From Hydrogenophilaceae bacterium (GTDB taxonomy: Bacteria > Pseudomonadota > Gammaproteobacteria > Burkholderiales > Thiobacillaceae), in assembly GCA_013389025.1 (NCBI GenBank), contig JACAED010000102.1, positions 1-59,116 of the forward strand: a stretch of 59,116 nucleotides of DNA, read 5' to 3'. The number at the start of each line of letters is the position of its first letter. The first letter of the stretch is position 1. The position numbers and the translations under genes are program-made. Under the pieces are notes generated by a model. The model was not told the DNA's origin. It was given only the letters and a program-made list of their open reading frames with translations, and made no database searches. Shown here in pieces: positions 1-59,116 of this stretch.

Positions 1-1
1 A

Positions 2-232
2 GAGTGGAAACAGCGCGACCCCATCTACATCCTGCGCGACCGGCTGATTGCAGAAAATGCCATGACCATGGCCGACTACGAGGCCCTGGAAAAGGAAACC
101 GACGCCTACATCGAAAACGAGGTCATCAAGTTTGCCGAAGAGTCGCCAGAACCCAAAGTCGAAGAACTGGAAAAATACGTTCTTGCGGAACGCGAAACCC
201 AATTGCCCTGGCTTACGGGCAAGGCCGCTTAA
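2..232 (+). CDS. pdhA: Pyruvate dehydrogenase E1 component alpha subunit, C-terminal end (truncated by window start)
   Basis: Frame-2 translation EWKQRDPIYILRDRLIAENAMTMADYEALEKETDAYIENEVIKFAEESPEP..LPWLTGKAA* ends 12 bp before the E1-beta gene; PDH E1-alpha tail pattern. Confidence 0.85.
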   Translation, partial: EWKQRDPIYILRDRLIAENAMTMADYEALEKETDAYIENEVIKFAEESPEPKVEELEKYVLAERETQLPWLTGKAA

Positions 233-244
233 AGGAATGCAATA

Positions 245-1228
245 ATGGCAAACATCATGTACTGGGAAGCCATCCAGCGCGCGCACGACGAAGAAATGGC
301 CCGCGATCCGCTGGTCATCTGCATGGGCGAAGACATCGGCGTGGCCGGCGGTACCTACAAGGCCACCAAGGGCCTGTACGAGAAATACGGTCCTTTGCGT
401 GTCATCGACACACCCATTTCCGAAGGCAGTTACACGGGCCTGGGTATCGGCGCCTCTTTTCTGGGTGTACGGCCCATCATCGAAATCATGTCGGTCAATT
501 TCGCCTGGCTGGCCATGGACCAGATGTTCAATTCCGCCGCCAAAGTGCGCTATATGTCCGGCGGCCAGCTCACTGCGCCCTGCGTGTTCCGTGCCGCCGG
601 CGGCGCTGCGCATCAGCTGGGCGCCCAGCACTCCGCACGCATGGAAAAAGTCTTCATGGGCATTGCCGGCCTGCGCGTGGTGACCCCCTCCAATCCAAAA
701 CAGGCCTATGGTCTGCTGAAATCCGCCATCCGCTGCGACGACCCGGTGTTCATCAACGAGCACGAGCTCATGTACAACATGAAAGGCGACGTGCCGGACA
801 CCGAGTACTTCCATCCGCTGGAAGGCTCCGAAGTCACCCGCACCGGCACGGATGTCACATTGTTCGGTTACAACATTTCCGTGCACTGGAATTTGAAAGC
901 CGCGGAAATCCTCGACAAGCAGTACGGCATTTCCGCCGAGGTGGTGGATCTGTACAGTCTTGCCCCACTTGATCGCGAAGGCATCCGCAAGTCGGTATCC
1001 AAGACGCATCGCGCGGTGGTGAGCTGTGAGGACGAAGCGCCTGTATCGGTTGGCGCGGAAGTCATCTCCATCATCAACGAGGAATGCTTCTTCGACCTGG
1101 ATGCCGCGCCTGTGCGCATCAATTCCACCAATGTGCCCCAGCCATACAACCACACGCTGGAAAAGGCAACCATTCCCAATCATGAGGACGTGGTCAACGC
1201 CGTGTTGAAGATGTTCGGCAAAGCGTAA
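245..1228 (+). CDS. pdhB: Pyruvate dehydrogenase E1 component beta subunit
   Basis: Full ORF; transketolase-like E1-beta motifs (MGEDIGVAGGTYKATKGL, DTPISEGSYTGLGIGASFLGVRPI). Confidence 0.95.
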   Translation: MANIMYWEAIQRAHDEEMARDPLVICMGEDIGVAGGTYKATKGLYEKYGPLRVIDTPISEGSYTGLGIGASFLGVRPIIEIMSVNFAWLAMDQMFNSAAKVRYMSGGQLTAPCVFRAAGGAAHQLGAQHSARMEKVFMGIAGLRVVTPSNPKQAYGLLKSAIRCDDPVFINEHELMYNMKGDVPDTEYFHPLEGSEVTRTGTDVTLFGYNISVHWNLKAAEILDKQYGISAEVVDLYSLAPLDREGIRKSVSKTHRAVVSCEDEAPVSVGAEVISIINEECFFDLDAAPVRINSTNVPQPYNHTLEKATIPNHEDVVNAVLKMFGKA

Positions 1229-1238
1229 CAAACTTGAG

Positions 1239-1320
1239 AACCGCCAAGACGCAAAGAACGCTGAGAAAGACCTGCTTTTTTTCAAGAAAATTTCTCAGCG
1301 CCCGCCACGTCTCTGCGGTT
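1239..1320. repeat. Long-armed imperfect inverted repeat (family locus 1)
   Basis: Arms aaccgccaagacgcaaagaacgctgagaaa (1239-1268) and tttctcagcgcccgccacgtctctgcggtt (1291-1320), intergenic. Confidence 0.7.
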
Positions 1321-1341
1321 AAAGACTTTTAGGAATCAAGC

Positions 1342-4300
1342 ATGTCCCAACACTTTGCGATAACGATGCCCCAGCTCTCGGACACCATGACCGAGGGCGT
1401 GGTCGTCACCTGGGAAAAACAACCCGGCGACAAGGTCGAGCGTGGCGACATCGTGGCGACTGTCGAAACCGACAAGGCCATTATGGACGTGGAGGTATTC
1501 AAGGCCGGGTATCTGGCCGGTCCGTTAGCGGAAGTTGGCGCCACCATTCCGGTTGGCGGCGCGCTGGGCTACATCACCGATACGCCTGGCGACCTCGCCA
1601 TCGAAGCCAATGAAGTCGTGGAAGAAAAAGCCCAGACGGAAATGATCCCGCACCATGCGGGCACACCGATCGTCATGCCACAACTCTCTGACACCATGAC
1701 CGAAGGCGTGGTGGTGACCTGGGAAAAGGAACCCGGCGACGCCATCAAACGAGGCGACATCGTGGCCACGGTGGAAACCGACAAGGCCATCATGGACGTG
1801 GAAGTGTTCCAGGAAGGCTTTCTGTCAGGTCCGCTGGCCGATGTCGGCAGCGTGGTCGAAGTCGGCCACCCCATGGCCTTCATCGTCTCGGACAAGGACA
1901 AGGTCAACGACACCGGCGTCACCATCGGCGCAGATCACAAGGTCAAGGAATCCCACCCGATCAAACACAGCGACACGCCGCGCACGCCCAGCCTGCCCAT
2001 TCCCAAAACCGCGCCCGCCACGGCCCCTGCTGTTTCCCATCCGGGTGCCGCGCCCGCGCCGCGAGTTTCCGGCCGCAAGATTTCACCTTACGCGCGCAAA
2101 CTGGCCGGGCAAATGGGCGTCGATCTCAAGTCGCTGGCCGCTAGCGGTCCCGAAGGCATTGTGATTGCGGCCGATGTGGCACGCGCCCGCCCAAGCATGG
2201 CGGAAGTGGCGCATTCGCTGCCGCAGGTCGACGTGCCTGGCGCCGGGCGTCCCATGAGCTCAATGGAAAAGGCTGTCAGCCATGCCATGACGGCTTCGCT
2301 CACGCTGCCGACCTTCAACGTCACCATGAACATCGATACCGGCAAGCTGACCAGAGCCGCCAAGGCAGCGGGGGTGTCGGTCACGGTGGCCATCGCCAAG
2401 GCCTGCTCCGTGGCCATGGAAAAATTCCCGCGCATGAACTGGGCCTACCAGCCGGTGGACAAGCTGGTCGAGCGTCCCAACCATGACTTCGGCGTGGCCG
2501 TGAAATCCGACGACGGCGGCCTCGTCGTACCCATCATCAGTGGCATCGAACACAAAAGCCTGGCCACGATGCAGGCCGACTGGAATGACCTTGTTCCGCG
2601 TGCACGCATCCGCAAGCTGGCGCCAAGGGAATTTGCCAACCCCACGTTCACCATCTCCAACATGGGGATGTTCGGCGTGACCCATTTCACCGCCATTCCC
2701 ACACCCGGCATTGCTGCCATTCTGGCAATCGCCGCCAACGGCCCGCAAGGCACGCCGTTCACCATCACCGCCGATCATCGCGTACTGAACGGTGCGGACG
2801 TGGCCGGTTATATGGCCGAACTCAAACAAGTCATTGAAGCGCCCGAAGCCTGGATGGCGGGTAGCGCACCCGTTGCCGTCAGCGCCGTCACACCGGCGAA
2901 AACTTCCGCCCCGGCTTTCTCCATTCCCGAAGGCAACTGGGATTACCCGGTCGTCGTCATCGGCGGTGGGCCTGGTGGTGAGGATTGCGCGCGCGATCTC
3001 GCCGATCACGGCATCAAGGTCGCCATGATCAACAACGAACCCTTCCCGGGTGGCGAATGCCTGTGGCGTGGCTGCATTCCTTCCAAAGCCTGGCGCGCGG
3101 CGGCCGATATCATCCGCAACCGCGCGCACGATGCCGAGATCGGCATCACCGGTACGGACAAGCCCAAAATGGACTGGGCGCAGATCGAGAAGCACCGCCG
3201 CTGGGTCCAGCAGTCTCGCGGCGAAATGGCACTCAAGACCGATAAGGGCATGAAGATCGATGTCATCGAGGGCTTTGGCGAATTCGTCGATGCGCACACG
3301 GTAAAAGTCACTTCCCCCGATGGCGCGGTTCGCAACATAACCTTCGGCGCGGCGGTCATCGCCACCGGCGCGCCTGCTTTCGTGCCGCCTATTCCCGGTG
3401 CAAGAGAAAATTTGAGCACCGGCGGCGTCGTCACTTCCGATACCATCTGGAATCTGGCCAGCCCGCCGAAGAAAATGGCCATCGTCGGCGGCGGCGTCAT
3501 CGGCGTGGAAATGGCACAGATCTTCCGCGACTTTGGCTGTGAGGTACTCATGCTGGAACGCAACACCCGCATCCTCGCCGAAGTGGAAGAAGAGATTGCC
3601 AAAACCCTGATCGATCTGTTGGAAAAGGAAATCACCGTCGTCACCAACGCCAGCATCGAAGGCGTCGCCCGAAATTCCAGTGGCAACGCTTCTGGCGCCA
3701 TGCAAATTACTTACAAAAACAGCGCGGGCGAGGCAAAAACCTTTGACTGCGACGTGGTATTGATGGCCACCGGCAAACGCCCGGATACCAGCAAGCTCAA
3801 TCTCGACAAAGCTGGCGTCGCGCTGGACGGCGCTGCCATCCAGGTCAACAGCCGTTGCCAAACCTCGCGGCCGCATATCTTCGCTGTGGGTGACGTCATC
3901 GGTGGCTACATGCTGGCGCACACCGCCGCCACGCAAGGACGTGTGGCCGCCGACACCATTCTCGGCCACGACGCCGAGTACGATCAGGACAAGGATTGCG
4001 CCGTGACTTTCTCGCGCCCGCAGGCCGGCTTTGTTGGCCTGAGCCTGGCCCAGGCCAAGGCCAAAGGCATCGATGCCGTCGAGGCCAAAATGCCCATGAG
4101 CATCGACGCCAAGGCCATGATCACCGGCGAAACCGAAGGCATGATCAAGATGGTGGCAGACAAGGCCAGCGGCCGCATCATCGGCGTGCATTTCCTCGCC
4201 GACCATACCGATACGTTGATCGGCGCAGGCGTGATGATGGTCGCGGGTGAAATGACCCTCACCCAAGTTGCCAAGGCCATCTTCCCACACCCGACCCAGA

Positions 4301-4365
4301 CCGAACTTTTTGGAGAGCTAGCTCGGCGGATTCTGGCGCGTCTGCGGCGCACGGCAAAGAAATAA
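1342..4365 (+). CDS. Fused dihydrolipoyl acetyltransferase (E2, two lipoyl domains) and dihydrolipoyl dehydrogenase (E3)
   Basis: One 1007-aa ORF: two near-identical lipoyl domains (MPQLSDTMTEGVVVTWEK..ETDKAIMDVEVF), PSBD, E2 core ending DHRVLNGADVAGYM, then FAD domain VVVIGGGPGGEDCARDLADHG..GGECLWRGCIPSK and C-terminal HPTQTE. Confidence 0.93.
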   Translation: MSQHFAITMPQLSDTMTEGVVVTWEKQPGDKVERGDIVATVETDKAIMDVEVFKAGYLAGPLAEVGATIPVGGALGYITDTPGDLAIEANEVVEEKAQTEMIPHHAGTPIVMPQLSDTMTEGVVVTWEKEPGDAIKRGDIVATVETDKAIMDVEVFQEGFLSGPLADVGSVVEVGHPMAFIVSDKDKVNDTGVTIGADHKVKESHPIKHSDTPRTPSLPIPKTAPATAPAVSHPGAAPAPRVSGRKISPYARKLAGQMGVDLKSLAASGPEGIVIAADVARARPSMAEVAHSLPQVDVPGAGRPMSSMEKAVSHAMTASLTLPTFNVTMNIDTGKLTRAAKAAGVSVTVAIAKACSVAMEKFPRMNWAYQPVDKLVERPNHDFGVAVKSDDGGLVVPIISGIEHKSLATMQADWNDLVPRARIRKLAPREFANPTFTISNMGMFGVTHFTAIPTPGIAAILAIAANGPQGTPFTITADHRVLNGADVAGYMAELKQVIEAPEAWMAGSAPVAVSAVTPAKTSAPAFSIPEGNWDYPVVVIGGGPGGEDCARDLADHGIKVAMINNEPFPGGECLWRGCIPSKAWRAAADIIRNRAHDAEIGITGTDKPKMDWAQIEKHRRWVQQSRGEMALKTDKGMKIDVIEGFGEFVDAHTVKVTSPDGAVRNITFGAAVIATGAPAFVPPIPGARENLSTGGVVTSDTIWNLASPPKKMAIVGGGVIGVEMAQIFRDFGCEVLMLERNTRILAEVEEEIAKTLIDLLEKEITVVTNASIEGVARNSSGNASGAMQITYKNSAGEAKTFDCDVVLMATGKRPDTSKLNLDKAGVALDGAAIQVNSRCQTSRPHIFAVGDVIGGYMLAHTAATQGRVAADTILGHDAEYDQDKDCAVTFSRPQAGFVGLSLAQAKAKGIDAVEAKMPMSIDAKAMITGETEGMIKMVADKASGRIIGVHFLADHTDTLIGAGVMMVAGEMTLTQVAKAIFPHPTQTELFGELARRILARLRRTAKK

Positions 4366-4378
4366 AAGTCATATGCAG

Positions 4379-4418
4379 TTAAAACAGCCGGGGTCGCAAA
4401 CATGGCCCCGGTTGTTTA
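4379..4418. terminator. Hairpin terminator after the PDH operon
   Basis: acagccgggg...ccccggttgt inverted repeat followed by a T-rich tract. Confidence 0.55.
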
Positions 4419-4484
4419 TCTCCACCAGCGGACTGGCACGGCCAGGCACGGTGCAAGGACAGATTTACTGATAAAGTCTCCATC

Positions 4485-5084
4485 ATGCCGCCTATCACCC
4501 TCGCGCTGATTCTCATCAACGCCTTCGTCTATCTGCTGGGAATGTTTTCCGGGCCGGAAATCGTGCGCACGTTCGCATTATGGCCGCCGTGGATGGCCGA
4601 ACTTTTCCATCCCTGGCAACTGGTCACCTACAGCTTTCTGCATGGGTCTGCGCTGCATCTGGGCTTCAACATGTTCGCCATCTGGATGTTCGGCTCGGCG
4701 CTGGAAAGAAAATGGGGTGACCTGCGTTACCTGCTTACCTACCTCATCAGCGTAGTCGTGGCCGCCATGACCCAGATTGCCGTCAGCGGCTATCTCATGC
4801 GCTTTGGCGGCCCGGTAATCGGCGCTTCCGGCGGCGTGTTCGGGCTGCTGCTGGCCTATGCACTGTACTTCCCCAACCGCCATATCACGATATTTTTCCT
4901 GCCATTCGGGATACCCGCGCGCAGGTTCGTGCTGGGCTATGGGCTGATTGAACTGGTGCTGGGGGTATTCAGCACCTCTGCTGGCGTCGCGCACTTTGCC
5001 CACCTTGGCGGGCTGTTTGGCGGCTGGCTGGGGGTGCAGTACTTCCGGGGCCGAGGGTTGTTTGGTAAAGGCTGGAGGCATTGA
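4485..5084 (+). CDS. Rhomboid-family intramembrane serine protease
   Basis: Multi-TM; GASGGVFGLL catalytic Ser motif and AHFAHLGG catalytic His motif. Confidence 0.88.
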   Translation: MPPITLALILINAFVYLLGMFSGPEIVRTFALWPPWMAELFHPWQLVTYSFLHGSALHLGFNMFAIWMFGSALERKWGDLRYLLTYLISVVVAAMTQIAVSGYLMRFGGPVIGASGGVFGLLLAYALYFPNRHITIFFLPFGIPARRFVLGYGLIELVLGVFSTSAGVAHFAHLGGLFGGWLGVQYFRGRGLFGKGWRH

Positions 5085-5125
5085 ACCTGCCGGAAAGTAT
5101 TGAGTCTTCTACCTTCCCATAACCA

Positions 5126-5145
5126 ACGGGGCCTTACGGCCCCGT
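5126..5145. terminator. Bidirectional terminator between convergent genes
   Basis: Perfect ACGGGGCC-ttac-GGCCCCGT hairpin followed by TTT. Confidence 0.7.
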
Positions 5146-5149
5146 TTGC

Positions 5150-6115
5150 TTATGAAAACCAATTCAGGGACATGCGCCGTTTTACAGCCCAGCCCACTAG
5201 CCCCAATCCGGCAATCAGCGTGGCCCAGGTCTCGGGTTCGGGAACAGCCGTCACGTTATACGAAGCGCCGGCCGCAGAAGTAAAACTCACGCCGGACGGC
5301 AGAATGATTTGCGTGAGGGCCGCGGTCGAGTCGAAATCCGCCGACCCGGCAGAGTACGTATCGGAGCTATCCTCCGGAATACTGGAGCTGCTGGTCAGCG
5401 CCAAGACCGAAGCCAGTGTGTAGGTCACGCCATCGACCGGGTGAAAACGGAGTTCGAAGTTCCAGTCTACGCTCCCGTCCTCAGCCGTGCCTGAGGCGAC
5501 ATGGGTCTGGAAACCCGAATAGTCAGACGCAAAACCGGTCAGCGATCCGGAACTGAATTCTGCCGAGGCGACCGAAGCCATTTCGATCGGGTGGCCATAC
5601 CCATCAAACGGTGGGGTTTCGTCCGACGGCAGGCTGAATGGCAATGTGGGGTCGAAAACGCCGAACTGGTAATCGGCCCCGGCATCGTTCCACGCGCCAT
5701 CCAGGTGGAAGCGCAAAACGACCACACCGCTGGTGCTGACGCTGCTGAATGTCCATTCATCCATCCAGAAACTCATTGCGCTTGCATAGGATCCACTGCC
5801 GCGACCTACGGAGTGGGTGGAGACGCTCGCACGATTCGTGGCGTAAACGGTAGAGGCACTGGCATAGGCCATGGTAATGACACCCATACCCGCAAAAAAT
5901 GAACAGCCAGTCTCGCTGGCGCACGCATCGATTTCGCCTGCCGAGTCACGGCTGTCGGAATCGTAATCTTCAAAGAAAGTGGTGGTGTCAGTGACGTCAT
6001 TACGAAAGACATCATTGACAACCGCCACTACCTGCGTATCGATGGTGCCGGCAGCAAGCGCCACGCCCGGCAGCATCGCCATGGTGATGAGCAAGCGATT
6101 AAAGGCTGTAACCAT
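5150..6115 (-). CDS. PEP-CTERM sorting domain-containing secreted protein
   Basis: Signal peptide MVTAFNRLLITMAMLPGVALAA; C-terminal VPEPETWATLIAGLGLVGWAVKRRM (PEP-CTERM motif, TM, basic tail). Start set to internal Met. Confidence 0.88.
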   Translation of the reverse strand: MVTAFNRLLITMAMLPGVALAAGTIDTQVVAVVNDVFRNDVTDTTTFFEDYDSDSRDSAGEIDACASETGCSFFAGMGVITMAYASASTVYATNRASVSTHSVGRGSGSYASAMSFWMDEWTFSSVSTSGVVVLRFHLDGAWNDAGADYQFGVFDPTLPFSLPSDETPPFDGYGHPIEMASVASAEFSSGSLTGFASDYSGFQTHVASGTAEDGSVDWNFELRFHPVDGVTYTLASVLALTSSSSIPEDSSDTYSAGSADFDSTAALTQIILPSGVSFTSAAGASYNVTAVPEPETWATLIAGLGLVGWAVKRRMSLNWFS

Positions 6116-6724
6116 ATCCGGGTTCCTTTCTTGTCCAGAAAAATACGGGCTGCCCGCGACATCCGTTTGTGGCCGGCGGTATTGCGCGCCGCGAGGACAC
6201 GCGACAATTTCCACTATCGCGCAAACACCAAATCAGATTTTCATGACGCCCCCCTTACGACCAATTATTATTGATCCGGAACGGTATGATGCAGGCCAAG
6301 CTTTAGCCTGACGAGCCGGCCTACCAGTTATAACTTGACAGGCCGGGTCAACAAATGCCCGTAACTAAGCAAATTTTGTTCCTTTCTATATTTAAACTTT
6401 AACATCAACAGGTTACCTGAATGGCGCCACCCTGAAACTGTCCGGAATGTAAAAATCGCCGACATTTCCGGCTATCCGGAGCAGCCCCACAGCCCGAGGG
6501 CCAATTCCACAGTGGCCGAAACGAGATTTCGGGATTTGTCCACATCGGCGCCCTTCTGCAGCGCAGCGTGAATTGACAGCAGCTCGACGAATTCCGGCAA
6601 TCCGTTCAGTTTTGATGAATAATAGAGTCCACTCACCCCCAGAAAGACCTTTCTCCATCTATTGAAGCATTTCCCCAATGGGAACCCGGTTGTCCAATAA
6701 TCCCTCTCTTACTGCAGTCTCGAA

Positions 6725-7366
6725 TTGAGTTTTTCCGCACAGGCCGATCTTGATAAAATCCTTGCCGCCCTCAAGGGCCTGCACCGCGCCTTTCCGATCG
6801 AGCAGCGATTGAAAATCCAGGCTTGCGACAGCAGCAGGGAGACTTATCTCGCCGTGCTTACCCGGTGGATGCAAACCTCTGCCGCACCCGCGCCAACCGG
6901 CTTTGATGCCGAGGCACTGGAGGAGCTGATGGCGCTGGATGCGCTGTACTTCACCGAAGATGAACAGGCTCTAGGCGTGCCGCCTTTTTGTCCGGTCAAG
7001 ACCGACATCATCCTGCATTTTCCGCACGAGACCCTTTACGCCGTTTCCGCCATCGATGCGCTGGCCCTGCCGCGCCTCCTCGACGCTGCGGCTACCCTCG
7101 AAACCTTTTGCCCGGCAAGCGGACAGCCGATCCAATTTCGCATCGACGCGCAAGGCAGTCCGTTTGAAAGCGACCTCAGCAATGCGGTGGTCGCCTTTCG
7201 AAAGATCATTGAAGAGCCGCGTCACTACGCCCGCGACGTTGCCCCCGGCATCCGCTTCGTGCATCCTGCGCTGGCTGGGCAATTTAGCCAACATCTGAAT
7301 CTGGCCGAAGCCGCTGCCGTCGCGCATGGTTTTTATGCCTTTCAGCGCAGGCTGCTTCAGACCTGA
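6725..7366 (+). CDS. Alkylmercury lyase (MerB)-like protein, probably non-canonical active site
   Basis: LYAVSAIDALALPRLLDAAATLETFCPASGQPIQFRID parallels remembered MerB [38 protein letters not shown]; C-terminal FQRRLLQT vs FNRHLLQT. Confidence 0.6.
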   Translation: MSFSAQADLDKILAALKGLHRAFPIEQRLKIQACDSSRETYLAVLTRWMQTSAAPAPTGFDAEALEELMALDALYFTEDEQALGVPPFCPVKTDIILHFPHETLYAVSAIDALALPRLLDAAATLETFCPASGQPIQFRIDAQGSPFESDLSNAVVAFRKIIEEPRHYARDVAPGIRFVHPALAGQFSQHLNLAEAAAVAHGFYAFQRRLLQT

Positions 7367-7873
7367 ATGGCACCTCAAGGCCCACCCGAACTCCATCAGG
7401 TTTTTGGTTCTGCTTTCCTCAGAATCAGCATAGTGCTGGCGCTGATCTTGACGGGCTACCTCTTCTACAGGCATGCGACCCAACCCGACATGGAAGTCAT
7501 CCGCGCCAACGAAATCCGCCTGCAACGCCACAATGACGGCCATTACCGCATCAGCGGCAGCATCAACGGCAGCCCTGTCCAATTCATGCTCGATACCGGC
7601 GCCAGCATGGTCAGCGTTTCTGAAGAGGTCGCCCGACAGGCCGGCCTGAAATGCGACGCGCCCGCCAGTTTCACCACAGCCAACGGAAAAATCAGCGGCT
7701 GCGTCGCGCAGCGCGAGGAAATTGCGTTTGGCGAGTTTCGCCTGTTTGATGTGGACATCGCCATCATGCCCAATATGGACGATCTGGCTTTGCTGGGCAT
7801 GAATGCCCTGGGCCGGTTCGATCTGCAACAATCCGACGGAACCCTGATTATCCGCGCCAAGCGGGTAAAATAG
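7367..7873 (+). CDS. Retropepsin-like aspartic protease, membrane anchored (TIGR02281-type)
   Basis: N-terminal [24 protein letters not shown] active-site motif. Confidence 0.85.
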
Positions 7874-7899
7874 CGGCTGTTTCAGTAGCCGTATTCTCC

Positions 7900-9474
7900 A
7901 TGTCCACCCTGCAAGATGAAATCCGCCGCCGGCGCACCTTTGCCATCATTTCACACCCCGACGCCGGCAAGACCACGCTGACCGAAAAACTGCTATGGTA
8001 TGGTGGCGCCATCCAGGTCGCGGGCGAAGTGCGCGCGCGCAAGGCCAGCCGCCACGCGACTTCGGACTGGATGGAACTGGAAAAACAGCGTGGCATTTCC
8101 GTCACGTCCTCGGTGATGCAGTTTCCCTATCGTGAGCACATCATCAACCTGCTGGACACGCCCGGCCACGAGGATTTTTCTGAGGACACCTACCGCACTT
8201 TGACCGCCGTCGACTCGGCAGTGATGGTCATCGACTCGGTCAACGGCGTGGAAGCGCAGACCATCAAGCTGCTCAATGTCTGCCGCATGCGCGACACCCC
8301 CATTCTCACCTTCATCAACAAGCTCGACCGCGAGGGCAAATCGCCGATCGAACTGCTGGACGAAATCGAATCGGTGATGGAAATGCAGTGCGCGCCGATG
8401 ACCTGGCCCATCGGCATGGGCAAACGATTCCGCGGTGTGTACCACCTCTATGACGACAAGGTGCTGGTATTCGACCCGCAAGCCGACAAGGGCACGGGCG
8501 AGATCATTGAAGGCCTGAACAATCCCGTGCTCGACGCCCGTATCGGCGACCAGGCGGCTGAGCTGCGCATGGAAGTCGAGCTGGTGCGTGGCGCGTCCCA
8601 TGCCTTCGACCGCGAGGCCTATCTCGCGGGCAAGCAGACGCCGGTGTTCTTTGGCTCGGCGGTGAACAACTTCGGCGTGCAGATGCTGCTGGATGCCATC
8701 GTCGACCTGTCGCCCCCACCCAAGCCTCGCCCGACCGAAACGCGCGAGGTGCAACCCGAAGAGCCGAAATTCTCCGGCTTCGTGTTCAAGATTCAGGCCA
8801 ACATGGACCCCCGCCACCGCGACCGTATCGCCTTCGTGCGCGTGTGCTCCGGGCGCTTCGACCGTGGCATGAAAATCAGACAGGTGTCCACCGGCAAGAC
8901 ACTCGCGGTCAACAACGCCATCACCTTCATGGCGCAGGATCGCAACACGGCAGAAGAGGCCTATGCCGGCGACATCATCGGCATTCCCAACCACGGCACC
9001 ATTCGACTGGGGGATGCGTTCAGTGAAGGTGAAGCGCTCAAGTTCACCGGCATCCCCTCCTTCGCGCCGGAATTGTTCAGGAAGGCCCGCATCAAGAATC
9101 CGCTCAAGATGAAGCAGTTGCAGAAAGGTTTGCAGCAGCTTGCCGAGGAAGGCGCCACGCAACTGTTCAAGCCGCTCGCCACCAACGACCTGATCCTTGG
9201 CGCGGTCGGCGCGCTGCAATTCGATGTCGTCGCCCACCGGCTGGAAAACGAATACGATGTAGACGTCGCCTTCGAGCCCTGCGAATACGCCACGGCCCGG
9301 TGGCTGCGGGGCTCGGACAGCGATCTCAAGCAATTGACCGACAAATACGGCTACAACGTGGCGCTGGATGGTGCCGAAGAGTACGTCTACCTTGCCCCCA
9401 ACCGCGTCAACCTGCAACTCACCCAGGAGCGGTTTCCGGATGTCCGGTTTCTGGAAACGCGTGAGATATTTTGA
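7900..9474 (+). CDS. prfC: Peptide chain release factor 3
   Basis: GTPase motifs [34 protein letters not shown]3 full length. Confidence 0.96.
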
Positions 9475-9508
9475 TCTCTATCTTACAAAACCACGCCCGG
9501 AGAAAATC

Positions 9509-10603
9509 ATGCGCATGATCGTTTTGCTATTGAGTATGCTGATACCCGCCGCCTCGCTGGCCGCCATGCTGGTAGCCATCGACGTGCCGCCACTGGAGGG
9601 CGCAAATATCAACCAGCAATTTGGTACCGATCCCAAACAGGCCTTCATGCCAAAGAAAGCCCTCAACAGCCCGCGTGCGCCGGTTTTCCAGATTCATGCC
9701 AGCGACCCGGACACCCAACCATTGCCTTATTACAGAATCGCGCCGGATACCTATTTTTTCTTTGGCAACATCGCCGAAGTCGATGGCATCAACCGCGGCT
9801 TCAACGGCAATGCCGGGTTCGTCGTCACCCGGGATGGCGTGCTGGTGCTGGATGCCCTGGGCACACCTTATCTGGGCCGGCGCATGATCGCCACCATCCG
9901 CAAGGTCACGAAAAAGCCCATCCGCTATCTGGTCATCTCACACGCCCATCCGGATCATTACTATGGCGCTTCTGCCTTCGCCAGTATCCCGGGTATCCGG
10001 ATCATCAGCCATGCCGGGACCGAAGCCTATGCCTACTCCACCACTATCGAAAGATCGGTTGGGTACCGTAAAGTCTTCCTGCCCGCGGAGATGAGGAATT
10101 TTCGTGCGGTGGTGCCAGACATCCTGATTGGCGGCGGCAATCCTTCGCACCTCGTCATCAAGCTGGGTGGAAAGACCTTCGAGATTTACGATACCGGCTT
10201 TCATCACTCGCATGGCGATCTGGTCATGTGGCAGAAGGAAGACCGCATCCTGTGGATCTCCGACCTGGCATTCAATGGCAGGGTGACCTATATCGGAGAC
10301 GGCCACCTGCATGAAATCGGCGCCATGCAGGACTGGGTGCTGAAGCAGTTTCCCAATGTGGCCATGATGGTGCCCGGGCATGGCGCGCCGCAAACTCCGC
10401 CGTTTTCCATGGTGGCCAGCACACGCCGCTATGTCGATACGCTGACCGAAACAATGCGTGCTGCCATCAAGCAAGGCCAATCCCTGCAGGATGCCGTGCG
10501 CCTCGCCGGCATCAGGGAGTTCGAGACCTGGCCGCTGTATGACCTCAATCACTGGATCAACGCCAATTTCGTTTACCGCACACTCGAAGAAGAACTCTTC
10601 TGA
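9509..10603 (+). CDS. Secreted MBL-fold metallo-hydrolase
   Basis: Signal peptide [28 protein letters not shown] metal-binding motif; start moved to internal ATG after prfC. Confidence 0.85.
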
Positions 10604-10614
10604 CCAATCCGTAC

Positions 10615-11622
10615 ATGCTTTACAGTCTCATTCGTCCCGCCCTGTTCGCGCTACCGCCCGAAACGGCGCACAACCTGACCATCGCCATGCTTTCCAAGGC
10701 CGGCAGCCTTGCCGGGCTGGGCTGCCGGAAAACAAAAGGACGGGAAGTCGAGGTCATGGGGCTCAAATTTCCCAACCCCGTCGGTCTCGCCGCCGGACTG
10801 GACAAGAACGGCGAGGCCATCGACGGGCTTGCTTCATTGGGCTTTGGCTTCATCGAGATCGGCACGGTCACGCCACGCCCGCAGCCAGGCAACCCCAAGC
10901 CGCGCCTGTTCAGGCTGCCCAGCGCCAGTGCCATCATCAATCGCATGGGCTTTAACAACGATGGCGTCGCCGCGCTGGTGGAAAACGTCAAGCGCTCGAA
11001 ATACAAAGGCATCCTCGGCATCAACATCGGCAAGAATGCCGACACGCCCATCGAACGCGCTAACGAGGATTATCTGGCCTGTCTGTCGGCGGTGTATCCA
11101 TACGCCAGCTATGTCACGGTCAACATCTCCTCGCCCAACACTAAAAACCTGCGCGATCTGCAGGGTGCCGATGCACTGGATATCCTGTTATCGGAATTAA
11201 AGAAGCGCCAGGATGAGCTGGCACAAATTCATGGCCGCTACGTACCCCTCGCGCTCAAGATCGCGCCTGACTTGCAGGCCGTGCAAATTACCGCCATTTC
11301 CAGCCTGTTGCGCCGCCACCGCATCGATGCCGTCATCGCCACCAATACCACGCTGGAGCGCGACCGGGTCGCGCACCTGCGTCATGGAAGCGAAACTGGC
11401 GGACTTTCCGGCTTGCCCGTTCGCGGCAAGTCCAACAACATCATCCGGCAATTGAAAGCAGAACTTAAGGACGAAGTGCCCATCATCGGTGTGGGCGGCA
11501 TCCTGTCTGGCAAGGACGCGCAGGAAAAAGTCGCTGCCGGCGCCAAGCTGGTGCAGCTTTACACCGGTTTGATCTACCGTGGACCGGGCCTTGTCAAAGA
11601 ATGCGTGCAGGCGCTCGGATAA
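10615..11622 (+). CDS. pyrD: Dihydroorotate dehydrogenase (quinone)
   Basis: [48 protein letters not shown] motifs. Confidence 0.96.
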
Positions 11623-11625
11623 TTC

Positions 11626-12900
11626 ATGAGGCACCAGACAACCTTATCCTGTCTGTTCCTGCTTGCTGTGCTTTGCTGGCACCCTATTGCGGCAAGCGCT
11701 CAGGAGAGTGATATTTCCGAGGCAGTCGTTGTCTCATTCGACCAGCCGGGCCTCACTGCGAACCAGCTTGGCGTCATTGTCAATGACGAAGATCCCGACA
11801 GCGTGGCCATCGCAAGGTATTACGTGAGCAAACGCAAGATCCCCAAAAGCAACATGATCCATGTGCGATTCAAACCCGGCCGCTCAACCATGACATATCA
11901 GGAATTCGCACGTATCAAGCGCGAGGTGGATCTTGCCAGCACGGATGAAATCCAGGCCTATGCCTTGACCTGGACGCAACCCTACCGGGTGGACTGCATG
12001 TCGATTACCTCTGCTTTTGCTTTCGGTTTCGACCCGGCATACTGCGCAAGCGGATGCAAGCCCACCCGACCCAGCCCTTATTTCAACAGCAACAGCAGCC
12101 AGCCCTATACCACGCACAAAATCCGCCCGGCCATGAGTCTGGCTGCGGGCAGCGTAAATCAGGCAATACGCCTGATAGATCGTGGCATCGCCGCGGATGG
12201 GAAAAACCCCAATGGCACGGCTTATCTCGTGAGTACCCGCGACAGCGCCCGCAATGTGCGCGCCAAAGGTTACGAAAATACCCGCGACATGCTGCGCAAG
12301 CTGATTCCTGCCGAAATCGTCAAGGCCGATTCCATCCAGAACAAGCGCGATGTGATGTTTTATTTCACTGGATTGACCCACGTCCCTCATCTGGAAACCA
12401 ACACATATCTCCCAGGCGCGATAGCCGACCACCTGACCTCCGCGGGTGGCGCGTTGCTGGAAAACGGGCAGATGAGCATCCTGAAATGGATCGACGCCGG
12501 CGCAACGGGCAGCTACGGGGCCGTGATCGAACCCTGCAACTTTCCGGAGAAATTTCCCGTTCCTGCCCTCGCCATGGCGCATTACCTTCAGGGCGAAACC
12601 CTGATCGAGTCTTACTGGAAAAGCGTGCAAATGCCAGGACAGGGCATCTTCGTCGGCGAACCGCTCGCGCGTCCTTTCATCGGCCACCAGCAAAAATTCA
12701 AGAACAACGCGTTAAGTATAAATATGCGTGCAATCGAACCCGGCACATACTCCGTGCAACTTTCTCCCTCAATGATCGGACCCTACCGCGAAGTCGGCCG
12801 CATACAGATTGGATGGGGCGTCAGGGAGATCAGATTGGACAAAATCCAGCCAGGCTATTATCGATTCGAGAATCTTGCCCGGAAATTCCAGGAACAGTAG
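11626..12900 (+). CDS. TIGR03790-family exported protein
   Basis: Signal peptide; GVIVNDEDPDSVAIARYYVSKRKIPKSNMIHV pattern of the TIGR03790 family. Confidence 0.75.
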   Translation: MRHQTTLSCLFLLAVLCWHPIAASAQESDISEAVVVSFDQPGLTANQLGVIVNDEDPDSVAIARYYVSKRKIPKSNMIHVRFKPGRSTMTYQEFARIKREVDLASTDEIQAYALTWTQPYRVDCMSITSAFAFGFDPAYCASGCKPTRPSPYFNSNSSQPYTTHKIRPAMSLAAGSVNQAIRLIDRGIAADGKNPNGTAYLVSTRDSARNVRAKGYENTRDMLRKLIPAEIVKADSIQNKRDVMFYFTGLTHVPHLETNTYLPGAIADHLTSAGGALLENGQMSILKWIDAGATGSYGAVIEPCNFPEKFPVPALAMAHYLQGETLIESYWKSVQMPGQGIFVGEPLARPFIGHQQKFKNNALSINMRAIEPGTYSVQLSPSMIGPYREVGRIQIGWGVREIRLDKIQPGYYRFENLARKFQEQ

Positions 12901-12923
12901 TGCTGCAAAAATTTGGAAAAAAG

Positions 12924-15900
12924 ATGATTCGCACATTTCTTTTCAGCATGTTTCTTTTTGGCCTGGCACACGCAGCCGGGATCGACTCGTTTTCGCCGCA
13001 GGGCGAAGTCAAGGGCGTGCGTCAGGTTTTGGTGCGGTTTACCCATGAAATGGTGCCGCTGGGCGATCCACGCCTGCCGGAACCCTTCAATATCGACTGC
13101 GCCGAAAAAGGCAGCGGCCGCTGGGTGGATGGCCGCAACTGGGTATATGACTTTGAACGCGATCTGCCCGCCGGTGTGCGCTGCACGTTTACGCTCAAAC
13201 CGGACAGCAAGGCACTGGATGGCACGCTGCTTGAGCCGGCGAGCAAGTCCTTCTCCACGGGCGGGCCGGCTGTGCTGACGACCTGGCCCGGAGAAGGCAG
13301 CGAATCGCTCGATGAAAACCAGATATTCATTCTGGGCCTGGATGCGCCCGTCAAATCCGCCAGCCTTAACAACCGGGCATGGTGCGTGGCCGAAGGCGTG
13401 GGCGAAAAAATTCCGGCCCGGCTGGTCGATGCCAGAACACGCAAGACCGTCCTGGAAAACGCCCGCGAGTTTTTTTCCGAATACGGCTATGCCATCGATC
13501 TTTCGACCGCGCGGCGATTTTTCCTCAATTTACCAGGCGGCACGGTCAGGGAGAACATACTGGCCGCCACCACCAGGGACGATGCGCCCGTCGTGGTCCT
13601 GCAATGCGCGCGCCGCTTGCCGTCAGGCGCCAAACTGAATCTGGTCTGGGACAAAGGCATCGAATCGGCATCCGGCGTGCCCGTGTCAGCCGCTCAAACC
13701 CTGGCCTATCAGGTACGCCCGGCGTTCTCCGCCAAACTGCGCTGCGAAAAAACCAGCGCCAAGGCGCCCTGCCTGCCCATCCTGCCGATGACCTTGAGTT
13801 TCACCTCGCCGGTTCCGGTCAAGCTGGCATCGAAAATCAGCCTTTCTAGCGCGGGCAAAATCTGGAAGCCGGAAATCAGCAAGGACGACCTGGCATCGGG
13901 CTCGACGCAAAGCCTAAGTTTCAAGGGACCCTTTCCCGAAAATGCAAACTTGACTTTGAAACTCCCCAAGGGCTTCAAGGACGATGCGGGCCGCACGCTC
14001 GCCAACGCGAAAAAATTTCCGCTCGCCATCAAGACCGATGCCGCGCCGCCACTGGCCAAGTTTGCCGCGGGTTTCGGCCTCATCGAAAAAAATGCCGAGC
14101 CCATGCTGCCGCTGACCCTGCGCGCCACCGGGGAGATGCGCAAAAGTCACGCCGTGTTGACGGGTGAACACCTGGTCACGCAAAAGCCGATGGAAGTCCT
14201 TGCCTGGCTAAAGCGCATTCAGCAGTTTGACCATGACGAATGGGAATACGATAAAAACACCGGCAATAACCTGGTCAAAAAATATGGCGCCGAGGATTCC
14301 ATCTTTGGGCCGCAGCACAAGATCCAGTCCTTCCCCTTGCCCAAGCCGCTGCCCGACCGCGAAACCGAAGTCATCGGCATTCCGTTGAAGGAAGCCGGTT
14401 TCCATATCGTCGAAGTGGCCAGCCCGCGGCTGGGCGAGTCGCTGATGGCGAAAAAGAAGCCCTATCATGTTCGCGCCGCCGCGCTCGTCACCAATCTGTC
14501 CGTGCATTTCAAGCAGGGGCGTGAGTCGTCGCTGGTATGGGTGACGGCGCTGGATACCGGAAAACCCGTGGCAGGTGTGGAGGTCGCCGTGCGCGATTGC
14601 GGCGGAACCATCCACGCACAGGGCAAAACCGGCCAGACCGGCCTCTTCAACATCGAAAAGGATTTGCCGGATATTCAGACCCTGCCTCGTTGCCTGAACA
14701 ACTGGGACAGGCAGTATTACGTGACCACCTACAAGGACGGGGATTTTTCCTTTGTATTGAGCAACTGGAACGAGGGCATCTCCACCTGGCGCTTCAACCT
14801 GTATCGAAACACCTGGCAAGGTCCCTACCTCGCCCATGCGGTGCTCGACCGCAGCCTGTTCCGCGCGGGTGAAACCGTGGGCATGAAGCTTTTCATACGA
14901 AGGAAGGCAGCGAACGGCTTTGCCTTCGTCGACACAAGCAAACTCGGCAGCGAAATCATTCTTCGGCACGAAGGCACGGACGATGAGATCAAGCTGCCGG
15001 TGAAGTGGGACAGCCAGGGCATCGCCGAAGCCAGCGTGACATTGCCCAGGGAGGCCAAACAGGGCCGCTATGCCATCCTCGTGCCGCATACCCTGCGCGG
15101 ACAGGCAAGCCAGATCGAAGCCGGCAGCTTCCGCGTCGCGGCCTACCGCGTGCCGACCATGCGCGCCACGCTGACCGGCCCGAAAACACCCGCCGTCAAT
15201 GTTCAAAGCCTCGTCATCGATGCGCAGCTCTCCTATCTTTCCGGCGGCGCGGCCAGCTTTGCCCCGGTCAAGCTGCGCGGCCAGCTGCAGGAAAAGTCCG
15301 TCCGCTTCGGCGATTATGAAGGCCTGGAATTTGCCAATGGCGCGGTCAAAACAGGGCGCGAGGAAGAAGGCGCCGACTGGCACATCGGGGAATATGACCT
15401 CGATGGCGAGGATGCCACGCCGTCCACAACTCAATCCATCAAAACGCAGTCCTTCAAGCTCGATGCGGGCGGCGCATCGCGCGTCGAAATCACGGACCTT
15501 CCCGCCAGCGAAACACCACGCGACCTGCTGGCCGAACTGGAATACCGCGATGCCAACGGCGAGACGCTGACTGCGGCAACGCGCATTCCGCTCTACCCCT
15601 CCAATGTGTTGCTGGCCGTCAAGCCGGATTCCTGGCTGCTGTCCAAAGACGGGCTCAAGTTCACCGTGCAGGCCGTCGACGTGCGCGGCAAGCCCGTTGC
15701 AGGCATCGACATCAAAACCGAAATCCTCAAGCGCGACTGGTACAGCCATCGCAAGCGGCTCATCGGCGGCTTTTATGCCTACGCGCATGGCCGCGAAGTC
15801 AGCAAGATCGCCGATGCCTGCTCGGGTAAGACCGATGATCTCGGCCGCCTGGCCTGTAAACTGAAAGCACCCGCGACCGGTGACCTGATCCTGCTTGCGC

Positions 15901-18644
15901 GCGCGAAGGATACGACCGGCAATGAAAGCGCTGCCCATTCCGATACCTGGGTGCCCGGCCCGGATAGCTGGCATCAGGTCTCGGACAACGACCGCATGGA
16001 CCTGGTGCCGGAAAAACGCAAATACGATATTGGCGAAACGGCTAGGCTGCGCATGGCTCTGCCGTTTGAAACGGCAACGGTGCTGGTCAGCGTGGAACGC
16101 GAAGGCGTGCTCGATGCCTGGGTCACGGAAGTGAAGCGTGATTCCCCCGTGATCGAAGTCCCGATCAAAGCGCATTACGGCCCCAATGTCTTCGTCAGCG
16201 CGCTGGCCGTGCGCGGGCGCATCGCCGGCGTTGCATCCACCGCCATGGTCGACCTGGGCAAACCCGCCTTCCGCATGGGCGCGACGGAAATCAAGACCGG
16301 CTGGTCCGGCCATGCGCTGGAAGTGAAAGTCTCGACCGACAAACAAAAGTACCGCGTGCGCGAACAGGTCAGAACCAAAATCCGCGTCACCCGCCCCGAT
16401 GGCAGCCCGGCAAGAAATGGTGAAGCCGCCATTGCCGTCATCGACGAAGGCCTGCTGGAACTGCAAAACAACGACAGCTGGAAACTGCTGGATGCAATGA
16501 TGGCGCCGCGCGGCATCGAAGTCGAAACCAGCACCGCGCAAATGCAGGTGGTGGGCAAGCGCCACTATGGCCGCAAGGCGGTGGCGGCAGGCGGAGGCGG
16601 CGGCAGGCAGTCGGCGCGGGAACTGTTCGACAGCCGGGTATACTGGCAGGCGCGTGTCAAGCTCGACGACAAGGGCGAAGCCGAGGTCGGCTTTCCGCTC
16701 AACGACAGCCTGACGTCGTTCCGCATCGTTGCGGTGGCCAGCGTCAACGTCGGCCGTTTTGGCACTGGCGAAACCTCGATCCAGACACAGCAGGACCTGA
16801 TCCTGCAATCCGGCCTGGCGCCGGTCGTGCGCGAAGGCGATACCTATGTGGCCTATATCACGGCGCGCAATGGCGCCGACCGTCCGATCAAGGCCACCGT
16901 CAAGGCGTCAATCAGCGGCATGCCCGATCCCGCCCCGCAAACCGTTCAATTAAGCGCCGGCGAGGCGAAAGAACTCGCCTTTCCGGTCAACATTCCTTAC
17001 GGCGTGAAAAACCTCGACTGGGAAATATCGGCAACGGAGACAGGCGGCGAATCCAGCGACCGAATGAAACTCACCCAGACCGTCATCGAGGCTGTGCCGG
17101 TGCGCACCTTCCAGGCCACGCTGATGCAGCTCGACAAACCCGTCAGCATGATGACGCAGATTCCAGCGGACGCGATTCCGGGTCGTGGCGGCATCGGCGT
17201 CAAGCTGCAAGCCCGGCTCGGCGACGACCTGCCCGGCGTGACGGAATACATGTCGCGCTATCCCTGGACCTGTCTGGAGCAGCAGGCGTCGATTGCCGTT
17301 TCATTGCAGAACGAAACCCGCTGGAAGCACATCGCCGCGCGCCTGCCGCTCTACCTGGACAGCGATGGTCTGGCCAAATACTGGACCGACCTGCGCGAAG
17401 GCAGCGACACGCTCACCGCCTATGTGTTGAGTATTGCCGATGAGGCAGGCTATGAAATCCCGATGGAAACGGCAGCACGCATGACACAAGCCTTGGCCGG
17501 TTTTATCGAAGGCCGTGTCGTGCGCGGCTCGGTATTGAACACCGCCGACCTTGCCGTGCGCAAAATCGCAGCCATGGAAGCCCTGTCCCGTTATCAGGGC
17601 CTGGATGAAGTGCCGCCTTTCGATCCCCGCTGGCTCGACAGCTTCAGCCACACACCCAACCTGTGGCCCACCACCACGCTGCTCGACTGGATTGCCATCC
17701 ACCAGCGCATTACCTCGCTGCCGGATCGCGAAAGCCGCTTGAAAGAAGCGCATACCATCCTGAGAAGCCGGCTGAATTTCTCCGGCACGATCATGACCTT
17801 CTCCACCGAAAGAAACGACGCCTGGTGGTGGCTGATGTGGAACGGCGATGTCAACGCCAATCGTTTATTGCTGGCTGCCAACGACGATCCGGCATGGCAG
17901 GACGACATCGGCCGGCTGGTGCGCGGCACGCTTTCACGCCAGCACAAGGGCCGCTGGCATACCACGGTGGCCAATGCCTGGGGCGTGTTGGCAATGAAGA
18001 AGTTCTCGGCAAAGCATGAAGCCGTCCCGGTATCGGGAAAAACCGCCGCCGAGCTGGCTGGAAAAACCTTCAGCGCCGACTGGAAGCAAGCCGAAGCCAG
18101 CACCCTGCTGCCCTGGAGCAAGGACGCCGCGCCGCTCAAGCTGGAACACGCAGGCAGCGGCAAACCCTGGGCCACGGTTTCCAGCCTGGCCGCCATTACA
18201 CTCAAGCAGCCCTTGAATGCGGGCTACCGCATCATGCGTACCATCACGCCCATCGATGCAAAATCGCCCCATGCCTGGCACCGCGGCGATGTCTATCGCG
18301 TGCGGCTCGATATCGACGCGCAAACCGACATGGGCTGGGTAGCCATCAGCGACCCCATCCCCTCCGGCGCGACCATCCTCGGCACGGGACTGGGGCGTGA
18401 CTCGGCAATTCTGTCATCCGGGGAGAAACGCGAAGGCTGGGTGTGGCCAGCGTACGAGGAGCGCACGCACGACAGCTTCCGCGCCTACTATACTTGGGTA
18501 CCCAAGGGGCAATTCTCCGTCGAGTACACCGTACGCATCAACAACGAAGGCGAATACAAACTGCCCGCCACGCGCGTCGAAGCGATGTACGCACCGGAGC
18601 TGTTTGGCGAGTTTCCTGTGGCGGAGATGGTTGTCAAACCATGA
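12924..18644 (+). CDS. Bacterial alpha-2-macroglobulin family protein
   Basis: About 1906 aa; signal peptide MIRTFLFSMFLFGLAHAAG; thioester motif CLEQ in YPWTCLEQQASIAVSLQ; paired with pbpC. Confidence 0.92.
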   Translation: MIRTFLFSMFLFGLAHAAGIDSFSPQGEVKGVRQVLVRFTHEMVPLGDPRLPEPFNIDCAEKGSGRWVDGRNWVYDFERDLPAGVRCTFTLKPDSKALDGTLLEPASKSFSTGGPAVLTTWPGEGSESLDENQIFILGLDAPVKSASLNNRAWCVAEGVGEKIPARLVDARTRKTVLENAREFFSEYGYAIDLSTARRFFLNLPGGTVRENILAATTRDDAPVVVLQCARRLPSGAKLNLVWDKGIESASGVPVSAAQTLAYQVRPAFSAKLRCEKTSAKAPCLPILPMTLSFTSPVPVKLASKISLSSAGKIWKPEISKDDLASGSTQSLSFKGPFPENANLTLKLPKGFKDDAGRTLANAKKFPLAIKTDAAPPLAKFAAGFGLIEKNAEPMLPLTLRATGEMRKSHAVLTGEHLVTQKPMEVLAWLKRIQQFDHDEWEYDKNTGNNLVKKYGAEDSIFGPQHKIQSFPLPKPLPDRETEVIGIPLKEAGFHIVEVASPRLGESLMAKKKPYHVRAAALVTNLSVHFKQGRESSLVWVTALDTGKPVAGVEVAVRDCGGTIHAQGKTGQTGLFNIEKDLPDIQTLPRCLNNWDRQYYVTTYKDGDFSFVLSNWNEGISTWRFNLYRNTWQGPYLAHAVLDRSLFRAGETVGMKLFIRRKAANGFAFVDTSKLGSEIILRHEGTDDEIKLPVKWDSQGIAEASVTLPREAKQGRYAILVPHTLRGQASQIEAGSFRVAAYRVPTMRATLTGPKTPAVNVQSLVIDAQLSYLSGGAASFAPVKLRGQLQEKSVRFGDYEGLEFANGAVKTGREEEGADWHIGEYDLDGEDATPSTTQSIKTQSFKLDAGGASRVEITDLPASETPRDLLAELEYRDANGETLTAATRIPLYPSNVLLAVKPDSWLLSKDGLKFTVQAVDVRGKPVAGIDIKTEILKRDWYSHRKRLIGGFYAYAHGREVSKIADACSGKTDDLGRLACKLKAPATGDLILLARAKDTTGNESAAHSDTWVPGPDSWHQVSDNDRMDLVPEKRKYDIGETARLRMALPFETATVLVSVEREGVLDAWVTEVKRDSPVIEVPIKAHYGPNVFVSALAVRGRIAGVASTAMVDLGKPAFRMGATEIKTGWSGHALEVKVSTDKQKYRVREQVRTKIRVTRPDGSPARNGEAAIAVIDEGLLELQNNDSWKLLDAMMAPRGIEVETSTAQMQVVGKRHYGRKAVAAGGGGGRQSARELFDSRVYWQARVKLDDKGEAEVGFPLNDSLTSFRIVAVASVNVGRFGTGETSIQTQQDLILQSGLAPVVREGDTYVAYITARNGADRPIKATVKASISGMPDPAPQTVQLSAGEAKELAFPVNIPYGVKNLDWEISATETGGESSDRMKLTQTVIEAVPVRTFQATLMQLDKPVSMMTQIPADAIPGRGGIGVKLQARLGDDLPGVTEYMSRYPWTCLEQQASIAVSLQNETRWKHIAARLPLYLDSDGLAKYWTDLREGSDTLTAYVLSIADEAGYEIPMETAARMTQALAGFIEGRVVRGSVLNTADLAVRKIAAMEALSRYQGLDEVPPFDPRWLDSFSHTPNLWPTTTLLDWIAIHQRITSLPDRESRLKEAHTILRSRLNFSGTIMTFSTERNDAWWWLMWNGDVNANRLLLAANDDPAWQDDIGRLVRGTLSRQHKGRWHTTVANAWGVLAMKKFSAKHEAVPVSGKTAAELAGKTFSADWKQAEASTLLPWSKDAAPLKLEHAGSGKPWATVSSLAAITLKQPLNAGYRIMRTITPIDAKSPHAWHRGDVYRVRLDIDAQTDMGWVAISDPIPSGATILGTGLGRDSAILSSGEKREGWVWPAYEERTHDSFRAYYTWVPKGQFSVEYTVRINNEGEYKLPATRVEAMYAPELFGEFPVAEMVVKP

Positions 18645-18662
18645 AACGCCTGAAGTTCTTTT

Positions 18663-18862
18663 TGACGCTGAGGCGCAAAGGCGCAGAGAAAAAGCGTGAG
18701 TGATTCTTTGGTGCTTAAGGGTTGGGTGTGGATCAGGGTGTTTGCATTCTACAAGCCCGGTAGCATTTCTCTTTTCCAGGGGGGAGAGATGTGAAAACCA
18801 CTTTCCTGAATGACAGAAGGGAGAACAAAACTGTTCCTCTGCGCCTTTGCGCCTCTGCGTCA
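18663..18862. repeat. Long-armed inverted repeat (family locus 2); right arm lies inside pbpC
   Basis: tgacgctgaggcgcaaaggcgcagagaaa (18663-18691) versus gttcctctgcgcctttgcgcctctgcgtca (18833-18862). Confidence 0.85.
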
Positions 18863-21046
18863 GGTTTTATCGCCTGCCTGGTGAGTGCTACCGCAGCCCA
18901 TGCCCTGCCCAGTTTCGACATGGTCAAGTCACAGTACCAGGTTTCCGAAGCCTGGCTGCTGGACCGGAATGGAGAGCGGCTGCACACGCTGCGCCTCGAT
19001 CACACCGTGCGCCGGTTGCCCTGGATCAAGCTCGACGCGCTTTCGCCCGCCATGCAGGAGGCGCTCATCGCATCCGAGGACAAGCGCTTTTACGAACACG
19101 GCGGCGTGGACTGGAAGGCGACGCTGGGCGCGGTGTGGGATCGTCTGCTGACCGACAGCAACCGCGGCGCCTCAACCTTGTCGATGCAGTTGGCCGCCCA
19201 GCTTGATCCAAAACTTGCCCGTGGCGCGGACGGGCGCAGCTACGCGCAAAAATGGAACCAGATGCGGGCCGCGCGCGAACTGGAAACATCCTGGAGCAAA
19301 CCGCAGATCCTGGAGGCCTATCTCAACACCGTGCAGTTTCGCAGCGAGCTTTCCGGTATCAATGCCGCAAGCTGGGGACTGTTCCAGAAGCATCCTTCCG
19401 GATTGAACAAGGCAGAATCGAGTCTTCTTTCCGCGCTGCTGCGCGGACCCAACGCCACACCGGACAAGGTTGCTGAACGCGCCTGCGATGTGGCCAGTAA
19501 GCTTTCACCGCCACGCCCGGACTGCAAAACCATCACCGCATTGGCGTGGTCAACCCTGGTGGTCAAACCGCGCATTCCATTCCAAAACCAGATCGCGCCG
19601 CACCTTGCCCGGCGCTTGTTGAGGCAGCCCGGACAGATCGTCAAAACCAGTCTCGATGCGAACCTTCAGCGCCTTGCCCTGCGCACGCTGCAACAGCAGC
19701 TTGCCGAACTGAAAGACCGCCAGGTGGAAGACGGCGCGGTCATCGTGCTCGACAACAAAACCGGCGAGATTCTCGCCTATGTGGGTTCCAGCCAGACCAC
19801 GTCGGATACGCCCGAAGTCGATGCCGTGCGCGCGCCGCGTCTGGCCGGCTCCACGCTCAAGCCGTTCCTGTATGCGCTGGCCATCGAGCGCCAGACCCTG
19901 ACCGCCGCCTCGCTGCTCGACGACTCGCCGCTGTCGGTGGAAACCGCGGGTGGCCAGTACCTGCCGCAGAACTACGACCGCGATTTCAAGGGCTGGGTGT
20001 CGATGAGAACCGCGCTGGGTTCCTCGCTCAACGTACCCGCCGTTCGCACGCTCGTGCTGTTGGGATACGAACCCTTTTACGACCAGTTGAAAAAGCTTGG
20101 ATTCTCGACCCTGACGCGCGATGCCGATTACTATGGCTACTCGCTCGCGCTGGGCGGCGCGGAAGTCACCCTGCTTGAACTGACCAATGCCTACCGCGCA
20201 CTTGCCAATGGCGGCATGCTTACATGGGTCTCTCCTCTCTCCTCACGGGAGGCCGCTCTTAACGCCCCTCTCCCCTCGTGGGAGAGGGGTTGGGGAGAGG
20301 GGGCTGGAAATCATCGCAAGCGCGTCATGTCTGCTGCCACCGCCTGGATCATCGGCGATATCCTGTCCGACCGCGAGGCCCGCGCGCTGACCTTCGGCCT
20401 GGACAACGCGCTTTCCACATCCGGCTGGTCCGCCGTCAAGACCGGCACCAGCAAGGACATGCGCGACAACTGGTGCGTGGGCTACTCGGATCGCTACACC
20501 GTCGGCGTGTGGATCGGCAATGCCTCCGGCGAGCCGATGCACGATGTCTCCGGCGTGACCGGCGCCGCGCCGGTGTGGCAGGCCATCATGAATCATCTGC
20601 ATGCAAAACAAGCCGGCCGCGCGCTCAAACCGCCAGCCGGCATCACGCTGCAAACCGTCCGCTTTGACCCGGCCATCGAGCCGCCGCGCAGGGAAGCCTT
20701 CCTCAAGGGGACGGAAATGACGCAGGTCAGTCTGCCGGAAGCTGGCATCGCCCAGCCACGCATCATCGGCCCCGGCCATGGCGCCATGCTGGCACTCGAC
20801 CCTGATATTCCAGAAACACACCAGATCGTTCATTTCAGAGCCAGGCCATCTCGCCCCGGCCTGAAATGGAAGGTGGACGGCAAGGACGCACAACAGGCCG
20901 ATCAGGGTTGGCGCTGGCCCCCTTCCGCCGGAGTTCATACCATCCAGCTGCTGGATGAGCACGACAGGTTGCTGGACGAAACCAGACTGACCGTGCGTGG
21001 CAAACCGAACATCGCAAGCTCAAATGGATCGCCAGACACTCCGTGA
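18791..21046 (+). CDS. pbpC: Penicillin-binding protein 1C (GTG start)
   Basis: Glycosyltransferase motif EDKRFYEHGGVDWKA; transpeptidase LAGSTLKPFLY, SLNVPAV, KTGTSKDMRDNWCVGYS. Confidence 0.93.
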   Translation: MKTTFLNDRRENKTVPLRLCASASGFIACLVSATAAHALPSFDMVKSQYQVSEAWLLDRNGERLHTLRLDHTVRRLPWIKLDALSPAMQEALIASEDKRFYEHGGVDWKATLGAVWDRLLTDSNRGASTLSMQLAAQLDPKLARGADGRSYAQKWNQMRAARELETSWSKPQILEAYLNTVQFRSELSGINAASWGLFQKHPSGLNKAESSLLSALLRGPNATPDKVAERACDVASKLSPPRPDCKTITALAWSTLVVKPRIPFQNQIAPHLARRLLRQPGQIVKTSLDANLQRLALRTLQQQLAELKDRQVEDGAVIVLDNKTGEILAYVGSSQTTSDTPEVDAVRAPRLAGSTLKPFLYALAIERQTLTAASLLDDSPLSVETAGGQYLPQNYDRDFKGWVSMRTALGSSLNVPAVRTLVLLGYEPFYDQLKKLGFSTLTRDADYYGYSLALGGAEVTLLELTNAYRALANGGMLTWVSPLSSREAALNAPLPSWERGWGEGAGNHRKRVMSAATAWIIGDILSDREARALTFGLDNALSTSGWSAVKTGTSKDMRDNWCVGYSDRYTVGVWIGNASGEPMHDVSGVTGAAPVWQAIMNHLHAKQAGRALKPPAGITLQTVRFDPAIEPPRREAFLKGTEMTQVSLPEAGIAQPRIIGPGHGAMLALDPDIPETHQIVHFRARPSRPGLKWKVDGKDAQQADQGWRWPPSAGVHTIQLLDEHDRLLDETRLTVRGKPNIASSNGSPDTP
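20232..20303. repeat. Palindromic pyrimidine/purine-rich repeat inserted in frame in pbpC
   Basis: CCCCTCTCCC-ctcgt-GGGAGAGGGG perfect 10-bp stem (20265-20289) followed by ttggggagaggggg. Confidence 0.8.
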
Positions 21047-21272
21047 ATCCGTCGAAGCCGCGCTCATGGGCAATTGGCACAAAGCCCATGAAATCGTCCA
21101 GCAGGACGAGTACGATCCCCTTGCCTGCTGGATACATGCCGTGCTGCACAAGATCGAAGGGGACACCTGGAACAGCCGCTACTGGTATGCGCGAACGGAT
21201 CACCCGTATGAGGAATGGGATGATCCTCTTGATGAGCTGAGGGCAATTCTCGTACTGCTCAGCAGATCGTGA
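21024..21272 (+). CDS. Small conserved hypothetical protein
   Basis: MDRQTLRESVEAALMGNWHKAHEIVQQDEYDPLACWIHAVLHKIEGD...; overlaps the pbpC 3' end. Confidence 0.7.
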   Translation: MDRQTLRESVEAALMGNWHKAHEIVQQDEYDPLACWIHAVLHKIEGDTWNSRYWYARTDHPYEEWDDPLDELRAILVLLSRS

Positions 21273-21333
21273 CCGCCTCGCCTTTCGGCTTTCCTGACAT
21301 CAAGCATGCCGGCGTCAATCAGGCCTTGATAAA

Positions 21334-22371
21334 TCAGCTCACAACCTGACGCAAATTCCGCTTCGGACTGGCGCTGGCGCATATCAAGCATGTCGAGATA
21401 TTTCCCCGCCCAACCGGCGCCTGAAAGCTCACCCCACACCAGTTGCAATGATGATTACGCAACACAAGTTGGTTGGTTCGCGGTTTCTCCCATATGCGCA
21501 AGGAAACCGCGTCATGGCTGCATACGCCTCTGCACAAGCCGCAGCCCGTGCAGAGCCGGTGATGCAGTTGGTAGGCAGGTATATCCCCCTCCACCTGCTC
21601 GATTGCGTTTTGCGGACACACGCGGGCACAGGCGTGACAGGCAATGCAGCGTGCCGGATCGATCTGCACGTGCCATGGCAATGAAGCATCCAGTTTCTCT
21701 GGCAGATATTCGCCCGGCGCGAGGGGTTTTTTCCCGGCATTGTCATGACCGTTTCTTGCCAATGTCTTGACGGGGCATCCGCCCAGCACGGATAGGAAGC
21801 GGCGGCGCGACTCGCTTGCCTTGACCTTTGGGCCGCTCAGAAGCCTGCTCCAGGCCGCCGCCGACAGGTCGCGCAAAATAACCTTTGGCAGTCCATGCGC
21901 CAACAGCACGGAATTGAGCGCCGCGACTCGTGAATCCAGCCGCACGCACTTTGCCCGATTGCAATTCCCGCAGTCGCCCCTTCGGATAATCCATACGCGC
22001 TGACCATGGCTCCAGGCATGCAGCACTTCGGTCAGCCCGATGGCATGCAAACAGGGAATCTGCCCAGCCTTATCCTCCACACCGCTAAAATGGCAATGCG
22101 CCATCATGGCCGCTTCGCCCGCCACCTCACGTTGCTCGAAAACCATGGGCAGACGAATCGCCTGTTGAGGACAGACCGGCACGCACAGCCCGCATTCATC
22201 ACAGGCGTACTCGTTGAACCTTAGCGCGGACTCTCCAAGAATCCAGGCGTAGCGCGGACATGCGTCGACACATGCACGGCATGAAGCATGGGGCAGGCTT
22301 GCGTGGACACAACGCTCCGCATTCAGCTCTGGAAAAACCACGGCTGACAGGTCTAGTGCTGCAGTATCCAT
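21334..22371 (-). CDS. Multi-[4Fe-4S] polyferredoxin-like protein with C-terminal CxxC pairs
   Basis: CRACVDACP, CDECGLCVPVCP, CIACHACARVCP, CTGCGLCRGVC, plus CGNC..C and CNWC...CLIC. Confidence 0.8.
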   Translation of the reverse strand: MDTAALDLSAVVFPELNAERCVHASLPHASCRACVDACPRYAWILGESALRFNEYACDECGLCVPVCPQQAIRLPMVFEQREVAGEAAMMAHCHFSGVEDKAGQIPCLHAIGLTEVLHAWSHGQRVWIIRRGDCGNCNRAKCVRLDSRVAALNSVLLAHGLPKVILRDLSAAAWSRLLSGPKVKASESRRRFLSVLGGCPVKTLARNGHDNAGKKPLAPGEYLPEKLDASLPWHVQIDPARCIACHACARVCPQNAIEQVEGDIPAYQLHHRLCTGCGLCRGVCSHDAVSLRIWEKPRTNQLVLRNHHCNWCGVSFQAPVGRGNISTCLICASASPKRNLRQVVS

Positions 22372-22664
22372 CTCACCACTTTACCAAGATTGTCATCGCT
22401 AATGCCGGCCTGCGGGGGCATGACGGCATTACCCCACACGCCCTTGCTGCCGCCTCGTACATGTCTGGCAAGTAAAGTCACGGCACCCTTTTCAGCCTTG
22501 TACTTGACTGCAATGTCCTTGAACGCAGGCCCTACCAGCTTCTTGTCAACGCCATGGCAGGCCATGCAGCCATGCTTTTGCGCCAGCTCTTCGCTGGCCA
22601 GGACGGGGCCGGTGGCAAGGCCCGTGGCAAGGACAAGCACTGGAATTGTCTTGATCTTTTTCAT
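22353..22664 (-). CDS. Monoheme cytochrome c (c551/c552-like)
   Basis: Signal peptide MKKIKTIPVLVLATGLATGPVLA; CMACH; distal MPPQAG Met ligand. Confidence 0.88.
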   Translation of the reverse strand: MKKIKTIPVLVLATGLATGPVLASEELAQKHGCMACHGVDKKLVGPAFKDIAVKYKAEKGAVTLLARHVRGGSKGVWGNAVMPPQAGISDDNLGKVVRWILQH

Positions 22665-22702
22665 TTCCTGTCCCCTACAAAGCTCAAATTCTCGAGAATC
22701 AC

Positions 22703-23470
22703 TCACCATGATGGCGACGCGCCCGGCACGAACTTGACCGGCACGGGTTGGGCAACCTGCTTCGGCCGCATGCGCGTTTCGATATCCTCACGGCCAGGGC
22801 GAGATTCGCCAAGAATGCCCGCCAGCATGTCGCGAAATTCATCGCAATAAGCCGATGTCAGCCAGGCGGCGCCTGCATAAAATGGCGTCGAACATCGCTT
22901 GATCACGCGCTCGGCAAACTCAGGCAACCACCTCAGCAAATGCTCATCCATGAAAGTGGCAGCCTCGTCCAGATTCGTGTCTTTCGTGTCCAGCATCAGC
23001 CAGGCCAGGAATTGCAATTCCACGACCAGATGGTCTTCCGAGCGGGTTCTCCAGTTTGAAACGCCCAGGCCGTGTTTCTTGTAGATCTCACGCACCTGAA
23101 ACATGGGCGCCTGCATGATGAGCTTGTCTTCATCCAGCCACACCGATTCAAAGGGCGAGGCGCTGTAGTCGTGGTTGAGATAGATCGCGGCATAATCCGC
23201 CGCCAGTTCGTCTTGCAATTCCGGGCTCAATGGCGGCGCGTACTCGGCGATTGCCTTCTTCAAGAGGCTCATGGCCTCCTGGCCCTCTTGCCTGAAAAGC
23301 TTCAAACCCAGACTGCCAGGGAAATCCCTTGATGCCAGCGCTGACAGGAGCGCATTATCAGCCTCGGCATGGTGCAGGCTGGCCAGGATCAGCAGATCGG
23401 CGGCAGCCGCTTCGCAAAACCGCCTGAGTAAGCTGTCGCGCGGTTGATCTTCCGGCATTGATCCGTCCAC
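22703..23470 (-). CDS. TorD/DmsD-family molybdoenzyme chaperone
   Basis: Helical; DYAAIYLNHDYSASPFESVWLDEDKLIMQ pattern; located next to molybdoenzyme genes. Confidence 0.85.
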   Translation of the reverse strand: MDGSMPEDQPRDSLLRRFCEAAAADLLILASLHHAEADNALLSALASRDFPGSLGLKLFRQEGQEAMSLLKKAIAEYAPPLSPELQDELAADYAAIYLNHDYSASPFESVWLDEDKLIMQAPMFQVREIYKKHGLGVSNWRTRSEDHLVVELQFLAWLMLDTKDTNLDEAATFMDEHLLRWLPEFAERVIKRCSTPFYAGAAWLTSAYCDEFRDMLAGILGESRPGREDIETRMRPKQVAQPVPVKFVPGASPSW

Positions 23471-23471
23471 G

Positions 23472-24137
23472 TTATTTCACCACCGCTTTGCTGTGCGCCA
23501 CAAAAACGATCGATGGCTTGGTCAGTTCCGGGTTGGCCATGTTCTTGACCGCGCCAACCGGCTTCTCGTGAGAGGCCATCGCCTTGGTTACCCATGTACC
23601 GGCTCTGAGCTTGTCGATGTCTCCAATATCCAGCACGCGCATCATGCAGGCCTGCACGCAATAGGGCTTGCGTCCCGCATCGATTTCGTCCACGCACATG
23701 TTGCACTTGGAAACGATATTGCGTTCCGGGATGAACTGCGGCGCGCCATAGGGACAGGCCGCCTCGCAGCGCCGGCAGCCGATGCACAGCGTGGAATCAA
23801 TGTCGACGATACCGTCCTTCTTGCGCTTGAAGATCGCGCCAGTCGGACAGGTGGGCAGGCACGCGGGCTCCGCGCAGTGATTGCACGACATGTTGACCTT
23901 GTAGGCATACACGTCCGGGAAGGCCCCGCCTTCGACATACATCACATTACGGAAACGCGGCCCTGGCGCAAGCCCGTTCTTGTCCTTGCAGGCGATTTCA
24001 CAGGCCCGGCAGCCGATGCAGTCGACGTTGTTGTGGATGAATCCAAGCTGCATCTCCGGCACGACCGGCACATAGACTTCCTTCTTGTGCCGCTTGACGG
24101 CTTCCTTGATTTTCGCAAGGTCTTTTTCCTCAGCCAT
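23472..24137 (-). CDS. DmsB-like four-cluster [4Fe-4S] electron-transfer subunit
   Basis: CIGCRACEIACKDKNG, CNHCAEPACLPTCPTGA, CIGCRRCEAACPYGAPQ, CNMCVDEIDAGRKPYCVQAC. Confidence 0.93.
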   Translation of the reverse strand: MAEEKDLAKIKEAVKRHKKEVYVPVVPEMQLGFIHNNVDCIGCRACEIACKDKNGLAPGPRFRNVMYVEGGAFPDVYAYKVNMSCNHCAEPACLPTCPTGAIFKRKKDGIVDIDSTLCIGCRRCEAACPYGAPQFIPERNIVSKCNMCVDEIDAGRKPYCVQACMMRVLDIGDIDKLRAGTWVTKAMASHEKPVGAVKNMANPELTKPSIVFVAHSKAVVK

Positions 24138-24149
24138 TTCCCATCCTCC

Positions 24150-26732
24150 TCAATTGTCGCGGCGAAACACCTGGGATCGCGATATGCTCGTCTTGTCCCA
24201 CCCAGGGTTGTGTTCAAGTTCGGTTTTCCTGATATTCACCAGCACGGTGTTGTAGGCAAACGAACCGGCCGGGCTGGGCTCATCGAGCGTGAGAAAGTCC
24301 GGATTGCCGCCCCGGTCGACGCCGTTCTCATCCAGCTGCATCCAGGCGCCTTCATGGATCACCACGACACCGGGCATGACCCGTTCGGTGACATACACTG
24401 GCACCACAACTTTTCCGCGTTCGTTCCATACTTCCACCGTATCGCCCGTCGCCACGCCAAGTTTCTTGGCATCACTGGCATTGATGGTGCACTCCTGCTC
24501 GAAGGTTTCCTGCAACCAGGAACAGTTGGCGAAAATGGAATGCGTGCGATGGCGCGGATGCGGAGTGATGAGATGGAAGGGGTACTCCTTCGTTTTCGGA
24601 TGATTCAAGGATTCCCAAGGCTCGATCCACTTGGGAATGGAAGGGATGTGTGAGCCGTACTTTGTCTTGGTCCAGTCGCCGATGTAGGCGAGTTCGGTGC
24701 TGAGGATTTCGATCTTGCCGGATGGGGTATCGAATCGTTTGCCATTTTCGATCTGCTCGCGGAAGGCCACATGCGGCTTGTCCAGCTTGAATTTGTACAC
24801 CCCCAGGCGCTTGAATTCCTCCCACGGCATGGTCACGCCCTGATGCGCCATGACCTTGTGTTCCCACCATTCGCGCAAATAGGCTTCGTCAACGGCATCG
24901 TTGTAATGGAAATATTCGCGGCTGGCTTTCGGGTTGTATGCACGGCCGAAAGTCGGCCCGCCGATTCTCCATGCCAGTTCGGTAAATATCTGGAAGTCGG
25001 TCTTGCTCTCGCCCAGCGGCTCGATGACCTTGGGCCGGTGGATGTAGTAATGCCCCTTGTACCAGGGCAGCGCCACGTCGTGCCGCTCGAAATGCGTGGA
25101 CACCGGCAACAGCACATCCGCCCACAGCCCGGATGGCGTGATGGTCGAATCCATGCACACCACAAGCTCGAGTTTCTTGATCGCCTCGATCTCCTTGTTG
25201 ATGTTGGTGAGCTGGTTGAACCAGTCCGAGCCCTGCCAGAAAATGCCCTTGATGTTGGGAATCTGGCCATCGGTCGCATCCTGCCGCGGCCACAATCCGA
25301 TCTCCTCGCGCTTGACGTTTGGATAGTTCAGCACGCAATGCGCCCAGCGGTCTGACTTGATGGAGGCAAACCAGGTGTTGGCATATTGATCGTAGGGATA
25401 GGCGACGGCCTCCGCGTGCCAGGCCTTGCCCACACCCTCGGCGCAACCGCCGAGGATGCCGATGTTTCCGGTCATGGCCTGCAAGGCCGCCGCCATGCGG
25501 TTGTATTGCTCGCCGTAGGCGTTGCGTCCCGGCGCCCACGATGCCTTCAGCGCAGCCGGTTTGGTGGTGGCGTACATATGTGCAAGCTTTTTGATGTCGG
25601 CCGCTGGCACACCGCAGATTTCAGATGCCCATTCCGGCGTCTTGGCCACGCCATCGTATTTTCCGAGGATGTAATCCTTGAAGTTTTCCTTGCCATTGGG
25701 CGTGCTTCCGGCCCATTCTGGCATGGTCCCGGCATCCATGCCCATGCAGAATTTATCGATGAATTGCTGGTCGTGCAGATTATTGGTGAAGATATAGTGC
25801 GCCATCCCGGCCATCATCGCCGCATCGGTATTGGGCTTGATCGGTATCCACCAGGTATCGTAGGCCGCGCCGGAATCGGTGTATTGCGGATCGACCAGCA
25901 CGAACTTGCAGCCGTTCTGCTTGGCCAGCCGCATGTAGTAAAACGTGTTGCCGCCGTGAAAGGTATAGGCCGGATTCCAGCCCCACATGATGATGAGCTT
26001 GGAATGCGCGAACGCGTCATCCTCGTTGCCGTCCTCGATGGTGCCGAAAGTCCAGCGCGAGCTTGTCGTCGTGCCCTGGTAGGACGGTACCGACCACGAA
26101 TTGGTGCGGCAGCCGAACATGCCCATGAAGCGTCCAAGCAGTCCTTCGATCTGGTCGGACTTGTGCAGTACGCCGTAGGACGCGCCCGCGTAGGATTGAT
26201 CGAGTAAGGCAGTCGGGCCGTATTTGTCCTTGATCTCGATCATTTTCTTGCTGACATAGCCCAGCGCCTCGTCCCACGAGATGCGCTTGAACTTGCCTTC
26301 GCCGCGCTTGCCCACGCGGCCCATCGGATACAACAACCGCTCGGCGGAATACAGGCGCTGGCGATAGGAACGCCCGCGCAGACAGGCACGTAGTTGCGGT
26401 TCCTCAAACGTGTCCTTGCCGAAGTGGCCATCCTTCTGGTATCGCCCATCGTCCGTGGACAGACGCACGATCACATCGCCCTTCTTGTGCGCGACCAGCA
26501 CATGGCGCGAACCGCAGTTATGCGCGCAGGAGGTCACCACCGTCGTCAGTTGATCATCGGTTGGATAAGGCTCGTATGCAAACGCCTTGGCTTCCCTTGG
26601 CGCGGCGAGGTCGATCAGCCCGCCTGCCGCCATCACGCCGGCGCCAGCCGCGGTGGTTTTTAGAAAGTCCCGGCGCGCGGCATTGTTGAGTCGCTCGGCA
26701 ATTGCATGCAAATCGTATTTACTTGCGGACAT
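24150..26732 (-). CDS. DMSO reductase-family molybdopterin catalytic subunit (DmsA-like), Tat-exported
   Basis: Tat motif RRDFLKTTAAGAG; FS0 motif CAHNCGSRH...CLRGRSYRQRLYSAERLLYPMGRVGKRGEGKFKRISWDEA closely follows DmsA; molybdopterin-dinucleotide-binding C-terminus. Confidence 0.93.
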   Translation of the reverse strand: MSASKYDLHAIAERLNNAARRDFLKTTAAGAGVMAAGGLIDLAAPREAKAFAYEPYPTDDQLTTVVTSCAHNCGSRHVLVAHKKGDVIVRLSTDDGRYQKDGHFGKDTFEEPQLRACLRGRSYRQRLYSAERLLYPMGRVGKRGEGKFKRISWDEALGYVSKKMIEIKDKYGPTALLDQSYAGASYGVLHKSDQIEGLLGRFMGMFGCRTNSWSVPSYQGTTTSSRWTFGTIEDGNEDDAFAHSKLIIMWGWNPAYTFHGGNTFYYMRLAKQNGCKFVLVDPQYTDSGAAYDTWWIPIKPNTDAAMMAGMAHYIFTNNLHDQQFIDKFCMGMDAGTMPEWAGSTPNGKENFKDYILGKYDGVAKTPEWASEICGVPAADIKKLAHMYATTKPAALKASWAPGRNAYGEQYNRMAAALQAMTGNIGILGGCAEGVGKAWHAEAVAYPYDQYANTWFASIKSDRWAHCVLNYPNVKREEIGLWPRQDATDGQIPNIKGIFWQGSDWFNQLTNINKEIEAIKKLELVVCMDSTITPSGLWADVLLPVSTHFERHDVALPWYKGHYYIHRPKVIEPLGESKTDFQIFTELAWRIGGPTFGRAYNPKASREYFHYNDAVDEAYLREWWEHKVMAHQGVTMPWEEFKRLGVYKFKLDKPHVAFREQIENGKRFDTPSGKIEILSTELAYIGDWTKTKYGSHIPSIPKWIEPWESLNHPKTKEYPFHLITPHPRHRTHSIFANCSWLQETFEQECTINASDAKKLGVATGDTVEVWNERGKVVVPVYVTERVMPGVVVIHEGAWMQLDENGVDRGGNPDFLTLDEPSPAGSFAYNTVLVNIRKTELEHNPGWDKTSISRSQVFRRDN

Positions 26733-27666
26733 GGCTTTTCCTTTTCACTTCAAGCGGGCTTTTTTTAGCGCTGATTCGCGACTGGATGGTTTTGCCAGGT
26801 CGCCTGTTCACCCTGGCCGGCTTGCTCGATTTGACCGGCCTGGACTGAGCGGCGTCTGAATGTATCGGCAAGCCGATCAGGAAACGCGGATCGGATTGCG
26901 TGGGACGGTTTTTCGCCCATTCAGGGATTTCCTTGTCCATGCCCTTCCAGGCATGACGGGGATAGGGAAAGCTGATTCGATACCAGGCGCGGCCGCCGTG
27001 GCATCCATAACAACTGTCCGCGGACTCCTTGCCGGCCGCCTCGATTTCGGCTGGTTTGAGAAAATTGACCTGGTGCCGGCTGGTGCGGATGTTGTCGTGG
27101 CACAGCAGGCAGTTGTTGGCGAAAGTTTCCCCGTGCTGAGACCATGGGCCTGGCAATCCCATCACCTCGTAATTGAACTTGCCGTGACACATCAAACAGG
27201 TATTGGTGTCCACCAGTTTGCGCAGGTTGTAACCATTACCCTGCGCGGTGGCCGAAGAACCCGGCGCCTCGGCACGCGGGTCGTGACCCTGATGGCAGGT
27301 ATTGCAGCGCATGCTCATCACGCGCCCGGCAAAATCGGTGGACATATGCCGACGATGTAGCGTGTCCTGGGCACCGGCGTATGTATCCAGCGTCTGGTAC
27401 CAGGCCATCGATTTCCCGGCTTGCACGCCCGCGGGAGAGTGCTCTCGAACGCTCGGCGCCAGCACTTCGGCGTGGCACGTCAAACAATCCTTGTCTTCCG
27501 CCGTGTCGATGGCAGGCTTGAAATGAATCGGACTCCACTTGGCAGCTTGATATGATTTCCTCGCTTCGGCGCCATTGGCCAAAACGAGTGTCATCCAAAG
27601 CAGCGCCGTCAACCCCACACCCAGCTTCAGCAGGCCCCTGCAACAGGTTTCATCGAACTCCTTCAA
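26719..27666 (-). CDS. Pentaheme c-type cytochrome with basic C-terminal tail (probable TTG start)
   Basis: Five CxxCH motifs (CLTCH, CNTCH, CLMCH, CLLCH, CYGCH); AAGGAGG upstream of TTG at 27666; signal-peptide-like N-terminus; overlaps the next gene by 14 bp. Confidence 0.88.
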   Translation of the reverse strand: MKEFDETCCRGLLKLGVGLTALLWMTLVLANGAEARKSYQAAKWSPIHFKPAIDTAEDKDCLTCHAEVLAPSVREHSPAGVQAGKSMAWYQTLDTYAGAQDTLHRRHMSTDFAGRVMSMRCNTCHQGHDPRAEAPGSSATAQGNGYNLRKLVDTNTCLMCHGKFNYEVMGLPGPWSQHGETFANNCLLCHDNIRTSRHQVNFLKPAEIEAAGKESADSCYGCHGGRAWYRISFPYPRHAWKGMDKEIPEWAKNRPTQSDPRFLIGLPIHSDAAQSRPVKSSKPARVNRRPGKTIQSRISAKKSPLEVKRKSHVRK

Positions 27667-27742
27667 GCCATCCTCCTTATATCGCCATGTGTTGAGTAAG
27701 AAAATGTCTGCACCCAAGATGGGTGCAGACACAACGCCTACC

Positions 27743-28423
27743 TTAGTAAGGCGGAGACCAACTGCCGTACATGCCGGACATGCCGCCCATGCCAGGATTC
27801 ATGCCGTACATGCCGCTCATGCCCGACATTCCACCCATTCCCGACATGCCGCTCATGCCACCCATACCGGACATGCCGCTCATGCCAGACTGTTTCATCC
27901 ACATCACGCCATAAGGGGTGTACACGGGCACCCAGTTACCTGACATGCCGGACATGCCACTCATGCCTGACATTCCACCCATGCCGGACATCCCTGACAT
28001 TCCGCCCATGCCTGACATTCCGCTCATTCCGCCCATGCCGGACATCCCTGACATGCCACCCATGCCTGACATGCCGTCCATGCCTGACATTCCACTCATT
28101 CCGCCCATGCCCGACATACCTGACATGCCGCCCATACCTGACATGCCCTGCTGAACGGGATAGAAGAAGATTTCACCAGAGGGAGAGATGCGGAAATAAC
28201 CAGACATGCCGCTCATGCCGCCCATGCCCGACATGCCTGACATTCCAGACATGCCGCCCATGCCTGACATACCGTCCAAGCCGCTCATGCCGCCCATGCC
28301 CGACATACCTGACATTCCAGACATGCCGCTCATGCCGGACTGTTTGTCTGCAGCCACGGTTGTACCCAAAGCAAGTGCGCCTACAACTGCCACAACAAGC
28401 TTCAACTTTTGCATTCGACCCAT
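27743..28423 (-). CDS. Exported methionine-rich low-complexity protein (MSGMSGMGGM repeats)
   Basis: Signal peptide MGRMQKLKLVVAVVGALALGTTVAA, then three blocks of [S/G]GM triplets (about 50 Met in about 200 mature residues by hand count) split by two aromatic linkers. Confidence 0.9.
   Translation of the reverse strand: MGRMQKLKLVVAVVGALALGTTVAADKQSGMSGMSGMSGMSGMGGMSGLDGMSGMGGMSGMSGMSGMGGMSGMSGYFRISPSGEIFFYPVQQGMSGMGGMSGMSGMGGMSGMSGMDGMSGMGGMSGMSGMGGMSGMSGMGGMSGMSGMGGMSGMSGMSGMSGNWVPVYTPYGVMWMKQSGMSGMSGMGGMSGMSGMGGMSGMSGMYGMNPGMGGMSGMYGSWSPPY
27772..28340. repeat. Short-period coding tandem repeats (9/27-bp) encoding SGM/SGMSGMGGM
   Basis: Repeated catgcc[g/t]gacat / ccgcccatgcc units on the + strand, interrupted at about 27889-27938 and 28151-28199. 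Confidence 0.9.
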
Positions 28424-28525
28424 GATTAACTCCTTTGATTGATGCGAACCAGGTTGCGAATTTTCAGGAAATTTTTCCTGCGCCTTCAAAACCGGTTAAA
28501 TACGTCCGAGGGGGACGCTCCCTGT

Positions 28526-28867
28526 TTACCGCTTCTCGGCGGCTTGACCCGTTCCGCTTGCAGCAGAACCATGCCAATTTCGAATGTCATACGGTCCCGT
28601 CATGCCGGGCCGCACAAATGGCGTGTGCCAGGGACCCTGGCTTTCAAGAAAACGCAGACTTGCCGGATAAGGTTTAACAACACCAGTCAGGGCATGGCGG
28701 TACCACGCCGCATATTTCGGATAGGAGGTGATGACAGGCGCACCCGCAGGCCGAACCGATGGGTCGAGCCCGGCGATCGGGTACTCATCGCCCAATGCAA
28801 TATCGACAAACGAAATTGCAGCAATGATTGCAAGCAAGGTCTTGCCCGCTTTATCTGAATATTTCAT
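28526..28867 (-). CDS. Small secreted protein of unknown function, first gene of the Met-rich/molybdoenzyme operon
   Basis: Signal peptide MKYSDKAGKTLLAIIAAISFVDIALG; GGAGG ribosome-binding site; conserved-looking PYPASLRFLESQGPWHTPFVRPGMTGPYDIRNWH. Confidence 0.75.
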   Translation of the reverse strand: MKYSDKAGKTLLAIIAAISFVDIALGDEYPIAGLDPSVRPAGAPVITSYPKYAAWYRHALTGVVKPYPASLRFLESQGPWHTPFVRPGMTGPYDIRNWHGSAASGTGQAAEKR

Positions 28868-28910
28868 GCCTACCCTCCAGACATCCGCTTTTTGTTTGGT
28901 GAAGGCACTA

Positions 28911-28927
28911 GAGCAGGCGATGTGCCA
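28911..28927 (-). promoter_or_regulatory. Candidate sigma54 -24/-12 promoter
   Basis: Minus strand TGGCAC-ATCGC-CTGCTC: GG and GC separated by exactly 10 nt; 44 nt upstream of the start at 28867. Confidence 0.6.
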
Positions 28928-29239
28928 ACTCGTTAAGAATCGTCAACTATTTGTAGACAAAAAGAAATTTCCAGAGGCCCGAAGTGCGACGCGTCATGCA
29001 ACCCTAATGAAATGCCAAATTGTCAGAAAACTGGCCCGAAAATTTGGATATCGATTGTGAGACCTGCAATTTTGTCAGTCAGAAAAACCTTCCGCGCCAT
29101 GCAAGAAATTCATGAAGAGTCTGGATGCCTTGCGCCGCAAGGATTTTCACACACTGTCATTTTGGCAACGGGATGAAGTTCTAGAATTCTGGATTCTGTT
29201 GCGATTGTCATCAAAACCAGAAAGAATCAGACATCGAGT

Positions 29240-31168
29240 GTGCTGGAAAGCATGCAATCATCAAGGATCCAGGAAATGCGCTTGATGCCAATGGCAGGGC
29301 TGCGACAGAAATTTCTTTTAGGCGCAACAGTCGGACTGACCACGCTTTCGGTGATATTGCTTGGCCTGAGCTGGATGATTTACCGGCATCAATTAACCCA
29401 GGAACGCAGTGAGGCGGCAGCCGAGGTCAATTTGCTGCTGCAGGCCTCACTGGAAAACGCCATGCTAAAGCGCGACCTCCCTGGCCTCATTGACATAGTC
29501 GATCGTCTGGGCAGGCAGCCCGGCATCCACAACGCGATGATTCTTGCACCCAATGAGGAAATCCGCTTTGCTTCAGACTCCTCGCTGCTGAGAACGCGTT
29601 TCCCGCTTAAGACGCATGGCGTCTGCCTGAACTGTCCGGATCAGCCTGTTGCCCATGATCTGTTTACCAACTTCACCCTGGATGCCAAGGGCCGCGAGGT
29701 CATGCGCAGCATCAATGCAGTTGCCAACAAACCGCAATGCTCGATCTGTCATGGCTCTCCCGCCACGCATCCCATCAATGGCGTGCTGGTGGTCGACTAC
29801 GATGCCGCGCCGATACGCCAGCGCGCGGCGAAATCCGCCATGGCACTGGGCGGCATGGGTGCGCTTTTACTGCTCCTGACGCTTGCAGGCGGCAGCTGGT
29901 TCATCAGGAATCTGGTCCTGAAGCCGGTCACCCGGCTGGCCTCGGGCAGCACCGATCTGGCCAGGGGCCTGCTTGATACGCGCGTCAGCATCGAGGGGAA
30001 TGATGAACTGGCTCAGCTGAGTTCCACGTTCAATCAAATGGCAAACAACCTTCAATCCCTGCTCAATCAAACCCTTGAGCAGGAGGCTTTCCTTCAAGCA
30101 CTGGTTGACGCCATTCCGGACGGCATACGCGTCATTGATCCCGATACTTTTCTCGTGGTACTCGACAACCAGGCTTTCCGTTCGATCATCGGACGTGACG
30201 TAGGCCAAACGTGCAAGGGCCTGACCTGCCACGCCTCCAGCCACGGCCTGCCACAGCCCTGCCCGCCCTCGCTGGCACTGTGCCCTATCCATGAAATCCG
30301 TCATAGCGGAAGGCAGTGCAAGACCCTGATGGATTTCAAGCGCGGGGATGGCAGCACCAATCAGGTTGAAGTCATTGCCGCGCCAATGCGGCTGAGAATT
30401 GGCGTAAAGGAGAGATTGTTCATCGTGGAGTCCTGTCGCGATCTGGCGCGCATCGTCAAGTTCTCGCAGGAGCAGAAGCTCGCCGAGATGGCACAGCTGG
30501 CCACGGGCGTGGCGCACGAAATCCATAATCCGCTGGCTTCGGTGCGAATCGCCTTGCATGCCATGCTGAGAGCGGTCGACAAGACCACGGAAAGCAGCGG
30601 TGGAATGCTCAACTACCTGAAACTGGTCGATGGCGAAATCGACCGCTGCATCGAAATCACCGAACGACTGTTGAAACTGGGCATCGCATCGCCAGGCAAT
30701 GCTCAACTGGTCGAGGTTAACCCGGTGGTGAAGGAAACCCTGTCCTTGCTGACATGGGAGGCCGAGGCGGCAAAAGTGAGCTTCGATACAGATTTTGCTG
30801 CGTCGAGTCCACGCGTGCTGGCTTCGGACAGTGAACTTCGGATGGTGGTGCTAAACTTGGCGCAAAACGCGCTTCATGCCATGCCCGATGGCGGAGCGCT
30901 TCATGTCAGGACACAGCAACAGGGCAACAAAGTGAGAATCGTCTTTACCGATACGGGCGTCGGCATCAATCCGGCCGATGCGCCTCATATATTTGAACCC
31001 TTTTACAGCCATCGTGCTGACGGCAGGAAGGGTACCGGTCTGGGGCTTTCCATCTGCAGGTCGATCGTTCTGAATTACGGCGGAAATATCGTGTTTGAAA
31101 GCCAGCCTGGAACAGGCAGCACATTTGTCGTCGAACTGCCTGACGCCGCCTGCCAATTGCAGCAATGA
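29240..31168 (+). CDS. Sensor histidine kinase with CxxCH-bearing periplasmic domain, HAMP, Cys-rich PAS
   Basis: Two TMs; CLNC...CSICHGSPATH between them; PAS with CKGLTCHASSHGLPQPCPPSLALCP; H-box GVAHEIHNPLASV; ATPase motifs NALHAM, DTGVGI, GTGLGLSI. Confidence 0.92.
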   Translation: MLESMQSSRIQEMRLMPMAGLRQKFLLGATVGLTTLSVILLGLSWMIYRHQLTQERSEAAAEVNLLLQASLENAMLKRDLPGLIDIVDRLGRQPGIHNAMILAPNEEIRFASDSSLLRTRFPLKTHGVCLNCPDQPVAHDLFTNFTLDAKGREVMRSINAVANKPQCSICHGSPATHPINGVLVVDYDAAPIRQRAAKSAMALGGMGALLLLLTLAGGSWFIRNLVLKPVTRLASGSTDLARGLLDTRVSIEGNDELAQLSSTFNQMANNLQSLLNQTLEQEAFLQALVDAIPDGIRVIDPDTFLVVLDNQAFRSIIGRDVGQTCKGLTCHASSHGLPQPCPPSLALCPIHEIRHSGRQCKTLMDFKRGDGSTNQVEVIAAPMRLRIGVKERLFIVESCRDLARIVKFSQEQKLAEMAQLATGVAHEIHNPLASVRIALHAMLRAVDKTTESSGGMLNYLKLVDGEIDRCIEITERLLKLGIASPGNAQLVEVNPVVKETLSLLTWEAEAAKVSFDTDFAASSPRVLASDSELRMVVLNLAQNALHAMPDGGALHVRTQQQGNKVRIVFTDTGVGINPADAPHIFEPFYSHRADGRKGTGLGLSICRSIVLNYGGNIVFESQPGTGSTFVVELPDAACQLQQ

Positions 31169-32508
31169 CTTCCAAACCGCTGATACTGATCATTGAGGAC
31201 GATCGGTTGCTCAACAAGCTGCTGGTCGGTGAAATCAAGCGTATGGGCTATTCAGCCGATGGGGTGTTCGGCTGGAACGAGGCACGCTCGCATCTCACAA
31301 GGACCGAACCCAGCCTTATCATCAACGACGTGCGCCTGCCGGATGCCAACATCATGGACATTCTGCCTTCCATCGCCAGTGAACACCCCGTCATCGTCCT
31401 GACTGCGTACGGCACAGTGCAGGAAGCCGTTGCTGCCATGAAGGCAGGTGCGATGGAATATCTCACCAAACCAGTCAATCCGGACGAACTGGAACTGAAA
31501 ATCGACCGAGTGCTCGAAATGAGCAACATGCAGCGTGATCACCAGTATTGCAAATCGCGTCTGCGGCCGGACCCTGCCGCCACGATGGTAGGCAAGAGTT
31601 CGGCCATTGCAGAAGTGTTGCAACTGGTCGAGGCAGTGGCTTCTACCGACGCCACGGTCCTGATCACGGGAGAAAGCGGCGCAGGCAAGGAACTGGTTGC
31701 GCACGCCATCCATACCCGCAGTCCGCGTGCCGAGGGCAATTTTGTCGCGGTGGATTGCTGCACACTGCAAGAGAATTTGTTCGAATCGGAATTGTTTGGC
31801 CATGAGAAGGGCGCTTTTACCGGTGCCGAACGTCAAAAGCCGGGGCTGATCGAAGCAGCAAGCGGCGGCACACTGTTTCTGGACGAGATTGGCGAAATCG
31901 GGCCGGCCATCCAGGCCAAACTGCTTCGTGTCCTGGAAACCGGTCAATTTCGCAGACTGGGCGGCGTCAAGGATTTGCAGGCAAATGTCCGTATCGTTGC
32001 CGCCACCAACCGTGATCTGGAGAAAATGAGTGCGGAGGGAAGCTTCCGCACCGACCTGTTCTACCGGTTGTCGGCTTTCACGATAAAGGTCCCGCCACTG
32101 CGCGAGCGTCTGTCCGATGTTCCTCAACTGGTCAATCACATCCTGGCTCATCACAAATTCTCGAGGCGTTACAACAAACGGGTTACGCCGCCCGCCATGA
32201 GCCTGCTGATGTCATACAACTATCCGGGCAACGTGCGCGAACTGCGCAACATGATTGAACGCGCCGTCATTCTTTCCGGCGCCAGCGAGGAAATCCGCCC
32301 CGAACATTTTGCGCTCAATGGCCCTGTCGAGCGCCCGGCCAAGGTGGATCTTCATTTCGATCACGATCCCAGCCTGGAGGAAATGGAAAGGCGCTATCTT
32401 GAGACGCTCGTCAACAAGTATGCCGGACATCGCGGCCGCATTGCCGCCATACTGGGAGTCAGTGAACGCAACATCTATCGATTATTGGAGAAGTATGGCT
32501 TGAAGTAG
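31165..32508 (+). CDS. Sigma54-dependent response regulator (NtrC family)
   Basis: REC domain; AAA+ motifs GESGAGKELVA, GHEKGAFTGAE; C-terminal Fis-type HTH. Overlaps kinase gene by 4 bp. Confidence 0.95.
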   Translation: MTSKPLILIIEDDRLLNKLLVGEIKRMGYSADGVFGWNEARSHLTRTEPSLIINDVRLPDANIMDILPSIASEHPVIVLTAYGTVQEAVAAMKAGAMEYLTKPVNPDELELKIDRVLEMSNMQRDHQYCKSRLRPDPAATMVGKSSAIAEVLQLVEAVASTDATVLITGESGAGKELVAHAIHTRSPRAEGNFVAVDCCTLQENLFESELFGHEKGAFTGAERQKPGLIEAASGGTLFLDEIGEIGPAIQAKLLRVLETGQFRRLGGVKDLQANVRIVAATNRDLEKMSAEGSFRTDLFYRLSAFTIKVPPLRERLSDVPQLVNHILAHHKFSRRYNKRVTPPAMSLLMSYNYPGNVRELRNMIERAVILSGASEEIRPEHFALNGPVERPAKVDLHFDHDPSLEEMERRYLETLVNKYAGHRGRIAAILGVSERNIYRLLEKYGLK

Positions 32509-32555
32509 CCTTTCTTGAATAAACTAGGCCTGTCAGTTATCAATTAGGGCAAACC

Positions 32556-33641
32556 ATGCTGATTGGCATTCCCAAGGAAACCAAGAACCACGAATACCGC
32601 GTTGCGTTGACACCAGACGGCGCGGCCGCGCTGACTCGCGCCGGACATACAGTAAGGATTCAATCCGATGCCGGCAAGGGCATCGGTTTTACCGATGCCG
32701 CCTATGAGCAGGCCGGCGCGGAAATCGTCGAAAGCCCGGCAAAAATTTATGCAGCCGACATGATTGTCAAGGTGAAGGAGCCGCAGGCACAGGAGAGTCT
32801 GTTGCTTCATCCGGGCCAGATATTGTTCTGCTTTCTCCATCTTGCAGCCGCGCCAACACTTGCCGAGGTGTTGATCGACCGGCATGTCTCCGCCATCGGC
32901 TTCGAAACCATAACGGATGATACGGGTGGCTTTCCGCTGCTCGCACCCATGTCGGAAATCGCTGGCCGCATGGCGCCGCAGATGGGGGCGCTGGGGCTGA
33001 TGCGTCCCTACGGCGGCAACGGCACGCTGATTACCGGCGTGCCGGGCGTGGCGCCCGCGCGCGTGGTCATCCTCGGCGGCGGCAACGTCGGCATGAATGC
33101 CGCCCGCGTGGCCATCGGTCTGGGCGCGCAGGTCAAGCTGCTCGACCGCAAGGCGGAAAAACTGCGTCATGCCGAAGCGCTGTTCGATGCGCGCATCGAA
33201 ACCGGCTTTGCCGGCGCCGAGGAAATTGCGGCCAGCGTGAAGGAAGCCGACCTTGTCATCGGCGCGGCCATGGTCGCGGGCCGCCGGGCGCCGCAACTCC
33301 TGTCCCGCGCGCATCTCAAATCCATGCAACCGGGTTCAGTGCTGGTGGATGTCGCCATCGATCAGGGCGGTATCTGCGAAACCTCGCGTCCTACCACGCA
33401 TAGCGAGCCGTTCTATGTCGAGGAAGGCATCGTGCATTACTGCGTGACCAACATGCCCGGCGCGGTCGCGCGCACCGCCACCCTGTCGCTTTCCCACGTC
33501 ACCCTGCCTTTTGTGCAGGCGTTGGCAGACAAGGGACTCGCCGCGCTGGAAGCCAACCCCCACCTGAAAAACGGCCTGCAAATCCACAGTGGCGAAATTG
33601 TTTATCCAGGGCTGGCGGAGGATATTCGTCAAGCAGGATGA
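32556..33641 (+). CDS. ald: Alanine dehydrogenase
   Basis: MLIGIPKETKNHEYRVALTPDGAAAL; GGGNVGMNAARVAIGLGAQV. Confidence 0.95.
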   Translation: MLIGIPKETKNHEYRVALTPDGAAALTRAGHTVRIQSDAGKGIGFTDAAYEQAGAEIVESPAKIYAADMIVKVKEPQAQESLLLHPGQILFCFLHLAAAPTLAEVLIDRHVSAIGFETITDDTGGFPLLAPMSEIAGRMAPQMGALGLMRPYGGNGTLITGVPGVAPARVVILGGGNVGMNAARVAIGLGAQVKLLDRKAEKLRHAEALFDARIETGFAGAEEIAASVKEADLVIGAAMVAGRRAPQLLSRAHLKSMQPGSVLVDVAIDQGGICETSRPTTHSEPFYVEEGIVHYCVTNMPGAVARTATLSLSHVTLPFVQALADKGLAALEANPHLKNGLQIHSGEIVYPGLAEDIRQAG

Positions 33642-33706
33642 TGCCGGCGGGCAATTGCCGTCAATATCGACTTTAAGGATGTTTGGCCGGGGTTGCCCGG
33701 CAGCAA

Positions 33707-33902
33707 GTTCCTTTCTTTGCTTCGTCAAAGAAAGGAACCAAAGAAAGACGACCCGGCTGCATGGCCCTTCGGGTGCCCTTAGCCAGAAGGTTCCAAGCGG
33801 GCGGCGCAGAACTCGCCCCGCTTGATGTTTGCAGAAGAAGCAGGGCTCAAACATGCTGCGCCACGCTGCTCCGCCCTCCACCTTCTGGCTGCGGCCATGC
33901 AG
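33707..33902. repeat. Structured repeat element with nested inverted repeats
   Basis: Hairpin GTTCCTTTCTTTG/CAAAGAAAGGAAC (33707-33738), then outer stems 33757-33766/33893-33902 and 33781-33791/33880-33890 enclosing two smaller hairpins. Confidence 0.75.
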
Positions 33903-33930
33903 ACGGGATAAAAATACAAACTCCAAAAGC

Positions 33931-34012
33931 AAATCCCCCCAACCCCCTTTATCAAGGGGGGCTCAATTCAACCCCCTTGATAAAGGGGGTGGCGCGAAGC
34001 GCCGGGGGATTT
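33931..34012. repeat. Nested palindromic C/G-run intergenic repeat
   Basis: AAATCCCCC ... GGGGGATTT enclosing CCCCCTTTATCAAGGGGG (33943-33960) and its reverse complement CCCCCTTGATAAAGGGGG (33972-33989), plus GGCGC-gaa-GCGCC. Confidence 0.8.
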
Positions 34013-34154
34013 CGGTTTTAACTTCCCCTCTGGGCTGCCTCTCCTTACCAAACAGCATGCTCAAATTCCCCCCTGAAACCCCATCCCCAATCCGGTTGAA
34101 TATCCCGCGTCAAAGCCTGATAATTCAGGCATTCCGGCATTCCTGATACAAGGT

Positions 34155-34733
34155 TTGGAACACTACTTTCTGCTGCTCATCGCCACGGTGTTCGTCAACA
34201 ACATCGTCATGTCCAAGATTCTTGGACTGTGTCCTTTCATGGGCGTCTCGAAAAAACTGGAAACTTCGGTTTCCATGGGACTGGCCACCACCTTCGTGCT
34301 GACGCTGGCTTCGGGCGCGTCCTATCTCATCAACGAGTACCTGCTCGGCACGGATCTGTTTTACCTGCGGACACTTTCGTTCGTGGTCGTGATTGCGGGC
34401 ATTGTCCAGTTCACTGAAATGTTCATCCACAAAACCAGCCCGGTGCTGTATCAGGTGCTGGGGATTTATCTGCCGCTGATTACCACCAACTGCGCCGTGC
34501 TCGGCATTCCACTTCTAAACGCACAAGCGCAGCACAACTTTGCCGAATCGCTGATCTTTGGCGCAGGCGGCGCCATTGGCTTTACGCTGGTGCTGGTCCT
34601 GTTTGCAGGCATACGCGAACGCATGGAGGCCGCCGATGTGCCGAAGATTTTCCAAGGCACCAGCATTGCCATGATCACCGCCGGGCTGATGAGCCTGGCC
34701 TTCATGGGCTTTTCCGGGTTGGTAAAAATTTAA
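34155..34733 (+). CDS. rnfA: Electron transport complex subunit RnfA/RsxA (TTG start)
   Basis: [32 protein letters not shown]; first gene of rnfABCDGE. Confidence 0.96.
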
Positions 34734-35275
34734 TGCTGACCGCCATCCTCGTCATGGCGGGTATTGCCATCGTGCTGGGCGCGGTTCTGGGCTACGCCGC
34801 CCTGCGCTACAAGGTCGAAGGCGACCCGCTGGTGGAAAAGATCGACGCCATCCTGCCGCAAACGCAGTGTGGCCAGTGCGGTTACCCCGGCTGCAAGCCC
34901 TACGCCACAGCCATTGCCAAGGGCGAGGCCGACATCAACAAATGCCCGCCCGGCGGCGAGGAAGGCGTCAAGAAATTGGCCGAACTGCTTGGCGTGGAAG
35001 TCAAGCCGCTTGATGCCGAACCCAAACCCAAGGCCGTGGCCTTCATCGACGAAAATCTCTGCATCGGCTGCACGCTGTGCATCCAGGCCTGCCCGGTGGA
35101 TGCCATTCTAGGCGCCGCCAAGCAGATGCACACCATCATCGCCTCCGAGTGCACCGGCTGCGAGCTGTGCGTGGCGCCCTGCCCGGTGGACTGCATTTCC
35201 ATGGTGGTGTTGAAGGAGGATCTGCCGCACTGGAAATGGAAGTATCCCGTTTTCAGGATCAAGCAGGCGGCATGA
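34733..35275 (+). CDS. rnfB: Electron transport complex subunit RnfB
   Basis: [13 protein letters not shown]; two [4Fe-4S] motifs [24 protein letters not shown]. Confidence 0.96.
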
Positions 35276-36915
35276 GAACCTTGCATCGTTTTCCAGGCGG
35301 CATCCATCCCGAAGAGCACAAGGCCGAGTCCTCCGCTCGACCGATCCACGCGCCCTTCATTCCCAACCGCCTGTTCATCCCCATGCGACAGCATATCGGC
35401 CAGCCGGCCAAGCCCATCGTCAAGGTTGGCGACAAAGTGCTGAAAGGCCAGATGATCGGCCAGGCAGATGGTTATGTTTCCACCGCCGTACACGCGTCAT
35501 CCTCCGGCGTGGTGACGGGAATCGGCCTGCATGCCGTCGCGCACCCCTCAGGCCTGCCTGACTTGTGCATCACCATCGACACCGACGGCCACGACACATG
35601 GACCGAACTGCAGCCGCTCGACTGGCAGAGTCTGGATCCCGCCGCCGTGCGCGGCTATGTGCGCGACCTGGGCATTGCCGGTCTTGGCGGCGCGGTGTTC
35701 CCGAGCTCCATCAAGCTCGATCCAAAAAATCAGCCCATCCATACGCTGATTCTCAACGGCGGCGAGTGCGAACCGTGGATCACCTGCGACGATCGCCTCA
35801 TGCGCGAACGCGCCGAAGAAGTATTGCAGGGCGCGCGCATCATGCAGCATCTGTTGGGCGCGCAGACTGTCATCGCCGGCATCGAAGACAACAAGCCCGA
35901 AGCCATCGCCGCCATGCAGGCCGCGGCGGAAAAGCTCGGCCTCCAGATTGAAATTGCCGCCATGCCCACGCGCTACCCTGGCGGAGGCGGCAAGCAGATC
36001 ACGCAAACTTTGACTGGACTCGAAACGCCGTCGGGAAAACTTTCCACCGACATCGGCGTGCAGGTGTTCAACGTCGGCACGGCCTACGCGCTGGCCCGCG
36101 CCATCCTGCATGGCGAGCCGCTTATCTCGCGCATCGTCACAGTCACCGGTCATGTGCTGGGGCCGCAGAATTACGAAACCCTGATTGGCACGCCCATGGG
36201 CGAACTCGTCATGCATGCAGGGGAACGTGAGGGCACGACAGGCCTCATCATGGGCGGACCCATGATGGGATTCGATGTGCAACCCGAAGCGCCCGTGGTC
36301 AAGGCAACCAATTGCGTGCTGGTGAAATCCGCCGAGCTGTTCCCGCCCAAGCCGCGCGAGCTGCCTTGCATCCGCTGCACCGAATGCGCCAGGGTGTGCC
36401 CCGCGCAGTTGCAACCACAAGAGCTGTATTGGTTTGCCCGCGCGAAAAATTTCGGCAAGGCGCAGGAATACAATCTGTTCGATTGCATCGAATGCGGCTG
36501 TTGCAGCTATGTCTGTCCCAGCCACATTCCGCTGGTGGATTACTACCGCTTTGCCAAGAGCGAAATCTGGGCGCGCGAGAAGGAAAAACACGCCGCCGAC
36601 ATCGCGCGCGAGCGTCATGAGTTCCGCCTGTTTCGACTCGAGCGCGAAAAGAAGGAAAAGGCCGAACGTCTCGCCGCCAAGGCACAGACCAAGAAGGCCG
36701 AAGCACCAACCCTCACCACAGACGAGCAGGACGCCAAGAAAAAACTCATCGCTGAAGCACTGGCACGCGCGCAGGCAAAAAAGGCTGGCGTCGCACCGAA
36801 AAATACCGACAACCTCACCCCCGAGCAGTGTGCCGAAATTGCCGAGATCGAAGCGCGCCGCGCCAGGATTCGTGAAATGGCGAAGAAGACCATAGAACCA
36901 GAAAAGCATTTATGA
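35272..36915 (+). CDS. rnfC: Electron transport complex subunit RnfC
   Basis: Start set at [66 protein letters not shown]. Confidence 0.95.
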
Positions 36916-37940
36916 CGGCCTCGACCCATACCCTTCCCCCCAACACCAGCGTCACCCGCGTGATGACCCTGGTGCTGGCCTGCCTCATGCCGGGCGTACT
37001 GGTTTATGTGTGGCAATTTGGCTGGGGCATTGTCATCAACCTGGTCTGGGCTTCGCTCCTCGCGCTGGGCATCGAGGCGCTCGCCCTCAGGCTTCGCGGC
37101 TATCCACTCAAGCCCTTTCTCACCGATGGCAGCGCAGTGGTCACCGCCTGGCTGCTGGCGCTGTCGATCCCGCCGCTGGCGCCGTGGTGGATGACGCTGG
37201 TGGGCATGATCTTTGCCATCGGCGTGGCCAAGCATCTGTATGGCGGGCTGGGTCAAAACATATTCAACCCGGCCATGATCGGCTTTGCCGTCCTCATCAT
37301 TTCCTTCCCGGTGCAGATGACGCAGTGGTCCGCGCCGTTGTCACTTGCCGGTCACGCGCCAAATTTCACCGAAAGCCTGAGCCTCATTTTTGCCGACACG
37401 CTGCCGGATGGCGTGAACCTCGACGCCATCATCTCGGCAACGCCACTGGATACCGTGCGCACGGGCCTCATGCAACAACACACGCTGGACGAAATCCATG
37501 GCGCAAGCAGGATCTTTGGCCAAATTGGCGGCGTGGGCAGCGAATGGGTCGCTGCGGCTTATCTTGTCGGCGGCATTGCGCTGTGGGCATTTCGCATCGT
37601 GCCCTGGCAGGTGCCGGTGGCTTTCCTGGCCGGTATCTGGCTCACTGCCGGTTTTCTGCACTGGTTCGATACCGGCCGCTATGCTGCGCCATGGTTCCAG
37701 ATTGCCATGCCCAGCAGCATGCTGGGCGCCTTCTTCATCGCCACCGATCCGGTTTCCGGTTCCACCACACCCAAAGGCCGCCTGATATTCGGCCTCGGTG
37801 CGGGTTTTCTCACCGTCATCATCCGCGCATTCGGTGGCTATCCGGATGGCGTGGCGTTTTCCATTCTGCTGATGAACCTGTGCGTGCCGCTGATCGATGC
37901 CTGGACCCAGCCGCGCGTGTTTGGTACGGCGAAGGATTGA
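36912..37940 (+). CDS. rnfD: Electron transport complex subunit RnfD
   Basis: Multi-TM; GLGQNIFNPAMIGFA; ATDPVSGSTTPKGRLIFG. Confidence 0.95.
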   Translation: MTASTHTLPPNTSVTRVMTLVLACLMPGVLVYVWQFGWGIVINLVWASLLALGIEALALRLRGYPLKPFLTDGSAVVTAWLLALSIPPLAPWWMTLVGMIFAIGVAKHLYGGLGQNIFNPAMIGFAVLIISFPVQMTQWSAPLSLAGHAPNFTESLSLIFADTLPDGVNLDAIISATPLDTVRTGLMQQHTLDEIHGASRIFGQIGGVGSEWVAAAYLVGGIALWAFRIVPWQVPVAFLAGIWLTAGFLHWFDTGRYAAPWFQIAMPSSMLGAFFIATDPVSGSTTPKGRLIFGLGAGFLTVIIRAFGGYPDGVAFSILLMNLCVPLIDAWTQPRVFGTAKD

Positions 37941-37965
37941 GACAATTGAGAACAGCGAAAAAGAA

Positions 37966-38652
37966 ATGAATCCGATATTGCGGAATGCCTCCCGCACCAG
38001 CGTCATTCTGTTCATCTTCGCCATCATCGGCACAGCGATGATGGCCTACACCTTCCGTCAGACCCGGCCCATCATCGAGAAAAGTGAACAGGCCGAGAAG
38101 CTTGCCCTCATCGATCAGGTGCTGCCCAAGGCGTTTTACGACAACGATCTGCTCGCCAGTCATCGCGAACTGCCTGCCGACGATCTCCTTGGTACGCGCA
38201 AATCTTCCGGCATGTGGCTGGCAACCAAAAACAACACCCCGTCCGGCATCGTGCTGGAGGCCATCGCGCCAGAGGGATACAGCGGCGATATCAGCCTGCT
38301 CATTGGCATTACAGCGGAGGGCGTCATCACCGGCGTGCGTGTCACCAAGCACAAGGAGACACCGGGACTGGGCGATTACATCGAATTCGCCAAAAGCCGG
38401 TGGGTACTGCAATTCAATGGCAAACGCCTGGAAGAAAACGAGCCCGCGCAAGCCGCGCATTGGGGCGAGTTTCGGCGAAGCCAAAACGACAAATCCCGCT
38501 GGCGTGTAAAAAAGGATGGCGGCGAGTTCGATTCGCGCGCCGGCGCGACCATCACGCCACGCGCCATCGTCAAGGCGGTGCGACAGGCGCTAGAATACTT
38601 TCACAAGCATCGCGATGTGCTGCTCAAACCCATTGAGGCTAGCCCAGTATGA
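37966..38652 (+). CDS. rnfG: Electron transport complex subunit RnfG
   Basis: Start at [50 protein letters not shown] flavinylation region. Confidence 0.93.
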
Positions 38653-39344
38653 TCGACAAAGCCACCTTAGCCAAACTCGCCGAAAACGGCCTGTGGAAAC
38701 AGAACCCCGGCGTGGTTCAACTGCTGGGGCTGTGCCCGCTGCTGGCCATCAGCAATAACGTGGTCAACGCGTTGTCGCTGGGGCTGGCCACCATTTTCGT
38801 GATGGCCATGTCCAGCCTGGCCGTGTCCAGCGCGCGCAATTTCGTGCCGCACGAAATCCGCATTCCGGTCTTCATCCTCATCATCGCCGCGCTGGTTACC
38901 ATCATCGATCTGGTGTTCAATGCCTTTGCCCATCCGCTGTATCTGGTGCTGGGCATTTTCATTCCGCTCATCACCACCAACTGCATCGTGCTGGCCCGCG
39001 CAGACGCCTACGCTTCCAAGAACCATCCCCTGCACAGCGCCATCGATGGCGTGCTGATGGGCCTTGGCCTGACTCTCGTGCTGGTGGTGCTGGGCGGCAT
39101 TCGCGAAATCGCCGGTCAGGGCACCCTGCTGTCCGGCATCGATCTCGCGCTGGGGCCGCAAGCCAAAGGCTGGATCATCACCGTGCTGCCCGATTACAAG
39201 GGCTTTCTGCTCGCCATCCTGCCGCCCGGCGCCTTCATCGGCCTGGGCCTGCTGATCGCCGGGCGCAACTGGTTGGACATGCGCGCCCAGCGCCGCGCGC
39301 ACCTGCAAGCCCGGCAAGCAGCCACCCAGGCAAACGCGGCATGA
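38649..39344 (+). CDS. rnfE: Electron transport complex subunit RnfE
   Basis: [38 protein letters not shown]. Confidence 0.95.
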
Positions 39345-39496
39345 GACTGAAATTCAAGGCCCCGCGCAAGCCGCGCAACCCGTTGGTGGTGCTGGTCAAG
39401 CAGCGCAAGGCTGGCAGCCACGCGCCCAACATGAAAACCCTGCGGCAGAAAGCGAACATGGCGCTGAAGAAACAGCTGAAGAAACCGGAACAGTAA
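39341..39496 (+). CDS. Small basic protein (51 aa), overlapping rnfE stop; not in supplied ORF track
   Basis: ATGA overlap; [51 protein letters not shown]. Confidence 0.6.
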
Positions 39497-39502
39497 AAAA
39501 CC

Positions 39503-39658
39503 CTTGTGACGCAAAGGCGCAAAGACGCAAAGAATCCGCAAGACATGTTTTGCTGAGCATCACATGTGGTGGATAAACATTTATGAAAGCTATCCTTCAA
39601 AAACCTTTTCCAGAATTATTCTCTGCGTCTTTGCGACCTTGCGCCTTTGCGTCACAAG
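39503..39658. repeat. Long-armed inverted repeat (family locus 3)
   Basis: cttgtgacgcaaaggcgcaaagacgcaaagaat (39503-39535) versus attctctgcgtctttgcgaccttgcgcctttgcgtcacaag (39618-39658). Confidence 0.88.
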
Positions 39659-39668
39659 ATTTTAATAA

Positions 39669-40307
39669 ATGAATCAGGCCAAACGCGCGGAAATCTTCCG
39701 GCGTCTCCAGTCCATCGACCCGCACCCCACCACCGAGCTGGAATACCACACGCCGTTTGAGCTGCTGGTGGCCGTGGTGCTCTCCGCGCAGGCCACCGAC
39801 AAGGGTGTCAATCTTGCCACGCGCAAGCTGTTCCCCGTCGCCAACACGCCGGAAAAAATTCTTGCGCTGAAAGAAGACGGTTTACGCGGCTACATCAAGA
39901 CCATCGGTCTTTATCAAGGCAAGGCAAAACACATCATCCAGACCTGCCGCATCCTCATCGACGAGCACGGCGGCGAAGTCCCGGCCGACCGCGAATCGCT
40001 GGAGAAACTGCCCGGCGTCGGCCGCAAGACCGCCAATGTCATTCTCAACACCGCCTTTGGCCAACCCACCATCGCTGTCGACACGCACATCTTCCGCGTG
40101 GCCAACCGCACCAAGCTCGCGCCCGGCAAAACTCCGTTGGAGGTGGAAAAAAAGCTGCTCAAGTTCGTGCCCGACGAATACAAGAAAAACGCCCACCATT
40201 GGCTGATCCTGCATGGCCGCTATACTTGCATGGCACGCAAGCCAAAATGCAGTGAATGCGTCATTGCGGATTTGTGTGAATACCCCGTCAGCCAAAGACC
40301 GACATGA
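39669..40307 (+). CDS. nth: Endonuclease III
   Basis: LPGVGRKTANVILNTAFGQPTIAVDTHIFRVANR; C-terminal Fe-S ligands C-C-C-C. Confidence 0.96.
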   Translation: MNQAKRAEIFRRLQSIDPHPTTELEYHTPFELLVAVVLSAQATDKGVNLATRKLFPVANTPEKILALKEDGLRGYIKTIGLYQGKAKHIIQTCRILIDEHGGEVPADRESLEKLPGVGRKTANVILNTAFGQPTIAVDTHIFRVANRTKLAPGKTPLEVEKKLLKFVPDEYKKNAHHWLILHGRYTCMARKPKCSECVIADLCEYPVSQRPT

Positions 40308-41356
40308 TCATTTCGCAATTCAGTACCGGCGCGCCGACACCCGAACTGGTCGCCGAAACCCTGCAAGCCGCGCTGCAAAATGCCAATGCGGATCATGCCA
40401 ACAGCGTGCTGCTGTTTCTCACACCGCATTTCACCAGCAAGGTGCTGTCGGTATTGCAGACCACCACGCGCGTCAGCCGCTGCCTGCAGGTATCCGGCAG
40501 CATCGTCTCCAGCCTTCTGACCGACGTAGCCAGCAGCCAGGGCAGACCCGCCTGCGCGGCCCTGGTTTTTACAGAAAGCCATTCCTTCCAGACCGGCAGC
40601 GGGCCATTGTGCGAATGCTGGTTCGGCCACACGCCGCCGCAAAAACTGGAATGCTTTACCGGCGCGCTGATCTCGCCACAGGGCGGCCCGGCCTCTCCGG
40701 CATGGCGCAGCGGCCGACTGTCGCCCACCCAGCAGGTCTGCATCAATCTGCCCGGCACGCAGGCCGATGGCTTCCTGTCGCAAGGCGCGCAAGCGCTGAC
40801 CGCACCATTGCCCGTCAGCGAAAACTATGGCCAGGACCTCGTCGCGCTCGGCAGCCAGCGCGCGCTGCCCATGCTGGCGCGCGAACTGCCGGTGGAGTGG
40901 CGCGCCCTGCCCGACATCCCCATCAACCGGCTGGCCGCGGGGCTGGTGGAAGGCAATCCCGAAGACGCCATTCCCCAGGGACGCTACCGCCTGCTGCCCA
41001 TTCAGGGCACCAACGCTGTCACCCAGACCGTGACGCTTTCCGAAACTCCGCCGCCACGCAGCTGGATTTTCTGGGCGCAAATGCAGCCCGACCAAGCCGA
41101 ACGCAACCTGCGTCATCAGCTCATCCATTTGCAGGAGCGCAGCTTCGATCCTTTGTTCGGCCTCGTGGTCTCCACCCGCCTGCGCGGGCTGTCACTGCCC
41201 GACCAGGAGAACCGCGATCTGGCGCTACTGCGCAAAACCTATCCCGGCATGCCCTTCATCGGCATCCAGGCCGATACCGTGCTGAGCCAGACCGATGATG
41301 GACACATGGCCAGTTATCCCTTTGCGCTGGCGATCACGGTTTTCAATCAGGCCTGA
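40304..41356 (+). CDS. FIST-domain protein
   Basis: FIST N/C-like sequence (NSVLLFLTPHF..., GTNAVTQTVTLSETPPPRSWIFWAQMQPDQAERNLRHQL). Confidence 0.75.
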   Translation: MIISQFSTGAPTPELVAETLQAALQNANADHANSVLLFLTPHFTSKVLSVLQTTTRVSRCLQVSGSIVSSLLTDVASSQGRPACAALVFTESHSFQTGSGPLCECWFGHTPPQKLECFTGALISPQGGPASPAWRSGRLSPTQQVCINLPGTQADGFLSQGAQALTAPLPVSENYGQDLVALGSQRALPMLARELPVEWRALPDIPINRLAAGLVEGNPEDAIPQGRYRLLPIQGTNAVTQTVTLSETPPPRSWIFWAQMQPDQAERNLRHQLIHLQERSFDPLFGLVVSTRLRGLSLPDQENRDLALLRKTYPGMPFIGIQADTVLSQTDDGHMASYPFALAITVFNQA

Positions 41357-41368
41357 TCCGCATCAGCC

Positions 41369-41800
41369 ATGTTCAACCCCAGCCGCGATCAGGTCCGGCA
41401 ATTCTTCTTCGGCGTGTGGGGAAAATACCGCAACAAACAGCCGCTTGAAGGCGCGGAAACCCTCGCGCTCGCCGTCATCCTCGACCACCCCGAATACCAT
41501 GGCGTGCTGGAAAACCCCGACCGCCATCAGGACCGAGACTATCTGCCCGAACACGGCGAAACCAATCCCTTCCTGCACCTCTCCATGCACCTCGCGCTGG
41601 CCGAGCAGGTCTCCATCGACCAGCCGCCCGGCATCCGCGATCTGCTCGACCAGCTTTCTACAAAACTCGGCGAACGCATGGCCGCCGAACATGCCGCCAT
41701 CGACTGCCTCGCCGAAATGATCTGGCAAGCGCAGAGGCAGGGCACGGCTTATGATGCAGGGATTTATTTTGAATGTCTGAGAAAGGCGCTGCTCACCTAG
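41369..41800 (+). CDS. DUF1841 family protein
   Basis: MFNPSRDQVRQFFFGVWGKYRNKQPLEGAETLALAVILDHPEYH...NPFLHLSMHLALAEQV. Confidence 0.85.
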   Translation: MFNPSRDQVRQFFFGVWGKYRNKQPLEGAETLALAVILDHPEYHGVLENPDRHQDRDYLPEHGETNPFLHLSMHLALAEQVSIDQPPGIRDLLDQLSTKLGERMAAEHAAIDCLAEMIWQAQRQGTAYDAGIYFECLRKALLT

Positions 41801-41883
41801 GCCATTGGTTGTGATCAACAAGGAAAAGTTCGACGCCAAGGTGGACGCGAAGAAACCTGCCTGACCGAACCGGATTGCAATAA

Positions 41884-41910
41884 AAAACGGCCGGTTAAAC
41901 CGGCCGTTTT
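41884..41910. terminator. Bidirectional terminator between convergent genes
   Basis: aaaacggccggtt-aaaccggccgtttt near-perfect palindrome. Confidence 0.75.
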
Positions 41911-41931
41911 CATTCCGTCGTAACCAGATGC

Positions 41932-42258
41932 TCAATACTTCTGGCTCAAACCTTTCTGTCTGGCAAAAAATGCCGCCAGATCTTTCATGTCCTGAGTAGA
42001 CAGGTTGGCGACCTGACCGGACATGATGGGGTTTTTGCGCTTGCCTGACTTGTAGTCCTTTAGCGAGTGGTAAAGGTAATCCTCGTGCTGGCCGGACAGC
42101 CTGGGAAAGCTGGGCGTGGGGCTGTTTCCGTCCGGGCCGTGGCAGGCCGCGCAGGGGGCGGACTTGGCCTTGCCCGCTTCGGCATTGCCGCCCGCTTGTA
42201 CCGGTAATGTCATCAATGCAGCCAGCGCCAGGCCGATCATGCTTGTTGTGATTTTCAT
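41932..42258 (-). CDS. Class I cytochrome c
   Basis: Signal peptide; CAACHG; IMSGQVANLSTQDMKDLAAFFARQ. Confidence 0.9.
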   Translation of the reverse strand: MKITTSMIGLALAALMTLPVQAGGNAEAGKAKSAPCAACHGPDGNSPTPSFPRLSGQHEDYLYHSLKDYKSGKRKNPIMSGQVANLSTQDMKDLAAFFARQKGLSQKY

Positions 42259-42274
42259 GGTCTGTCTCCTGGAA

Positions 42275-42613
42275 TTATTTGCTGGGGCCGCTGTAGGACG
42301 AGGCGTAGTACGCCGCCAGGTCTTCCATGTCCTGATCGGACAGGCTGGCCACGATACCCTTCATGCTGGGGTGATTACGCTCGCCGGTCTTGTATTGCTT
42401 GAGCGCGGCAACGAGGTACTCGGCATGCTGCCCGCCCAGCTTGGGCACCTTGTAGGTAGCCGGGTAGGCGGTTTTCCATCCGGGAATGCCGTGACAGCCC
42501 GCGCACATGGAATTCTTGTTCCGGCCCGCTACCGGATCGCCCGCTGCCTGTACCGACAAACTTGCCGCGCAAGCCAGCGCCGCAGCCACTGCGGTGAAGT
42601 GTGTTGCTTTCAT
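42275..42613 (-). CDS. Class I cytochrome c (tandem paralogue)
   Basis: Signal peptide MKATHFTAVAAALACAASLSVQA; CAGCHG; SMKGIVASLSDQDMEDLAAYYA. Confidence 0.9.
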   Translation of the reverse strand: MKATHFTAVAAALACAASLSVQAAGDPVAGRNKNSMCAGCHGIPGWKTAYPATYKVPKLGGQHAEYLVAALKQYKTGERNHPSMKGIVASLSDQDMEDLAAYYASSYSGPSK

Positions 42614-42670
42614 AGTCCTCTCTCTCATCATGGTGGGTGTTATAATTTTCAAGGTCTGATGCCCTGTTGA

Positions 42671-42997
42671 ATGCCTTGGTTTGACAGGCATTTTATGCCC
42701 ATGCGGCAAATTGCCGCAACTGGCCCCTTCATCCCCGCACCCATGCGATTCGATGCTTCCGCCTGTCCGCTCTGGCTTTACAAGTTCCTGCCTTTTCCGC
42801 GCTGGTGGCCAATGGTCAACTGCGCTTCGCTCAAATCTGGCGAACTGGCCGGGCTGACGGGCATCGAAATGCTGGCAGTCGAGGAAAAGCTTGTCCAGAA
42901 ACTGGGCGATAGCCTGCATCGGGTCGGCTTGCAGCCCCGCTTTTGTTCTATGCTGCACGAGTGCGATGTCGCGCTGCCCAATGGAGAAAAACGCTGA
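42671..42997 (+). CDS. Hypothetical protein upstream of the cobalamin adenosyltransferase gene
   Basis: ORF stop overlaps the next start (TGATG); start uncertain. Confidence 0.45.
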   Translation: MPWFDRHFMPMRQIAATGPFIPAPMRFDASACPLWLYKFLPFPRWWPMVNCASLKSGELAGLTGIEMLAVEEKLVQKLGDSLHRVGLQPRFCSMLHECDVALPNGEKR

Positions 42998-43536
42998 TGG
43001 GAAACCGGCTAAGCAAAATCACCACGCGCACCGGCGACGACGGCACGACTGGTCTGGCGGGGAATACACGGGTCGACAAGGATCACCCCAGGGTGGAAGC
43101 CTTGGGAGAAGTGGACGAACTCAACAGCCATATCGGATTGCTGCTGACTGAAAGCCTGCCCGGCGAAATCCGCGTGCTGCTGACGCAGGTTCAACAGAAC
43201 CTGTTCAACTTTGGTGGCGAGCTGGCCATGCCTGGCTTCAAGGGCATCACCGAAGACAAGATATCCTTTCTGGAAGAAGCAATCACCCATTACAACGCCA
43301 GCCTCGCTCCGCTAAAGGAATTTGTTCTGCCCGGCGGCACCCGCGCGGCCGCACAGGCCCACATCTGCCGGACGGTATGCCGCCGCGCCGAACGGCGGCT
43401 GATTGCATTGAACAGGATCGAACCTGTCTCATCCCTGCTGATTCAATATCTCAACCGGCTGTCGGATCTGCTGTTTGTGCTGGCGCGCGTGCTCAACCAT
43501 GGTGATGAGCCGGAACTCTGGGAAAAGGGACAATAA
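42997..43536 (+). CDS. Cob(I)yrinic acid a,c-diamide adenosyltransferase (PduO type)
   Basis: KITTRTGDDGTTGLAGNTRVDKDHPRVEALGEVDELNSHIG; CRRAERRLIAL; LNRLSDLLFVLAR. Confidence 0.93.
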   Translation: MGNRLSKITTRTGDDGTTGLAGNTRVDKDHPRVEALGEVDELNSHIGLLLTESLPGEIRVLLTQVQQNLFNFGGELAMPGFKGITEDKISFLEEAITHYNASLAPLKEFVLPGGTRAAAQAHICRTVCRRAERRLIALNRIEPVSSLLIQYLNRLSDLLFVLARVLNHGDEPELWEKGQ

Positions 43537-43539
43537 AAA

Positions 43540-43560
43540 AGCGCAGAAACGCTCTGCGCT
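43540..43560. terminator. Bidirectional terminator
   Basis: aaaaa-AGCGCAGA-aacgc-TCTGCGCT-ttt. Confidence 0.8.
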
Positions 43561-43582
43561 TTTCCGTTGTGACTGTATTGCT

Positions 43583-43966
43583 TCAGCGATAGCCGCGCAT
43601 CATCAGCATTTGCATCAGATCGAGGCGCTTTTCCAGTTGGTCGATGCGGTCTTCCAGCGCCGCTGCTTTCGGGCAGCCGCCGTCGCCGTGCCCCAAGTGG
43701 CCGCCACCCATGCCGCCTTTCCTGCATTTTTCGCAGCCACCCATGCCGCCGCCGTGGCCTTGATGGTCACCGCCCATGCCCTTCTTCTTGCATTTTTCGC
43801 AGCCGCCCTTGTCCTTCGCGGCGGGATCGATCTCGGGCAGATTCTGTGCCTGCGCCAAAGCCGCGGGCGTGGGATCCACGCCGCCATGATGCTCATGGCC
43901 TTGCGCAAAGACGGAGGTGGACAAGGCAAGCACGGAAGCAATCAGGATTGAACTCAGGGTTTTCAT
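43583..43966 (-). CDS. Exported Cys/His/Gly-rich putative metal-binding protein
   Basis: Signal peptide MKTLSSILIASVLALSTSVFAQ; GHEHHGG; two CEKC-GMGG-HxGHG repeats; C-terminal coiled coil. Confidence 0.75.
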   Translation of the reverse strand: MKTLSSILIASVLALSTSVFAQGHEHHGGVDPTPAALAQAQNLPEIDPAAKDKGGCEKCKKKGMGGDHQGHGGGMGGCEKCRKGGMGGGHLGHGDGGCPKAAALEDRIDQLEKRLDLMQMLMMRGYR

Positions 43967-44068
43967 TGCGCGTCTCCTCATGGTATCTGGTTGATGATCC
44001 GGAACAGCGGTGGCCTATGGCCCCTGCTGCCAAAGATTGAGCTAGATTAAGTCCGAATACGACTTCAA

Positions 44069-44674
44069 TCAAGCCGGAAGCGCACGAATGCCATGAAACT
44101 TCAGGTTCGCCAGCATGGGCTTGACGGATTCATAGCTGATGCGCGTGAAGCCCGCGGTGGGAACCTCGATGCGGTAGGCATTGGCGAGGGGAATATTCAG
44201 GCCATGCGCCAGCACCATGCGAATGACGCCGGCGTGGCAAATGACCAGAAGATGCTCTTCGGGAAAGTTTTGCAGCAGGGATTCCACACCTGCCGCAACG
44301 CGCCGGAAAAAATCCTGAAGCGGCTCGGCGCCGGGGGGCCGTGCATGGATCGGGTCGGCCTTGAAACGCGGCAGTTGCAGCGGGTCTTCCTCGATCAGCT
44401 CCGCCGCCGATTTCCCTTCCCACGAGCCAAAGCCGACTTCCTTCAAACGATCATCGAATGCAAGAGGCAGTTGATGACGGATGGAAAGTTCCTCGGCAAA
44501 TGCGCTGCAGCGGACCAGGGGCGATGAAACAATGCGTGACCACGGACGATGATCCCCCACCGCTTCACGCATCTGCGCCCAGCCTTTTTCCGACAAGGGA
44601 TCATCGATCTGCCCGCGATATTTGCGACCGCCGACGGGTTCGCCGTGACGGATGAAATCGATTGTGGTAGCCAT
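44069..44674 (-). CDS. Histidine phosphatase family protein (CobC-like)
   Basis: IDFIRHGEPVGGRKYRGQIDDPLSEKG; LVICHAGVIRMVLAH. Confidence 0.88.
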   Translation of the reverse strand: MATTIDFIRHGEPVGGRKYRGQIDDPLSEKGWAQMREAVGDHRPWSRIVSSPLVRCSAFAEELSIRHQLPLAFDDRLKEVGFGSWEGKSAAELIEEDPLQLPRFKADPIHARPPGAEPLQDFFRRVAAGVESLLQNFPEEHLLVICHAGVIRMVLAHGLNIPLANAYRIEVPTAGFTRISYESVKPMLANLKFHGIRALPA

Positions 44675-45801
44675 TACAACCGAACCAGGTTGTCCCGGTG
44701 TATCAACTCCGGCTCGTCCACATAGCCCAGCAGCGATTCGATTTCCGAGGTCGGCTTGCCGGCAATGCGGCGCGCTTCTGCCGCACTGTAGTTGACAAGG
44801 CCTCGCGCGATTTCATGCCCTTCGTGATCGACACAGGCGATGACTTCGCCGCGCTCGAATTCACCTTCGACTGCCTTGACGCCAACCGGCAGCAGGCTTT
44901 TTCCGCCAGTGGCGAGCGCCCTGGCCGCGCCATCGTCCAGTACCAGCCTGCCGCGCATCTGCAAGTGATCGGCCATCCATTGCTTGCGGGCGGCGAGTGT
45001 CGCTTCGGCCGCGATCAACTGGGTGCCGATCAGTTCGCCCTGCGCCATGCGCAGCAGCACGTTTTCCTCCCGCCCCCAGGCAATGAGCGTATGCGCCCCG
45101 CTTCTGGCCGCGCGCTTTGCTGCCAATATCTTGGTCAGCATGCCGCCCGTGCCCACATTTGAACCCGCGCCGCCAGCCATGCGCTCAAGCTCCGAATCGC
45201 CCGCCTGCGCCTCGCGCACCAACTCTGCATCGGGATGCTTGCGCGGATCGGCGGTATACAGGCCTTTCTGGTCGGTGAGGATGATGAGGCAATCGGCCTC
45301 GATCAGGTTGGTGACCAGTGCGCCGAGGGTGTCGTTGTCGCCCAGCTTGATTTCATCGGTGGAAACCGTGTCGTTTTCGTTGATGACCGGCACCACACGC
45401 AAATTCAGCAGTGTAAGCAGGGTGGACCGTGCATTGAGATAGCGGGTGCGGTCGGCCAGATCTTCGTGCGTGAGCAGCACCTGCGCCGCGTGCAAGCCAT
45501 GCTGGCGGAAAATGCTCTCATAGGCTTGCACCAGTCCCATCTGGCCCACTGCCGCGGCAGCCTGCAGTTCGTTGAGGGCCTTGGGCCGTCTGCTCCAGCC
45601 CAGCCGTTGTAGACCCTCAGCAATCGCGCCGCTGGAAACCAGCACCACCTGTCTGCCGCTTTCCACCAGTTGCGCGATTTGCTCTGCCCAGCGTGCGAGC
45701 GCGGCATGATCTAGCCCCTTGCCTTCATTGGTGACCAAGCTGCTGCCGACCTTGACGACCACGCGTTTGGCCGAAGCCAGCGTGGAAACCCTTGCCTGCA
45801 T
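44674..45801 (-). CDS. proB: Glutamate 5-kinase
   Basis: [46 protein letters not shown]-terminal PUA. Start set at [12 protein letters not shown]. Confidence 0.95.
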
Positions 45802-46331
45802 CAGAACAGCCCCCCACTCCCGCCACGTTTCAGGTTGCGTATGCCCTCTTCCGCCTTGCGGATGGCGATGCCATCGGGACAAAAATGGTCCTCGAACAGC
45901 GCCTTGTGGTAGGACAGCAGCGAACGCAGCTTGAAGGGCTCCCATTTGGCGCGTGTGTTCTCGGTCCACTTGCCGTCCGGCTGGCCAAAGCCATAAATTT
46001 TGTATTCGGCGGGGTCGCAGCGCATGCCTTCAAAGTTGATCGTGCGCGCGCCGCTTGGGCTTTCGATGACGATGGTATAGCGCACGACCTGGTCGCTGCC
46101 CACCGATATCGAGGCCGTGTCGATCATGAATGTGTTCGAGGTGGCCGATGAAACATTGAACGCCACCAGATTTTCGTTTTTGGGATAGGCTGGCAGACTG
46201 GCGGCAAGCTCTTCCCAGGGTTTGGAATCGTCGATGAAGTTCGAACTTGATTCATATCCCGGATTGAGCACATGCGGGCCGGCCGCTTTGGCAGCCAATG
46301 GCAGCAATAAAAGCAATAAGTATTTTTTCAT
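45801..46331 (-). CDS. CNP1-like family exported protein
   Basis: Signal peptide [49 protein letters not shown]. Confidence 0.8.
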
Positions 46332-46361
46332 GACGGCCATTTTACCTTGTGGCAGACGCCT

Positions 46362-47660
46362 TCAGGCGAGTTTAAAGAGTCTAACGGGCTCCCGCTGGCC
46401 CTTGAGTTCGACGACGCCAAGATCCTCAAACTCCGCGCCGATATTGCTGCAGCGCGCCAATACGCTGCCTGATACCAGCAGGTTTGCATTGAACTGCTTG
46501 GTGGCCTCTTCGATGCGTGCGGCTACGTTCACTGTTTCGCCGATCAGGGTGTACTCCTTGCGGGTGCTGGCGCCGACATTCCCGGTCATCAACCGCCCGA
46601 CATGCAAACCGATGCCCACGCGTGTTGCCGGGATGCTCCCGCTCTCATTCATCTCCCGCAGGCGGCGAATCATGTCGCGAGCGGCGTCCACACCATGACG
46701 GCACTTGTCGGCATCCTCAACCGGGGCACCGAATACAGCCATGAAGCCATCGCCCAGAAACTTGTTGACGATGCCACGGTGGGCGTTGACGATGTCGATG
46801 AACTCGCCGAACAGCAGATTGAGATAGGCCATGACTTCGGCCGGCGACTTGCCGCTGGCCAGCTTGCTGAAATCGCGGATATCCAGAAACATCACGCAGG
46901 CTTCGCGTTCCTCGCCGCTGATATCGATTTTTTGCCGCAGCAGGCGTTCGGCAATTTCGGGCGATACATGCTGGCCAAATACGCTGACAGCATGGTCGCG
47001 CTCTTCGGCATGATGCACCGCGTGAACGAGCTGCTTCCGGAGTTCCACCGCGAGGAAACCCGCCACCATGCCCGAAGCAAACACCAGCGCGCTCTTGATG
47101 ACATAGGCGCTGGGTTCGGCCAGCAATTCCATTCCCGGTTCCACAGGATGTCCATGCAAGTAATACCAGGCCACCCAGCCGAACTGCAACCCAGCCACCG
47201 CCCCGGCAAACAGGCTGACCCACCTGTCCAGATAGAGCACGGTCATGCCGACAAATAGCGGATACAACAGCGGCGCTGCGGAAGACAAGGCCTGAAGCTG
47301 GCCCATTTCCTGAGCGAGCATGACAATAATGACGGTTGGCACGGTAATTTCGATCAGGGAATTGGAATAGCGGAACACCCAGCCCGGCAGCCGGCTTTTG
47401 TGCAAAAGCCGGCGGATGCGGAAACGCAGCACCAGCTCGTAGACCATCATGCCGGCAAACAGCAGGCCAAGCGGCCACATCAGGCGGTAGATGGATTCGT
47501 GCAGTTTTTCCGGCCAGGCGCCAGGAATCAGCAGCACCACGCCGAGCAGGCCGGCAAGCATGGCAAACACCCAGGCTGTCAGGGTCGCGCGGCGGCGCTC
47601 GCTGTCCAGCAGTGCGGACAAGACGCCCAGCCCCTCAAGGGAGCGTCCACCGGCGGCCAT
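46362..47660 (-). CDS. Membrane adenylate/guanylate cyclase (class III)
   Basis: About six TMs then CVMFLDIRDFSKLASGKSPAEVMAYLN..FLGDGFMAVFGAP..RVGIGLHVG..TLIGETVNVAARIEEATK. Confidence 0.93.
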   Translation of the reverse strand: MAAGGRSLEGLGVLSALLDSERRRATLTAWVFAMLAGLLGVVLLIPGAWPEKLHESIYRLMWPLGLLFAGMMVYELVLRFRIRRLLHKSRLPGWVFRYSNSLIEITVPTVIIVMLAQEMGQLQALSSAAPLLYPLFVGMTVLYLDRWVSLFAGAVAGLQFGWVAWYYLHGHPVEPGMELLAEPSAYVIKSALVFASGMVAGFLAVELRKQLVHAVHHAEERDHAVSVFGQHVSPEIAERLLRQKIDISGEEREACVMFLDIRDFSKLASGKSPAEVMAYLNLLFGEFIDIVNAHRGIVNKFLGDGFMAVFGAPVEDADKCRHGVDAARDMIRRLREMNESGSIPATRVGIGLHVGRLMTGNVGASTRKEYTLIGETVNVAARIEEATKQFNANLLVSGSVLARCSNIGAEFEDLGVVELKGQREPVRLFKLA

Positions 47661-47666
47661 CAGAAA

Positions 47667-48869
47667 TCAGCAATAGATATAGTCACGCCGATAAGGATAG
47701 TTCGGCTGCACCCCGGGCGCCAGTGGTTTGCCTGCCAATACCTGCCACAACTCCAGCCAGCCCTGATCGAAGGCATGGGCGGAGCCCGCCATATAGATGC
47801 GCCAGATGCGGTATTTGCGTTCGCCGATCAGTTTGCGGGCTTCCTCGCTTTTTTCGTCCAGGCGGCGCACCCATTCCCACAGCGTACGCGCATAATGCGG
47901 GCGCAGGTTTTCCGCATCCAGGCATTCCAGCCCGCCGGTGGTGGCGTGCTGCATGACTTCCGAGACATGTTCGAGCTCGCCGCCCGGAAAGACATATTCG
48001 TCCACAAACTCGGAGATGCCGCTGCCCAGCCCCTGCGACCTCGGTGCCGCGGTGGTGATGCCATGATTCAACAGGAGACCGCCGGGCCTTAGCAGATCGA
48101 AAATCCTGCGAAAGTAGGCGGTCAGATTCTTGCGACCGACGTGCTCGACCATGCCGATGCTGGCAATCTTGTCGAAACAGCCGGTCTCGGGCACGTCGCG
48201 GTAGTCCAGGACGCGCACCTCCACACGGTCCTGCAAGCCAAGTGCCTTGATCCTTGCGCTAACGAAATCATGCTGGTTGTCCGAAAGCGTGATGCCGAGC
48301 GCCTTTACCCCATAATGCTCCGCCGCCCAGAAGACGAGCCCGCCCCAGCCACAGCCGATATCGAGAAAGCGCTCGCCGGGCTTGAGCGCGAGTTTTTTGC
48401 AGATGTGGTCGAGCTTGGCTTCCTGCGCGGCTTCGAGGGTCATGTCCGGCTGGCGGTAGTAGGCGCAGGAATACACGCGCCGCGCATCCAGCCACAAGCC
48501 GTAGAAATCGTTCGAGATATCGTAGTGGTACTGGATGTTTTTGCGGTCACGGCTTCGGGTATGCCGCCACCATTTCCAGACATCCGAACCTTTGCTGTCG
48601 CGGCAAAGTTCGGCGCTGCACAGGCGGGAACCCAGGGCGAGAACGTCCCGGGGATTGCCATCAAGATCCATTTCGCCTTCGACATAGGCGCGTGCCAGCG
48701 AGCCCAGCGTGGGTTTGATGAATGCCGTCAGCGCGGCGGGGGAATTCAGGCGGATATGGACTGACGCTGATTCGGCATGGCCCGCTTCGCCCCCATCCCA
48801 GAGCGTGACATGCACAGGCAGGCCGGCAATGCGCGCCTGCACATTATTCAACATCGCGGTCTTGAGCAT
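47667..48869 (-). CDS. cfa: Cyclopropane-fatty-acyl-phospholipid synthase
   Basis: QYHYDISNDFYGLWLD; FLDIGCGWGGLVFWAAEHYGVKALGITLS; SIGMVEHVGRKNL. Confidence 0.94.
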   Translation of the reverse strand: MLKTAMLNNVQARIAGLPVHVTLWDGGEAGHAESASVHIRLNSPAALTAFIKPTLGSLARAYVEGEMDLDGNPRDVLALGSRLCSAELCRDSKGSDVWKWWRHTRSRDRKNIQYHYDISNDFYGLWLDARRVYSCAYYRQPDMTLEAAQEAKLDHICKKLALKPGERFLDIGCGWGGLVFWAAEHYGVKALGITLSDNQHDFVSARIKALGLQDRVEVRVLDYRDVPETGCFDKIASIGMVEHVGRKNLTAYFRRIFDLLRPGGLLLNHGITTAAPRSQGLGSGISEFVDEYVFPGGELEHVSEVMQHATTGGLECLDAENLRPHYARTLWEWVRRLDEKSEEARKLIGERKYRIWRIYMAGSAHAFDQGWLELWQVLAGKPLAPGVQPNYPYRRDYIYC

Positions 48870-48896
48870 TAAACCGGGATGGAATGAGAAAGCCTG

Positions 48897-49481
48897 TCAG
48901 CCTTTCAGGTCGGCAGCGAGGCTGTCACGCACGGCCTGAGCAACGACAACTTCCGTCATGTAAACGGGATGATCGACCCCCATCGCAATCGCCGCGCCGG
49001 ACTTTGCAGCCGAGATCATTTCCGGCGTCAGTTCAAATCGCAGAAAGTGCACGGATGAGGTTTTCTCGTCGTTCTCACGTTCCAGATCCTCGTCGGCGAT
49101 GGCATACACACGTGCGAAATCCATCACCTGCACCCAAACGCGGTCTTCGATGCCCTTGAGTTTGGCCAGCATGGCCCGGCGCTCGGTTTCATCCGGATAC
49201 TCGATCATCATGGTCGCCTTCCAGTTGCTGCCATCGGGCACCAGCGGATTGTAAGCCTCCAGTTCATCCTGGATGCCTTCTTCCTCGAAGGTTTTCTCGA
49301 TACGCAGCATTTCCTGAATCTGGTAACGGACAGTGAGCTCATCTTCAAAAATCAGCGTGAGATGCTGCCCAAGATGAACCGTGCGATTCTTCTTGTGGGA
49401 CATGACCTTGTTGCGGAACTCGGGACGGACCTTGGCATAGGCCTCCAGAGTCATGAGCGATTCGCGGGTAATTTGCGGCAT
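48897..49481 (-). CDS. DUF3501 family protein
   Basis: HKKNRTVHLGQHLTLIFEDELTVRYQIQEMLRIEKTFEEEGIQDELEAYNPLVPDGSNWKATMMIEYPDETER. Confidence 0.85.
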   Translation of the reverse strand: MPQITRESLMTLEAYAKVRPEFRNKVMSHKKNRTVHLGQHLTLIFEDELTVRYQIQEMLRIEKTFEEEGIQDELEAYNPLVPDGSNWKATMMIEYPDETERRAMLAKLKGIEDRVWVQVMDFARVYAIADEDLERENDEKTSSVHFLRFELTPEMISAAKSGAAIAMGVDHPVYMTEVVVAQAVRDSLAADLKG

Positions 49482-49493
49482 GGTGGTTACTCC

Positions 49494-49790
49494 TCAATCG
49501 TGATGCCGGCCGGTGATCGGGCCGTTTTTGAACAATGTATCTTTCAGTTCGTGATAGAAGGCCGGATCGTGGCGCCGTATCCACTCCAGCACCATGGCGG
49601 CGTGTTCCTTTTCTTCGTCGCGGTTGTGGGCCAGTATTTTTCTGAGTTCCGGGTCGCTGCAGGCATCAACCCGCTGGTTGTACCAGTCCACGGCCTCCAG
49701 TTCTTCCATCAACGAAACGATGGCGCGGTGCATGTCCATGGTTGCCACAGACAACTTTTCGACTGGTTCGTGATAGCCCTCGTTTGCCAT
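49494..49790 (-). CDS. Encapsulated-ferritin (EncFtn)-like protein, no encapsulin gene alongside
   Basis: HRAIVSLMEELEAVDWYNQRVDACSDPELRKILAHNRDEEKEHAAMVLEWIRRHDPAFYHELKDTLFKNGPIT matches the EncFtn sequence pattern. Confidence 0.85.
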   Translation of the reverse strand: MANEGYHEPVEKLSVATMDMHRAIVSLMEELEAVDWYNQRVDACSDPELRKILAHNRDEEKEHAAMVLEWIRRHDPAFYHELKDTLFKNGPITGRHHD

Positions 49791-49804
49791 GATCCTCTCC
49801 CTGT

Positions 49805-51133
49805 TCAGATACCGTATGCCATTCTCATCAGGCTGATCGGATGCCGCTTCTGCGCCGTTGTGCCCTCGCCCATGCCTTGCAGGATGTGGCGTCCGGCGAT
49901 GGCGCAGTCCGAACTCACATAATCCGGTTTGGCCTCGTTCGCCATGCGCGCAACCGGCTTGACGATTTTCATGGAATTGGCGAAGTACTCGGTTTTCACC
50001 CCCCAGGTACCGTCATGTCCGGAACAACGCTCGATGTTGGTGACCTCCGCGCCGGCCAGTTGCAAAGCTTCTTTCGTTTTTGGGCCCATATTCTGCACCC
50101 GCTGGTGGCAAGGCGCGTGATACGCCACCTTGCCCAAGGACTTCTTGAAATCGGTTTTGAGCAGGCCATCGGCATGCCGCGCCATGAGATATTCAAACGG
50201 ATCCCACATCGCCTCCTTCACAGCCTGCACGTCGGCATCATGGGGGAACATGAGCGGCAGTTCCTGCTTGTACATCAGCGTACACGATGGAACCGCCGTG
50301 AGGATGGCATAGCCATCACGGGCCAGCTTCACCAGATGCGGAATATTGATGTGCTTCAATTCTTCCACGCGATCAAGGTCACCCAGTTCCAGTTTGGGCA
50401 TGCCGCAGCAGGCTTCCTTTTCCACCAGCACCGTAGGGATTTTGTTATGCTTGAGAATGGCCAGCAAATCATGACCAATGCCCGGTTCGTTATAGTTGAT
50501 ATAGCAGGTGGAATAAATCGCCACCTTACCGGGCGTGCGCTCGCCGTTCCTGACAGCAAAGCTTGCGTCTGGCTTCGCCGTGGCGCGGAATTTGGCACCG
50601 TTGTAATCGGGCAGGATGCGGTCCTGATGAATGCCCAAGGTATTGTCGATGGCCTTGCGGATCGGCCTGCTTTTGAGCGAGGCATTCACGGCCTGCACCA
50701 CGACAGGAATCGTCGCCAGTTTGCCGACCGCGTCGGTAGCGGACAAGAGCTTGTCGCGAAACTTGACCTCGCCTTTTTTGAATTTGATGGCCTTGGCGCG
50801 CAGCATGGTGTGCGGGAAATCGAGATTCCACGGGTGCGGCGGCACATACGGGCACTTGGTCATGTAGCACAGGTCGCACAGATAGCACTGGTCGACGACT
50901 TTCCAGTAATCCGCCTTCTTGACGCCATCGACTTCCATGGTCTCGGACTCGTCGACCAGATCGAACAGCGTGGGAAAAGCCGTGCACAGGCTGACGCAGC
51001 GGCGGCAGCCATGGCAGATGTCGTAGATGCGTTCGAGCTCCTTTTCTAGCGCGGCCTCGTTCCAGAATTCCGGGTTTTTCCAGTCGAGCGGGTGGCGGGT
51101 AGGGGCTTCGAGATTGCCTTCTCTTGTCGTCAT
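49805..51133 (-). CDS. CCG-domain (heterodisulfide reductase-related) iron-sulfur protein
   Basis: CHGCRRCVSLC, CYLCDLCYMTKCPYVPPH; CCGMPKLELGD; CSGHDGTWG. Confidence 0.9.
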   Translation of the reverse strand: MTTREGNLEAPTRHPLDWKNPEFWNEAALEKELERIYDICHGCRRCVSLCTAFPTLFDLVDESETMEVDGVKKADYWKVVDQCYLCDLCYMTKCPYVPPHPWNLDFPHTMLRAKAIKFKKGEVKFRDKLLSATDAVGKLATIPVVVQAVNASLKSRPIRKAIDNTLGIHQDRILPDYNGAKFRATAKPDASFAVRNGERTPGKVAIYSTCYINYNEPGIGHDLLAILKHNKIPTVLVEKEACCGMPKLELGDLDRVEELKHINIPHLVKLARDGYAILTAVPSCTLMYKQELPLMFPHDADVQAVKEAMWDPFEYLMARHADGLLKTDFKKSLGKVAYHAPCHQRVQNMGPKTKEALQLAGAEVTNIERCSGHDGTWGVKTEYFANSMKIVKPVARMANEAKPDYVSSDCAIAGRHILQGMGEGTTAQKRHPISLMRMAYGI

Positions 51134-51152
51134 CTTGTTTTAATCCTAAATA

Positions 51153-51317
51153 ACCACAGAGACACAGAGGCACAGAGGACATCAAATTTAGACCGTGAAC
51201 AACATGGTTGCCCGAGTCAAGAAGGACCTTTATTGCCTGTAAAGCAAAGCCATGACTCAAATCCATCACTTTCACGCGGCCTGTCGTTTTCCTCTGTGTC
51301 TCTGTGCCTCTGTGGTA
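51153..51317. repeat. Long-armed inverted repeat (family locus 4)
   Basis: accacagagacacagaggcacagagga (51153-51179) versus tcctctgtgtctctgtgcctctgtggt (51291-51317). Confidence 0.88.
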
Positions 51318-51361
51318 ATTCAAATCAGGGCGGGCGTGTGCCCGCCCGCTCACACCAGCAA

Positions 51362-51778
51362 TTACATGCTGTCCAGGGTCTTCTGGAACTTGTTGGCGTG
51401 GGAACGCTCGGCCTTCGCCAGGGTTTCAAACCAGTCGGCGATTTCGTCGAAGCCTTCCTCGCGCGCGGTCTTGGCCATGCCCGGGTACATGTCGGTGTAC
51501 TCGTGGGTTTCGCCTGCAATCGCGGTCTTCAGGTTGTCGGCGGTGGGTCCGAAGGTCATGCCGGTGGCCGGGTCGCCACAGGTTTCAAGGTATTCCAGAT
51601 GGCCGTGGGCATGGCCGGTTTCACCTTCCGCGGTGGAACGGAATACGGCGGCCACGTCGTTGTAGCCCTCGATGTCGGCCTTGGCTGCGAAATACAGATA
51701 ACGGCGGTTGGCTTGGGATTCGCCGGCGAAAGCGGCTTTCAGGTTGCCTTCGGTTTTGGAGCCTTTCAGTGCTGCCAT
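51362..51778 (-). CDS. Rubrerythrin family protein
   Basis: [46 protein letters not shown]...[43 protein letters not shown]. Confidence 0.93.
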
Positions 51779-51856
51779 ATGCTTCTCCTTGCAATAGATA
51801 ACGAGGACACTTGGAGGTGTCTTCTCCGGTCCTCCAGCAGAGAAAACACCATTGAC

Positions 51857-51912
51857 TTAGACTAAGTCTAACTCATAAACAAAATATAAACCCGCTTTTC
51901 TGATACTGTCAA
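51857..51912 (-). promoter_or_regulatory. Sigma70-like promoter with overlapping palindromic operator upstream of the rubrerythrin gene
   Basis: Minus strand TTGACA (51912-51907), 18 nt, TATATT (51888-51883), then TTAGACT-T-AGTCTAA (51871-51857). Confidence 0.65.
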
Positions 51913-52047
51913 CCTGCTCCTTCAAAATTGAACAAATCCAATATCCACGTTCAGTATAGGCAGATAGTTTTTGACTTTTGCTGGCACAATGCAGGGCCAC
52001 GAATGACGTGACGATTCCGTCTCAAACCAACATCCAGGACTGAGACC

Positions 52048-52446
52048 ATGACCCGCAAAGTAAACAAATCCGATGCCGAATGGCAATCCGAACTGACTGA
52101 CGAGCAGTTCCAGGTCTGCCGTCTGAAGGGCACCGAGCGTGCCTTTACCGGCAAGTACTGGGACAACCATGAACAGGGGCTCTACCGCTGCGCATGCTGT
52201 GGCGAGCCTCTTTTTGACTCGGCGACGAAGTTCGATTCGGGTACCGGCTGGCCCAGCTTTTATGCACCGATGAACCATGAAGCCCTTGACGAGGAGACCG
52301 ATCGCAGCCACGGCATGATCCGCATCGAAGTGATGTGCAAGGCCTGCGGCGCGCACCTGGGGCATGTGTTTCCGGACGGCCCCAACCCGACCGGACTGCG
52401 TTATTGCATCAATTCTGCTTCGCTCTATTTCGAAAAGAAGGATTAG
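52048..52446 (+). CDS. msrB: Peptide-methionine (R)-S-oxide reductase MsrB
   Basis: [53 protein letters not shown]. Confidence 0.96.
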
Positions 52447-52447
52447 T

Positions 52448-53149
52448 TTGCAACTATTCAACGCCCGCATTGCCCGCATCACACAAGCCACGCCAACCAT
52501 CAAGGCCTTTGAACTGGAAGTCACTGACCACGGTTTCAAATACCTGCCTGGACAATGGATCGAAGTTTCGACCGAGATCGATGGCGAAACCAAGACCAGC
52601 GGTTATTCCGTCACGACTTCACCCGGCCAGCATAGCCTCGTCGGTCTCGCCATCAAGTCCAGCGCCACTCACCCTGTCACCCGCTGGCTGCATCAGGCCA
52701 AAGAAGGCGATATTGTGCAGATTTCTCGCGGTCAGGGGCCGTTTGTCTTTGTGCCTGACATGGGCGAAGACATCGTGCTGATCGGCGGCGGTGTCGGCGT
52801 CACGCCCCTGCTCTCAATCTGGCGTTATGTGCGCGATGCCTGTCCGGAAACTCATGCCACCTTGTACTACAGCGTCAGCCACCCGGATGAAATCCTGTTC
52901 CGCGAAGAACTTGAACAGTCCGCGCGCAAGTACACTCATGTCAGTCTTGAAATTACCGTTACCCAGCCCAGTCCGGATTGGCATGGGCAATCCGGCCGCA
53001 TCAACAGGCACAAGATCGCCGCGCTGAATGCGCCGCCCAACACACTGTTCTACCTGTGCGGTCCGCCGGGCATGGTCGATGACATGGAGAAGTTTCTGCG
53101 CGAACTTGGCGTGCCGGCCAGCCGGATCATTTTCGAAAAGTGGTGGTGA
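52448..53149 (+). CDS. Ferredoxin reductase-like FAD/NAD(P)H oxidoreductase (TTG start)
   Basis: GYSVTTSPGQ; VLIGGGVGVTPLLSIWRYV; FYLCGPPGMVDDM. Directly after the msrB stop. Confidence 0.88.
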   Translation: MQLFNARIARITQATPTIKAFELEVTDHGFKYLPGQWIEVSTEIDGETKTSGYSVTTSPGQHSLVGLAIKSSATHPVTRWLHQAKEGDIVQISRGQGPFVFVPDMGEDIVLIGGGVGVTPLLSIWRYVRDACPETHATLYYSVSHPDEILFREELEQSARKYTHVSLEITVTQPSPDWHGQSGRINRHKIAALNAPPNTLFYLCGPPGMVDDMEKFLRELGVPASRIIFEKWW

Positions 53150-53209
53150 ACACTCAAGACGCAATTTCAGTATCCGTAATCAACTCAAGTGATCATCGAA
53201 GAGTTGGTA

Positions 53210-53821
53210 ATGAACAAAATGCGCCCCTTCAAGTTACTGGCATGTTTTGCCGGCCTGCTGTCTCTTTTCGCTGCCCAGGCAGCTGATTCCCCGACCCCTG
53301 CCAGTGCTGCGGGCCTTCTGAAAAGCGGACAGGAAAGCGCGCAGTTCTGTCGCCACTGTCATGGCATCGGCGGCACCAGCGTCCACGCAGACATTCCCAA
53401 CCTGGCCGGACAGAATGCCGCCTATCTGCTCGACCAGATGAACAAGTTCGCAGCCGGCAAGCGCAAGTCCGAATTCATGGAAGGTTTGATCAAGGCACTC
53501 AAGCCGGAAGAACGTGCAAGCATCGCGCTGTACTTCTCCCAGCAGAAAGTCATGCCGAAGCCTGTCAAAAACAGTGCCGGGTTTGAAGAAGGGAAAATTC
53601 TCTATTCCAAGCTCTGCATCAACTGCCATGGCGAACACGCTTATGGCACGGAAACCATCCCCCGCCTGGCCAGTCAGCAGACCCAGTATATTGAGATTTC
53701 TCTCAAGCGCTACCGTGATGGCAGCGGCGAACGCATCGAGCCCCGCATGGCCGCCTATACCCGCAACCTGAAGGATCGGGACATCGAGAATCTGGCCACC
53801 TACTTGAGCAGCCTGAGATGA
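53210..53821 (+). CDS. Diheme c4-type cytochrome c
   Basis: Signal peptide; two CxxCH (CRHCHG, CINCHG); IPNLAGQNAAYLLDQMNKF. Confidence 0.9.
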   Translation: MNKMRPFKLLACFAGLLSLFAAQAADSPTPASAAGLLKSGQESAQFCRHCHGIGGTSVHADIPNLAGQNAAYLLDQMNKFAAGKRKSEFMEGLIKALKPEERASIALYFSQQKVMPKPVKNSAGFEEGKILYSKLCINCHGEHAYGTETIPRLASQQTQYIEISLKRYRDGSGERIEPRMAAYTRNLKDRDIENLATYLSSLR

Positions 53822-53876
53822 TCAGAACCCGTCTCGAACTCGTCGCGGGCATAGGTCAGGCCAGGAAGACCGGAAC

Positions 53877-53933
53877 GCAGGGCCGGGGTGTACATGGATA
53901 TACCCGGGGATTCCGACTTCCTCCCGGCCCTGC
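53877..53933. repeat. GC-rich inverted repeat between convergent genes
   Basis: GCAGGGCCGGG (53877-53887) / CCCGGCCCTGC (53923-53933). Confidence 0.6.
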
Positions 53934-53966
53934 ATCACACACGCTCTGTAGACTTCGTGACTGGTT

Positions 53967-54278
53967 TTATTGAACCAGCCAGAGCCGGTTGAGATTGACT
54001 TCCTGTACCCGGTTTGATTTCAGCCTGACCATGCCCTGCTGACGGTCGTCACCCAGGGGACTGAACTCGAAACCAAACCATCTTTCCAGCACTACGCGTC
54101 CCTCGTGATCGCGTGTCAGCCTGACCCGGGTCTGGCTGACGGTATCATCGAGAAACTGCACATTGGCGTCCTCGCAAGCCTTGCGGGCCGCGACATGAGC
54201 AAGTTCCCTTGCCTTGAGGCTGTCGGCAATGAACCAGAGCAGCATTGCCAGCAGGATAATGACAAGAATTTCGGTCAA
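53967..54278 (-). CDS. DUF3301-like membrane-anchored protein
   Basis: N-terminal TM; ARKACEDANVQFLDDTVSQTRVRLTRDHEGRVVLERWFGFEFSPLGDDRQQGMV. Confidence 0.75.
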   Translation of the reverse strand: MTEILVIILLAMLLWFIADSLKARELAHVAARKACEDANVQFLDDTVSQTRVRLTRDHEGRVVLERWFGFEFSPLGDDRQQGMVRLKSNRVQEVNLNRLWLVQ

Positions 54279-55099
54279 TGAAGATTGCCCTTCAATTTCT
54301 GCAAGACCATCACTTTCTCGCGCAATTCCCCCATTTCATCGGTATCCGGCGCATGCAGCAGAAAGCGTTCAAGATCGGCATGGGCCGCGCGGAAACATTC
54401 GAGTTGCCAGTAAACCTCGCCACGCTCGCGCAACTCTTCCATGCTGCCAGGCTCCAGCAACAGCATCATGTCGAGCGCGTTCAACGCGCGCATCCAGTCC
54501 GACTGATGCAGGTACCAGGTTTTCAGGTTGCGCAGCAAGCGTGCAAGAATGGCCTTGTTGCCGGCAGTCATCAGGCAATCCGCCAGTTCCGGCCGCGGCG
54601 GCTCCGGAAAGATATCTGCCAGACGTGCCTCAAGCTGCTCGACAGTCAGCGGAATGCCCCCGTTGTAGGGGTCGATGACGACCTCCCCGCCCGGCACTTC
54701 CATTTTCACCAGAAAATGTCCCGGAAAGGAAAAGCCCTGAATATTGAGTCCGGCACGGCGCCCCACCTCCATGAACACAAGCGAGAGGCTGATGGGAATG
54801 CCTGATTTGCGCGTGAGAACTTCGTTCAGAAAACTGTCCCGCGGATCGAATGTTTCAGCCTCGCTACCGCAATAGCCTTCCTCGCGAAACAGAAAGCGGT
54901 TCAATATCGAAAGTTTCGTGCTCCAGTCCGCGCCAACCGGCATACGTTCCGCTGCGCGCGCGCCAAGATCGTCAAGCCGTGCCATCCATTCCTCGATCAC
55001 CAGCCCGGGATATGCTTGAGCCGCAATCAGCAGCGCTCCCTCCGCAAGGTCGATTTCATGGTCCGGCCGTGTGGCCAATATTTCGAAGCGTGGATCCAT
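54275..55099 (-). CDS. SirB1-family protein (transglutaminase-like plus TPR-like)
   Basis: LNRFLFREEGYCGSEAETFDPRDSFLNEVLTRKSGIPISLSLVFMEVGRRAGLNIQGFSFPGHFLVKM. Confidence 0.88.
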   Translation of the reverse strand: MDPRFEILATRPDHEIDLAEGALLIAAQAYPGLVIEEWMARLDDLGARAAERMPVGADWSTKLSILNRFLFREEGYCGSEAETFDPRDSFLNEVLTRKSGIPISLSLVFMEVGRRAGLNIQGFSFPGHFLVKMEVPGGEVVIDPYNGGIPLTVEQLEARLADIFPEPPRPELADCLMTAGNKAILARLLRNLKTWYLHQSDWMRALNALDMMLLLEPGSMEELRERGEVYWQLECFRAAHADLERFLLHAPDTDEMGELREKVMVLQKLKGNLH

Positions 55100-55360
55100 C
55101 GTCGATCAGATTGTGAATATTTCGATTGGTGGGCCAATGCTATTACATGTAATCAATCCGTATCCCGGAGTCTCTGTTGAGCCGCCATGCCCTGCAGAAT
55201 CCTTGTCAGCCCGATGCCGATTCACCTTGGGACCGACAGGGCTGACCCAAAAACAAGCCCGCTCATTTCAAAGCCATTGCCAGCGCCGGTCATGTCAGAG
55301 GCTATAATTTTCACCAGTTTGCCTGACCGGTCGTTTCCCATGTCAAACCTGCTCCGCTAA

Positions 55361-56533
55361 ATGATTACCAGACGCCATGTATTCTATTTGAGCGGGTTTG
55401 ACCCCAGGGGTCCTTCTTTCTACCACGATCTATACAAGACCGAAAGCCGGCATCAGGTATCGTCGTCAGGCATGCCGATCCATGTCGCCAACCGGACCGC
55501 CCTCTCCAGACATGTCGCGCGATGGGATATCAGCGCATCGGCAAACGGCCGGGAAGTCCTCACCCGTTACGATTTCCTGCGCTGGGATGACATCATTCGA
55601 CGGCACTGGACTCGAAACGAAGGGGCGCTTCTACTCAAGACGCTGACAACCTTCTGGCTGTTTCTTCATACCGGATTGCTGCGCAATGCCTGGAAGGCAG
55701 CCTGGAAGCCGACAGCGCTGTTCATGTATCCAACCGCACTGCTGACGCTGACGCTTGCGGCGGGTATCGTAACGGGCCTTGCAACCGGGTTCCTTCTCGG
55801 GCAGGCAGGTATTTCTTTCTGGCTTGCCGTTTCCGGAGCGCTGGCGGCATTTCTGGCAATTCTGCTTCTGGGTCGTTTTATCAGTTCAAAAACCAGCGCC
55901 TACTGGATTCTTCGGTTGTGCAATTTCTGCGGCACCTTCGGTCAGGGCAAATCGCCAGACATGGAGGAACGACTGGATGAATTTGTCCGAATCGCAGCAG
56001 AAGAGATCCGGAAGGGGGAAGCAGACGAATATCTTTTTGTCGGACATAGCCTGGGGGCGATTCTGGCCATCCCGGTCCTTGCCAGACTGCTCCGCAATCT
56101 CGAGAACCCGGGTGAAAGAAATATTGCCCTGCTTACACTTGGCCAATGCATCCCGCTGGTCAGCTTCCTGCCGCATGCCAGTGGTTTTCGACACGAATTG
56201 AATGAAGTTGCCAATGCTGGAGGAATTAACTGGATAGACTTCAGCTCACCTGCCGATCCTGTCTGCTTTGCGCTGGTTGACCCGATTGCTTCGTGCGGCC
56301 TGACGGTTCCCGACACCGGCAGACAGAGTCCAAGATTATTGAATGCCCGTTTCTACAAACTGATTGCAGAAGAACGCTACAGGAAAATTCGCCGTGACGG
56401 CAAGCGCATGCATTTTCAGTACCTGATGGCAGGAGACATGTCCGGCGAGTATGATTTCTTTGCCATCACGGCCGGCGGACTGTCCCTGAACGAGAGATAC
56501 ACGTCCGAGCAACACCTGCGCAGCCAAGGATAA
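55361..56533 (+). CDS. Membrane protein with alpha/beta-hydrolase-like nucleophile motif
   Basis: Two to three TM segments; GHSLGA; upstream of a P450 gene by 3 bp. Confidence 0.65.
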   Translation: MITRRHVFYLSGFDPRGPSFYHDLYKTESRHQVSSSGMPIHVANRTALSRHVARWDISASANGREVLTRYDFLRWDDIIRRHWTRNEGALLLKTLTTFWLFLHTGLLRNAWKAAWKPTALFMYPTALLTLTLAAGIVTGLATGFLLGQAGISFWLAVSGALAAFLAILLLGRFISSKTSAYWILRLCNFCGTFGQGKSPDMEERLDEFVRIAAEEIRKGEADEYLFVGHSLGAILAIPVLARLLRNLENPGERNIALLTLGQCIPLVSFLPHASGFRHELNEVANAGGINWIDFSSPADPVCFALVDPIASCGLTVPDTGRQSPRLLNARFYKLIAEERYRKIRRDGKRMHFQYLMAGDMSGEYDFFAITAGGLSLNERYTSEQHLRSQG

Positions 56534-56536
56534 GCC

Positions 56537-57940
56537 ATGTGCCCATGCCCAGTTTTCCCCAGCCCTTCGAAATCCAGAACACCTGTCTGGAAACTGTTCT
56601 TTCGCGCCAGGCGCTCATGGATGGACATGCTTTATGAGCGAAGTTACTCAATGAAGATGGGGCAGGTGCATTTGCCGGGCATGGATGTTTTCATGGCAAA
56701 CGATCCCGAGGTGGTTCGAAGGGTCATGGTCGAGGACTATGAAAAGTTTCCCAAACACGCCCTGTTGCACCGGACTCTGAAACCCTTGTTGGGGGAAAGC
56801 ATATTCACCACCAACGGCGCCGTCTGGCAAAGGCAAAGGCAACTGCTTGACCCGGCGTTCGAGTCGGCAAGGCTTAAGGCAGTCTTCCCGCTTATGCTGT
56901 TGGCGGTGAATGACATGTGTGACAGGCTGTGCAACTTGCGGGATGGCGAAGTCGTCAACGTTGAGGAAGCCATGACCCATGTCACGGCCGACATCATATT
57001 TCGCACCATTCTTTCCATGTCTTTGCAGGAAAGCGAAGCGCGGAAGATATATCAGGCGTTCAGCCGATTTCAGGAAACAGCCCTGCCGATTTCGATTGAT
57101 CAGATTTTCCACTTGTCTCCCTGGCTGGTTCAACCCCTGACCACATGGCGCAACCGCAAGGCTGCAAAGGAAATTCGATTGCTGATCGATCAGTCTGTCC
57201 GCAGCAGAATTGAAGCCATGGGAACCCAACTCGGTTCCGGCAAAGAGGATGGCATGCAGGAACAGGGCAGGGATCTTCTCGACGCCATGCTGGATTCGCG
57301 AATCACGGAAACAGGTGACCGCTACGGTGAAGCAGAACTGGTTGACCAGATTTGCATGCTGTTTCTGGCCGGGCACGAAACATCGGCAAGCGCGCTTTCC
57401 TGGTCGCTATATCTTCTTGCCCTGTTTCCCGACGCTCAGGAAAAGGCATTTCAGGAAACGCGATCCGTCATCGGCGACCGTCCCCCTCAATACGACGATA
57501 TAGGCAAAATGGAATATGTGCGTTCCGTCTTCAGGGAAGCATTGAGACTGTATCCGCCGGTTGGCTTTTTCGCGCGCGAATCCGTCGAACAGACCACGCT
57601 TCGTGACAAGTTCGTGCGCAGGGGTTCGACCGTGGTGATTTCGCCCTGGCTGATCCACAGGCATCGTGAATACTGGCAAGCGCCCGACGACTTCAATCCC
57701 GAGCGCTTTGGCCAGGAAGAAACGCACAATTCACTGAGAAATGCCTATTTACCCTTTGGGCTTGGTCCTAGAATCTGTATCGGTGCCGGATTTGCCTTGC
57801 AGGAATCCTCGCTGATTCTGGCGGAATTGCTGAAGCATTTCCGGATCGAGCTTGTTGCCGATCGCGAACCCAGACCCGTGGGCAGGCTGACCATACGATC
57901 CGAAAACGGCATCTGGCTGAAAATCTCGAAACGCTCATGA
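56537..57940 (+). CDS. Cytochrome P450
   Basis: I-helix AGHETSASALSW; EALRLYPPVGFFAR; heme motif FGLGPRICIGAGFA. Confidence 0.95.
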   Translation: MCPCPVFPSPSKSRTPVWKLFFRARRSWMDMLYERSYSMKMGQVHLPGMDVFMANDPEVVRRVMVEDYEKFPKHALLHRTLKPLLGESIFTTNGAVWQRQRQLLDPAFESARLKAVFPLMLLAVNDMCDRLCNLRDGEVVNVEEAMTHVTADIIFRTILSMSLQESEARKIYQAFSRFQETALPISIDQIFHLSPWLVQPLTTWRNRKAAKEIRLLIDQSVRSRIEAMGTQLGSGKEDGMQEQGRDLLDAMLDSRITETGDRYGEAELVDQICMLFLAGHETSASALSWSLYLLALFPDAQEKAFQETRSVIGDRPPQYDDIGKMEYVRSVFREALRLYPPVGFFARESVEQTTLRDKFVRRGSTVVISPWLIHRHREYWQAPDDFNPERFGQEETHNSLRNAYLPFGLGPRICIGAGFALQESSLILAELLKHFRIELVADREPRPVGRLTIRSENGIWLKISKRS

Positions 57941-57950
57941 GACATCCGGG

Positions 57951-58304
57951 CTAGAATATCGTCTGCTTGTCCAGCCCTTTTTGCTTGATCAGATCGACAA
58001 CGGCTTGTTCACGCCGGTTGGCACGCTCGCAATGATTCCGCTGGGCCTTGTCCATCACCCTGATGACGACCCTGGCCCAACGCTTGTTGTCACGCTCACG
58101 CCATGCGTGCGACGAAACCGATTCCCATGCATTGCCGTTGAACAGCGTGGCATTCACGAAATGATCCAGCGCCCTGACCCCGGCCCGCCCCCGCTCGGTC
58201 CTTCCAAAAAAACCGAGATAAACCAGGAACAGATAGCCAAACAGGGCCATGGGCACAAGCAGGGTCATGATGGCAAACCCCGCTAGCCTTTCTTTCATGT
58301 TCAT
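57951..58304 (-). CDS. Hypothetical small membrane protein
   Basis: One N-terminal TM; basic C-terminal half; no family recognised. Confidence 0.6.
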   Translation of the reverse strand: MNMKERLAGFAIMTLLVPMALFGYLFLVYLGFFGRTERGRAGVRALDHFVNATLFNGNAWESVSSHAWRERDNKRWARVVIRVMDKAQRNHCERANRREQAVVDLIKQKGLDKQTIF

Positions 58305-58318
58305 GGCGTCTGTCAGTT

Positions 58319-59116
58319 CTATTTCTTGAATTCGGCCGGAACACGAAATAGCGCAGCCACCTGCTTGGCGGGGCGCCTTGCCGATGTACTGATCGGCACG
58401 GGACGTGCAATGGCCGGCGCGGCAGGAGGACGGTAGTCAGGCACCTGCGCGGCGCCCGGCGAATAGCCCGGCACCAGAACCTGGTCGATGGTCTTGCCGA
58501 TGAGTTTTTCGATGTCCTTGAGATACCGCGCCTCGTCCTCGGTCATCAGCGAGATGGCTTCGCCTGAAGCACCCGCGCGTCCGGTGCGGCCAATACGGTG
58601 AACATAGTCTTCTGGGTTGTGCGGCAGGTCGAAATTCACCACATAGGGCAACGCGGAGATGTCAAGCCCGCGTGCCGCTACGTCTGTCGCAACAAGGATG
58701 CCGACTTCGCCTGACTTGAATTCATCCAGTGCCTTGATGCGCTCCTGCTGGGTCTTGTCGCCATGAATCGCGGCGGCATGAATCCCGGCCCGGTTGAGCT
58801 CGTGCGCCAACCTATTGGCTCCCAGCTTGGTGCCGGTAAACACCAGCACCTGTTTCAGCTCGCGGCTGCGAATGAGATGAATGAGCAGCGCGCGCTTTTT
58901 CTCGTGATGCACCGGATGCAGAATCTGGGTAACGTTCTCCGCCGTGGCATTGCGTCGCGCGACTTCGATGCGCTGAGGATTCCTCAGGAAGGAACGCGCC
59001 AGCGATTCGATTTCCTGCGGGAAGGTAGCGGAGAACATCAGGTTCTGCCGCTGGACGGGCAACAATCCGATGATGCGCTTGAGGTCGGGCATAAATCCCA
59101 TGTCCAGCATGCGGTC
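58319..59116 (-). CDS. DEAD-box RNA helicase, C-terminal part (5' end beyond window)
   Basis: DRMLDMGFMPDLKRII; LVFTGTKLGANRLAHEL; VLVATDVAARGLDI; HRIGRTGRAGASG. Confidence 0.93.
   Translation of the reverse strand, partial: DRMLDMGFMPDLKRIIGLLPVQRQNLMFSATFPQEIESLARSFLRNPQRIEVARRNATAENVTQILHPVHHEKKRALLIHLIRSRELKQVLVFTGTKLGANRLAHELNRAGIHAAAIHGDKTQQERIKALDEFKSGEVGILVATDVAARGLDISALPYVVNFDLPHNPEDYVHRIGRTGRAGASGEAISLMTEDEARYLKDIEKLIGKTIDQVLVPGYSPGAAQVPDYRPPAAPAIARPVPISTSARRPAKQVAALFRVPAEFKK

Follow-up and report, generated by a model that had tools for sequence, protein, structure and literature searches.

In-frame palindromic repeats in PBP1C and other conserved proteins of a Thiobacillaceae genome and their association with DUF559 nuclease genes

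A perfect DNA hairpin lies within the coding sequence of a penicillin-binding protein and the reading frame stays open, which raises the question of what this palindrome is and how a conserved enzyme came to carry it. The window, the whole stretch of DNA that was analysed, comprised 59,116 nucleotides of contig JACAED010000102.1 from a Hydrogenophilaceae bacterium. The hairpin was read directly on the forward strand at 20265..20289. It consists of a 10-bp stem and a loop, CCCCTCTCCC-CTCGT-GGGAGAGGGG, with the arms at 20265-20274 and 20280-20289 and the loop at 20275-20279, and it is translated in frame within APLPSWERG. The G-rich tail TTGGGGAGAGGGGG follows on the same strand at 20290..20303 and is translated in frame within GWGEG. 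An earlier note, made without database searches, had described a perfect hairpin with a ctcgt loop in pbpC and had quoted the residues LTWVSPLSSREAALNAPLPSWERGWGEGAGNHRKRV. Both were correct. Its placement of the palindrome in frame within the transpeptidase domain and its view of the sequence as a dispersed repeat also held, as shown below. The note was made without a view of TrpC and Uup as further hosts, or of the DUF559 nuclease.

The host gene was assigned using Pfam, alignment and codon positions. pbpC occupies 18791..21046 on the forward strand and encodes penicillin-binding protein 1C (PBP1C) of 751 amino acids. The open reading frame was uninterrupted across the repeat, with no frame break, and its product matched Transgly, Transpeptidase and BiPBP_C, all exceeding the Pfam cut-offs. 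The motifs S354xxK357, S412xN414 and K550TG552 were unchanged throughout a 42-row orthologue alignment. When pbpC was compared with the orthologue of the sister species, the difference was 0.41 at third codon positions and 0.16 and 0.11 at the others. Since the third positions were the most divergent, this was the pattern of purifying selection expected of a working gene. The insert lies in a variable loop at residues 477-509, between SxN and KTG (20219..20317, forward strand), where the loops of the orthologues were dissimilar and mostly shorter. The AlphaFold pLDDT was 52-71 at residues 481-510, and the adjoining blocks reached 93 and 97, placing the insert in a poorly modelled loop between well-modelled blocks. 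Within the transpeptidase domain, the model and the orthologue alignment thus predicted a loop that varies and lies at the surface. Separately, a 32-nt inverted repeat, 91% complementary, was observed at 18663-18694 and 18831-18862 (TGACGCTGAGGCGCAAAGGCGCAGAG... / ...CTCTGCGCCTTTGCGCCTCTGCGTCA, 136 nt apart). It covers the gap 5' of pbpC and extends into the annotated N-terminus. The real start of pbpC may possibly lie further downstream than annotated.

The repeat region itself was compared with shuffled sequence. The 37-base hairpin-tail pattern matched once in the window and in none of 100 dinucleotide shuffles. When the consensus unit was inverted and aligned locally, a tentative second copy, inverted and decayed, was suggested at about 20231..20264 on the reverse strand. 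An equal score was reached in 1 of 2000 shuffles, this being the best among five comparisons, so the window copy is possibly a dimer, that is, a decayed inverted pair. Neither GTAG nor CGTC, nor the complement of either, was present in 20224-20312 of the window, and Rfam gave only sub-threshold chance matches on the repeat region. We rejected the idea that the repeat is purpose-built to be free of stops in every frame, because on average 4.93 of its six frames were open and 4.87 were expected from shuffles. Composition alone explained the stop-free reading. This meant that survival in frame looked like selection acting on a neutral passenger. At the protein level, EAALNAPLPSWER would be the predicted tryptic peptide diagnostic of the insert.

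The family to which this copy belongs was identified in the window's own genome (G000, a Thiobacillaceae draft of 1.84 Mb, 75% complete) by reading the stretches around pattern matches. A 29-base pattern gave 23 matches and a reversed control pattern gave 0. These corresponded to about 21 distinct places with otherwise unrelated flanks, and the dispersed character of the repeat was thereby confirmed. The form of the family was CCCTCTCCC-n5-GGGAGAGGG-TTGGGG(A/T)GAGGG, a unit of ~38 nt with a C/T-rich hairpin of 23-25 nt. The type of G-rich tail seen in the window was shared by further copies in G000 and by the repeats that flank DUF559 genes. Eight of the ~21 copies were in frame within three conserved proteins and 13 lay outside. 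TrpC had five of the eight, spread over two loops, Uup (an ABC-F ATPase) had two and PBP1C had one. Solved homologous structures indicated that the TrpC and Uup inserts fall between conserved blocks. TrpC of this genome (L160:2196-3359, contig C3) had 388 amino acids compared to the usual ~275, and its domain match was broken into three pieces. These results showed that a dispersed, REP-like palindrome family is present, with copies in frame.

We then compared filled and empty sites among relatives. Uup was the cleanest case. The eight further genomes of the genus all had 75 nt between the anchors and G000 had 207 nt, and the gain of 132 nt, exactly 44 codons, reads as a head-to-head pair of repeats. 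In TrpC, the loop was empty, with 15 codons, in most of the sequences read. Repeat-derived inserts of differing lengths were present in G000, G113, G110, G106, G080 and G024, the one in G080 (L197) being a solo copy of 36 nt, and different repeat classes filled one TrpC loop in the sister species G000 and G113. In the radical-SAM protein YgiQ (L300, L301, L302, L304, L305 and L308 among the loci), the hypervariable loop after HPDPYA remained in frame at 33 of 33 loci. It was either empty, occupied by a solo repeat of either class, or occupied by a DUF559 unit. It was empty in G009, which is the nearest relative of G007 at this locus (92-93% YgiQ identity). Insertion relative to empty sites was thus shown in Uup, TrpC and YgiQ. 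A consistent target-site duplication was not established: the inserts in loop 1 of TrpC bear F on both sides and the other copies share none. The F...F arrangement was merely suggestive of such a duplication.

The PBP1C site was less simple. The PBP1C loop of the sister species, Thiobacillus sp. QR_Bin.5 (contig JADFDC010000042.1, which is also the G113 contig), carried a variant hairpin, CCCTCCCCC-TTGAG-GGGGGAGGG, at a distance to the following conserved residues equal to that in G000. The stem differed between the two species by change on both sides. No hairpin was found in aligned orthologues more distant than QR_Bin.5. The earlier note had held that its reading would be refuted by the same residues, without repeat character, in orthologues of distant taxa. 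This was not met among the aligned orthologues, where repeat-like residues occurred only in the sister species, as the variant hairpin. The simplest reading was a shared, older insertion whose stem was later altered, and independent insertions were not excluded. The exact ends of the insert could not be fixed because the sole close relative, G113, was also filled.

The first clue to a partner was an entire DUF559 domain within the TrpC insert of G110. DUF559 is a Vsr-like PD-(D/E)XK domain (PMC12907096), and its relative in the PDB was 3hrl (E = 3e-28). In the nine genomes of the genus, 9 to 25 pattern matches were found in the five with DUF559 and 0 to 4 in the four without it. Across 117 genomes of the family, the median number of repeat matches was 11 with DUF559 and 1 without (p = 2.6e-12), and a genus-stratified permutation gave p = 2e-4, which is the floor of that test. 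Three genomes had at least 8 class-A matches yet no full-length DUF559 match (G036, G076 and G080). The genomes are mostly drafts.

Most of the DUF559 genes examined stood between two inverted copies of the hairpin. Of 35 DUF559 loci of the family, 28 had a class-A hairpin on each side at a distance of no more than 250 bp, compared with 0 of 12 Y1_Tnp loci and 1 of 25 TrpC loci. In a generic hairpin search, 22 of 32 DUF559 loci of the family had a hairpin on each side, as did 16 of 25 DUF559 loci in the class but outside the family, 0 of 8 Y1_Tnp loci and 0 of 21 pbpC loci. Paired hairpins were 0.81 alike within one locus and 0.67 across loci, a difference reached in 0 of 5000 permutations. 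Such matching within a locus would, by analogy, be that of terminal inverted repeats. In G000, its own DUF559 locus (L208) lies between two inverted palindromes, and the window copy was equal to these at 33 of 37 and 33 of 39 positions. We showed flanking by hairpins and co-occurrence with repeats. The link remained an association, and no movement, cutting or binding was seen. Whether DUF559 homes horizontally between species received no clear answer from the identities of host and DUF559, which were 0.80-0.94 and 0.67-0.88 for YgiQ, and 0.71 and 0.79 for TrpC.

Palindromes of different sequence were associated with different DUF559 proteins. Class B, CCCCCTTT...AAAGGGGG, is distinct from class A. 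It was predicted that genomes with DUF559 but poor in class A would carry class B, and this held for most of 20 further DUF559 loci, which were mostly weaker matches. In the DUF559 tree, 17 of 18 class-B loci fell in one clade (SH-aLRT 99), and 0 of 500 shuffles were equally clustered. The tree beyond this clade was uncertain because the protein is short. The second DUF559 of G113 (L214) was an outlier flanked by the palindrome CCCCCCTTGATAAAGGGGGG-TTGGGGGGATTT, a type of this second class (CCCCCTTGATAAAGGGGG...GGGGGGATTT) that was also found in the TrpC loop of G113 (L171:541-1560) and in two YgiQ loops. The unusual palindromes (L285, L291, L293 and class B) each flanked their own DUF559. These results showed that palindrome class pairs with DUF559 clade. 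As a separate observation, the DUF559 gene at L206 (contig C91 of G110) lies between identical 38-nt palindromes of a third kind, CGGATCGGGGTGCAATCCGATCCG..., on both sides, and these adjoin ordinary class-A remnants.

Complete units were also found inside proteins. Full hairpin-DUF559-hairpin units occupied the YgiQ loop in frame in six genomes (G007, G013, G049, G106, G051 and G001), and such in-frame units were also present in TrpC of two genera (G110, L181/L211, and G010, L231) and in CobT of G027. In an MmeI-like restriction-methylation enzyme (G004, L234), a DUF559 unit was in frame between the methyltransferase and target-recognition parts. Seven composite proteins were scanned with Pfam (four YgiQ, one TrpC, one CobT and one MmeI-like), and host domains flanked DUF559. 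PF04480 matched with E values of 1e-37 to 1e-41, over the curated cut-off, and REase_MTES_1575 matched too. Pfam reported no Hint/intein splicing domain in the seven proteins. The inserted DUF559 copies retained the D...ExDGGQH region.

We consider it likely that the repeats are the REP-like ends of a DUF559 element, spread by its nuclease and tolerated in protein loops, with mobilisation by DUF559 being inferred. In this proposal, the window insert would be a single copy of a mobile, REP-like palindrome, or possibly two inverted copies that have decayed. The palindromes would be the terminal repeats of a DUF559-encoding element with the order hairpin-tail-DUF559-tail-hairpin, and solo and paired palindromes would be non-autonomous derivatives moved by the DUF559 nuclease. 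The putative route is that DUF559 cuts the hairpin or DNA close to it, and that a copy is then made as the break is repaired. Genic insertions would survive if they add only whole codons, the frame is free of stops and the site is a tolerant surface loop, which in PBP1C would be the one that separates SxN from KTG. Binding, cutting and moving of palindromes by DUF559 are inferred, as is the route, and there are no biochemical data. Since the nuclease has no known joining domain, it would have to rely on host functions or on a further enzyme. A bolder reading is that, across proteobacteria, DUF559 genes with matched palindromic ends form a widespread type of mobile element that has so far gone unrecognised, in which REP-like families consist of solo ends and the whole unit can live unspliced in conserved enzymes as an internal domain. 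We would not favour this claim, taken as a whole, over its negation, nor the reverse.

The main rival explanation is that these are ordinary REPs spread by other means, and that DUF559 genes home into REP-rich sites, with the repeats as their targets. In its favour, some insertion sequences target REP elements (PMC1525189), YgiQ-type loops carry either solo repeats or DUF559 units depending on the genome, as if the repeats came first, and DUF559 copies from one host site cluster together across genera. However, insertion of this kind would split a repeat, yet complete inverted hairpins stand on both sides and are matched within the locus. In addition, repeat number increases with DUF559 and unusual palindromes flank their own DUF559. 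We regard homing as unlikely, although it was not excluded.

A second rival is that the repeats are REPs spread by RAYT, a Y1 tyrosine transposase, as in Escherichia and Pseudomonas. RAYT-like Y1_Tnp genes were present in 80 of 117 family genomes, and the size and hairpin form of the repeats are REP-like. However, Y1_Tnp was not detected in G000 (75% complete) or G113 (96% complete), both of which bear repeats. None of 12 Y1_Tnp loci of the genus had repeats, the window copy lacks GTAG, and the relation of Y1_Tnp to repeat number was not significant over 117 genomes (p = 0.17). RAYT was therefore rejected as the partner, given the absence of flanking repeats and of a significant correlation, and this explanation seems very improbable. 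We give as little weight to a third, that the inserts are retained for a benefit to the host enzymes, for example as linkers or regulatory mRNA hairpins. The sister PBP1Cs both carry the hairpin at an equal distance to conserved residues with a two-sided change of the stem, and TrpC loops were filled repeatedly, as this rival would have it. However, the loops are hypervariable, the class in the TrpC loop differs between G000 and G113, and most relatives have no inserts. The weakest rival, a proline/glycine-rich variable loop with a repeat look by chance or local slippage, was all but excluded: the PBP1C loop does differ in length and sequence among orthologues and the repeat is no more stop-free than expected from its composition (4.93 and 4.87 of six frames open), but the 37-base pattern has a chance expectation of 0 in the window and recurs across the genome, and in Uup this repeat was inserted where the orthologues are empty.

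The reading of the repeats as ends of a DUF559 element, if correct, bears on REP families without RAYT, whose cause has so far been open, by naming a candidate nuclease with a testable cognate pairing. It also means that mobile DNA can lengthen conserved enzymes, in the extreme by an entire nuclease domain, and leave the frame intact, and these elements account for recurrent odd proline/glycine-rich insertions (PSPxxGEGxGEG) in such enzymes. In-frame REPs were already known in Rickettsia and others. The partnership with DUF559 appears to be new, a provisional judgement based on open-access literature only. A link between DUF559 and palindromes was not found in the open-access literature searched, and subscription journals were outside the search; one open-access paper naming DUF559 reports that recombination hotspots in Legionella include transposase/DUF559 segments.

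Among known systems, the palindromic elements of Rickettsia (RPEs) are in-frame palindromes in genes (Ogata et al. 2000, 2002, per review PMC10969869). The earlier note had compared the repeat with them, and the comparison held for behaviour, since both systems place palindromes in frame inside unrelated conserved genes (here PBP1C, TrpC and Uup). However, it failed for membership: RPEs are ~150 bp with another sequence and other hosts, whereas the unit here is ~38 nt, has no CGTC tag and is associated with DUF559. GTAG REPs and REPtrons, which are RAYT-associated (PMC3733652, PMC2817692), are similar in being short dispersed hairpins, solo or paired, beside a dedicated nuclease gene, with a minority within ORFs. 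However, GTAG is missing from the window copy, and DUF559 takes the place of the Y1 tyrosine transposase as the associated gene. CGTC REPs, too, are palindromes inside genes without RAYT, and have been described as families that "apparently lack a dedicated transposase" (PMC3733652). In contrast, the window copy is without CGTC and a candidate partner, DUF559, is named here. Intragenic REPs have been listed for several species, including Thioalkalivibrio and Thauera (PMC3733652). Intein homing endonuclease genes resemble the composites in that a nuclease is in frame in a conserved host protein and its presence varies among relatives, but the composites here have no Pfam splicing domain and are flanked by dispersed palindromes. 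Caulobacter VsrA, a DUF559/Vsr-like endonuclease, is described as working with a cytosine methyltransferase (PMC12907096). VsrA and the solved structure 3hrl share their domain with the DUF559 proteins here. In contrast to VsrA, the DUF559 genes here lie between palindromes, sometimes within other proteins.
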